Source: Hysterium pulicare CBS 123377
Taxonomy: Eukaryota > Ascomycota > Dothideomycetes > Hysteriales > Hysteriaceae
NCBI GenBank assembly: GCA_000467715.1
Contig: AJFK01000184.1
Location: 1-64,000, forward strand
DNA length: 64,000 nt
Direction of reading: 5' to 3'
Made by a program: the position numbers and the translations under genes. The stretch's first letter is position 1. Each line of letters begins with the position of its first letter. The notes under the pieces were generated by a model. It worked only from the letters and a program-made list of their open reading frames with translations, made no database searches and was not told where the DNA came from. This document shows positions 1 through 64,000 of this stretch, in pieces.

Positions 1-10667: not shown

Positions 10668-11482
10668 CTAGGGATCCCTATCCCCTGAAAGAAGGTCGTC
10701 ATCGAACATTCTTCCCTTCTCAGCCAACTTTTCCTTCTGCACATCGCTCATTTCGGGTTTATCTCTCGGAGTGGCACTCTTTCCCTTCCCTTCCTTTTCA
10801 TCATCCGCGCACCCACAGTCGTATGCATCGCCAATGTTTTCGCAATTATATTCGGGCTTGTGTAATCGTTTGTTCACGATATTGTGCACGTAGCAGCCCC
10901 ATGTGGCCGCCGCTGATCGGGAGGAGACTTGTGGCGGGTATTTAGCTAAGACCTGACCAAAATGTTCGGCGCATTCTCCACTGCAAACGAAGTCAGTGTC
11001 AGTAGGTGGGTCAGACACAACAGAATGGGTGGCGTACCATGGGTATAATCGCTGGAACAGATGTACGAATGATCGCAAAGCCTCCTTCTCGTCATCTGTA
11101 GGCTTTTCTGGGAACCTCGCGAAGGTGGTATGTAGGACCTTCCATGCTGCGCGACCTAATTCGGCCCTAGAGGATCCGTAAGCATAAGCAAGCCATGAAC
11201 ATCGAGTGCTTGTTGCAGTCACGCGGAAGGGTTCGAGTGGAGCGGGTGGAGTCTATGTTTGCTCTCGAGGACGTACTTTGCTGTTGCGTTTCCTAGCTTT
11301 GGGGCAATTGCATGACCGCTTAATATACTGCTGTCGACTTTTGAATGTTGCTGCCCGGGAACGAGTGGTGCAGGACTGTCTCCTGCCGGTCCTCGATACG
11401 AAGCTAGAAAGAGGACGGAAAGGAAGCCTGCAACGAGAACAAGGAGAATTATGAAACGGCGGCTTGCACCAGAGGGTATCAT
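10668..11482 (-). CDS. ERV2: ER FAD-linked sulfhydryl oxidase (Erv2 type)
   Basis: Erv1/ALR-family flavoenzyme that passes dithiol electrons to oxygen and makes disulfides in the ER lumen. Three exons (11482-11277, 11166-11038, 10980-10668) give 215 aa. The N-terminus is a signal anchor (FIILLVLVAGFLSVLFLA), which separates it from the mitochondrial Erv1 type. The fold core starts at AELGRAAWKVLHT and carries the redox motif PCGEC (C112 and C115), EHF, and WGCYVHNIVNKRL with the FAD-contact region. A third Cys pair (CENIG, CGCADD) lies in the C-terminal tail, which lacks an ER-retention signal. The second intron falls inside the first redox Cys codon (TG|T) and is 57 nt without a stop, so unspliced mRNA would encode CSGEC in place of CGEC. 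Confidence 0.93.
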
Positions 11483-11951
11483 TTGAAAATAGCAACAGCA
11501 GTTTGAATAGAATACAGCGGTGATGGAAAAGCGTGCAACAAAAAGATGAAGCTATGGAGGTCGTGTCATGTGGGAGTGTTTGTGCTTATTGTCCGCAATA
11601 ATGAAGGTGGAAGCTTGTGATAGTATCCTTCCGAAACGTCGCGTAAAATTGCCATCCTGAAACCCCACTCAGCATTCGAACGGCTCAAATACATGGTATT
11701 TTGCTGACAGACAAGAAGCAAATAGCTAAATCTAGCGTGGAATCATATAACGAAAAACATAGGGAACAGGTTCGGAACGCCTCGGTTACTGCAGGGTCTA
11801 TTTAGTTTCGCCGATGTCGCTGTGGAATGCCATCACTGAAGGGCCAGCTAAGCTTCCAAAATTCCAAAGAGTTACAAAAGATCATTTCGACGCTCATTAC
11901 GCATATTTCCCGCCCTTGGAAATCATTCTAATTATTTGAGCGCAGGTAATA
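11483..11951. other. Divergent promoter region ERV2 / aminotransferase
   Basis: Head-to-head spacer between ERV2 and the class IV aminotransferase. No coding signal. Presumed to carry both promoters, but I see no distinctive site. Confidence 0.4.
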
Positions 11952-13572
11952 ATGGCTTCTTCATATCCTCCTCCGCCAGTCAATACAATTGGTATGTTAA
12001 ATCTCCTCCGAACACCCCGCCATGCTCTTTGGGTTGTCCCCATTGTGAAAGATTTCACTGACGGTTGAAACTCAACAGATTGGAGTAATGTTGGCTTCAG
12101 AGTACGCGAAGGTGAGCTCCATGCTCTCAGTTACCCTCCGACCCGAAGTCTGTAGATCCATAGAATATTAGTTGTTAGAGGAAGCATAAATTTCGGTCGC
12201 CTGTGCGTCGCAGGAGAGTACAGTTAGCCGGGGGCAGGCTTTCAAGTACTGGCGACATTTAGTCTTTTTAGAAGGGTGAATTTGGGCATACGCTGGGCAT
12301 GCAAGTCGATCTATAGTCATGACCCCTAAGCGCTTGATAAAGCCTGAGACTTCCAGCAAAACTCTGGGGTGGCTCACTCGGAGAGACTTGTTCAATCATC
12401 ATGAAATCTATGAATCTAATTTTCGATTGCAGTAAATGGTCACATTGAATCCCACTACAGCGTCAAGACCAAAAAATGGACCGATCCTATCTTCGTCGAA
12501 GATCCGTACCTCCGCATCCACGGCATGGCTCCAGGCCTAAATTACGGTCAACAATGCTACGAAGGCATGAAAGCTTTCCGTTCCCCGCACAATACCATCA
12601 ATCTTTTCCGACCAAACCAGAATGCTGAGCGAATGCAACATTCCGCGTCCTTCATCTCTATCCCGCCTATACCCTCCGAGCATTTTCTGAAATGCTGCCA
12701 GTTAGCTGTAGGCCTCAATGCTGCTTACGTTCCTCCGCATGAGACAGGAGCTGCAATGTATGTACGACCGCTTCTGTTTGGATCGAGCGCACAGTTGGGA
12801 CTTAGTCCACCAGAAGAGTATACGTTCTGCGTGTACGTCTTGCCAACGGGCGTATATCACGGAACGAAACCTGTGGACGCCTTAATACTAGAGCAATTCG
12901 ATCGCGCGGCACCGGAGGGGACTGGATCGGCGAAAGTAGGCGGCAACTATGCGCCTGTGCTAAGGTGGAGCGAAAGGGCGCATGATGAGGGTTTCGGGAT
13001 CACGCTGCACTTGGATAGCAAGACGCGAAGCGTCATTGATGAGTTTTCCACTTCTGGATTTATCGGCGTAAAGAAAGAGGGCGATGGAGTTGTCGTTGTA
13101 GTACCGGATAGTAAGAGCGCTATCAAGAGCGTGACTTCAGAGAGTGTCATCGAAATCGCGAAGTCTTTTGGTTGGAAAGTTGAATCTAGGGAGGTGAGCA
13201 TAAGACCACTTCCTAATCTACGATTAATGAACAATGGCTATATTTCCCGATACTAATGCCGTCCGATAGATCCCCTATGCAGAGCTTCCAACTTTTGACG
13301 AAGTCATGGCGGCTGGAACAGCAGCTGCACTCGTTCCTATCAAATCTATAACCATGAAGTCCAAGGGCGATAAATTTGTTTACCGAAATGGCTCAGAGGA
13401 GCCTGGGCCAATCGTCACAAAGCTTTTGACGACTCTTAAAGGTATCCAGCAAGGCAAGATAGAGGATAGCTTTGGTTGGTTATACAAGGTCGATGCCCCG
13501 GAAGGCTACGTTGATGGGGCCACCCAGAATGGCAGTACGGACGCGGAAGATACTGTTGACAGACTACCATGA
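11952..13572 (+). CDS. Class IV PLP aminotransferase, BCAT-like (ToxF-like subgroup)
   Basis: Fold-type IV pyridoxal-phosphate transaminase, related to branched-chain amino acid aminotransferases. Four exons (11952-11991, 12079-12111, 12433-13193, 13270-13572) encode 378 aa, matching the family. The core begins DWSNVGFRVRE and continues with the substrate loop GLNYGQQCYEGMKAFR. The PLP lysine is in GSAKVGGNYAP, and the phosphate-binding turn is EFSTSGFIGV in place of the E-x-G-T-M-N-I-F of housekeeping mitochondrial or cytosolic BCATs. That variant is, from memory, shared with ToxF-like enzymes of fungal secondary metabolism, but no biosynthetic core gene lies nearby. There is no mitochondrial presequence. 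Intron 2 is 321 nt, far longer than other introns here. Substrate not determinable. Confidence 0.88.
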
Positions 13573-13908
13573 GAGTAAGACGTGGTGTCCGGCACTGTCA
13601 CTGCACCGGAAGTACATCGCCTTCAAAAGTCGTATTTAGCTGTCGGAGTTGGTTGTGACAGTTTAATCTAGATGTATATAGGTTAGCTTTTCATGGAGTT
13701 TGCTCAATTGGGGTTCAGTTGAACATCTCTCAAAAAACAAATCAAGAAATGAACTGCAGCACACATTGCGATGCTTTTCACTGCGATATAGGAACAAGTA
13801 TGTAGTTCCAGAGTTTCTTGTTGTATTCGCCATCAACTGAACATCGGCCAAACCAACTTTATGGCTGCCGAATAATTAAGTTGATCGTAATGATCTGTCT
13901 CATGGTAA
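13573..13908. other. Convergent spacer, no gene seen
   Basis: Tail-to-tail spacer between the aminotransferase and ARPC1, holding both 3' ends. No coding or structural signal noticed. Confidence 0.4.
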
Positions 13909-15156
13909 CTAAATAGTCCAGACAACAACCCTGCCGTCCACGCCGCTAGCTGTAGGTTGTCAGTTTGAGCTAGGACGTTATAGTGAGAATGCGGAGGGGC
14001 TTACTACTAATCTTGCTCACGCTCCCACCGCTCTCTTCGAAAGTGCGGATTGTACTAATAGTATTTTGATGAACCGTCTTGAGCTTTGTGTCATCTGTGG
14101 TTTTGCCCTTCAAATCCATTTGTTTGAACATGTTAAGAGCAGATTCTTCCCTCTGATCCTGAAGGCCTGGCCTCCCTTTAGATTCCAGAGAACCGGCTAG
14201 GTGCCACCCTTGCTCGCTACCTTGCAGACGATATGCCTCGCAGTCCTTCCAGAGGTCAGTTACCTGTATTAATAGTCTCGGATGAAGACGGGACTTACAT
14301 AGCCTGCTGCAACGATCTCAGACTCACTACTCCAGATCAAACTCATGAACGGGAGCAGTTGAGTGCTGACGCTGACTACAGCCCTCGGCGGCTGCTCCGG
14401 AGCGCTGGGATAAACAACAGTGACGCTACTATCGTGGGCTGCGAACGCCAAAGCATTTCCGCTCGGGGAAAATGCAACACTGTGAACCCATCCAGCAGTA
14501 TTGTTCAAAAATTCCGCGCACACAGTGTTGAATGGTAGACGCTCGCCCCAGACAGATGGTTCTGGGCGCGCGTCCACTCCTTTGATGAAGCTAGAAAAAA
14601 CGCGAGCATGTCCATCTGTAGAACCCGCGGCCAAAAGAACGGAGTTAGGGTGCCAAGATACAGTAGTAATAGTGCTACGGATGGGCTTCTTCAGATGTTT
14701 CGAAACCCACCAATTGTCTTCCTCTTCGAAGTAACAGACAGGGATAAGGCGGGCACCGGAACCTACTGCGAATTTAGTTTCAGAAGGTGCCCACCGGACG
14801 AATGTGGCAGCTCGGTTGATACGAAGAAGGACGAGGGTTGGTTTCCAGCCTTGAGGAGAAGGTTCCCAGACGTATGCGTTACGATCTAAAGCCCGATTAG
14901 TAATTTTCAAGTACAAGACGCATGGCAATGTAATACCTTGGGAGCAGGTGACGATCTTGCCGCTTTGAGGAGCAATATCAACTCCAGTAACAGTCTTATC
15001 ATGTCCCCGTAACTCGTCTTTTAATTGGAACTTCCCGCCGGCTCTGCCATAGAGATCCACGTTATTCTCGCGAGCCACGGCCAACGTTTGACGGTCAGCG
15101 GAGAACGAATGGTCGGCGATAGGGTGGTGGAAGAGGTGGTGAACTTCAGGAGCCAT
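13909..15156 (-). CDS. ARPC1: Arp2/3 complex subunit 1 (p40/ARPC1), WD40
   Basis: Seven-bladed WD40 subunit of the Arp2/3 complex, which nucleates branched actin at endocytic patches and hyphal tips. Four exons (15156-14937, 14885-14299, 14245-14005, 13949-13909) give 362 aa. The start MAPEVHHLFHHPIADHSF, the DRNAYVWEP and WVHSVAFSPSGNALAFAAHDS blades, the AAGYDCEAY junction and the final SGVDGRVVVWTI are typical of the subunit. The last exon is only 41 nt and was found by the terminal blade sequence. The third exon is best opened at an AAG acceptor (GGAAG|GAC), because the alternative CAG would leave a 35-nt intron. It is divergent from the U2 B'' gene with a 224-bp shared promoter. A longer in-frame start at 15183 is unlikely. 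Confidence 0.94.
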
Positions 15157-15380
15157 TGTGAGGGAATAAACCAGCAAATGCAATAGGAGTAGCTCTCTAC
15201 TATTGCGGGGGAGGTATTGCTTCGTGAGAGATATTTGGTGGTGGGGGTTTCGGTGATGTACTTAGCGCACAGACTTGAACACAGGCTTGGCATTTGCGAG
15301 GAAAGTTCAACTACAACTTCGGAGAGCTCTCCAGCTTCATAATTTCTACTCAGTGTCAAGACTACTATATTTTTGTGGAA
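15157..15380. promoter_or_regulatory. Compact bidirectional promoter ARPC1 / U2 B''
   Basis: Only 224 bp separate the start codons of ARPC1 (-) and the U2 snRNP B'' gene (+), so both promoters and 5' UTRs must share it. No specific factor site is assigned. Confidence 0.5.
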
Positions 15381-16044
15381 ATGGCTACGTCTTCAGCTGC
15401 ACCTTCAAAAGGGCGTCCTGCAATTCAACCAAATCAGACGTATGTAACATTGCAAATCTTGTTTTCCGTGCGATGCTAAAATTGCCTGTTGTAGGTTGTA
15501 TTGCAAAAACCTGCCCGACAAGCTACAAAAGGCCGACCTAAAACGATCGCTATACCTCCTATTCGCTACATATGGCCCAATTCTCGACATAATAGCTTTG
15601 AAGACCCCAAAGATGAGGGGACAGGCTCACATCGTTTTCCGGGATCTTCATTCGAGCATACAGGCGATGAGGGCACTGCAAAGTTTTGAGTTTTTTGGAA
15701 AGGAGATGGTGAGAATTTTGCGAGGTCGAAGGAAATTTACATGCTAATATGACATGCAGCACCTGGAGTATGCGAAAGGAAAATCTGACACGATCGCCAA
15801 ATTGGATGGTACATTTAAGATCCCAACGAAGGAGGTTGAGGTAGACACAGCCATAACCGATATTCAGAAGGCCGTCTTCGGCGGTGCACCTCTTGTTCCC
15901 GCTTCAAAACAAGTACCTGCAGCGACTAGTGAAGCCGCAAAAGGTGTGAAGAGAGGGCGAGAGGAGGAAGAAAGCGAACAAGAAGATGCACCCATGGACG
16001 AGGACGATGAGGGTTCAGCTATGGAGGAGTCAGATTCAGAGTAG
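15381..16044 (+). CDS. MSL1: U2 snRNP B''/U1A-like RRM protein (Msl1 type)
   Basis: Spliceosomal U2B'' homologue that binds a stem-loop of U2 snRNA together with U2A'. Three exons (15381-15439, 15495-15708, 15760-16044) give 185 aa. One RRM holds RNP2 LYCKNLPDKL and RNP1 MRGQAHIVF, with the characteristic LFATYGPILDIIALKT and the FFGKEM/HLEYAKGKSD end of the fold. The C-terminus is an acidic tail (EEEESEQEDAPMDEDDEG). There is one RRM, as in yeast Msl1, not two as in animals. The N-terminal exon is short and the start MATSSAAPSKGRP is the only ATG fitting the splice. Confidence 0.92.
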
Positions 16045-16366
16045 TGATTACGAAGGGACAGACATGTTTTAATACCCGGAAAGCGATATTGGCGTTTCTA
16101 TTATCCTCGTCTCAAAGGTATCTTACACTCAAAACCGGTAGATTAACTGCATCTAATACTAGTCAGATGAGGTATCTCGCCCGTTCAAAATTCTTCTTGT
16201 TGTTCTACTACCACTGGCCGACGGCACTGAACTGTCTGAGCGAAGGCATCTTCTCTAAGAGCGGATCGGGGTGGTCCGTGAAGGACTGTACGCTACGAGG
16301 TGATGGCCTCTGCCTTCCAAAATATGTCTAGGCCTTGAATTGCTGGATCATGACGCTCTTAAATGA
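16045..16366. other. Convergent spacer, no gene seen
   Basis: Tail-to-tail spacer between U2 B'' and ATG10. Nothing distinctive seen apart from AT-rich 3' flanks. Confidence 0.4.
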
Positions 16367-17129
16367 TCATCCAGACCCAGTACTCCTTCCCTTGGCCGCG
16401 ACTGCAAAGGGCACGTTCAGGCCGACACTACTTCCAACGATTCCTATCCAGACCTGAAGGTAATGCTCCCGCGTTACCTCCTTGTCTTGAAAGCTTGCTT
16501 CTAATGCCGCCGCCGTGTTGCAAGGGTGCACAAAGAATACTGGTAAATTAGTGAAAGGGTGATCCTACATACGCAATCAGCCAAAGTCAAAACAGGCCTA
16601 TTCAGCAACGTACTGTCATCGTGATCCCTCCTATAATGCCTATATTCTTGACCTGCGACCTGAAGTGCTCCGGAATTAAATGCTGATGTAGGGTATCTAT
16701 GGTGGGAGGGAATCTACCCGACGGATCTCGAATGCCGATGTAGAGGACAGGTACCTCGTAGGTCGGCGATCGCATGATGCTATATTCCACCGTCGGATCC
16801 TGAATGTATTCGGCCGTCTTCAACGGCAACGCCTCCTATCGAACGCATGAGTTTCTCAGGTGCACCAGCTGTACAATATCGATTACCTCGTCATCTTCCT
16901 CGATTTCGCTGGAAGTATCAAATCCATCCTCTACATGTTCTGAGCGGCAACGGACTCCTAGCAAGGTTTTGGCAACACTAAGATAGAGTCCATCTTGTCC
17001 ATCGACTATTCTCACGGAACTCCAATCGTTTTGCAGATGCCTGTATCGCTCGAAACTTTTCACCAAATTTCTGCACGCTTGTTCGAACTCTGATGCCGAA
17101 ATTCGAGGAAATGGGCTTACGCAATCCAT
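16367..17129 (-). CDS. ATG10: Autophagy E2-like conjugating enzyme Atg10
   Basis: E2-like enzyme that transfers Atg12 from Atg7 to Atg5 in autophagosome formation. No single frame shows it whole. Three exons (17129-16887, 16835-16614, 16564-16367) give 220 aa. Exon 1 carries FPRISASEFEQACRNL and WSSVRIV. Exon 2 carries the E2 strand region VEYSIMRSPTYEVPVLYI. Exon 3 carries DHPFTNLPVFFVHPCNT with the catalytic Cys (about C170), which is diagnostic of the family. Intron 1 (51 nt) removes an in-frame stop, and intron 2 (49 nt) is bounded by GTACGT and TATGTAG. The ATG at 17129 is the first in frame, since the upstream opening is a GTG. Confidence 0.88.
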
Positions 17130-18013
17130 GAAAGTACTGTGTCCAGAGATCACATCCTTTGACCATATGGGATATCTTGAAATGCTTTAGGGAGCACGTC
17201 TTCAGGTGCCTGGCACGCCTGGCATGCACCGCCGAGCGCACTAAGAATTAAGCGAATGCAGGTGCCCTAAATGAACGTGATTCTGGAGGCTTTAGTATTC
17301 ACGTCCTGGCGGTTTTGGGGATTTCTATTGATGCCTTCAAAGAAATTCTTTGCGTTCTTCTGTTTATTCAATCTCTAGATCTTCATCCGGACACTGATAA
17401 GATCTTGCTTGTATCTCGTTTGGCAAGCCCTGTCTCCCAAGCAAAAGACCATTGCTAAGGATCTTCTGGGGGTTGGAAGGGTCTTCAAGCGTCATTCATG
17501 GGTTTTTAATTGCCAAGTCGAGTTTGATTGGAGCGGGTTGATATACCTTAAATATTACACCGCGACTGCAACTGGTTGTGAATGGCTTGATCAAGTACAA
17601 CAGGCAAGAGAATAGGACTCGGAAGTGGTTCCATCCAATTGTATCGATGAGAAAACATATGCACTCCATCGACCATGCGTTGCATTCAGACATTCAGACA
17701 GATTGTTCTAATAGAAAATGCAAAATGCGGACCTTGTGATTGGTTTACAGATGCAGGGTGAGGGGGAAAGGGTCCATCGGAAGATCGGCGGAATTACAAT
17801 AGTCTTGGCGGTGAGCAGCTCCACCTGGCTGCCTGCACGGGTGGGTCAGTACTCCGTCAGGCAAACGCTCCCTCGAGCTCAAGCCAGACGACGTCTCTCC
17901 CTCCTTGTCCTCACAATTCGTCTGATTCATCCACAATCATGGTACCCTACTAAATTTCGCAAAGACCAGGAATTTCGACGAAGCTTTCCGCCTAGCTCCA
18001 GCGCTTTTCTCAA
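17130..18013. other. Divergent intergenic ATG10 / CHK2
   Basis: Head-to-head spacer of about 880 bp. A plus-strand frame at 17718-18095 overlaps the checkpoint-kinase start in another frame and shows no domain, so it is taken as chance. No tRNA or repeat seen. Confidence 0.4.
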
Positions 18014-20281
<2,268 letters not shown>

Positions 20282-20957
20282 GTAGTTTAGCAGGAGGATG
20301 GCGTTGGTGGGTCACTTACTAAATGACTCCAATAACGGAGTCTGACGCCGTCAATGCGAGGGAAGGATTACTGTCTCTAGTCAAGGAGTGATAGCACTCC
20401 ACAAACAACGACCTGTCCTTATGATAAATGCACAAGCGTTTGTGCCATAGTAATTTATGGCCTCAGAGCTCAATTCCTGTCAAAAAATGGCCCAGCTTGA
20501 TATGCCACCGTTTAGGCAAGCTTCCCAACTGCCAAATAGTTTTATGGGCCTTCGTCGACTCTATTTCGTCCAGGCGGACCCAGGACAGACAAGCCCAGGT
20601 ACTCTTGATTAAAGCTTAGTTATGGCGTGGTTTTCATGGTCGCGGGACCTCAGAAACCCGAGATTTCCTTAGGCTGAGGAGGTTGCTAGTATTTGATCAG
20701 AAATTTACACAGCCCCAGGAGTGCGTACTTGCTTTCGCTGTGATTTCACGTGAACTGCAAGTCTGGCGTGAGGTTGGTGATGGCCGGAGGCTGGCTTTGC
20801 CGAGATGCGGCCTCAGGAACAATTGAATGTGGACCAAGCGCCGCGCCAGGGATTGTTGCCCTGAAATCTACAAATCTTGTTACCAATGCACATATAAAAT
20901 CCATTGACCGCCTCAATAACGCTCCACCTTCGCCCTCTCGCTCTCTACCCGGCCACC
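20282..20957. other. Promoter region of CYP51
   Basis: Intergenic between the checkpoint kinase and CYP51, with no gene in it. Contains a CACGTG E-box at 20747-20752, about 205 bp upstream of the CYP51 start codon. The final 80 bp before the ATG are pyrimidine-rich, as in strong fungal promoters. Confidence 0.5.
20747..20752. promoter_or_regulatory. E-box CACGTG, candidate SREBP-type site upstream of CYP51
   Basis: The context is TTTCACGTGAA. Fungal SREBP (SrbA/Sre1) and other bHLH factors bind E-box-like sequences and activate erg11/cyp51 genes under sterol or oxygen limitation. Position and context fit, but a six-base site is weak evidence on its own. Confidence 0.3.
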
Positions 20958-22679
<1,722 letters not shown>

Positions 22680-23931
22680 GGCTACAAGGATCCTGGGGCT
22701 GTATATAGCTATTGTTCATACGGCATTGGTAGGAGTGAGTGGACGGGGTGCTTTTGATGTCTACACCTTTTCAGCAGAAAGCGTCTTCGCGATAGATAAA
22801 TGGGCCATTACTAACTCTAATACGAACAAGTTAATGAATCTTATGTTCATACGACGAATTGGCGATGACGATGATGTATCCGCGGCATCTTACTACTTAG
22901 CAGTGCGGCGCAGTTGGCTGATATATAGTAGTCAAGGATACCGATTCCCAATGGATTGGATCTCGGTAGCGATATATAGGCAGATCGCACAACGCCGCAC
23001 AGAATCAATCTAATGTCCCTCAGCATGTGATGACTACATTCCAAAAGATATAAAGACACCGTTGGACGCGTTTGCTGCTCTCCAAGCTTGGTCCCTTGTT
23101 CGCGAAGAGATTTATCTTCCCGCCTCCCTCTGTCTTGTTCAACCATGACGTCGGCTCTCTCAGATACAGAAGCATACCATGCTTATCCTATTCCTAGAGT
23201 AATTCCCTTTGTATATGTTCCCTTCGAAATTACGAAAACAGCCACTGCAGATTGCTTTTCCTGGTACGTACACGGCGAATTCGCCAAAGGAGAGTCGGAA
23301 GCCTATAATACCGAGTCAAAACAAGCAAATTGCCGAAATGGTTGCCACGCTAACAAGAACGGAGGCGTACAAAGGGTACCAATCATTCACCCTTCGCTTT
23401 CGGGTTCCCCAAGTTCCACTTCCATTGCACCAGACGCTAGATGCACAACCCTTTGCACAAGGCCGCCACGCCTGCATAAAAGTAATACCGTAGATCCGCG
23501 TGCCGACACAGCCATGAGGAGCTGCCCAAAGCGTGGATAAAATGGACAGAACTGCGTCTGAACCGTCCGAATTCCGTTTTCTCCCTTTTCTTTCATTCTC
23601 TTTGACTTGCTCTGAAGTTGAAAAACTCAGTATTTCATTGGTTACCGATTTGAGAAACTGTCAGCGCTCGTAGATCCCCGGAAACTGCCGCTAGTCGCAC
23701 GAAAGCTTGGGTTTCCTGTGAAGCGCTTGGACCTGGGTAAGCACTCTTTCTGAATGTTGCCCGCACGTCTAGTCTTTCATTGCGGTTCTCTACAGAGGAC
23801 ACCCTTCTCGAATCGCCGTAGTAGAATCAGGGGGATTCTCACTAGCGAGCGCGCCAGAAACCACACATAATAGAAGACGGAGATGGAGCGCATACTAACA
23901 ATGGCTTCCCTTCCAGGTCCAATTCCCCACC
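22680..23931. other. Intergenic, no gene seen
   Basis: CYP51 3' flank and promoter of the MFS gene. A 150-codon plus-strand frame at 23088-23540 shows no domain, composition bias or splice structure and is not called. No repeats noticed. Confidence 0.45.
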
Positions 23932-25886
23932 ATGGCCACGCCAGGAACTTATTCGAATCCGAGCCACGGTATCGGGGACCTCAAAGATGAAAGATTAGAG
24001 CTGGCCTACGAAGAAGGTCATGATGCGGACATACCATCGAATCTAGGCACATATACCTCGCCCGCCGACAGATCAAGCAACATCGACGTAGAGAAGGGAA
24101 CGCGCAGTCATTTGACCAGTTCAAATGGAAGCGCCGAGATCCCAAATGTAGATGGATCGCACGAACAAGAAGGGAGGCGTGATGAAGAGACGGATCCGAA
24201 TGTGGTGTTCTGGGATGGGCCTGACGATTTACAAAATCCTTTGAATTGGAGTGCAAAAAGAAAATGGGGAAACATTGCTATTCTCTCTGGCATAACGCTT
24301 ATCACGTATGTCCAGTCTTAAACATACAATGTCAGACTGTCAGCTAATCAAACCAGCCCACTCGCATCCTCTTTCTTCGCACCCGGTGTCCCTCAAGTCA
24401 TGGCAGACTTCCACGAAACATCGAACCTACTAGCAAGTTTCGTCGTCTCCGTGTACCTCCTAGGCTTCGCTATTGGACCGCTTTTCATAGCTCCTATAAG
24501 CGAATTATACGGACGATACCCCGTTTATACGACCTGCAACGTGATTTTCGTTATCTTCAACATAGCGTGCGGTGTTAGTAGCAACTTCAACATGCTCATC
24601 GGCTTCCGGTTCCTAGCAGGCTGCGCTGGGTCTTGCCCCCTGACCATTGGTGGAGGAACGATTGCGGATCTCATGCCCAGGGAGAAAAGAGCAGGCGCAA
24701 TGGCAATATGGGCAATTGGGCCTTTAATTGGTCCGGTGGCTGGACCAGTCGCAGGGGGCTTTCTATCTCAGGCGAAGGGCTGGAGATGGATTTTTTATGT
24801 GCTTGCTATCATGGTATGTCCAGATGCTTGAAAGAACTCGAAGCCCTGGTTTCCCTTGCCGGACTCGATTTTGTATCTTGATGAAGCCACTTCGGCAACT
24901 AACAATATTGTAGAGCGGTGCCTTCGCCGTCCTAGCTGTCTTTCTTCTAGACGAAACCTATGCTCCCGTAATTCTCGAACGCAAAGCCAAGCGGCTCCGA
25001 AAAGAAACCGGCAATAACGCCCTCCATTCCAAACTCGCCTTGGATATTCCGCCAAGGGAACTTTTCACCCGCAGTATCGTCCGTCCGATGAAAATGTTGT
25101 TCTTATCCCCAATAGTGCTCCTCATGTCCATTTACATCAGTATTAATTACGGCATCCTCTATCTTTTATTCACTACATTGTCAGTTTGTTCACCTGCGTA
25201 ACGGATTGTGGCATAAACTAACTGATATTCAGCACCTTCGTCTTCGAGGAACAGTACGGCTTCTCTACCGGAACCGTTGGACTAACGTACATCGGGTCTG
25301 GCATAGGCATGCTGATTGGCATGGCTGTGCTGGGAGTTGTGAGTGATAGGATCATAAAAAAGCAGCAACTAAAGGGGAACGTGAAGCCAGAACACCGTTT
25401 ACCACCCGTTCTCACCATGCCCGGTGGTATAGCTTTGCCAATCGGTCTATTTATCTATGGATGGACGACGGACAAGCATACGCATTGGATTGTTCCCATA
25501 ATAGCGACGGCATTCGTTGGCCTCGGAATGTTAAGTTGTATGGTGAGTCCCCCTCACTGGGAACAAGACTTCCGATTGAACATTCACGCTTTTCCTCCTT
25601 CTACTTCCCCTTCCCACTAACTCTCCTCTAGATGACGATCCAAACCTACCTCGTCGACGCCTTCACCCTCCACGCCGCCTCCGCCATGGCCGCAAACACC
25701 GTCCTGCGCTCCATCTTCGGCGCCGTACTGCCCCTATCCGGCCTCTCGCTATACGACAAGATCGGCCTCGGATGGGGCAATTCAGTTCTAGGATTCATTG
25801 CTCTAGCACTGATACCCGTGCCACTGTTTTTCAGATTCTACGGGGAGAGGATCAGAACGCATCCGAGATTCCAGGTTAAATTCTGA
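23932..25886 (+). CDS. MFS drug:H+ antiporter (DHA1 family)
   Basis: Plasma-membrane major facilitator predicted to export drugs or small metabolites using the proton gradient. Five exons (23932-24305, 24357-24813, 24914-25179, 25233-25542, 25632-25886) give 553 aa. A hydrophilic N-terminus of about 110 residues ends in the DHA1 signature [10 protein letters not shown], followed by 12 expected membrane helices. Seen motifs are the loop [27 protein letters not shown], the motif-C-like [14 protein letters not shown], and KGWRWIFYV. The last exon begins at [18 protein letters not shown], conserved in the Tpo/Flu1 branch. No biosynthetic cluster surrounds it. Its position next to CYP51 is probably coincidental. 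Confidence 0.92.
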
Positions 25887-26540
25887 TGGGACTCGAGACA
25901 TTTTTGTAGTTATTCTCGGGTCGGCAGTAGTGAACGCATACGTTTTTTTAATATTGGGGTTTGGAATTGCATGGCGCGGCGATTTTTGGGTTGAGGGCTT
26001 TGAGAAAGATGGAATACCCGAGGATCTAAAAACTATACATATTTTGGTATTTAAGTCGGACTTCCTCATTGGAACGGTGGTTGGGGGGTTGGTTTGTACT
26101 ATCTACTCAGCATCTAGCAGTTCTAGCATAGCGGTTATCTCCTTTTTTACTTACAGTTGGATACCATCTCTACAATCCAAATCTCTCGATCCACCACCCG
26201 CATCACACCAAATCAATCCACTTACTCTCCGTTCATGATCCCATCAACATAACACCCCCTCACCAATCTTCACGGCCACTCTCCCTGGCCACTTATCATT
26301 TCAGTACTTTAGACAGACGTATCAAGATCAGTGTTGCGGATTAGCTAGGGCTTTGGAAATACATAGCAGCATAGCAGGAAACCGCGCATCAACCAGATAG
26401 ATTCTGCACGGAATCAAGAGTCGAAACGAGTGTTCAATTTCCGAATTCTAAACCCATGACAATTACGCACCCAAATCATACCCAGAGGTAGAAAAGCCAT
26501 CCCGCCCATCACCTCACCGAACTCCCCACCAAACCAAAAC
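25887..26540. other. Convergent spacer, no gene seen
   Basis: Tail-to-tail spacer between the MFS gene and the DUF1996 gene. The plus-strand frame 25930-26238 is hydrophobic but has no homologue I recognise and starts within the 3' flank, so it is not called. Confidence 0.4.
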
Positions 26541-27678
26541 TCACGCCGTAAAACTCCTCCCCATCCTCTGCCCCGGAAGCTCCGAAAGCCAGCCCTCCGT
26601 ATCCTCCGTAACCGTCTTCTGCACCGCGCACTTATTCATATCAGCCACAGGCTGAGTCTTCAGTATCCCCTGCACCCCAGGACTCCCGCACTTATGAAAC
26701 ATGCACGTATCGTTCATGGCCCGCTGCAGCGAATCTCCCTTCCACCCAAACACGTAATCTGCATGAGTGCCATAGCCCTTGTTATCCATATACGACCAGA
26801 CGAAAGGCTGCGATCCGTCTTTCGGCCACATGTCTGCGAATGCCGTCGTGTTCCACATGGTTTCGTACGCCAGTTGCGGCATGCGGACGGGGTGGGAACT
26901 GGGACATGGACCGGCTTCGCGGAATCCGCCTTTGGTCGTGCTGTACATGTGAGACTGGTGGTCGGGGCTATCGAGGTTCACGCCGTCCCAGCACGCGGGG
27001 AAGTGGTGGATCGCCATGATGCCGGCGGGGCAGGGTTTGTTGGGGAAGTCGGGAGTCTCGCTGCCTCGGGTCATGATTGTCTGTAGGCAGGTGTATCGGA
27101 GGCCTGGATGGGCTTTTGCGCCGTCGAGCGTGTTTGTTGTGGGAGTGCCGACTGTCATGCGGAAGCCCTGAGAGCGCGTTAGTTTAAGCTAGATTTCCTT
27201 GACCAGCTGGAGAAGCAGGTCGGGGTTGGGTTCAGTATGAGACCGGGCATGCGCCACTTACGGGTTTGAAAGCGGTGATATGTTGGTCACCGTTGGTATC
27301 GAAGTCCTTCTGAGTATAGTAGATTGTCATTCCGCCTTTGATGTCGGTCGCATTATGGCCCTCTGTACCCAATTGAGCATTTGGGTATTGCGGTACCCGC
27401 TTGTAGGAGCCATTCTCATGTCGGAAGTACATCAACGCCGTCCAATAGTTGGAGAAATCCTCAGTGTAAGCACATGTTGTGCAACTCCCCTGCTCGCCAA
27501 TATCCCCTTTCATAGTCGCATTGAAAGCATTTCCGCCGACAATCTGATGAACGTGGGCCGAAGGGATGTTGCCAGGTTCGACGAGCGGATCTAAGCGTTG
27601 GACAGATACTGTCGAGCATCCGAAACGAATGGCAGCCTGGGAGAGCCCAGCTTGAAGCAGAAGAGAAAACAACTTCAT
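26541..27678 (-). CDS. Secreted DUF1996-domain protein
   Basis: Secreted fungal protein with a DUF1996 domain. Some relatives are reported as wall-associated or copper/stress-linked, but the biochemical role is unknown. Two exons (27678-27262 and 27167-26541) give 347 aa. A signal peptide (MKLFSLLLQAGLSQA) precedes the conserved opening of the domain. Diagnostic stretches are DPLVEPGNIPSAHVHQIVGG, GSCTTCAYTEDFSNYWTALMY, the junction FKP/GFRMTVGTP, FPACWDGVNLDSPDHQSHM and HADYVFGWKGDSLQRAM. These contain many Trp, His and Cys residues. The start at 27678 was taken over an upstream non-ATG opening because it begins the signal peptide. Confidence 0.92.
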
Positions 27679-29751
27679 TTTGAGTGACCTCGGGGCGATA
27701 GACAGATGTCGAAGCAAACGGTGCGGTGCGATGCTCCCTCGACTTATTTTAAATCCAAATCACTATCTATACTGCGAGAACTTGCCCCCACTTATCCGTC
27801 CAAGATACGGTGCTACCATATAGAATAATTAGCTCATTTATTCAAGTTGGCGATGCAGATCTTATTACCCATAGGCGATAGTTTCGCAAATTAGAAGAAT
27901 ATTAACCGGCCTATCCCCTTTTAGGAATGTTTAAATGTAGAACTTTGGGTAACTTATATTGAAAACGAGCCCGACTGCCGAAGTGCGAAGGTGCCATGCC
28001 TTATATATTAGATGTTGCTCCGAGACACCCACCTTGCAATTGGACATGACAACTACCGACCCATCACGTGATTGTACAATCATCTACTCAAGTGGATGGG
28101 TGGGGCGCACTCTATGTTGATTCCATGAATGGACTTCTCTTTCCATGATTCTTTGGGCAGGTTGGGAGACTGATAAGAAAAGTATGCCGACCAGTGAATT
28201 CGGAAGCATCTCATGAAAAGCAGGGAGAACGTGGACGGAAATCTGGAAGCGCCTGCTGCGAAATACTCGTACCTCATACCTTCCACATGCTATTTCCTGC
28301 GACGGTTCCCGATAATCCATTCTATCGTTATGAGGGGCGCATCGGGCTCTAGCAGAACCTGCGGGTCAATATCTGCAATGGCGACAGGTTTCGGCGAGGA
28401 GACATGATATGTGGGAGTTTAACGAAGATTGGGAGAATGAAAGAGTCCCAATGATGGAAGTAATACAGATAAGAGGGTTTAAAGACGGCCCATCGTAGAA
28501 CATAACACAGTAGCGAATGTAGAAGCGCAAGATGAGAGGTCCGGATGTCGAGCATCGCGAAGAGAAGTTTCTGAGCAGCACTCCAAGGCTTCCATTGCAA
28601 TTGCAGTACGTCTGCACTAAGCATTCCCTCGCTACGAGAATGCATACCGCTCGCGTCGGAAAGTATGCATCGCAAATGAGGTTCCTGCGATGGGTCGCTG
28701 CCAGCTAGCAGTCTTCGTGATTGGGAAGCTTTTGCAACTCCGAGTGCATTCTCCATAGTGAACGCGATATCAATCTCGAGTAAGCATCACAGTAGGCTGG
28801 AGCGACAGTATTCCCACCGCCTTCGTATACAGTCTGAAGTCATGGCGTAGGAGACTGAAGAAGCCAAGGAGATACATCATCGAACACTGCTTGAGTAACT
28901 ACGAGGCATGTAGGTATAAGAGAGAATATCAAGTTCCACCGGCGTCTTACTCTGGTCGGTTCGGATAAAGAGATATGAGTAGGGTTGAACGAGTGAGTGA
29001 TGCACGAAACGCAAGAGAGCGGTAGACCATGTTGGCGCTAGTGCGGCTTGGCATACTGACGAGTCCGGTACCTTCCACATCAAGTAACTCTCAAAAAACA
29101 TTGGTGTCGGAAGTAAATTTAGAACGCTTGCATGCTATAGGATAGCTTAGGGTAATTCCATCACTATACAAAGGCGCATGTATGTCCAAAATCCCAGTTT
29201 TACATTGATAGTATCCCTGGGCGAGCTAGCATGATAGGATACCAGCTTTCTAGTTACAAGTTCTCATAGATGAATTGAAGCAAACCTTGAAAGTCAACAA
29301 TACGCCAAACTCACATACACGAACACCAGAACGCCATATCCCAGATGCACAAACATCAGAAGTTTAGCAAGAAGCATAGATAGTGACTATGGGAAAAATA
29401 CATATAGACCAGCCGTATCCTTCTAATCTCCAACCCGAACCCATTAGAAATTTATCCAAATCATAGATTTTCTGGTGTTTGTATGTCGGTGATGTCGATC
29501 AGAATGCCGGTCTCGCTCGCAATGAACCAAGTTACATGTTGCTTGAGCCTATAAAACAAAGTGGTATAGTCGAAGAAGTGTACAGGAGTGGATGGTTCGA
29601 TGATTCAGCCGTCGGTTTCGTCGTCATCGATAACCATGTGGGACCGAGGGAAGAAGTCGGGATCCGAGAAAGTAAGTTAATAGGTATGAAGGAGAAGTCC
29701 AAACGTCGCAACCGTCTTATCTTACAGCCAGCATCTCAAAAGGCGAGACGT
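27679..29751. other. Gene-poor 2-kb interval
   Basis: Upstream of the DUF1996 gene and downstream of the pheromone precursor. Frames at 28349-28756 and 28877-29101 (minus) have no recognisable domain, no consistent splice partners and no signal peptide, so none is called. AT content is raised near 27760-28020. No tRNA or clear repeat seen. Confidence 0.4.
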
Positions 29752-30438
29752 TTAACCGCAAGATTGACCGACAAGGTGGCATCCGTGGATGTAAGCGGCG
29801 GCCTCAGCCCAGGCATCAGCGGACTTCTTCTCAAGCTCCTCGCGCTTCTCCTTTCCGCAAGACTGGCCAACCAAGTGGCAGCCGTGGATGTACGCCTCAG
29901 CTTCGGCCTCAGCCTCAGCTCCGCGCTTGACCTTCTCGCAGGTCTCGGTGTCGAAGCTGCACGCAGCTGCGAATGCCTCTGGGTCAGGGTGAGCTGCAGC
30001 ATATGCCTTGGCAACGGCCTCAGCGAGAGCCATGGCGGCACGCTTGGCCTTGCCACAAGATTGACCGACGAGATGGCATCCGTGGATGTAGGGCTCCGCG
30101 AATGGTGCAGGCGCGGCAGCTGGCGCAGCGAGAGCAGCGGCGGCAGCCTCGGCGGAACGGGCGAGCTTGTTGCAGGGCTGGCCGGGCATACCGCAAGAAC
30201 GGCGGACGACCAAGTCGTAGTGGGCACGCTTTTCTTTGCCGCAGGATTGGCCGACAAGGTGGCACCCGTGGATGTAGCGAGCATCAAGCTCGGTGATGTC
30301 GTATGGAGAGCGTTTTTCCTTTCCGCATGACTGGCCAACCAAGTGGCAGCCGTGGATGTATGGGTCGGCCTCTGGGACAGCAGCGGCGTTAACGCTGACT
30401 GCCATGACAGTGGCGGCAAGAGCGGTGGTGAACTTCAT
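29752..30438 (-). CDS. Repeat peptide pheromone precursor (alpha-factor type), five YIHGCHLVGQSCG copies
   Basis: Single-exon 228-aa secreted precursor with a signal peptide (MKFTTALAATVMAVSVNA). It carries five identical 13-mers at 30322-30360, 30238-30276, 30052-30090, 29854-29892 and 29755-29793. The first four end in GKEKR or GKAKR (Kex2), and the fifth ends at the stop codon. Peptides are preceded by Ste13-type dipeptides (EADP, FAEP, EAEAEAEA, AEAAA). Two divergent units, SCGMPGQPC and ACSFDTETC, lie between copies. The pattern C-x3-GQ-x-C is that of Pezizomycotina alpha-pheromones (for example WCHLPGQGC in A. fumigatus, recalled), which signal to the Ste2/PRE-2 receptor of the opposite mating type. 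Here Trp before the first Cys is replaced by Gly. Cys pairs probably form a disulfide. Alternative: a Kex2-processed RiPP precursor, but no UstY-type oxidase gene is in the window. Confidence 0.85.
   Translation of the reverse strand: MKFTTALAATVMAVSVNAAAVPEADPYIHGCHLVGQSCGKEKRSPYDITELDARYIHGCHLVGQSCGKEKRAHYDLVVRRSCGMPGQPCNKLARSAEAAAAALAAPAAAPAPFAEPYIHGCHLVGQSCGKAKRAAMALAEAVAKAYAAAHPDPEAFAAACSFDTETCEKVKRGAEAEAEAEAYIHGCHLVGQSCGKEKREELEKKSADAWAEAAAYIHGCHLVGQSCG
29755..30360 (-). repeat. Coding repeat array: five 39-bp units with irregular spacing
   Basis: Units encoding YIHGCHLVGQSCG at 29755-29793, 29854-29892, 30052-30090, 30238-30276 and 30322-30360. Spacing between unit starts is 84, 186, 198 and 99 bp in reading order. 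Units 1 and 4 differ at a single third-codon base. All other differences between units are also synonymous (Gly, His, Leu, Val, Gln, Ser, Cys codons vary). Confidence 0.92.
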
Positions 30439-31763
30439 GTTGAAATATCCTATCGAAGGAACGATTGTTTGAAAGTGGTCGGATCGTAGAGAGTGGAGAT
30501 CTTTGTTTTCGAAATGAGGGACTCGAATGGATAGGGAAAAGAATTGGAAGTTCAGAAGAGAGTATTTATGCTGAAGATCCAAGGCCAGCCTCGAGACTTC
30601 AATAGGACTCAATAAAGAGGAGTAGAGCATAGAGTTATTGAGGTTGGATAAAGAATAGTATAGAGCAGAGTCGAGAAGGGATCCAATCAGGAGGGCAATT
30701 TCCACGGTGGCTCTCAATAAGCCTCAATAAGAGCCAATAGAAGAAGTGAATTGAAGGAGTGTAATGGTGAGAAACTGGAAAATGTAGCTGTCAAAGCCAG
30801 ACCCTTGGTCTCGGGGTCAAAGTATTCCTTGATGCTCCTCTTCGGCGACCAATCCACTGAGTAGGAAGACAAAAGAGTTCGAGGGTCTAGATTCTTTGGA
30901 AATAGATAATAGAAGGTGTATGATGCACGAGACAGTTCAATTGACAAAGAATATAAGGCAAAGGTTGAATAGGGACAAGGTATTGAGCTGGAGGGGCGAT
31001 TATCTGACTATTACCGGATTTGGGTCTGAATAGCCCATCAATAGGGTTTGAAGGAACAACCAATAAAACGCAGCCTTGGCACTCTTTGGGAAGCCCAACA
31101 TCACTCTACGATGGAACTTGGAACGTTCAATGGTTCCCCTACGCGGAAGTTTCGTTCCGTCCGTCCTTTGGAAAAAGCCTCGTGGGCGTACGATCGCAGG
31201 AGCTCATGGCGCACACGAGTGGATCTGAGACCTGGTGTTCCCCGCATGGCTGACCGCGACGTGCCGCGTGCACATAGTAGATCATTGAATTTCTTCGAAG
31301 ACGGCTTGAAGCCTCTTCGTTTGCACTTGAGGAGTTCGTTCCCTTGACTCGTATTGAAGGTTGTTGAGTTGACAGAAGATGGGACATTCTGCGAGTCACC
31401 CCAACCGCAAGAAGCACCCGCGACGAAATACAAGAAAATATAGGAGATAGAATTGCCCTACTGGATTTTCGCAAAATAAGACGGTTTCATCTGTTTGCTG
31501 TAGCATCGGACAGTGTCACGTATGATGCACACTTTTTCTATTTTCGAAACGTACGGGAGTTATATTGACAGTGAGTGGTTTTCTCGGACGTCAAATGAGG
31601 AGTAAAGTCCCTGGACTAGGTATATTGGCTAAGAGTGAATGGTGGATGGTGGATTCAAGAATGAAGGTGACGTTCTGGGAATTGATAGCTTACGCACGGA
31701 CCTCCGTACTTGGCATCATTTTCTCCGAGCTGTCTGATGGCAGATTGACTACAAGCGCTGAGA
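30439..31763. other. Divergent intergenic pheromone / MetRS
   Basis: Head-to-head region of 1.3 kb. The half next to the pheromone gene is rich in TATTGAG octamers (listed separately). A 7-bp hairpin TGGCTCT/AGAGCCA (30708-30714 with 30730-30736) encloses two of them. Frames in the rest (31020-31474) have no recognisable domain. Confidence 0.5.
30608..30987. promoter_or_regulatory. Cluster of five NTATTGAG octamers upstream of the pheromone gene
   Basis: TTATTGAG occurs at 30635-30642 (+) and as CTCAATAA at 30608-30615, 30713-30720 and 30723-30730. GTATTGAG is at 30980-30987 (+). Weaker relatives with CTATTGA lie near 30599 and 31038. By memory, CTATTGAG is the binding motif described for the Penicillium chrysogenum MAT1-1-1 alpha-domain protein, which drives pheromone genes. 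The seven-base core would be expected about 0.05 times by chance in 400 bp counting both strands. Function is inferred. Confidence 0.55.
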
Positions 31764-33806
31764 ATGCGCATTCAAATATTTAATTCGGGCATTCGAGTCC
31801 CTTCCAAACTTTCCAGTGGACTGTCTCATACATCGCCATGGATCTGCAGATCGTGCAAGGCTCGTTCGGCCAGAATTCGAGCATTCTCCTCTAAGTCTCA
31901 GTCGATAACTGAGAAGCCGTACTATGTCACTTCACCTATATTCTACGTCAATGCCGGTATGCAAGATCGAATCAAGGTCGCATTGCCTTCTATAGTTACT
32001 GATGCCTCTCAAAAGCTCCTCATGTCGGCCACCTGTACACTCTTATCCTCACGGACGTCCTTAAACGATGGCAGCTTCTGAAGGGACGAAAGGCAATACT
32101 ATGCACGGGAACTGATGAGCATGGGTTAAAGGTGACAAATACGTATTTCAAAACTGTCCGTATAGTATACTAATTAGACCTGTGAGATAGGTGCAGCAAG
32201 CGGCCGCGAAAGCTGGCGTAGACCCGAAAGCATTCTGCGACAAAGGTGCCGAAGTATTCAAAGTGCGCAACAAAGAACCTCTCGACGAAACCACGTCCTC
32301 ATATGAACATAGGATCTCGCACGAAGAGCCGAAATAACAAACGATCATTTCGTTCGAACCACAGACCAAGAGCATAAAGATGCGGTTGAATACGCATGGG
32401 TACGAATTGACAATGGAGGCTGTTAAGAAACCATTACTGGACGCTGACACGTGGATAGTTCTTGCTGGAAGAGAGGGGCTACATATACACTTCCAAGCAC
32501 GAAGGGTGGTATTCTGTCAGCGATGAAGCATTTTATCCTGCCTCGGCGGTTCATCTTGTTCTTGACCCTGGAACAGGTCGTAAAATGACAGTAAGCACCC
32601 GACTCAGACTCTGCGATGTCATTCACAAGCTGATGATTCTGTTAGACCTCCATAGAGACTGGTAACGAAGTAGAATGGACCTCAGAGAATAACTACCACT
32701 TCAAGCTTTCAGCTTTCCGCGAACCTCTGCTCAAGTTCTACGAAGAAAACCCCACCTGGATTGTTCCTGAGCATCGAATGAAAGAGGTCGTGGCAGCTGT
32801 CGAATCCGGTCTCGAGGATTTATCCATTTCTCGGCCAACAGAACGGCTCACCTGGGGCATTCGAGTCCCAGGCGACGAAAGCCAAACTATTTACGTCTGG
32901 CTGGACGCACTCATGAACTACGCCACTAAATCTGGATACCCTTGGCAGCCCGGCTGCGAGTCTGCAGGAGGATGGCCTGCAGACTGTCAAGTGATCGGCA
33001 AAGACATTGTCCGCTTCCATTGCATCTACTGGCCTGCATTCTTAATGGCTCTTGGCCTCCCTCTTCCCAAACAGATTCTCACTCATGCACACTGGACACT
33101 TGGAGGCCACAAGATGTCGAAATCAACCGGCAGAGTCGTAAACCCTTTCTACGCTCTAGACCGCTTCGGCTCGGACATCATGCGATTCTACCTAGCCCAC
33201 GATGGCGGAATAAAAGAAGACGCTAGCTACGACAACTTTCGAATCATCGAGCGTCACGACAAGTTCCTCAGTGGTATTTTCGGCAACTTAACAGCCCGCC
33301 TTCTCCGCTTCAAACAATGGAGTGTTAGCGGAGCTGTGAAGAGAGTCGGTCCTACGATTGAGTCGGAATGTCAGGCCGGTCACGGCTCGCAATTCTACAA
33401 CACAACCCTCAAAAAGATGCCACTGGACGTAGAGAAATTACTGGACGGATCAGATGTCAGAGGAGCATTGGAGAGGATAGAGGATATGATCCGTAGCACA
33501 AACCTGTATTTCCACAGATCGGAGCCATGGTCGAAAAGGTTAATGTTTGCCGAGGACAACCCTGGGCCCGACACAGATAAAATTGTGTACTTGACCGCCG
33601 AGGGTTTGCGTATTGCAGGTATCCTGTTGCGGCCGTACATGCCGAATAAGGCGAAGATGCTACTGGATCAGCTTGGTGTGGATGAGTCGAAAAGATCTTT
33701 TGAGTGGGCGCACGTGGGTAAAGATCTGGATTATGGGGTTCCTATGATCCCCTTGGGGAAGAAGCTTGAGGGCGCTTTGTTCCCACCCTTGAGCAGTCAG
33801 GAGTAA
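31764..33806 (+). CDS. MSM1: Mitochondrial methionyl-tRNA synthetase
   Basis: Class I aminoacyl-tRNA synthetase charging mitochondrial tRNA-Met. Six exons (31764-31956, 32016-32131, 32191-32262, 32313-32399, 32459-32590, 32646-33806) give 586 aa, the usual size of the mitochondrial form without the C-terminal appendix of the cytosolic enzyme. The N-terminus is a basic, Ser-rich presequence. The HIGH-type motif is PHVGHLYT across the first splice, then GTDEHGLK, FVRTTDQEH, the KMSKS loop GGHKMSKSTGR (about residue 355) and an anticodon-binding helical end. Exons 3 and 4 are only 72 and 87 nt and were fixed by conserved sequence (QQAAAKAG, DLARRAEITNDHF). Divergent from the pheromone gene. Confidence 0.94.
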
Positions 33807-34047
33807 TGTAGAATGCTTGTACCATAGATGCCACTGTCGGCTTGTATTTTATTTGTTTGGTAGCGCTCCGAGTACCAATACTGAAATATTATATTGTACA
33901 TATTCCCAATAGCCCACAGTGTTCAGAAGGTTGAACCCAGAGACATGAAAGTTACATTTACCTCTGCGCCCGTCCACCTAACGACCAACAAGCTTTTCTA
34001 GCAGTCGTAGATATAGTTTCATATAACGCCAGCGAAATGTACGACCT

Positions 34048-37000
34048 CTACAGCTGCTCAATACCTTTAACAATCATATCAAGGGCGTCTTCTCTTTCTC
34101 CTCCCTCCCCAAGCAAACCCTTGACCATCCTCGACCTATTCCAAATTAGTACTTCCATCCTTATCATCACAGCACACGGAGATAACTCACAGATTCGCAA
34201 CCCGACAAACCCCCATCCTCTCCTCCAACTCCCGACTCTTTACCTCCGCCACACTCAACACGCTCTCGGGAACCTGAGCCAACCTCGCCACATTCAATCC
34301 ATAAGACCTATGACTCGTGCCCTCACCGATTTCATACAAAAACACGACTTCCTTCCCTCCATCCCTCTCTTCAAATTTAACATGTACGTTTTTCAACTCC
34401 CCTTCGAATTGCTGCTGAACGCGGCTCAAGGACTGATAATGCGTAATAAAAAGCGTCAGCGCCTTGATTTCTCTGATAACGTAATCCAGCACTGCCTCTG
34501 CAATAGCCACGCCATCGAAGGTCGATGTACCTCTCCCAAGTTCATCAAGAATGATGAGCGAGCGTGGCGTCGCCGATTTCAAGATATCGGCTGTTTCGGA
34601 GAGCTCGACCATAAACGTACTCTCCCCCTTCAACATGTTGTCAAAAGCGCCCATACGCGTGAATACGGCGTCGAGCATGCCTAGTTCGGCGCTCTCGGCG
34701 GGGACGTAGGAGCCGATTTGGCCCATGATTGCTATCAGGGCGCCAGAACGCACGTACGAAGACTTGCCGCCCATGTTCGGACCAGTGATGAGGAGGGCAC
34801 GGGTCTGGTCGTGGGAGAGGTGGAGGTCGTTGGGGACGTAGGTGTCAAGGAGGAGTTGCTCGACCATTGGGTGACGACCTCTCACGATGTTCATCTCGAT
34901 ATTCGATGTGAATGTGGGTTTCACGTAGCCTGGTTGAGAAGCTAATTCAGCGAGGGAGAGGAGGGCATCTAGAGTTGCAAGGGCGGAAATGCAATCGCGA
35001 AATGCCTGATACTTTGCCCCTATTTCTCCTAATAGTGCCATAAATGCGGCATCGCAGGCTGCGGCTAAAGCTTCTTTGTGCTGGTCGCGCTCGCGGAGCA
35101 TCTTTATTACTTCAGGTGTATGAAACCTCGACATCGCTTTGGTGCCGCTGATCTTCGCCCATGAAGCCGGAACATTTCTTATTTCATTATTCTTGACTTC
35201 GATCAAGAATTCGATTCCTGAAACGGTGACGTAATCCACTTTACTCTTCTTCAGCTTCGCGGCAGCATCTTTGCGGTGTGCATTGAGGTCGTGCTCGACA
35301 GCGGCGATACCTAGTTTGTGCTCGGTGATGTCGTCGGTTTCATATTCATCGCGGAAGAAAGAGTATTTGTCGTCGGATTTCGCGGCTTCGAGATTGATTT
35401 TTTCTAGAACCCCAATTACATCTTCTGAGATCTTTGGGAGACTGGCGATCGCTTCGTTGATCAGAGGAGATGAGAATCCTGCTTTTTCTGGGGAGGTCAC
35501 AGAAATATATTCGTTGGAGATTCGTTGGAGTATAGAAAATGCACTGAAAAGCTCTGGGCGACTGCTCTTCTTGTAGTATATCCGGAGCAGGACCTTTTCG
35601 AGGTCTGCCTTGGTATTGGAGAGGAGAAATTTTATTTTGTCAACGCCGATGGTGTTTTCTCCGTTCTTCAGTTCCTCGACAGCTTCTATACGCTCTTCTA
35701 ACTTGGCCTTGTCCAGCAACGGCCGGCCCACCCACTTCCTGAGTAGTCTTTGTCCGAGCCGAGTCTTCGTCCTGTTCATGGTCCAGAAGAGGCTGCCTTT
35801 TTCAGTATGTTCCGTTTGATTCTGGTAGATCTCCAAGCTAGAGAGAGTATTGCCATTTAGGAGCATGTACGAACGGGCACTGAACGGCTGGAAATACTTC
35901 GTGAGATCAAAAACATGTTCAAGACCGTATTCGCTGAGATGATTGATCATTGCTGATAGACAGATAGTGACGTGCTCGGATAGTTGATGCACCTTGTCCA
36001 AGATTGCTTCTTGTCTGCCAGCATCATCGTTTGATCCCGACTTCATCTTTTCCGCATAGAAGTTCGAGATGTGACTATACGCCTGAGCAGCCATTGTCTT
36101 CGGTTTCTCAGTTCGCTCCACACGAGTCTTATCACCAAAGACGTTGGTTTTGCTGGCTGAGAGATGTTCTACGAGCTTCTCGGTGGCTTTGGAGAGTTCT
36201 CCAACGATCAGGAATTCACAGGGAGCGATGTGTAGAAGGCGAGTTTCGATATCCCTCCTCATGAAGCCGTCTTCAAAGTCATCGTAGATAATATCTCCAG
36301 TCGCAGGTTGTACAGCAACAATACCAACATGAACTTTCTCATCGGTGCCCCAGCCCTTGGCATTAGACTCAGTAATGCATAATAGATATCCCGTCGATGA
36401 GGCGCCTCCCCCTGGAGCATCAACAGGGGTCTCGAGGCCTTCCACGTCATCGATGTAGGTGCCTTTGGTGTAGAGGTTTGTCAGCTTTCGGACGAAAGGT
36501 GTATTCCTGTTATCCCCAGCGGCTTTCAAAGCTGCGGTTTCGATCTGCCGGACAACGCCTACTTTATGGTTTGCCTGAACTAATCTCTTGACGTGAACTT
36601 GCAGGCGATGTACCGGTATACTGGCGGAAGCGAAACGGTTCAGATGGGCTTCCGAGAAGTCTATCCGCGTTAGCTGGGAGGCTGTATTGCTGGATTATCT
36701 GACTTACGCTCATCGTATCTAAACTTCCCAGGGATACACACAATACCAAGCTCTTTACCCGCGATCCTCGCGTCTTCTCCTAAGAATCTAAATTTGTAGC
36801 CCACCTCCATCACAATAATCGTATCCAAATGCTGCCTCTTAATATCTAAGTACTGCTTCTCCATTGGAGTAAGCTTAGATCCACCCTTTTTCGTGACCGC
36901 AGACTTCTTGCCTTTCGTAGGTTTAGGTGGAGGCTCATCCTCCGCTTCTTCGTCATCGATACCCTCTTCTCCCTCCGCCGCTTCTTCTTCCGATATAATC

Positions 37001-37581
37001 TTGTTCCGTCTTCTAAGCTCCGCAAAGCTATCCGGTTTGCCCAACTTCTTGACGAACCTTTCATGGAGGTTTTCTTTCCGTCTTTGCGCCTCCTCATTAT
37101 CCTCCTCTTCCTGGTTCTCGTCACGACTAGGGGAGCTTGAAAATATGTATTTGGACGTTCTCTCTGATATCTTGGGGCGTTTCGCTGCATTGACACCAGC
37201 AGCTGAGGCTTGTCCTAGAGATCGGCGAGGCTCGACATCTCCATTGGTTCCTCCAGCGTTGTCTTCGCTGGTTGTTCGTCGGAGTTTCTTAGGCACATGA
37301 GAGCTGTCTGTGTCGTCTTCCTCCGCAACAACTCGCTTTGTGCCCGAGGCGCTTCGCTGAGGCACTATTCCAAGCTCATCATCTTGGTGTGCGTCTTTAT
37401 TCAAATGCGGGGATTCGTGGTGTGAGTGGTTGGCAGGTACGGAGGAAGCTGAGGAAGCATTTGGGATAGGTTTAGAGGGCTTGGGCGTCGTAGATGGTTT
37501 TGGGGCGAAGAAGCTCGAGATCGATTGTTGTTTCTTAATTTGAGACGAGCTCGGCTGCGATGAACTTCCACTTGGTGCCAT
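34048..37581 (-). CDS. MSH3: DNA mismatch repair protein Msh3
   Basis: MutS homologue that pairs with Msh2 (MutS-beta) to recognise insertion/deletion loops. Three exons (37581-36708, 36660-34191, 34135-34048) give 1143 aa. The N-terminus carries a PCNA-binding QQSISSFF box (residues about 18-26) and a long charged linker. The mismatch-binding domain opens at [20 protein letters not shown], and Msh3 lacks the Phe-x-Glu of Msh6 as expected. The ATPase domain holds Walker [27 protein letters not shown] and FITHYQSL. The short third exon adds a C-terminal tail ([13 protein letters not shown]) after a GTGAGT donor. Without it the frame would end at VANL. Convergent with MSM1. Confidence 0.95.
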
Positions 37582-37826
37582 TGCAGGAAAAGTGAAGTTG
37601 GAGGATGTGTGGTGGTTGGAGATTTAATTGATAGGGTGGCACGCGTGGAGGCGAGACGACGCGAGCTTTGACATCACGGTGTCACGACATTCTTTGAGCA
37701 AATATATGATCCCATATACAATATGCCTTTCACATTAATTATTGTACCGACACTCTATCAAACAAAGTTCTACTATAGCCTATTCTTCAGTCATCAAGGC
37801 CATGCCATCTCTTCCGATATCATAAC

Positions 37827-38321
37827 TCAATAGTAGCCTATTCTTTTCGGCCGCGGCATGGTATAGTATAAATAGTACTCCGGTCCTACTTGCAGCTCCG
37901 TTGCCATAATCTTTAATTCTTCGGCCAATTCAACCAACTTCCAATACATGGGATTCATTTTGTAAACTCCCCAGAGCACGATTGACATGCGGTCAACAAA
38001 CCGTGCCAAGAGGTATCGATTTTGAGGTTGAGGACCCTTGAATTGCTCATGAATTAATTCATACTCATTGGCAAGATAATGGTGGAAAAGGTCATCACCC
38101 AGCTTGAAAAGGCCGATGTCAGTCTCACATTTACCCTACAGAAATTCGGGTAGATGTACGTATCCAGGGTAGAACTTGAACCAAGTCGTGCACCAATCGC
38201 AACAAGGTCCCCTTCCATGAAACCACCGTGTATGATCAGGCCAACCTAGATTTGTGACGAAACCGATGTCCATAAAGTCATGAAATGGGTGGTTGCAGTT
38301 ACGGTAAGGGCACCACACCAT
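37827..38321 (-). pseudogene. Unknown 164-codon frame interrupted by one in-frame TAG
   Basis: From the ATG at 38321 (good context GGCCATGG) one frame runs to a TAA at 37827 with a single TAG at 38136-38138. The N-terminal part is very rich in Trp, Cys, His and Phe (VWCPYRNCNHPFHDF, CCDWCTTWFKFYPGY). The C-terminal part is helical and ends in PRPKRIGYY. The frame stays open on both sides of the TAG and the composition is protein-like. I could not find a plausible intron over the TAG: GTACAT to CTGTAG would be 24 nt. It may be a recent pseudogene, a missed splice, or chance. No family recognised. Confidence 0.35.
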
Positions 38322-38855
38322 GGCCTGGCGATGTGGGGATATAACGTATGTTTAACTGATACAGAGCAATGATGTAGCATAAGGACATTTCGACAAGGTA
38401 ATCTTTTGTTTAAATACGCTCAACCAACTGAGACCAGTGACTAATTGTCTGTAAATCCAACAACTGGCACAGATGCATTATGCACCAAGACGCCTGAAGA
38501 ACAAACAAAACATTGCGGTGAGGCGCCTCGACAGATAGTCTCACAGTGCTCGCCCCAGAAACGAGGGTGGATGTCAGAATTTAAACTCATGAACCGCAGA
38601 GAGCTCAAGTGCCCTAAAGCAAACATATTTTCGAGCTTTAGTGCGACCAGCAGTTTCCTGGTTGTACCATCCTGGCACAATGGATTGATCAAACTTCAGA
38701 GGAAGCGAGGCTGGATTGATATTCGAGTGATTGCTGAAGGTCAACAGAATGTGTCGCTGGCAATAACACATGTCCAAAGCTCAGAGCATGATGTGACGAG
38801 AAGGAACAGGGATTTGGTATATGATGAGAGCACGTTTGCGCAATCGGCGGTGAGT

Positions 38856-38887
38856 ATAAGACCATAAGACCATAAGACCATAAGGCC
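38856..38887. repeat. Tandem octamer ATAAGACC, four units
   Basis: Three exact ATAAGACC units and a fourth reading ATAAGGCC, in tandem. It is a short microsatellite-like array in intergenic DNA, about 270 bp upstream of CDC6. No function inferred. Confidence 0.8.
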
Positions 38888-39151
38888 TAGGTAGACAGAG
38901 ACACGGTTTGAAGTCTCATGTGAATCGAATAAATCGAGTGACGAAGTCGTGTGGCGGGTGCTTGCATCTCCTGAGCCGAGGTGCCAAGAAACCACTTTAT
39001 CCATATGATTAGCGTGAAATGCGCGTCGCGACTTGCTACGCGACTACTTTCGTGATTTCCACTCCTCAAATGCACCTTCCCCACCAACGTTGCTCCTTCC
39101 ACTCAACTCCCAATTCTCTTTCCCCTTTCCCCTGGGCTTTGCGCTTTCACA

Positions 39152-41170
39152 ATGCCTCCTGCTGTACTCGGAAAGAGAACTCGGAGCGCTGCCGACTCTC
39201 CAGGTAGGTGCATCCCAACTCCTGCCTCCTGTCAACAAACTGACTCGGCGCGTACAGATGCTTCTTCCACCGTGACCACCCGCGCAAAGCGTCGAGGGCA
39301 ATTTGTAATTTTGGACGATGGCGAGAATGAAAATCCATTTGTTACGCCGAAGCACAAAAAAGATGCCCATTATGGCGATGCCATGGAATTGGATGAGCTG
39401 GCTGAAAACATCACACCGTCTGCAAAACGAGGAAGGAAAGCTGGAACGAGACCCGCAAAACACGGCGCTCCCGAACGTCGAGTCGTACTGTCCCCAACCA
39501 AAATCAACGCGCGCACCAAGCCTCTTGATTCAATTTCCGCAATCGAGTCGAAGACTGTCCAAACCGCTACTCCTCAAACTCCTCGACACCGCGACGCCCT
39601 ATCAAAGAAGGTTGCTGTGACTCCGAGGCACCGTCTAATCGTCGCTGGACGACCGTTGACTCCCCGAACTCCTCATACTCCCACAACACCTCGCAATGCC
39701 GCTCCAACTGTCTACAACGAAGCCCGTCAGCTCTTTACTCGAGGGTCTGCGCCGACTGCATTGTTCGGACGAGATAATGAGCGCAATGAGTTGGAAACAT
39801 TCATCTCGACCCGCACGAAATCAAAAAAGTCTGGTTGCATATATGTCTCCGGACCGCCCGGTACTGGGAAAAGCGCCTTCGTGAATGAGGTCTGTCGTAC
39901 ACAAGAGTCTGAAGGTGTTGTCAAAACCGCATATATCAACTGTATGAGCGCAAAAGATGCTGGAGATCTGTATAGAAAACTTCTTGAAGAGTTTGTCGAC
40001 ATTACAGAAATTGCGGAAGGCGACGAGACGAAGACCCTGAAGAAGCTGTTCATGCAGCGCAAATGTTCTTACGTTGTCACACTCGACGAAGTGGACCACC
40101 TACTAGACCTCGACTTGGACCTTTTGTACAACCTCTTCGAATGGTCTCTGCAACGCTCATCTAGTCTTGTCCTACTGGGAATCGCGAACGCTCTGGACTT
40201 CACGGATCGGTTTCTTCCTCGACTGAAAGCCCGCGGCCTCAAGCCTCATCTTCTACCCTTTTTACCATACACGGCGCCCCAAATTGCATCTGTCATCACT
40301 TCAAAACTGAAGTCTCTGGTTTCCTCGAGCGACAGCGCACAACCAGATTACGTCCCGTTCATCCATCCTACAGCCATCCTATTTCTCTCAAAGAAGGTCG
40401 CAGCACAGTCCGGAGACCTGCGCAAGGCTTTGGATATTTGCCGACGGGCGATTGACATCGTTGAAGCCGATACTCGCGATCAACACGCCAGAAAGATGAC
40501 CGAGATCACTCCTTCTCCTACTCCGTCGCCATCCAAAACTCCCCTAGTTGAAAACATGAATCTCTCTTCTCCGCCGAAGTTCCGGTCTCCAGCAAAGCCG
40601 AAGTTCAGTGACGTTCTCGCTACGACTCTGGCTCAAATCACGATTGAAAGTGCGCCTCGAGCTACAATCGCTCACATGGCACGAATCACAGCCGCTGTGT
40701 TTAGTAACGGAAGTGTTCAGCGTCTTCAAAATCTCAATCTTCAGCAAAAGGCTGTCTTGTGCGCTTTGGCAGCTCTGGAAAAAAAGAAACGGAATGCACC
40801 GTCGGAGAGTGTCCTCGCTACGCCATCAAAGAATCATAGCACCGCACCGACTATTAAAGCGCTTTTCGAGGTTTATACGTCTCTGTGCAAGCGAGAGAAT
40901 ATCCTGCACCCGCTTACCAGCACTGAGTTCAGGGACATTGTCGGAAGCTTAGAGACACTCTCACTCATTTCCGCTGTTGAGGGGAAGACCGGGTCCTTGG
41001 TTATTACGGCTGCAACCCCGAGCAAGCGAGGCAGAGGAGGATTTGGAGCTGGAGTCGTTGAGGACCGGAAGATTGCGAGTTCAGTGGGTAGCAAGGAGCT
41101 GGCAGCTGCTCTTGTTGGCCCGGGTTGTGGTATTCTAAAGGGAATTCTGGAGGGTAGCGAGTCGTTCTAA
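39152..41170 (+). CDS. CDC6: DNA replication licensing factor Cdc6/Cdc18
   Basis: AAA+ ATPase that joins ORC at origins and loads the MCM helicase in G1. Two exons (39152-39203, 39258-41170) give 654 aa. The 54-nt intron (GTAGGT, branch AACTGAC, acceptor ACAG) is in frame and stop-free, so an unspliced reading of 672 aa is also open. The N-terminus has an early KR-rich nuclear signal and a dense CDK-site cluster (LSPTK, TPQTPRHR, VTPRHR, LTPRTPHTPTTPR). The AAA+ core has Walker A GPPGTGKSAF, Walker B VVTLDEVD and sensor region GIANALDFTDRFLPRL. A winged-helix domain follows. Length and single-copy motifs favour Cdc6 over Orc1, which would carry a BAH domain. Confidence 0.93.
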   Translation: MPPAVLGKRTRSAADSPGRCIPTPASCQQTDSARTDASSTVTTRAKRRGQFVILDDGENENPFVTPKHKKDAHYGDAMELDELAENITPSAKRGRKAGTRPAKHGAPERRVVLSPTKINARTKPLDSISAIESKTVQTATPQTPRHRDALSKKVAVTPRHRLIVAGRPLTPRTPHTPTTPRNAAPTVYNEARQLFTRGSAPTALFGRDNERNELETFISTRTKSKKSGCIYVSGPPGTGKSAFVNEVCRTQESEGVVKTAYINCMSAKDAGDLYRKLLEEFVDITEIAEGDETKTLKKLFMQRKCSYVVTLDEVDHLLDLDLDLLYNLFEWSLQRSSSLVLLGIANALDFTDRFLPRLKARGLKPHLLPFLPYTAPQIASVITSKLKSLVSSSDSAQPDYVPFIHPTAILFLSKKVAAQSGDLRKALDICRRAIDIVEADTRDQHARKMTEITPSPTPSPSKTPLVENMNLSSPPKFRSPAKPKFSDVLATTLAQITIESAPRATIAHMARITAAVFSNGSVQRLQNLNLQQKAVLCALAALEKKKRNAPSESVLATPSKNHSTAPTIKALFEVYTSLCKRENILHPLTSTEFRDIVGSLETLSLISAVEGKTGSLVITAATPSKRGRGGFGAGVVEDRKIASSVGSKELAAALVGPGCGILKGILEGSESF

Positions 41171-42194
41171 GGTGGAGCAGAGATGCGATTGTACACAACA
41201 ACTGGTTCTATGAGATTACGCAGGGTAGGGTTTCAGTGTGATTGGTTCTTTAGGCATTCTGGCATTCTGGCATTGGCTTGGAGTTGAATAATTACCAGTT
41301 TTGGATCAAAGAAGGCTTTGGTTAAGCGTCTCAGCGATATGCATTCAATTAGCGAGGTGAGGACTTGGGATGATAAGAAGAAACTCAATAACAAAACAAT
41401 TCAAACTTCGAAGTCTCGTCTGAAAATTAGATAATGAGTGTTGCATGCTCGAGCATTGTCGATTCACAATACAGGTGATAGGATACGGAAAAACTTTCCT
41501 CCGAGAGGAGGACTTCACCTTTCACCTTTCAGGGGTTTCACCCGTTCTGCTCTCTATTCAGATTAATACGCTGACTAGCATTACACCCTACGGTCGCAGG
41601 CCTGAATTGTTACTTCAATTCTTTATTCAAAACCCAATGCACTCATGGAAAGCTGCGCCGGAATATCGGCCTCCGTATCTGCACCCTTCGATCGCTCGCA
41701 AGGTGTACCATCAGCAACTATCGCTGGAATTTATGCAAAAGCAGCTATGCTTATGCTCAATGAATCTGCCTCCAGGCCTATAAGTGTAGTATGGTCTGTA
41801 AGAGCCAGGCTACGCATACGTAGTAGCGTCGCTTTCGGAAGCGTCTAGAAACGTTTCTTTCTCTTGCGATTTCCAGGATGGAGATCACAGAGACCATCCA
41901 GTAGCTCTATACCATATCCAGAACAGTATCATCATTTTCATTAAAGCTTACACTGCCTTTTCCTCTTTCCTTCGTCAGACTGGCGTGGTTCACGTGTCGC
42001 TGCTCAATAACCTCTAATCATGGGACCGAATTCACTATGGAGATCTTTCACGGTGAAAAGGTCGGCTAATCAGAGCACCGCGTCATTTCACAGGTTCACT
42101 AGGCATATGTAAACATGTGTTTTTCCCGGACTCCCATTTTGACAAGACCCCACAACACGAACCGCGAACAACCCACCTTTGGTATCTAGACAAC
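41171..42194. other. Intergenic, no gene seen
   Basis: Between CDC6 and the DUF6604 gene. The frame 41445-41783 shows no domain. CATTCTGG is tandemly repeated near 41254-41275. The frame of the next gene is open from 42117, but its likely start is 42195. Confidence 0.4.
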
Positions 42195-44945
42195 ATGGAT
42201 TTCCTCAAAAACAATTTCCTGTTCGATACGTATCGAAAATATAAAGGAGAGACTTCACACTTACGTGAGTGGCTCTTCGACACGGCAAAGAAGGTCAAGC
42301 CGGAGTTGCCAGCGAATATTCTCTCGCAAGGACCATCGAAACACAAAATTACAATCCGAGGTTTTGTGCAACTAGCTGAAATCATTCGAGACTCTGATGG
42401 AGATATTGCGGACAGAGCCAGAGCGCAAGACCTTGTTCGAAATGCCGTTCGACTGAGGAAGGAGACTACCGAATGGTTCCGTGTTCAAGCACGCGACACC
42501 GATTCCCATGCATATTTTACGTCTGTTCTGGAAGAAGTTGGCCGCATTCTGGAACCGATGTCAAAGAACGAGGGAGGCGCTCGGAAGAAGAAACGTCAAC
42601 AAGATGTTCCTGAATTTGAGCTCCCATCCAACGTGTACTTAATTCTGGAAGTACAAGAACCCGACTCGACAGCGTCCAACCCGACGAACTATCGCCAGGG
42701 AAGGAATGACATTCCTTCTCGTGGAAGAGAAAAAGGGCACAGGCCGCCCTCCGCAAAAAGTAACAAGTTCAAGGTGACCGAGGCAGACATTGCCTTGGAG
42801 AGGAATTTTGCATTGCTGTGCTTCTTCTATGACTTAAATGGCATCCGAGAGTTTGTGTCCCAAGTATGGAATGACTACAAAGAACGGAGACTCGATTTGG
42901 CATCGGCCGCTAGTGTCACAAACATTGCTATCGGCATCATCCAACGTAACGTCAATGCCTTCATAGAGGAGTTCGACGATGGCCTTCGGTCGGGCCCTAA
43001 TACCAATAGAACCCTGGCAGACACCGTCAAGCACTTTTGTACTTCCCTGCTTCCAAACACAGACCTCTCTTTGCGCGCACTTCAAGAGGGGACCGATGCG
43101 TTAAGAATCCCCAGGATCTTCTGCATGGAAGCGATCTTACAGTTGGAAAGCCATCGCTCAGGCCGGCCGGACAGAGATTCTTCTATCCTTGCCGCATACT
43201 TGCTCTTGTCCTTTGATAAGCTAAGGATTCCTGGACTCCTTCCACCGCTAATGGATAATTTGACCCTGGCAATGTTATCATTAGATTCGGCCTCATCTCA
43301 ATGGTTGCCTTTCGCCCTCCAGATCATTTTGGACATACCTAAGCAGCTAAAGGAAGAGCGCTTTGAGCCAACTAAAGAGTTCCTAGATGAAGGCGCAAGA
43401 ATTGCCCATTCAATGCTAGAACATCTGAAGTTCGAGGCTGCGTTAAAGAAGAGTGAAGTTACACCAGATTATATGCTCAAAGAGCAGCCAAACTTCTACC
43501 GTCTCTTTAGAAAGGACTTGAATACTATCCGGAGCTGGACTTTAGATGACCATGTCGCGGAGAAAGCTAAAGCTGCTGGCCTAAAACATCCTGAACCGCC
43601 GTTCTTCCTCCTCACTTATCATCCCGTCTTGACGGGAATGATCCTGTACCATTTTTACTCCAAGCTTCAGTCACAGAGCATCAATCATGTTCGGTGGGTT
43701 GTGACAGCAATGTCACACTTGTACAACGCTGCCAAACAGGTGGGCGGACTCCGTGCAGATTGGGCAGATCTCGACTTCGTTATCCAACATCACGGAGCTC
43801 AACAAGTCTTTATTGGGCCTCCCCCAACTGATCCCTCGGAATTCAAACCACGTCTGGACTTAGCCTGGGGCGGCAGTCTACAGAATTACGCCTCAGATCG
43901 GCGCACAAGCAAGTGGAGACGTTCGAACACGGATTCTAAGCGTGGACTAAAGCTACATTCAACATTCTGCGACCTGCTTCGGAAATATCACTACGATCCT
44001 CCGGATCAGAGGTGGATCGCACTTCAAAACATAATGGCTCATCTCACGCAGCTCGGCCAAGGTGTAGAAGAAAACATCCGAGACAACGAGGTGATACTAA
44101 CAGCTTTCAACGATATCAGCAAAGAACTGAAATCACCATCATCGGCGCTAAAATTGTCAAAATCGCAGCGCAAGAGGCAACGTAAAGCGGCCAATATGGC
44201 GCCATCCACCCCTCCAGCTATCAACACACCTGCGCCGAACCAGCCGCCAGACTTTCAGCCGCCCAAGGAGAGCCTAGTCCAGCAACTCGAGACTATGAAA
44301 TCCCTCCTCCGAGAAGACGAGCTCCACCGTAAATTCGACTACCTGGCTCTATACCGGCGAATCCACCGCCTTATCCACCGCCTACGCGCAGAAGTGCTAT
44401 ACGTGGAGGGATCAACCGATCTGACGCTGCTGGATGCGAAGACCGAACCACCATCCGACCACGCCCTCCTAGACACCCTCTTCATCAACCTCCAAAAGAC
44501 CCCAAAAGACCTAGCCCAAATCACCAAAATCGGCGCCATCATGCAAGAAACGCTCACAGAAGAAGGCACCACAGGCCTCGACCAAGCCGAAGCCCGCCTC
44601 GGCCGCTGGGTCGATGCCACAGAGCAGCAAACACCCAACTCCCCAGACCCCGACTTGCAAGCACAACCCGAGCGCCCGGCCCTCGATATCGAGAATCTGG
44701 CCAAGAGCTACGAGAAACATGGCGTTGTGTATCGGCCTCGTAGGTCGAGACGTGTCCTGCGCCAGTATCCTGGGTCGGTGCATTATTTGCATCGGAGGCC
44801 GAGATTGGCTACGCCGCCGCTTATTCAGGCGCTGAGGGGGGTGGAGAGGAGAGTTGCGGGGGAGGATGGGTGGGAGGAGTGTAGTGAGGGTAGTTCTGGG
44901 TCTGGGGAGGAGGTGTGGGAGGATAGTGTTGAGGAGTTGGAGTAG
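42195..44945 (+). CDS. DUF6604-domain protein of unknown function
   Basis: Large intron-less protein. From the ATG at 42195 it is 916 aa; an upstream in-frame ATG at 42117 would add 26. The lower start is preferred because it begins MDFLKNNFLFDTYRKYKGET, where the family normally starts. The N-terminal ~270 residues match the fungal DUF6604 pattern: TYRKYKGETSHLREWLFDTAKK, a basic patch ARKKKRQQ, and the DIALERNFALLCFFYDLN block with EFVSQVWNDYKERRLDLASA. The remainder is helical (many Leu-rich stretches) with a QRKRQRKA basic motif and an acidic C-terminus. No catalytic motif or membrane segment is seen. Role unknown, and the neighbours do not help. Confidence 0.82.
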   Translation: MDFLKNNFLFDTYRKYKGETSHLREWLFDTAKKVKPELPANILSQGPSKHKITIRGFVQLAEIIRDSDGDIADRARAQDLVRNAVRLRKETTEWFRVQARDTDSHAYFTSVLEEVGRILEPMSKNEGGARKKKRQQDVPEFELPSNVYLILEVQEPDSTASNPTNYRQGRNDIPSRGREKGHRPPSAKSNKFKVTEADIALERNFALLCFFYDLNGIREFVSQVWNDYKERRLDLASAASVTNIAIGIIQRNVNAFIEEFDDGLRSGPNTNRTLADTVKHFCTSLLPNTDLSLRALQEGTDALRIPRIFCMEAILQLESHRSGRPDRDSSILAAYLLLSFDKLRIPGLLPPLMDNLTLAMLSLDSASSQWLPFALQIILDIPKQLKEERFEPTKEFLDEGARIAHSMLEHLKFEAALKKSEVTPDYMLKEQPNFYRLFRKDLNTIRSWTLDDHVAEKAKAAGLKHPEPPFFLLTYHPVLTGMILYHFYSKLQSQSINHVRWVVTAMSHLYNAAKQVGGLRADWADLDFVIQHHGAQQVFIGPPPTDPSEFKPRLDLAWGGSLQNYASDRRTSKWRRSNTDSKRGLKLHSTFCDLLRKYHYDPPDQRWIALQNIMAHLTQLGQGVEENIRDNEVILTAFNDISKELKSPSSALKLSKSQRKRQRKAANMAPSTPPAINTPAPNQPPDFQPPKESLVQQLETMKSLLREDELHRKFDYLALYRRIHRLIHRLRAEVLYVEGSTDLTLLDAKTEPPSDHALLDTLFINLQKTPKDLAQITKIGAIMQETLTEEGTTGLDQAEARLGRWVDATEQQTPNSPDPDLQAQPERPALDIENLAKSYEKHGVVYRPRRSRRVLRQYPGSVHYLHRRPRLATPPLIQALRGVERRVAGEDGWEECSEGSSGSGEEVWEDSVEELE

Positions 44946-45738
44946 AGGAGGGTATTGGAGGGGGAGTAGGAAGTATGAGTTAGGTAAGTGGATTGTTGCT
45001 GGGTCTGTGGTGTGGGGGAAAGGAGTATGGTGATTTGGGTTAAGGTTAGGTGATGAGTTTTGCTGATACCTACTTTACTTTAGGGTGAGAAAGGTTTAGG
45101 CAGGCTTAATTAAGCTTATTTCCTAAGCATGCTATACTAGATACTAATAATTAAGCACTGCTGTAATGCTCTCTAGAAGCAATAACATACCCTGTTTTAA
45201 AATACTAAGTTAAAGTGACGCTGCTAACGGTATAGACATAATTTCATCCCATGTAACTTAGCTCGAATAGTATCTGTCCACAGCGCACAAGTGATCCCGC
45301 AATATAAGACTAAGAAGGTCTAACTAAATATACTTAAAACCTAAAATTCTTTTCTCTCTATTCTATATCTAGGTTTAAAAAAAAAAGGCTTTAGGTTTCT
45401 CTGCTTAAAGTATCAAGCAAACCTTAACTACGCAAACTAATCTGGACTTTATGTATTTCTAGATATCTTGAATCTATTATAAGGCAAGTAGAAAGTAATA
45501 TATAAATAAAAAAACTTTAGGAATTCTAACTACATTCTACATACACCACCCTCAACCCACCAACGCCACATAAAACCACAAATCACCGCACTCACAATGC
45601 ACAATGCACCCACACCAAATGCAACAAACAACAGCAAAACAGATCTTCTACCTGCTCAAATCTAGAAATATAAATGCACAGATATCTTGGTCTAGAAAGT
45701 AGTATACATTACAACAGCCCAGCCAACAGCTTTGAATT
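44946..45738. other. AT-rich, TpA-rich spacer, probable decayed repeat
   Basis: Between the DUF6604 gene and SERCA (convergent). Positions about 45060-45560 are strikingly AT-rich with TpA-dense runs (ACTAGATACTAATAATTAAG) and no long frame. This is what RIP-mutated relic repeats look like in Pezizomycotina. No terminal repeats or coding remains are recognisable, so no family is named. Confidence 0.45.
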
Positions 45739-48700
45739 TCACTCAGCTTTCGGTCTCGCCGACCCATTCATAACCTCAGATTTCGAATCCGAAGTGCGCA
45801 TGAAGAAATTGCGTTCGAGGAATTTGAGAACTTCGTCGATGAGGCTATTGTTAGAGTATCATTAGCAATACTCCGGGATGAAAAGGGGAGGTGGATGATG
45901 GGTGGGTTAATTAAGGGCTGCTTACATGATCGGAGCACTAATCGCCATCACAGCCGTCCACTCTTTCTTATCGAGCGGCACGACGCTGAAGAGTCCTTGG
46001 AGGCCTGGCACGTATATCAAAGCGAAGTGCAGGGCCATGCTCAACATGATGGCGTAGACGAGCATCATGTTCTTCCAGAGCGGGAGCGTGAGGAGGGATT
46101 CGGAGGATGAGAGGGCGTTCATGGCGTTTAGCATTTCGATGACGACGAGGATGGAGAGGGACATTGTGGAGGCGGATTTGGCGGCATTGTTGCTGAAGAT
46201 TTCGCAACCGATTTCCGGGAAGGAGGATGAGCAGCGGTGGAAATGTGTCTGTGGGGATGAAGTTAGTGGGATTGGATGGATGAAGGAGAGATCTTGAGGG
46301 GAATTTACCAATTGCCAGAAGGAGATCTGAGGACCTGCTGGGTTGAACATGAACCACCACGCATATCCGAATACCGTCGCGGCACCAACATAGGTTCCGA
46401 TGACCATGTATCTGAAGAATAACCATCCATCTATAAGCGGTTCATCTCGCTTTCTCGGTTGGCGCTTCATGACATCGTGATCAGGGGGGTTGAAACTCAA
46501 AGCCGTAGCCGGAAGACCGTCCGTGACCAGGTTGACCCACAAGAGCTGTACGGGGATAAGCGCCTCTGGCATACCCATCGCCGCAGTCAAGAAGATGGAG
46601 ACAACCTCGCCGATATTGGATGAGATGAGATACCGAATGAACTGCTGGGTGTTGTTATAGATGGATCGGCCCTCCTCAACCGCACCCTCAATCGTTGCGA
46701 AGTTGTCATCCACAAGTACCATATCAGCAGCCAATTTAGCGACATCGGTTCCAGAGCCCATAGCAACACCGATGTCTGCCTTCTTCAAGGCAGGAGCATC
46801 GTTGACACCGTCACCAGTCATGGCAACAACTTCGCCAGCTTGTTGGAGGAGATCGACCAACTTGGACTTGTGGCTAGGCTCTGTTCGTGAAAACAGCGAG
46901 GCTCGTTTCGCAGCTTCCAGTTGCTCGGATTCGCTGAGGTCGTCGAATTGGCGACCGGTGTAACTCTTGCCTGACAGATTCTCGTTTGCGCCAAAGACGC
47001 CAATTTGTCGACAGATAGTTTCTGCGGTGTTCTGGTTGTCGCCGGTGATAACTACAACGCGAATGCCGGCAGAGCGGCATTTGGCAATGGAGTCCAAGAC
47101 TTCAGGGCGAGGAGGATCCAACATGCCAACAAGACCGATCAACGTAAGATTTTGCTCTAGTTGAGCGTAATCTTGCGTGGTCTTCGCATTCTTAAGAAAA
47201 GGATTTGGGCCAACGTCATCGACTGCAGCTAAAGCAATCACTCGAAGACCTCTGTTGCCGTAATCGACGACTTCTTTGGCGATAAGACTTGACATCTGTT
47301 TATTCAACGCGACCTTCTTGCCCTGGGTTCCAATTAAAGCGTGGGTACATCGGTCGAGAATGGATTCAGGAGCTCCTTTGACAAGCAGCTTCTGCATCGT
47401 ATACTTTTGCATCGTACCACCCTTAACCAAGACGGACATGCTCTTGCGATCTCTTGAGAATTCGTAGGTTGCTTGCCTAGGTGCCTGATCCTCATAGTAT
47501 TTACTGGCATAATGTAAACGATCCGCCGAGGGTAGGCTAGCCTTCGAGGCATTGTAGCTTGGCTGAGGCGTGCCAGCTTTCTCGACTAGGACACGAAGTG
47601 CACCCTCGGTGGGTTCTCCAACGATGCTGTAAGTTCCACTCGATCCGTTTTTAGAATCCAGTGATAGCGCAGAGTCGTTACAAAGAGCCGCAACCTCGCA
47701 CATTTGGCGAACAGTCGCCGATGAAGCGGCCGGGTTCTCCAATTGCTTGCCCTTGTATGAAATAACGCCTTCGGGGGCAAAGTTAGTTCCCGAAACGTCA
47801 ATTTCTTCGAGGCCGGTCCCGTTTTCGCTGATGTACACGAGCTTATTTACACTCATTTGGTTTGTGGTTAAGGTTCCCGTCTTATCAGAGCAAATAACGC
47901 TACAGCTCCCGAGGGTTTCCACGGATGGAAGACTTCGAACAACAGCATTCCTTGCAGCCATCTTACGAGTACCCAGAGCTAAGCAGGTCGTGATCACGAC
48001 TGCAAGACCTTCTGGAATAGCTGCGACACCAAGGGAAACCGCGATCTGCTCTCGTTAGTTGACATTTCTAATCCATTGCCACCTTCCCGCTTACCTTCAG
48101 ATAATAGATTGCGCCCTTTGTGAAATTTCCATGAGAAGGATCACTAAAGTTCCCGATATTGATGAGCCAAACTAAGATGCAAATACCCGTAATAACCTTT
48201 GCCAACATGTCTCCAAAATCATTCAATTTTTCCTTCAGAGGTGTAGGCTGGCTGATCTGAGCTGTAATACTCTCATGGATATCCCCAATAGCGGTCGAAG
48301 ATCCAGTTAGTACAACCAGTGCATTCGCATGTCCCGTGACAACAGTCGTACCAGAGAAGAGCATGTTGATCTGATCTTGTTTGACCGCGTTCGCATCCTT
48401 GACCGCAGTGATGTCCTTTCCTACACTTTCGCTTTCTCCGGTGAGGATGGACTGATCCACATTGAAGCTATTACTTTGAATTGAAAGTATTCTGCAATCC
48501 GCCGGTATCCTGTCTCCGATCGCCACCGTTATAATGTCTCCGGGTACAAGTTCATCAGCTTTTACGCGTTTGATGGTACCATTGCGGATGACCTTCGCTT
48601 CGTTGGCAGAATATTCTTGGAGGGCTGCGATAGCCTTTTCGGCGCTGGTCTCTTGCGATACGCCCACCACGGCATTTAATATTAAAATTGTGAGAATCTG

Positions 48701-49083
48701 GAATGGAACAACTTGTCAGTAAAGCTCCAAACAGTTCAAGATATCGTCACTTACTACCGCTGGGTCAACGAAAGCAGTCCAATCGTCTCCCCCTTCAAAT
48801 AAGGCCAGCACAAACGACACAGCAGCTGATCCAAGTAGTATTATAACCAACTGATCTTTGAATTGTTCCAAAATAAGCTCCCAAATAGGCGTCGGTGGGT
48901 CTTCGGGTAATGCTGCACGTCGTTGTCAATATATGCGCATCGAGGAAAATGTTTGTAACTCGTACCATTTTTTCCATGCTTTTGCCTCAAGCTATTGACC
49001 TGTTCCTCTGAAAGACCTTTTTCCTCTGTAACCTGGAAGTGCTTCAGAGCCTCTTGCGGGGATCTCGTATACGCATTCTCCAT
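45739..49083 (-). CDS. SERCA-type Ca2+-transporting P-type ATPase
   Basis: P2A Ca2+ pump of the endomembrane system (Neurospora NCA-1 class), loading Ca2+ into ER/vacuolar stores. Six exons (49083-48966, 48912-48755, 48697-48095, 48045-46309, 46248-45926, 45844-45739) give 1014 aa. Seen motifs are the actuator loop [11 protein letters not shown], the M4 Ca2+ site [19 protein letters not shown], phosphorylation site [10 protein letters not shown], nucleotide site LLVKGAPES, hinge [13 protein letters not shown] and M6 [14 protein letters not shown]. The sequence from THFHRCSS through [15 protein letters not shown] fits M8-M10 of SERCA and not the shorter PMR1 type. The penultimate intron (60 nt) is in frame and stop-free. 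The last exon encodes a short tail ([10 protein letters not shown]). Confidence 0.95.
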
Positions 49084-49973
49084 CTCGTTCAGCGAGGGGT
49101 GATGATGCAACGCGAAAAGGCGCAAATGTTACTATGAACCGGTACTATGCGATTCCAAAGGGCGGTTTGCCGAAGTCGGAAGGGTTCCTGGTGTTGACTA
49201 TGGAGTCCGGAGCTTTCAGTCTCGTCTAACGTTGAATGAGTGTCGGAAATATCACTTGATGGACTGGATCGGCATAAAAAGTAGGATTTTGGAGGAAGTT
49301 GAGTGTCGAGTCTACTTTCTTAAAGGTGGCTTCTTCGAATTCAAGATCCGCTCGGGCAGACTTCGGCGCCCCATCCTTGTCGGATCTTGGGATCTAGAAT
49401 TACCCACAGGATGCAACCAGGAACGTGCCAGGCGAGGAGCTGCCCGTGTATCTTCATGTACCTTATACCTATCAAGCCTGTCTCGATACTGTTGGCAGGC
49501 CTTATTCCAGGTAACGTCAACCTCAAGCAGTGCGACAACGTCCTGCCCAAGTCCAAATCCACTGCGCATGGACCTTCGGCATCTGAACACAGACATCATC
49601 GAAGAACGCAAACGGCACAACAAGCAGGCGTCGCTCAATTGAAAGTTTCAGCTCTGGATTACTGTCATCTGCGGGTCATCTCCCGCCATAATCGCGATGA
49701 TCTAGGTATCAAAATGGTCATAGGGAACCGTTCCCCGTCTTGACCCAAAACGCCCAACCCGTTGCTCGGGCTTCCCCTTCGCTATGCAGTTCGTAGAAAG
49801 AATGCGTCGCGCTCAAGCCATGAAAATGCGAAGCAAAAATCAGGAACTCCCGACGTGAGATAGAGTAGAGTCCCTCTCCACGCCTTCTAAAAATGATTGG
49901 AACCGCTTGAACGAACAATGACCCCCCTCTTTACCGCCCATTAACACCAAAAACAATTAAGTCAAACCGTCCG
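49084..49973. other. Intergenic, no gene seen
   Basis: SERCA promoter and 3' flank of the histidine kinase. Overlapping short frames at 49232-49743 on both strands carry no domain and are not called. Confidence 0.4.
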
Positions 49974-52744
49974 TCAATTGGTCGACACTATGGCCGCAGC
50001 ATCCTCGCATTGTTGAACGATAAGTTTCTCCAGATCCCGAATCTGGAATGGTTTGGTTAGAAATCCCTTCATGCCAACCTTCGCCGCCCGTTCCAGTGCT
50101 CCATCAGTGATGTCTGCACTGACAGCAAGAATTGTGGGATGTCTGTTCTTCATTCGTAATATCGCCTCGGTGGCCTGGAAGCCATCTAGCAGCGGCATCC
50201 ATAGATCCATCAGGACAACATCGATTTCTTGTCCGCTCGGACGCTCTTCCTTCATCTTCTCCACAGCATCGTTCCCGTCATATGCTTCAGATACGCCGCG
50301 GTATCCTAGTTTGTTGAGCATGTTGATGAGGAGCTTGCGATTAATTTTATTGTCTTCCACAACAAGGAAGTTCAAGGGGTATCTTCTCGCCAAATTCCTG
50401 TCAAAGTGACCCTTACCGATTGTCTTGGAGCGGTTTCTACTGATATTAGGTCGGGCGGGAGAAGCGGCGCGACGCGGTGATGGTACGTATATGTGCTGGC
50501 CAGGATTTGAGGTCGTTGCCGGAGGTCCCTTGTTGATTTCTTTTGTTTCGCTTTTCGAGGAATCCGACGACAGTGGTGGCGTAGTAGGTTGATGCGAGCC
50601 ATTCATCGGCGGCACGTCAGCCTCAACAGACATACGAGATTTGACGGAAGGTGTCGGTGATCCAAACGGCGACCCTGGTCGGCTGCACACCTCACCGGGA
50701 GTGATTGGTATGCGCATTTCGAATTCGGATCCTTTGTTTGGACCGGATACATCCGACCGTAGGCAAAACAGGTCCCCTCCAAGCTTACGAGCGAGACCTT
50801 TAGCCACCAGCAAACCAAGCCCAAGACCCTCACTTTGACGGGTGGTGGAATCATCTTCTCGGGAAAATGCTTTGAAAAGGTTCGGTAAGAAAGCGGCCGG
50901 AATTCCAGAGCCTGAGTCTTTTATATTGATAACGATGTATCTAGCTTTCGCACTCAGCGAAGCTTTCAACGTTATTGAGCCATTTTCCGTGAATTTAATT
51001 GCGTTGAGAGCGACACACGAGATCATTTTCGCAAGGTCCTTCTCATCAACTATTTTATCGTCAGAAAAGGATAAATCCGCAGCTGGGTTGAGAGCACTTA
51101 CTAAGAATCGTCTCAGGGACGTCAGGATCCACCGTCCATTCGATGTCTCTGGTACTGGGTTGCCCACTTGAAGTCTTCGTCCGGACTTCGATGACTTCAC
51201 CTGTGTCGGTCTCACGTGCTATGGCCGACTCCGGCCGACCTCCCACTTTTAAAGCGTCATTAATCACGTATTGGAGAACCTCGCGAAGGTTTGTGTGTCG
51301 AAGCCCGGGTACGATAGATTGTTCTGACGCGAAGACGGGTGAAGTAGGTGTAGCATCCTCATCTACTAGCTTACGGCAATTCTCTTCCCTTAGACCCAAA
51401 GGCATGAAGGGCTTAGGAAATTCCACTCTATTCAAGTCAAGTTCCACGGATGAGGCTCGGGATCGAGAAACTCGACCCGACTCTGCGGCTTGATACTTCG
51501 TCACTGTGCCATTGGTCCACGCCACTGATTGTCTTCTTCGTTTACTTCCTCGGAATTGATTTAATGGTATGTTATTTCCAGCAACAACGATACCGGGCCG
51601 CTTGTCTCTCGCATAATAACTATTCAAAGCACGATCTGCTGAGCCATCGTCAAGAGGCGAGAGTGGAGTGTCCGGAACGCCCATGTTCATATCGTATGCG
51701 TGGACCACGTTGTCAGCTGCCTCAACGGCTCGTCTCGAGCTATCTTTTTGTAACGTTAGTATACTAATTGCAAGGAGAGGCGATTGTCTGACCTTGGACA
51801 GCTTCAATATTTTCTCGTAGCGTATCGAGGATTTTGCGGAGTCTGGGATCGGTGTGGCTTTCGGTAGCATCCTGAACGGTAGCATACATGACGTCCAACA
51901 TCCCCACTACCCCCTGCATCGGTGTTCTCAGTTCGTGCGACAGACTGCGCGCATACGGCTTGAGAGATTGTGCTACAGTAATGGCTTCATGTGGAACGAC
52001 TCGGGGCGGTTCGTTGGGTGTTGGCCTTGCTGTCTTGCTGAACTCCTTTCCCTGCAGAACCCTTTCTAGTATCATATCTTCCAGGCTATGAAATAGCATC
52101 TCCAAATAACCCCAGCCGAGAACTCGCCTTGCGGCACCTTCAGAGGACCACATAACGCCAAAGTGCGCAAAACATTTCCCATTAGCAAAAAGTGGGATGC
52201 CAAGATATGCTTCTCCGGGGACCTTCAGTTCATTGGGATTGTTGATAATAAACTCGTTGAGTCTTTCCGGAATGATAAAGATCTTGTCGTGCCGCATGTA
52301 GGCACATGGACATGAATATGCGTGATACTTGAAGTTCTTCATATGCTGCTTTGACCCGTGCCCATCGTTGATATAGAATGCAGCACCCATTAAACAGGCT
52401 CCGGGCTCTCCGATTGGTGGCATTTCAACGGCAGCATTTGCCTCATCCACCAGGATTCTCTTAGAAACAAAGGCGTACTGCGCATTGGCGACATCTGCGA
52501 GGCCCTCTGTAAGTAAAGGCCAGAAATTCTCCGAATTGGCTTTCCTTAACGTATCCTTCAACCTGACCAGTTGTTCGGCGGCATTACTTTCCGCGGGTGA
52601 GTATAGTCGTAATAAGTCTTCTTTGAAGCCATTTTGACCACCGTGGACGACCATTCCTGGTTCGGGCCGCGAAAAGCACAAGGACTCTCGCTCGATTATG
52701 TCCGGAGGGTCAGGGTTGGGATCCGATTCTCCTCCACCCATCAT
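49974..52744 (-). CDS. Hybrid histidine kinase with GAF-like sensor and receiver domain
   Basis: Two-component hybrid sensor kinase, feeding the Ypd1 phosphorelay. Three exons (52744-51793, 51743-51102, 51049-49974) give 889 aa. Residues about 50-235 form a GAF-like sensor (EAYLGIPLFANGKCFAHFGVMW). The HisKA H-box is SLSHELRTPMQG with H270. The ATPase domain has N-box ALNAIKFT, G1 DSGSGIP and G2 SEGLGLGLLVAKGLARKLGG. The receiver has LVVEDNKINR, phospho-acceptor D813 in VVLMDLWMP and the KPF lysine. About 100-150 residues of Ser/Arg-rich sequence separate the HisKA helices from the ATPase fold, an unusual spacing. The start is the first ATG of an MMGGGE pair, because further upstream the frame has only a GTG. 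No membrane segment, so probably cytosolic. Confidence 0.92.
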
Positions 52745-54682
52745 CGAACTCCTCCTGCTCTCTTGCTTCTTTAAAATGCTCCAGGGTGGAAGTAGGCAGT
52801 TGCTTTTTGCGGAGGTAATACGAATACGAGGAAGAGGCCTGGAGGGCGGAAGCACAATGACTTTACAGCGGCGGTGTAGACAAGGAATGCAAGGCCGCAC
52901 TGAAAACGGGGGGTTTGGCTTGCTGAGGCGGGTAGATCAAAAGTTGGAGGGCGGTGACGGCTTCAAGCGTTTGGAAGTTCGCATTCGGAGGTGATGACTA
53001 ACAGTATGGTGGTGCAAGTCGGAGCGAGTGAGGAGAGGAATGCAGCAGCTGCCGAGAGGCGTGACGTGGGGAGCGAGAGGTAGAAGAGAAGGTATGGCCG
53101 CGAAGCGCAGCGAAAAGCTGTGGAGTCTAGAATGCGCTGAAGCGACCCGGCAGGCTGGTCACGGTGTGGTCTTGCAGGCGCACGTATTACGTGGGAGCGC
53201 CGCAAGCAAAGCAGAGAAAGTACAAATCAAGAACGGGTCGGGCTTCTATTCAGGCGGCTGTAAGAGCGTTGTGTTTGTGTTGGAGAGGCAGAAAGAGGGC
53301 GGCCGTGGGATGCTTGGTTGACGTTCTCGCGGGAATAGCACCAGCGGCGGAGGTTCTTGTGCACGCTACGCAGCAGTCGGCCGCAGGTGACGGACAGGGT
53401 CTGGTGAGAGATGGAGATTCTAGACTGGACGATCTTGCCGTTTATGCCGATTTGCAGCTAGCAGCTAGCCCAACTGCTCTAAACCCTACGCCCCCATCTC
53501 ATCAGCCCGCGAAGGGCCGCGTCACGTTTGGTGCTCCACAGACCTCAATCTCACTGTGCAAGCCACAACTGCCCTTCAATTGCAGTGCACATTCGAGTCT
53601 TCCTGTGGATGTTCGATATGCCCTCTCGTGGGGGACGAGGCCAACATGTCCAGCCAGTCGGCATGCACGTCGAAACAGGATCCCGAGCCGACAAGCTATT
53701 GTGTATCTTAGCTGCACGGTTTTCGGCTTCCAGGCCCCAGGCACACCGCGCGCCGGTCCAAAGGTTTTATCTGATGGGGCCGGTCTTGGCTTACGTCTGC
53801 GGTGCTGCAGCTTTGACACTCAGTGCCAGCTCCCGTCTAACCCACACTTGTCCGAATTCGACCACAATGTCTCTATCTCATACGAAACACCTGCCTTACT
53901 CACCACCCTCCGTCCACACCCACACTGACTATGATAACCATGCATCTTCATGCCTATCTGCAAACAGAGAGCACAGACAATTCATTTCATTATCCCAACC
54001 ACGGTTCTGGGTGTTTGCTCTACCTGTGTGGGACGATGATTGTGTATCGAGAGACCATGCCCTTTCGAGAAGCCCCGAGCAATATGAAGATCATCATACA
54101 TTCCACCCCGTGGATGTAGTTACAATAACTCCAGAAGGATGCGCACGACCTCTCAATAACGAACAGAGCCATACGTAGAACGGCTTCCACATATGGGCAG
54201 CCATGCCTCACCTGGGCATGCTCGAAGGCTTATGTCTACTACCCCGTATTGGGCTGAGTAACGTGTCATCTTGCAACAGACTGTTCGCATGTTAGAAGAT
54301 GAGTTCTCACTGCTACTGCGTTCTGGGCCACGTCCCAGCAAAACAATCAGGTCATCGTGAAGCGGGCTTCTCGTCTCTGGTGCCCACCGTGGGCAATAAC
54401 CCAGATTCACGCCTTTCCGCATGAACACTTCGTACCTGGGTTAGCTCTGAGCAGGCCAAAAGCGGCAGACTTAGGAAAGGTAACGTTACATTATTGCGTC
54501 TTCAACAGTGAGCTTAAAGAGGCTGGCAATAGTCTGGTATGGCTCTCCGTCAATAATGAATTCAGGAGACGGACTCAAAAACAGAATACCTTTGCAGTGA
54601 TCACCGCAGATCATCCCACACTAGGCTACTGTGCCAAAGCGCAGGACATTTGCTGCTCAATAAAGGATACCGGGCACGGCCT

Positions 54683-54722
54683 CAACACATGCGCAGTCAT
54701 GACCCAACACATGCGCAGTCAT
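54683..54722. repeat. 18-bp direct repeat CAACACATGCGCAGTCAT
   Basis: Two exact copies at 54683-54700 and 54705-54722 separated by GACC, giving a 22-bp period. Intergenic, with no inferred role. Confidence 0.85.
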
Positions 54723-55964
54723 AAAGGCCAGAGAACCCCTGACCAAGGCATGAAAATGGCATGATGAAAGACGACTAACCAGAGGCATGCAATTTCCAGC
54801 GTCAGCGTTTGCGCATGGTCGGCGAGAGCATCTCGACTTCTCAAGCTTGACAAGTCTAGCGGGCAGGTGCCGCCTAGCGCCATGCACTCCAAAAGTCGAG
54901 ACCGACACATCGCTGTCAACCGCAACAACACACCAACACGACCTGGTCCATCTATCACGGTGCTCCTATTCAAGGTTTCTCTCCTATACACAGTACCATT
55001 TCTTGCAAGAGTGATGATATCCACGAGACAAGAATCCAGGCTCGCAGCGTCTCTCGCAGAAAATCGGCTCTCTGTCGACTGACCCCTCTTCCCGACTATT
55101 TCACCTTCTGGACTGGTCCAAGACTGATCAAAACGTCGCTCCTCCTATTCATCAACTCAATGTCGTTCTACTAGCCCACCAGCTCTGAAAGGGCATGCTG
55201 TAACTTGTCAAAGCCTCGGCGCATTGAGCCTTCCCTTTAGCACGTTCCTTCCGGACGGCTCCCGGGCTTTCCGTGGTTCGAAAATTTCTGAAACGTTTTC
55301 TCGACCGGCAACCCGACACGAAAGACCTGCATCTGGCCACGAGGGTGCTCTGTCATGAGGTTCGTAGCATGGGTAGTCCGTGGTTGACAGCAGCACAAGC
55401 CATCCCTCCAGGCTCACTTACACTTTCCAAGTTCCGTCCGATATTCGCGCGAAGTTACCTGCATACCTTGCTCCCAAGTACAACAACATCATACGATATC
55501 GTACGTGAAATCCCTCATATGTACAAATAGGCCGATCCAGCGTAAACCTTCAGATCTCGGCTCCATCACCCCGTCATCGTTTGAACGGCAGCAATGATCC
55601 TTGTCAGGCACGTTGGCCGTTGAGAAGTCTAGAACAGTCCAAAGATGGAAAATAAGCGCCACCCACACAACGTCCTTTCAATAATAGAGGACAGCTATAT
55701 ACATCTATCGGATAAGCGACCTCAAGCCCAATGGTATCAGACTTCGAGAGGCTCATGAGGCTATGGTCCAGACTGCTTCGTCGATTCCCGCCCGCGATAG
55801 AGGGTTTCGATACTATGCGCTACCAGTACTCAGCATGCTACGTCCAGCCTCCGACCTCATCATCGTACAGCCAAGTAGTTGTCCAGGATCGTATGTTAAA
55901 GGCGTTGCACTTCCGGTAGGGCCGCCGAGCTCCGTCTCAGGCCTGGCCAGGCGCCGCCAGTACT

Positions 55965-56073
55965 GTAGGCTTTGAGCAATTGATTATCGTAGCATGGCGC
56001 CGACAGTAAGGTTTGAACAATTGACTATCGTGGCATGACGCCGACGATAGAGTTTGAAAATTGTCCATCGCAG
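55965..56073. repeat. Degenerate 41-bp tandem repeat, about 2.7 units
   Basis: Units begin at 55965 (GTAGGCTTTGAGCAATTGAT), 56006 (GTAAGGTTTGAACAATTGAC) and about 56047 (the third, AGAGTTTGAAAATTGTCCAT, is truncated). Each contains TTTGA, CAATTGA, TATCGT and a GCATGRCGCCGAC tail. This is a small minisatellite between ECM29's 3' end and the gene-poor interval. Confidence 0.75.
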
Positions 56074-56228
56074 CCAGACCGTATGGCAAAAAGAAATCTA
56101 TCTCGGGGAATCACTTCAGTGCTTTTCGAGTGCGAAAACCTCTTTTCGATAACTAGCACAACATGAACGAAAACATCTTTCAATAGCACAACAAGAGTTC
56201 ACGCGGCAATTCAATCTAGCCTATCAAA

Positions 56229-59200
56229 CTACTCCTCCTTCCCAACTCTCTCCAACTCCTTCCTAACAACTGGACTCTTCTCCTTAGCAACCTCCTCGCC
56301 AGCCCACTTAACCATTCCCTCTCTCAACCCCTCAACCTTTCCCACCACTACCACTGCCTGCGCCCTCTTCAGCCTTCCTGCCTCGCTTAGACCTTCGAAA
56401 CTAGGATCAAAAAGCAATTTTGCCAGACCTTCTTTCACACTTTGATCATCAACTGACAAGTCAGGGACCGCGGCGAGGCGGTCGAAGAGAGATTTGATGG
56501 CGTCGAAGGACGTGAGGTGGACGGGGCGGGAATGCGTTGAAGTTGCTTTCACGGCGAGGGAGAGGGTTTCGTTGAGTGTTGCTGTGAGATCTTTGCCTTC
56601 GAGAAGGGAGGGGTTGATGCTTTCGAGTAGAGCTTCAACAGATGAAGAGAGAGTCTTCTCAGTCCTGCGTAACATTAGCATCGTGGTCCAAATCAATGAA
56701 ACGTCAAACTCACATCACAGAATCCTTCTTCCCATCTCCATCATCCACATCCATCTTCTCCCCCTCCTCCTCATCCCCCCCAACAACCTCCTCCAAAACC
56801 CCCCTCACAATCCCCACCACCGTCCCACTCATCTCCAAATCCGTCCTCGCCTTCCCCACCTTCCCCAACGCACTCACCGCAAAAGGCCTATACACCTTAT
56901 TCTGCCGCTTCGCCTCCCTAACAACAACTTTCTCAATCTGCCTCGCCACCTTCGCATCCACCCCCCAAAGACTCCGCCCACGCTCCACAAACCGCACAAA
57001 AGCGTCCAGCACGACTTCCTTCCCCTCCCACGTCTTCCCACCCATAGCCTTATCCAGACTCGCCCACACGATCTCCGCATTCGCCTTACTAATTTCCTCC
57101 GTCGAGCCCGCGGTGATGGACACCACGGCATCCGCCACCGTCCGCGCGGCCGCGTGTTTGAGATCCCATTTCTGAGACTCGAGGTACTGGTCCGCGAGCG
57201 CGATGATTTCTTTCAAATAGAGCAGCACGGCGCGACTTCCGCCGACGTTATCCGTCCACGTCTCCTGGAAGAGTTTCCGCACTTGTTCGTCGCTGTCGTG
57301 TTTCGCGAGGAAGACGAAAGGGAGGATGGTGGATGCGAGGGAGGTGAAGCGATCGGCTGCGTGCTTGGAGATGGAGAAGACGATGTCGCTGGCTGCGAGT
57401 CTGGGTTTCGTGCCGTCGGAGCCGAAGTAGAGGTTGTGGCTGAAGGAGATTGTGGCGAGGAGTTGTTTGTCGGAGGCGAGGCGCGCGACGTAGCCGGCTG
57501 CGGCGCCGTAGGAGGAAGAAACGGTGTCGTTTCGGTCGTGGATGTATTTTTCGATGGATTTGAGGAAGGTGTCGGCGTAGGGCGAGAAGAGGAAACTGTG
57601 GCGTGTGCTAAGCGTTACTAGGATCCTCGAACAACCTACTTTTGAAGGCAAGCCGACGGCGTTTTTCATTGCAACCTCCAAATGTGGGATCAGAGCCTTC
57701 ATGGTCTCGGTGTCTAGAAGATCGAGACATCGTTCGATGGATTCGGTGAGGGGGCTTGAGCGTACGCTTTGGAGCCGCATATCGTCGATTTTTTGTTCCG
57801 TGAGGTTGTACTTGGAGGCGTTGAGATGGATATAGTTTACAGCTTCTGGTTCCAGCGAGCTCAAGAGTCCGAGGAGTCGTTCTACTAGCTCCGGAATGTG
57901 AGGCCGAAGGGTTTTGCCGTTGCTCTTTTTGATGATCTGGAGGAGCGTGTGTAGGGCGAATATTCGGACTTCTTCCGCGCTAGATTCGAGACCTGAGGTA
58001 GAGAGAAGGAAGGGCAGAACGCGCTCCAGCATTGCGCCGGCGTTCTTCATGGATGATTCGCCGGCTTCAAGGCTCCGAGTGAGGGTGCCGGTGAGGACGC
58101 GGGCGAGGGAAGCGGCGGCTGTGCGGACGCTTTCTTTGATGTCGTCGAGGACTTTGAAGCATTTATCCCAGATTTGACCAAGATACTTCTCATACTACTC
58201 TCAAGTTAGCATGAGTGGGGAAGAGATGGCAACCATAATATATACCTTATTGAGGTCTCGTCCTTGAACTAGTTCGGCAATGGCTGCACAAGATGCTTGA
58301 CGGACTCGCCACTCCTTGGTAAGGATACTACTGAGAAGGTCATCCATTATAGCGTCGAAATTTTTATCGATTGTAGCTGAAGAGTCCTTCACAAGAGCAT
58401 TCCAAATGTCGTTCATTGACCTCTGGACGTTGGGATTCGGATCGAACCTAGGCTGAATTAGCACGATGTGCAAGATGAACTAGCGTTTTTGGACATACCT
58501 ATATCGATATAACTTGGGGTATAGTTTTGGATTCTCTGCCAAATACCCATCGACGCTAGAATCCGAAAAGATGTTGCTGAGACCAAATCGTCCGAATGCT
58601 GCGCGACTCGACCAAATGGAGTTGTTTGATGCTAGAGACATGAAGCGATACACCAGACTTGAGTCGCCCACTTCAGATGCAAGACTCAGGATATCTTTGT
58701 AGGTGGTGATCGAACCATCTCCAGTAGGCAATGCGCCCGGCTCAAAGAGCTGGGTATCCTCTGTTACAGTTCCCGACATCTTTGACCTGTTATCAGAGAA
58801 TGAACCCACGAGATCTCGAACGAGCTCGTCCTTGAGTTGGCGGTCTCCTTTCTCGTAGACTAAACCAAGACCTCTTGATGCTGCTTCCTGGACCACTTCA
58901 TCTCGATCAGAAAGGCATAGCTTGAATGCGGTTTGGCACGCCGGTAGGTGATCCTGTATCTCTGGTCGATGGCCGCAATACTGTAAGAGGCAAAGAAGCC
59001 AGATGATTGAAGCTTTTTTAAGGGACGGTTTGGTGTTCTTGCAACCACTAAGCGTCTTGCCCAATACTCTAGTCAAAGTCGTCTCTCTCCTTGGGCTTGA
59101 TGGTGTCTTCAAAGGCTCATCCCACTCTTCGTGTGGCTGGTTCGGGTGCTCAATATCGAGCGAAGCTGCCAAAGCTTTCGATTCCCATCCACACGCGAAA

Positions 59201-62200
59201 CAGCTCAGAGCCTCGCCGACTGAAAACTGTACCTCTGATTGTCTTACTTCATGTAGCTCGTACAGTTTCTCTTCAACAAATTTGTGATCTGATTCAGCCA
59301 CCTCATCTTCAGGTTGCTCTTCGGTAATCATTGACAGGTATCCAAGAGCTAGTATAGCTTTTGTATTTCCTGACTTTGCCGTGTCGTATACTTTCATGAC
59401 GGCGTCATTGAATGGCATATACTGATTGACTAGAGCTGGACTAAGGACATGGAAAAGACTCAACTGACCGATACCAAGGTGCGCAGCCTCTTTCACTGTG
59501 CCATCTGTAGAGGTTTGAAGGATGTCGAAAAGAAGTTTCAGTAGTTCAGGTAGTTTTTGCGATGAGGCATCTGTAGTGGATTCCCTCCATTTGAGTCGGC
59601 TGAAGTAATATGACAAAGCTAGAGCGGCGCCGCTAGCTTTATTCAGTTCTGCACCAACTGCTCCCTTCCATGCCTCTAGCTTCTCGAATAGAAGCGATAG
59701 AGAAGCTTGGATATTCTTGCTGCTAGAATCTTGGTCAGAAGCTAGCAGACCGTAGCTATGACAGGCCGCAAGTCGTCTAGGTGAGTTATTGGATAGTACA
59801 GATTGCTCGAGGGATCGAAAATCTGCAGTCAAACTTGCCTGCAACCACACGCTCTCGGGACATAACGAGCATAGGTCGACGAAGAGACTTCCCATTTCGC
59901 CAATATCTCCAGCTTCGTCTTGAACAATTTCCTCAAAAGCAGCTCGTAAGATAGTTGAAAGGGACAGTGAATGACGGGCGTCAGATGCATACGCTCTTAC
60001 AGCTTGGCGAGCACGCTGATCTGTTGAGACGAGAGTCTCCAGTTTCCGTTCCCACTCCACGGACATGTCGATCGGTATGTGTTTGTCGGCGAGAGCTGCG
60101 TGCATGAAAACGCTGGCACAAAATTTGATGACTGTAGAGAGACAATTCCCATATTTCTTCTTGAAGTCCTGCACGCGGGTAGCAACCTGTTCGCTTTCCC
60201 TCACATCCATATCCATATCCATATCGTCCTCATCATGCAGCTGGTTGAAGATGAAGTTTACGAGAGCATCAAAGTTTGGAAGAGAAAATCGATCCTGTTC
60301 TTGAGAGAGCGCCGAATTTTGCGATGGTTCGCCCGGAGTAGTATTCAACATTCTGTACCAATGAGGATCAAGACCTTTTTTACCTTCTTCAACGACCTCA
60401 TGTTTCTCTTTGCTCGCTCCGCTGACGGCAAGCATGTCAAGCCATCGAGCGAGGACATCGTGAAATGGTAGACAGCGATTTGCGAAACGCGTTGCAACAT
60501 AACGAGTACTTCTAAGAGGTTTGCTACTATATGGTGCGCTATCTTGATCGACAAGGGCGTATCGAAGAAGAAGATGTTTGAATCGAGATAGTGTTTCTGT
60601 AGACGCAAATGGTTTAGAGAATGGTCCTAGAACCGTCGAAAGAGCCTCGTCGATGCTAACTGCCACATCCTTTCCAGACGTGTCTTCCCTAAGTGACCGA
60701 AATAACCACTCCAGAAGTCTGAGGTTGGGCTCGAGAAGGATTTCATCTGGTGCAGCCTTGGCGAGTAGTCCGATCGTTTCATAACCGTAACCACGAAGTT
60801 CCAGATCCTGTTCCTTGTCAGGAGATGGCCAACCCTGGTCCTCGATGAACAATCTGAAATTGTCTACTAGCCCTTGGGCTATAGCGCTGAGGTCTTTAGC
60901 AGCGCCGTGTCTTGCAATGAAATTCACTAGAGTGAAGATGGCGGCACGAAATTTGGAGGCTTCTCGGCCAGCTGTTGTTCTAGAGGCCTGACTTCCTTGG
61001 CCTGCTAATAATCCCTCTTCGACGATTTGGGATATCCGTGACGGGAAAGTTGAACATATAATCGACTTTGAGAGGAGATTGAGGATTTTAATCTTCAGCG
61101 GTATTTTGACAGGGGGAGCTCCTGCAGAAGTTTCCCTGGGGGCCAATTAGTTTGCATATATCAAAGGAATACGTTCAAGTCGCTCCGAAAAGTCATAGTT
61201 TCTGGTACTGTTTCTAGGTGCAAATAGCTTCGTGATGAATGGTTCTAACATTGCGCAAAACATGATACGGAAAACAAACTTACGACCCAAAGTAGATGTC
61301 GAATAATTGACGAACAAGTTCCCGATTTTCTAGGTCTTTAGTGGGCGCTACGCGTTTCAAGGTGTCTTCTCCAACGTCAGAGATCCTCGAATTGCTATCA
61401 GCGGACGCGAACAGTGCTGGTAAGAATCGCTCTTCATCATTGAACATGCCACTGGCAAGAAATTTTGACACAAGAACTTTGGTTTCCGCCAAATTCAGGC
61501 CACCATCTGCACTTGGATCCCAGGCATCTGGTTTCCCTTGCACGGTGAGAAACTTGTAATCCTCGGAAGATAGTCCAGGGCATGTAGTCGAGATGCCAGC
61601 ATCACTGTTACTTCCCCGGAGCACACTAAGCAATAAAAGTTTTCCAAACCATAGAGAAAGAAATCTAGCATCTTCCGCATCCACTCCAAGAGAGGATCGG
61701 AGTTCTTCGTCCTCTTTACTGCCTCTCAAAGGCAGTTTGAAATGACCGAGGAGAACCAGTAGTAGATGGAAGAGCTGGGATGCATGGAGCACAGACCTTG
61801 AATAGTCGGTTGATATTCCGTGCAGAATGATCGGTAAAAGCTCAAGCCTCTCGGAGATCGGTAGACGTGTTATGCCCTGTTGGATATAGAGAATATCAAA
61901 ATGCCGGATTAATGGCACATCCGCGTTTTCTTTGAACTGCTTGAGGAGAGCAGCAACGGGGAGTTTGATCTCTCTGTTTGAAAGTTAGAGGCGCTCATGT
62001 GTATAAGATCGGATATGTCAGGATGATGGTCATACTGTGGTTTGAGGCGAGTATTGATATGTTGGCAGATGGATATGACCTAGAAACAGAAAACCGCTAT
62101 CAGCGGCGTTTGGAGAAATAGGAGGCTCAGAACCCCCGAGAAAGCGACTATGTTTGATATTGACAACTTGAAAATGGAAAGCCTTACTTTGTTCCTCACA

Positions 62201-62364
62201 GCTACGCTCTCCGAGCCTAGCTTAAGAAGAAGAGGCGCTAAATATAGCTTGAGAAGATCTTCTAGTTTCTTGTCTGTGTCTGCAAGAGCAATGCGCATCT
62301 CAACTTTGCCGACGAGTGAGAGTTCTCGGGCCTCCGCCGTATTAGAATTTGAGTTGGAGGTCAT
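56229..62364 (-). CDS. ECM29: Proteasome adaptor/scaffold Ecm29
   Basis: Giant HEAT-repeat protein that ties the 19S regulator to the 20S core and helps proteasome quality control and localisation. Seven exons (62364-62188, 62079-62036, 61973-61284, 61135-58499, 58447-58246, 58194-56714, 56664-56229) give 1888 aa, near the yeast length of about 1870. The N-terminus (EMRIALADTDKKLEDLLKLYLAPLLLKL, shown here as family-typical in two parts: EMRIALADTD and LEDLLKLYLAPLLLKL) and FDILYIQQGITRLP are Ecm29-specific. Alpha-helical repeats run throughout, including VGLPSKVGCSRILVTLSTRH. Exon 2 is only 44 nt. A donor/acceptor pair at 57639-57596 was rejected because it would remove 44 nt and conserved sequence. 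The C-terminal third becomes Lys/Glu-rich. Confidence 0.94.
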
Positions 62365-63187
62365 TTTGAACGTGCTTTATCGGGGGTGGACTTCCCCTTC
62401 CTGAGAACGAGCGGGTGTATTAGGCAACCTGATGATAGGTTGGGGCACCTCTCCATGTATAAGGGCATGAGTGACAGGCAGATGTCGATGGCGTGGCTGA
62501 TTATGAGCGCTGGCCGCCTTGAGGACCCAGGCAAAAGAAGATGCTGAGAAATGCGGAAATGCGCCAGGCACGGTCACAGCGGCACCTAAGTATTTAATGC
62601 GGAACAGCCAGTTGCCACCTTCTGTGCTCTTCTAACCGCTCGTCGGAGGCCTCTCTGCACATTCACACCGGCCCGGGAAAACCTATGTATCACGAAACGC
62701 ACGGTCCAGTCGGGTAGGGTTGTGACGCAAGTACTCTCTCGGCCCACTAACGCCATCGCAACTCTCTTTCCTCGGCCTTCTCGACATCTCTACACCTCCC
62801 GTGTAGCCTGATCTCTGGACTTTGTTTCCCACCTTCACGTCCATCCTACCTAGCTACACTGTCCGTTTACACTACTTCGCCAAGTCACCTTGTCCTTCCA
62901 GCAAACGCCGGTAGCTTGCTGCATTCACAGACGTCGTGCAACTTCGAATCGTAGATAAACAGTTGCACTTGCAGCTACTTTCACGCGTCCTATTCACCAG
63001 CCTATTCACTTCCACCTTTTTGCATCCAGCCCGCTCTCGGATCTCTTGGTCGATGCATCGATAATACCACCACTGAGTTTCTACCTCCGTCATCCAAGGA
63101 TTTTCCGCCACAAGCCAGATCCAACTTTTGCCCACTCACAACTCGACGCCCCTTTGATCGTCTTCGAAGGAACTGTCTTCTTCCAAC
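62365..63187. other. Divergent promoter region ECM29 / UBX gene
   Basis: Head-to-head spacer of about 820 bp between two proteostasis genes. The 400 bp before the UBX start are pyrimidine-rich. I looked for the Rpn4-type GGTGGCAAA box of proteasome genes and did not see an exact copy. GTTGCCACC at about 62612 is similar on the other strand only. Confidence 0.4.
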
Positions 63188-64000
63188 ATGGACGAGGCCA
63201 TCAGCAATTTCGTTGCGATAACTTCGTGCGAGCCGGACAGGGCTGCACAATATTTACGCCTGACGGACGGCAACTTAGAGCAGGCTGTTCAATTGTATTT
63301 TGATAGCCCAAATTTGGACGTTGGCTCCACTGGAGCACCACAGGCTCCATCCCATCCCCCACCTCATCCTTCCCATCCCTCGGTGAACACCGCTTCGAAT
63401 CCAATACCAATAGACTCGGATGACGACATGTCGGATTTCGATACTGGTCCAGATTTTCAAACGAGTACTCCACCAGTGGGCAACGCTTCCAGTGCGAGAC
63501 CAAGTCACCTGGAGGATGATGAGGCAATGGCTCGCCGTTTGCAGGAAGAGATGTATGGTGGACCAAACTCAGAAGGAGGAGTGCGAGCGCCCATGGCTCG
63601 GACGACCGAGACCTTGGTTGGGCCTGGGGCGAATTGGGGCCAAGATGACTCAGATATAGACGCTATGGTACGAGAGCAAATGGCCGCTCGACGACGACCA
63701 CCTGCTGGTAAGGAAGCCCGCTGAAGTATTGGCACCAATAGTCTAACACTTTATCTTTAGGACGACCAGGCATCTTCAATCAAAGAGCAATACCAACATC
63801 AGTCTGGGACCAAGATAATAGTGACCCTAGTGCACGTCGTCGCGATTTATCCATGGCAACAGCAGGTGCATCAGATTCTTCGCAGAAATCAAGCCTTCTA
63901 GCAGAGATGTATCGGCCTCCCTTTGAACTGATGACGCACATGCCATGGGACGAGGCACGGGAAGAAGGCAAGGAAAACGAGAAGTGGTTACTAGTCAATA
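63188..64000 (+). CDS. UBA-UBX domain protein (Ubx5/UBXD7 type), 5' part
   Basis: Ubiquitin-binding cofactor of the Cdc48/p97 segregase. Only the first 253 codons lie in the window (exons 63188-63707 and 63761 to the edge). The N-terminal UBA domain is ISNFVAITSCEPDRAAQYL followed by LEQAVQLYF. A Pro/Asp-rich linker has a UIM-like DDEAMARRLQEEMYGG. LLAEMYRPPFELM then starts the thioredoxin-like UAS domain usual in this class. The UBX domain itself must lie beyond the right edge. The junction PPAG/RPGIFNQ uses GTAAGG and TTTAG. Divergent from ECM29, which also serves the ubiquitin-proteasome system. Confidence 0.88.

Follow-up and report, generated by a model that had tools for sequence, protein, structure and literature searches.

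A predicted alpha-pheromone precursor of Hysterium pulicare with five identical copies of a noncanonical peptide and two further two-cysteine units

In a 64,000-nucleotide stretch of the genome of Hysterium pulicare CBS 123377, hereafter the window, a small open reading frame with a five-copy repeat raises the question of whether it encodes an alpha-pheromone precursor and which of its peptides could act as signals. The reading frame, to which the initial annotation had drawn attention, is real: it lies on the minus strand, begins with an ATG at 30438, closes with a TAA that ends at 29752, and encodes a protein of 228 aa, P0001 (Table 1). Upstream, the frame stays open as far as 30723 and includes a further ATG in frame, and the start at 30438 was chosen because the relatives described below begin with MKF or MKV in the alignment. 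The N-terminal segment MKFTTALAATVMAVSVNA aligns with these starts and is, by inspection, a putative secretion signal, after which the dipeptides AA-VP-EA-DP run in phase up to Y27. No Pfam family matched P0001 at E 0.001. An antisense frame on the plus strand (29467-30330, 287 aa) was rejected, since it has no Pfam match and the repeats are kept constant in none of the three antisense frames over P0001.

P0001 contains the peptide YIHGCHLVGQSCG five times, at residues 27-39, 55-67, 117-129, 183-195, and 216-228, and, just as had been claimed, the copies are identical, with no amino-acid difference in any of the ten pairs. At the DNA level, 10 of the 39 columns vary, all of them silently, and pairs of copies differ by 1 to 10 bases, units 1 and 4 by one base only. 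Out of the 117 single changes possible from the majority 39-mer, 27 are silent, and all 14 distinct changes found among the copies belong to this class, with a crude chance probability of 1.2e-9 that treats the changes as independent. Thus, most of the copies are not fresh duplicates and the identity of the peptide has been maintained; a chance origin of the repeat pattern is excluded. Searched with a degenerate DNA pattern for CHLVGQSCG, the 37.2 Mb genome gave matches at these five places only (reversed control, 0), and a six-frame genome search with P0001 as query found no second alpha-pheromone precursor, although a very different one could escape such a search.

The layout of the units also agrees with precursors of Pezizomycotina, which repeat a peptide of 9-14 aa with the pattern C-x3-GQ-x-C several times and have Kex2 sites after the units and Ste13-type XA/XP dipeptides before them; P0001 has five such copies plus one variant, and both kinds of processing site. 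The KR sites described after the first four units all have the form K-x-KR (KEKR, KEKR, KAKR, and KEKR), and the fifth unit ends at the stop codon, which suggests that the mature C terminus is CG. XA/XP dipeptides precede four of the five units (DP, EP, EA, and AA), in line with the "most units" of the initial annotation, and unit 2 has AR instead. Unit 2 is without counterpart in the alignment with the two closest relatives, P0002 and P0003.

Table 1. Features of the precursor gene and its neighbours (positions in the window)
Feature	Position	Strand	Remark
Precursor CDS (P0001)	29752..30438	-	228 aa, intronless as read; homologues P0002-P0011
Putative signal peptide	30385..30438	-	residues 1-18, by inspection
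Unit 1, YIHGCHLVGQSCG	30322..30360	-	then KEKR
Unit 2, YIHGCHLVGQSCG	30238..30276	-	monobasic DAR before, KEKR after
Embedded single unit SCGMPGQPC	30172..30198	-	residues 81-89, between RR and NKLAR
11 in-phase XA/XP dipeptides, KLAR site to unit 3	30091..30156	-	dipeptide count
Unit 3, YIHGCHLVGQSCG	30052..30090	-	then KAKR
13 in-phase XA/XP dipeptides up to Cys160	29962..30039	-	ladder from upstream KAKR
GQ-less C-x6-C unit CSFDTETC	29938..29961	-	residues 160-167, then EKVKR
Unit 4, YIHGCHLVGQSCG	29854..29892	-	then KEKR
Unit 5, YIHGCHLVGQSCG	29755..29793	-	reaches stop codon
DUF1996 gene	26544-27759	-	Pfam
Class I (M) tRNA synthetase	32.6 kb		Pfam
MutS	34.2-37.6 kb		Pfam
Cdc6-type ATPase	39-41 kb		Pfam
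DUF6604 protein, 962-aa frame	42057-44942	+	Pfam

A comparison of the whole precursor with other proteins, which the initial annotation had asked for, scored the 8000 candidates sharing most words with P0001 and returned ten matches at E <= 10, all of them at E 1.5e-6 or better and of a common design (P0002-P0011). Among them, a Bombardia protein (P0009, E 3.2e-8), whose UniRef name starts with "Clock-controlled pheromone", provides homology to known alpha-pheromone precursors. When residues 22-95 of P0001 were used as query, only P0003 was returned out of 11 candidates and even P0002 was missed; this route brought no further family members. P0001, P0002, and P0003 form a close trio. The unit of P0002 is YVNGCHRVGQGCG, with T for V in one copy and no Tyr in another (QVSGCHR), thus the exact mature N terminus may vary, and the repeated unit of P0003 is NCWRPGMSCS. 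In the alignment, identity in the repeated units is 34/51 between P0001 and P0002, 18/49 between P0001 and P0003, and 18/49 between P0002 and P0003, and the corresponding values in the spacers are 86/121, 75/112, and 76/112. Therefore, the pheromone evolves faster than the spacers in the comparisons that involve P0003, whereas both change at similar rates between P0001 and P0002.

The same set of precursors modifies the description of the peptide itself. The Gly before the first Cys of YIHGCHLVGQSCG is real, but the Trp that it was said to replace is not near-invariant, since among the 11 precursors, P0001 included, that position is W three times, F four times, Y once, G twice, and N once. In addition, the Leotiomycete peptides in the available text of PMC10569646 include RCGHPGQPCG and CKYVGQGCW, neither of which has Trp before the first Cys. 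The four-residue extension YIHG is likewise present but not unique, as the P0004 unit IIHFCHRPGQSCG begins with the four residues IIHF and shares, by eye, 9 of 13 residues with YIHGCHLVGQSCG. P0004 resembles P0001 in this extension, in the GQSCG end, and in matching spacers; P0004 and P0006 differ from it in having F before the Cys, RP replacing LV, and no odd unit. P0007 carries five units with a long N-terminal extension (KVYGRLRNWIGFCGVPGQACG type), longer than that of P0001, and, besides these, a lone odd unit FCSSPGQPC that comes third, in a layout that resembles P0001.

The genome that encodes P0001 also holds STE2, STE3, Kex2-type and DPP-type proteases, and a MAT1-1 gene. The STE2 gene lies on contig C425 in two exons (382 aa; first exon E 8.7e-89 in the genome search), and residues 10-301 and 10-303 of its product match two PDB sequences that carry the name pheromone alpha factor receptor. 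Among the best 120 of 445 matches of this receptor, the best named one is from Glonium stellatum (59% identity, 99% coverage), a Dothideomycete of the order Gloniales, followed by Lophium, Lophiotrema, Mytilinidion, and then largely pleosporalean fungi, and some partial sequences are closer, up to 69% over two thirds of the length. On the strength of this single gene, the window is assigned to the Dothideomycetes at class level. Pheromone-response genes are stated to be present in Cenococcum and Glonium in the accessible part of PMC5023957. STE3 is also present, the processing proteases are represented by one P_proprotein row (Kex2-type) and one DPPIV_N row (DPP-type), and the S10 carboxypeptidases comprise 35 rows.

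The MAT1-1-1 MATalpha HMG box is on contig C219, together with genes for CIA30, RhoGAP, and an RNA methyltransferase and with an Exo_endo_phos frame that is APN2-like in combination with the GRF zinc finger next to it, itself a match below the curated cut-off. Genes of these kinds border MAT loci. None of the 8 HMG_box rows in the genome lies on C219, thus the sequenced strain is probably MAT1-1. According to the available portion of PMC10182648, MAT1-1 is generally the type that expresses the alpha-pheromone. Two other places in the genome hold related matches. A pair of weak MATalpha_HMGbox matches, side by side at C582:56541-56836 and close to a hexokinase gene, could represent a fragment or a different HMG gene. 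The HMG_box match at C353:177314-177569 is in two pieces, as though an intron split it, and could belong to MAT1-2-1 or to an HMG gene of the ordinary kind.

Homologues, layout, and genome context support the alpha-pheromone type proposed in the initial annotation and, judged from its sequence, P0001 is very probably an alpha-pheromone precursor (ppg1/ccg-4 type) of a filamentous ascomycete. We infer that it is secreted, cleaved, active on STE2, and controlled by mating type. P0001 would enter the secretory route through its putative signal peptide and would be cut by the Kex2-type protease after KR or KK, and seemingly also behind certain monobasic sites (KLAR, for example, which is not a classical dibasic site); a Ste13-type dipeptidyl peptidase would then strip the XA/XP dipeptides and a Kex1-type carboxypeptidase would trim basic residues from the C termini. 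Since Kex1 alone would leave GKE or GKA from KEKR and KAKR, C-terminal trimming is not fully explained by this scheme. The main product, YIHGCHLVGQSCG, would act on the STE2 receptor of the opposite mating type, and an altered receptor specificity of this predicted pheromone is plausible.

Identical repeats cut by Kex2 behind a putative signal peptide, with Tyr as the first residue of the core, are also what a precursor of a cyclic RiPP (dikaritin, ustiloxin type) would offer, in which UstYa (DUF3328) cyclises the repeat cores through Tyr, and UstYa genes are plentiful in the genome. However, all 43 UstYa match rows fall on contigs other than C149, which carries the precursor, and a RiPP cluster at this locus was rejected on that ground. 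Moreover, the core is YIHG and not Y-x-I-x as given in the available text of PMC7329392, the relatives have YVNG and NCWR at this place, and the unit of P0003 has no Tyr at all, whereas the C-x3-G-Q-x-C core and the XA/XP ladders are signs of a pheromone. The same text reports that 98.6% of 216 putative fungal pheromones are without DUF3328 neighbours. A RiPP precursor is therefore a most improbable reading of P0001. The UstYa rows are spread over many contigs and mark many possible ustiloxin-type loci elsewhere in the genome. The Pfam neighbours of the precursor gene from DUF1996 to the Cdc6-type ATPase (Table 1) are housekeeping or unrelated genes, in a scan that covered 39 of the 110 listed frames of at least 110 aa in the window plus one of 95 aa. 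At 3224-7117 on the plus strand, the window also encodes an NLR-like NACHT and ankyrin-repeat protein (1298-aa frame) that starts with a weak, below-cut-off PigL_N match.

P0001 could, in turn, be a Kex2-processed repeat protein derived from a pheromone and repurposed for chemotropism, self-signalling, or host interaction. There are precedents in the parts available of two studies: the alpha-pheromone of Fusarium doubles as a chemoattractant and quorum signal (PMC7289986), and in three Leotiomycetes pheromone expression is independent of mating type, the alpha-factor being not exclusive to one type (PMC10569646). Nevertheless, P0001 is the sole precursor found in this genome, where the receptor is full-length and MAT1-1 is represented, and a second role would leave the mating role possible, hence we regard a repurposed protein as quite unlikely and keep a mating pheromone as the preferred reading.

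The unit content of this predicted pheromone precursor is richer than first described. The five 13-mers stand, but two more C-x6-C units, SCGMPGQPC and CSFDTETC, had been missed. SCGMPGQPC is identical in all nine residues in P0001, P0002, and P0003, whose multicopy peptide changed, and among the columns without A, E, P, K, or R, 7/7 are invariant in this unit versus 9/29 in the spacers and 13/49 in the repeated units. The GQ-less CSFDTETC corresponds to CGFEADTC and CSFGDAIC in P0002 and P0003, with only 3-4 of 8 residues identical, and here GQ was lost and the C-x6-C spacing and a nearby downstream KR were kept. The origin of SCGMPGQPC may be read from its downstream spacer, KLAR-SAEAAAAALA, whose counterparts after unit 1 of P0004-P0006 are KLKR/KVKR-AA[DE]AAAEALA. 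Since the Ala-rich spacers gave many low off-diagonal shuffle p-values, their ranking alone was used, in six of the eight outside relatives (all except P0008 and P0010). The best partner of SCGMPGQPC was the first unit in 9/9 comparisons with P0004-P0006. For unit 3 of P0001 and the units that correspond to it, the second unit came out on top in 6/6 comparisons with P0004 and P0006 and, with P0005, shared the top score or trailed it by one point. Against P0007, the best partner was the unit at residue 113 in 3/3, a result that does not separate the units because the next unit of the query also prefers that place; with P0011, the second unit ranked first in 3/3, and with P0009 the partner was variable. 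These rankings suggest that SCGMPGQPC occupies the place of an ancestral ordinary repeat, and both additional units look like altered older repeats.

Dipeptide ladders indicate how the units could be released. Directly after KLAR, an in-phase XA/XP ladder of 11, 11, and 10 dipeptides is found in the three precursors of the trio, ending at Y117 in P0001 and halting five residues short of the unit in P0003 (ELYIR remains), and a ladder of 13 dipeptides ends exactly at the Cys of the GQ-less unit in 3/3. Further ladders of five dipeptides each lead in P0001 from KVKR to Y183 and from KK to Y216, and no ladder precedes unit 2 or SCGMPGQPC. A ladder was defined by consecutive A/P residues at second positions, which makes its purity a product of the definition but does not impose an end at a unit start. 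A/P residues occupy 41/52 second versus 12/53 first dipeptide positions of the spacers in P0001, 42/53 versus 10/54 in P0002, and 33/63 versus 11/63 in P0003, with spacers chosen by rule and overlapping ones counted twice in places. Ladders and phase bias support trimming of the Ste13 type and a cut behind the monobasic KLAR, and the ladders suggest that at least CSFDTETC is excised.

Whether the two additional units are signals is a separate matter. They could be decayed repeats or pro-region elements that serve folding, sorting, or inertia, excised or not, and we lean slightly towards such a non-signalling role: in P0002 and P0003, the flanks of SCGMPGQPC, AR or QR on one side and KLAR on the other, are not classical dibasic sites, CSFDTETC lacks GQ and is variable, and the 10-column invariant run at SCGMPGQPC was not significant on column shuffle of the three sequences (p 0.20). 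Both ladders, 3/3 in each case, and the invariance of the SCGMPGQPC columns relative to the spacers speak against it. We also put forward tentatively, as a rather doubtful proposal, one precursor with two messages, in which a fast-changing multicopy peptide (YIHGCHLVGQSCG, or YVNGCHRVGQGCG and NCWRPGMSCS in the relatives) would mark the species, and the frozen single SCGMPGQPC, a candidate second signal with an old, Leotiomycete-type CGxPGQPC core, would address several species or a different receptor. Together with these two, the GQ-less CSFDTETC would be released as a third peptide.

The peptide YIHGCHLVGQSCG and the STE2 of the same genome constitute a candidate ligand-receptor pair, in a lineage whose receptor is near those of Glonium, Lophium, and Pleosporales among the best 120 of 445 matches, yet the Pleosporales pheromones published in the available text of PMC6339444 are of the PYG type. 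Their core, PYG[L/M]P[I/V]G, is absent by inspection from the 228 aa of P0001. Moreover, the unchanged SCGMPGQPC makes it testable whether a single precursor can combine a signal that is old and shared with one that is new and lineage-specific, a question that bears on the joint change of pheromone and receptor. Five peptide strings searched for in literature text, supplements and figures lying outside the search, were not found there, and divergent and mixed repeats have already been described in published surveys, as far as their available text goes (PMC13037118; PMC10569646).

Compared, via P0009, with the Pezizomycotina precursors ccg-4 of N. crassa and ppg1 of Sordaria, P0001 likewise has several C-x3-G-Q-x-C copies, K-x-KR after the unit, and XA/XP before it, and its putative signal peptide would be a further common feature. 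It differs from this type in having G in place of an aromatic residue ahead of the first Cys, G in place of W at the C terminus, and the odd embedded unit. Two-cysteine pheromones are known in 13 species of non-pleosporalean Dothideomycetes, according to the accessible part of PMC6339444, and the peptide of P0001 has two Cys as well; the STE2 of the same genome (best 120 of 445 matches) suggests the same taxonomic class, and the Xylona peptide RFCHLPGQGCSK from the same source shares CHL-x-GQ-x-C with YIHGCHLVGQSCG. Finally, the Leotiomycete alpha-factors WCGRPGQPC, RCGHPGQPCG, and RCGYPGQPCG in the available text of PMC10569646 have the CGxPGQPC core of SCGMPGQPC, which may reflect retention or convergence; in those fungi it is the repeated main signal, whereas in P0001 it occurs as a single copy with S before the Cys and KLAR after it.
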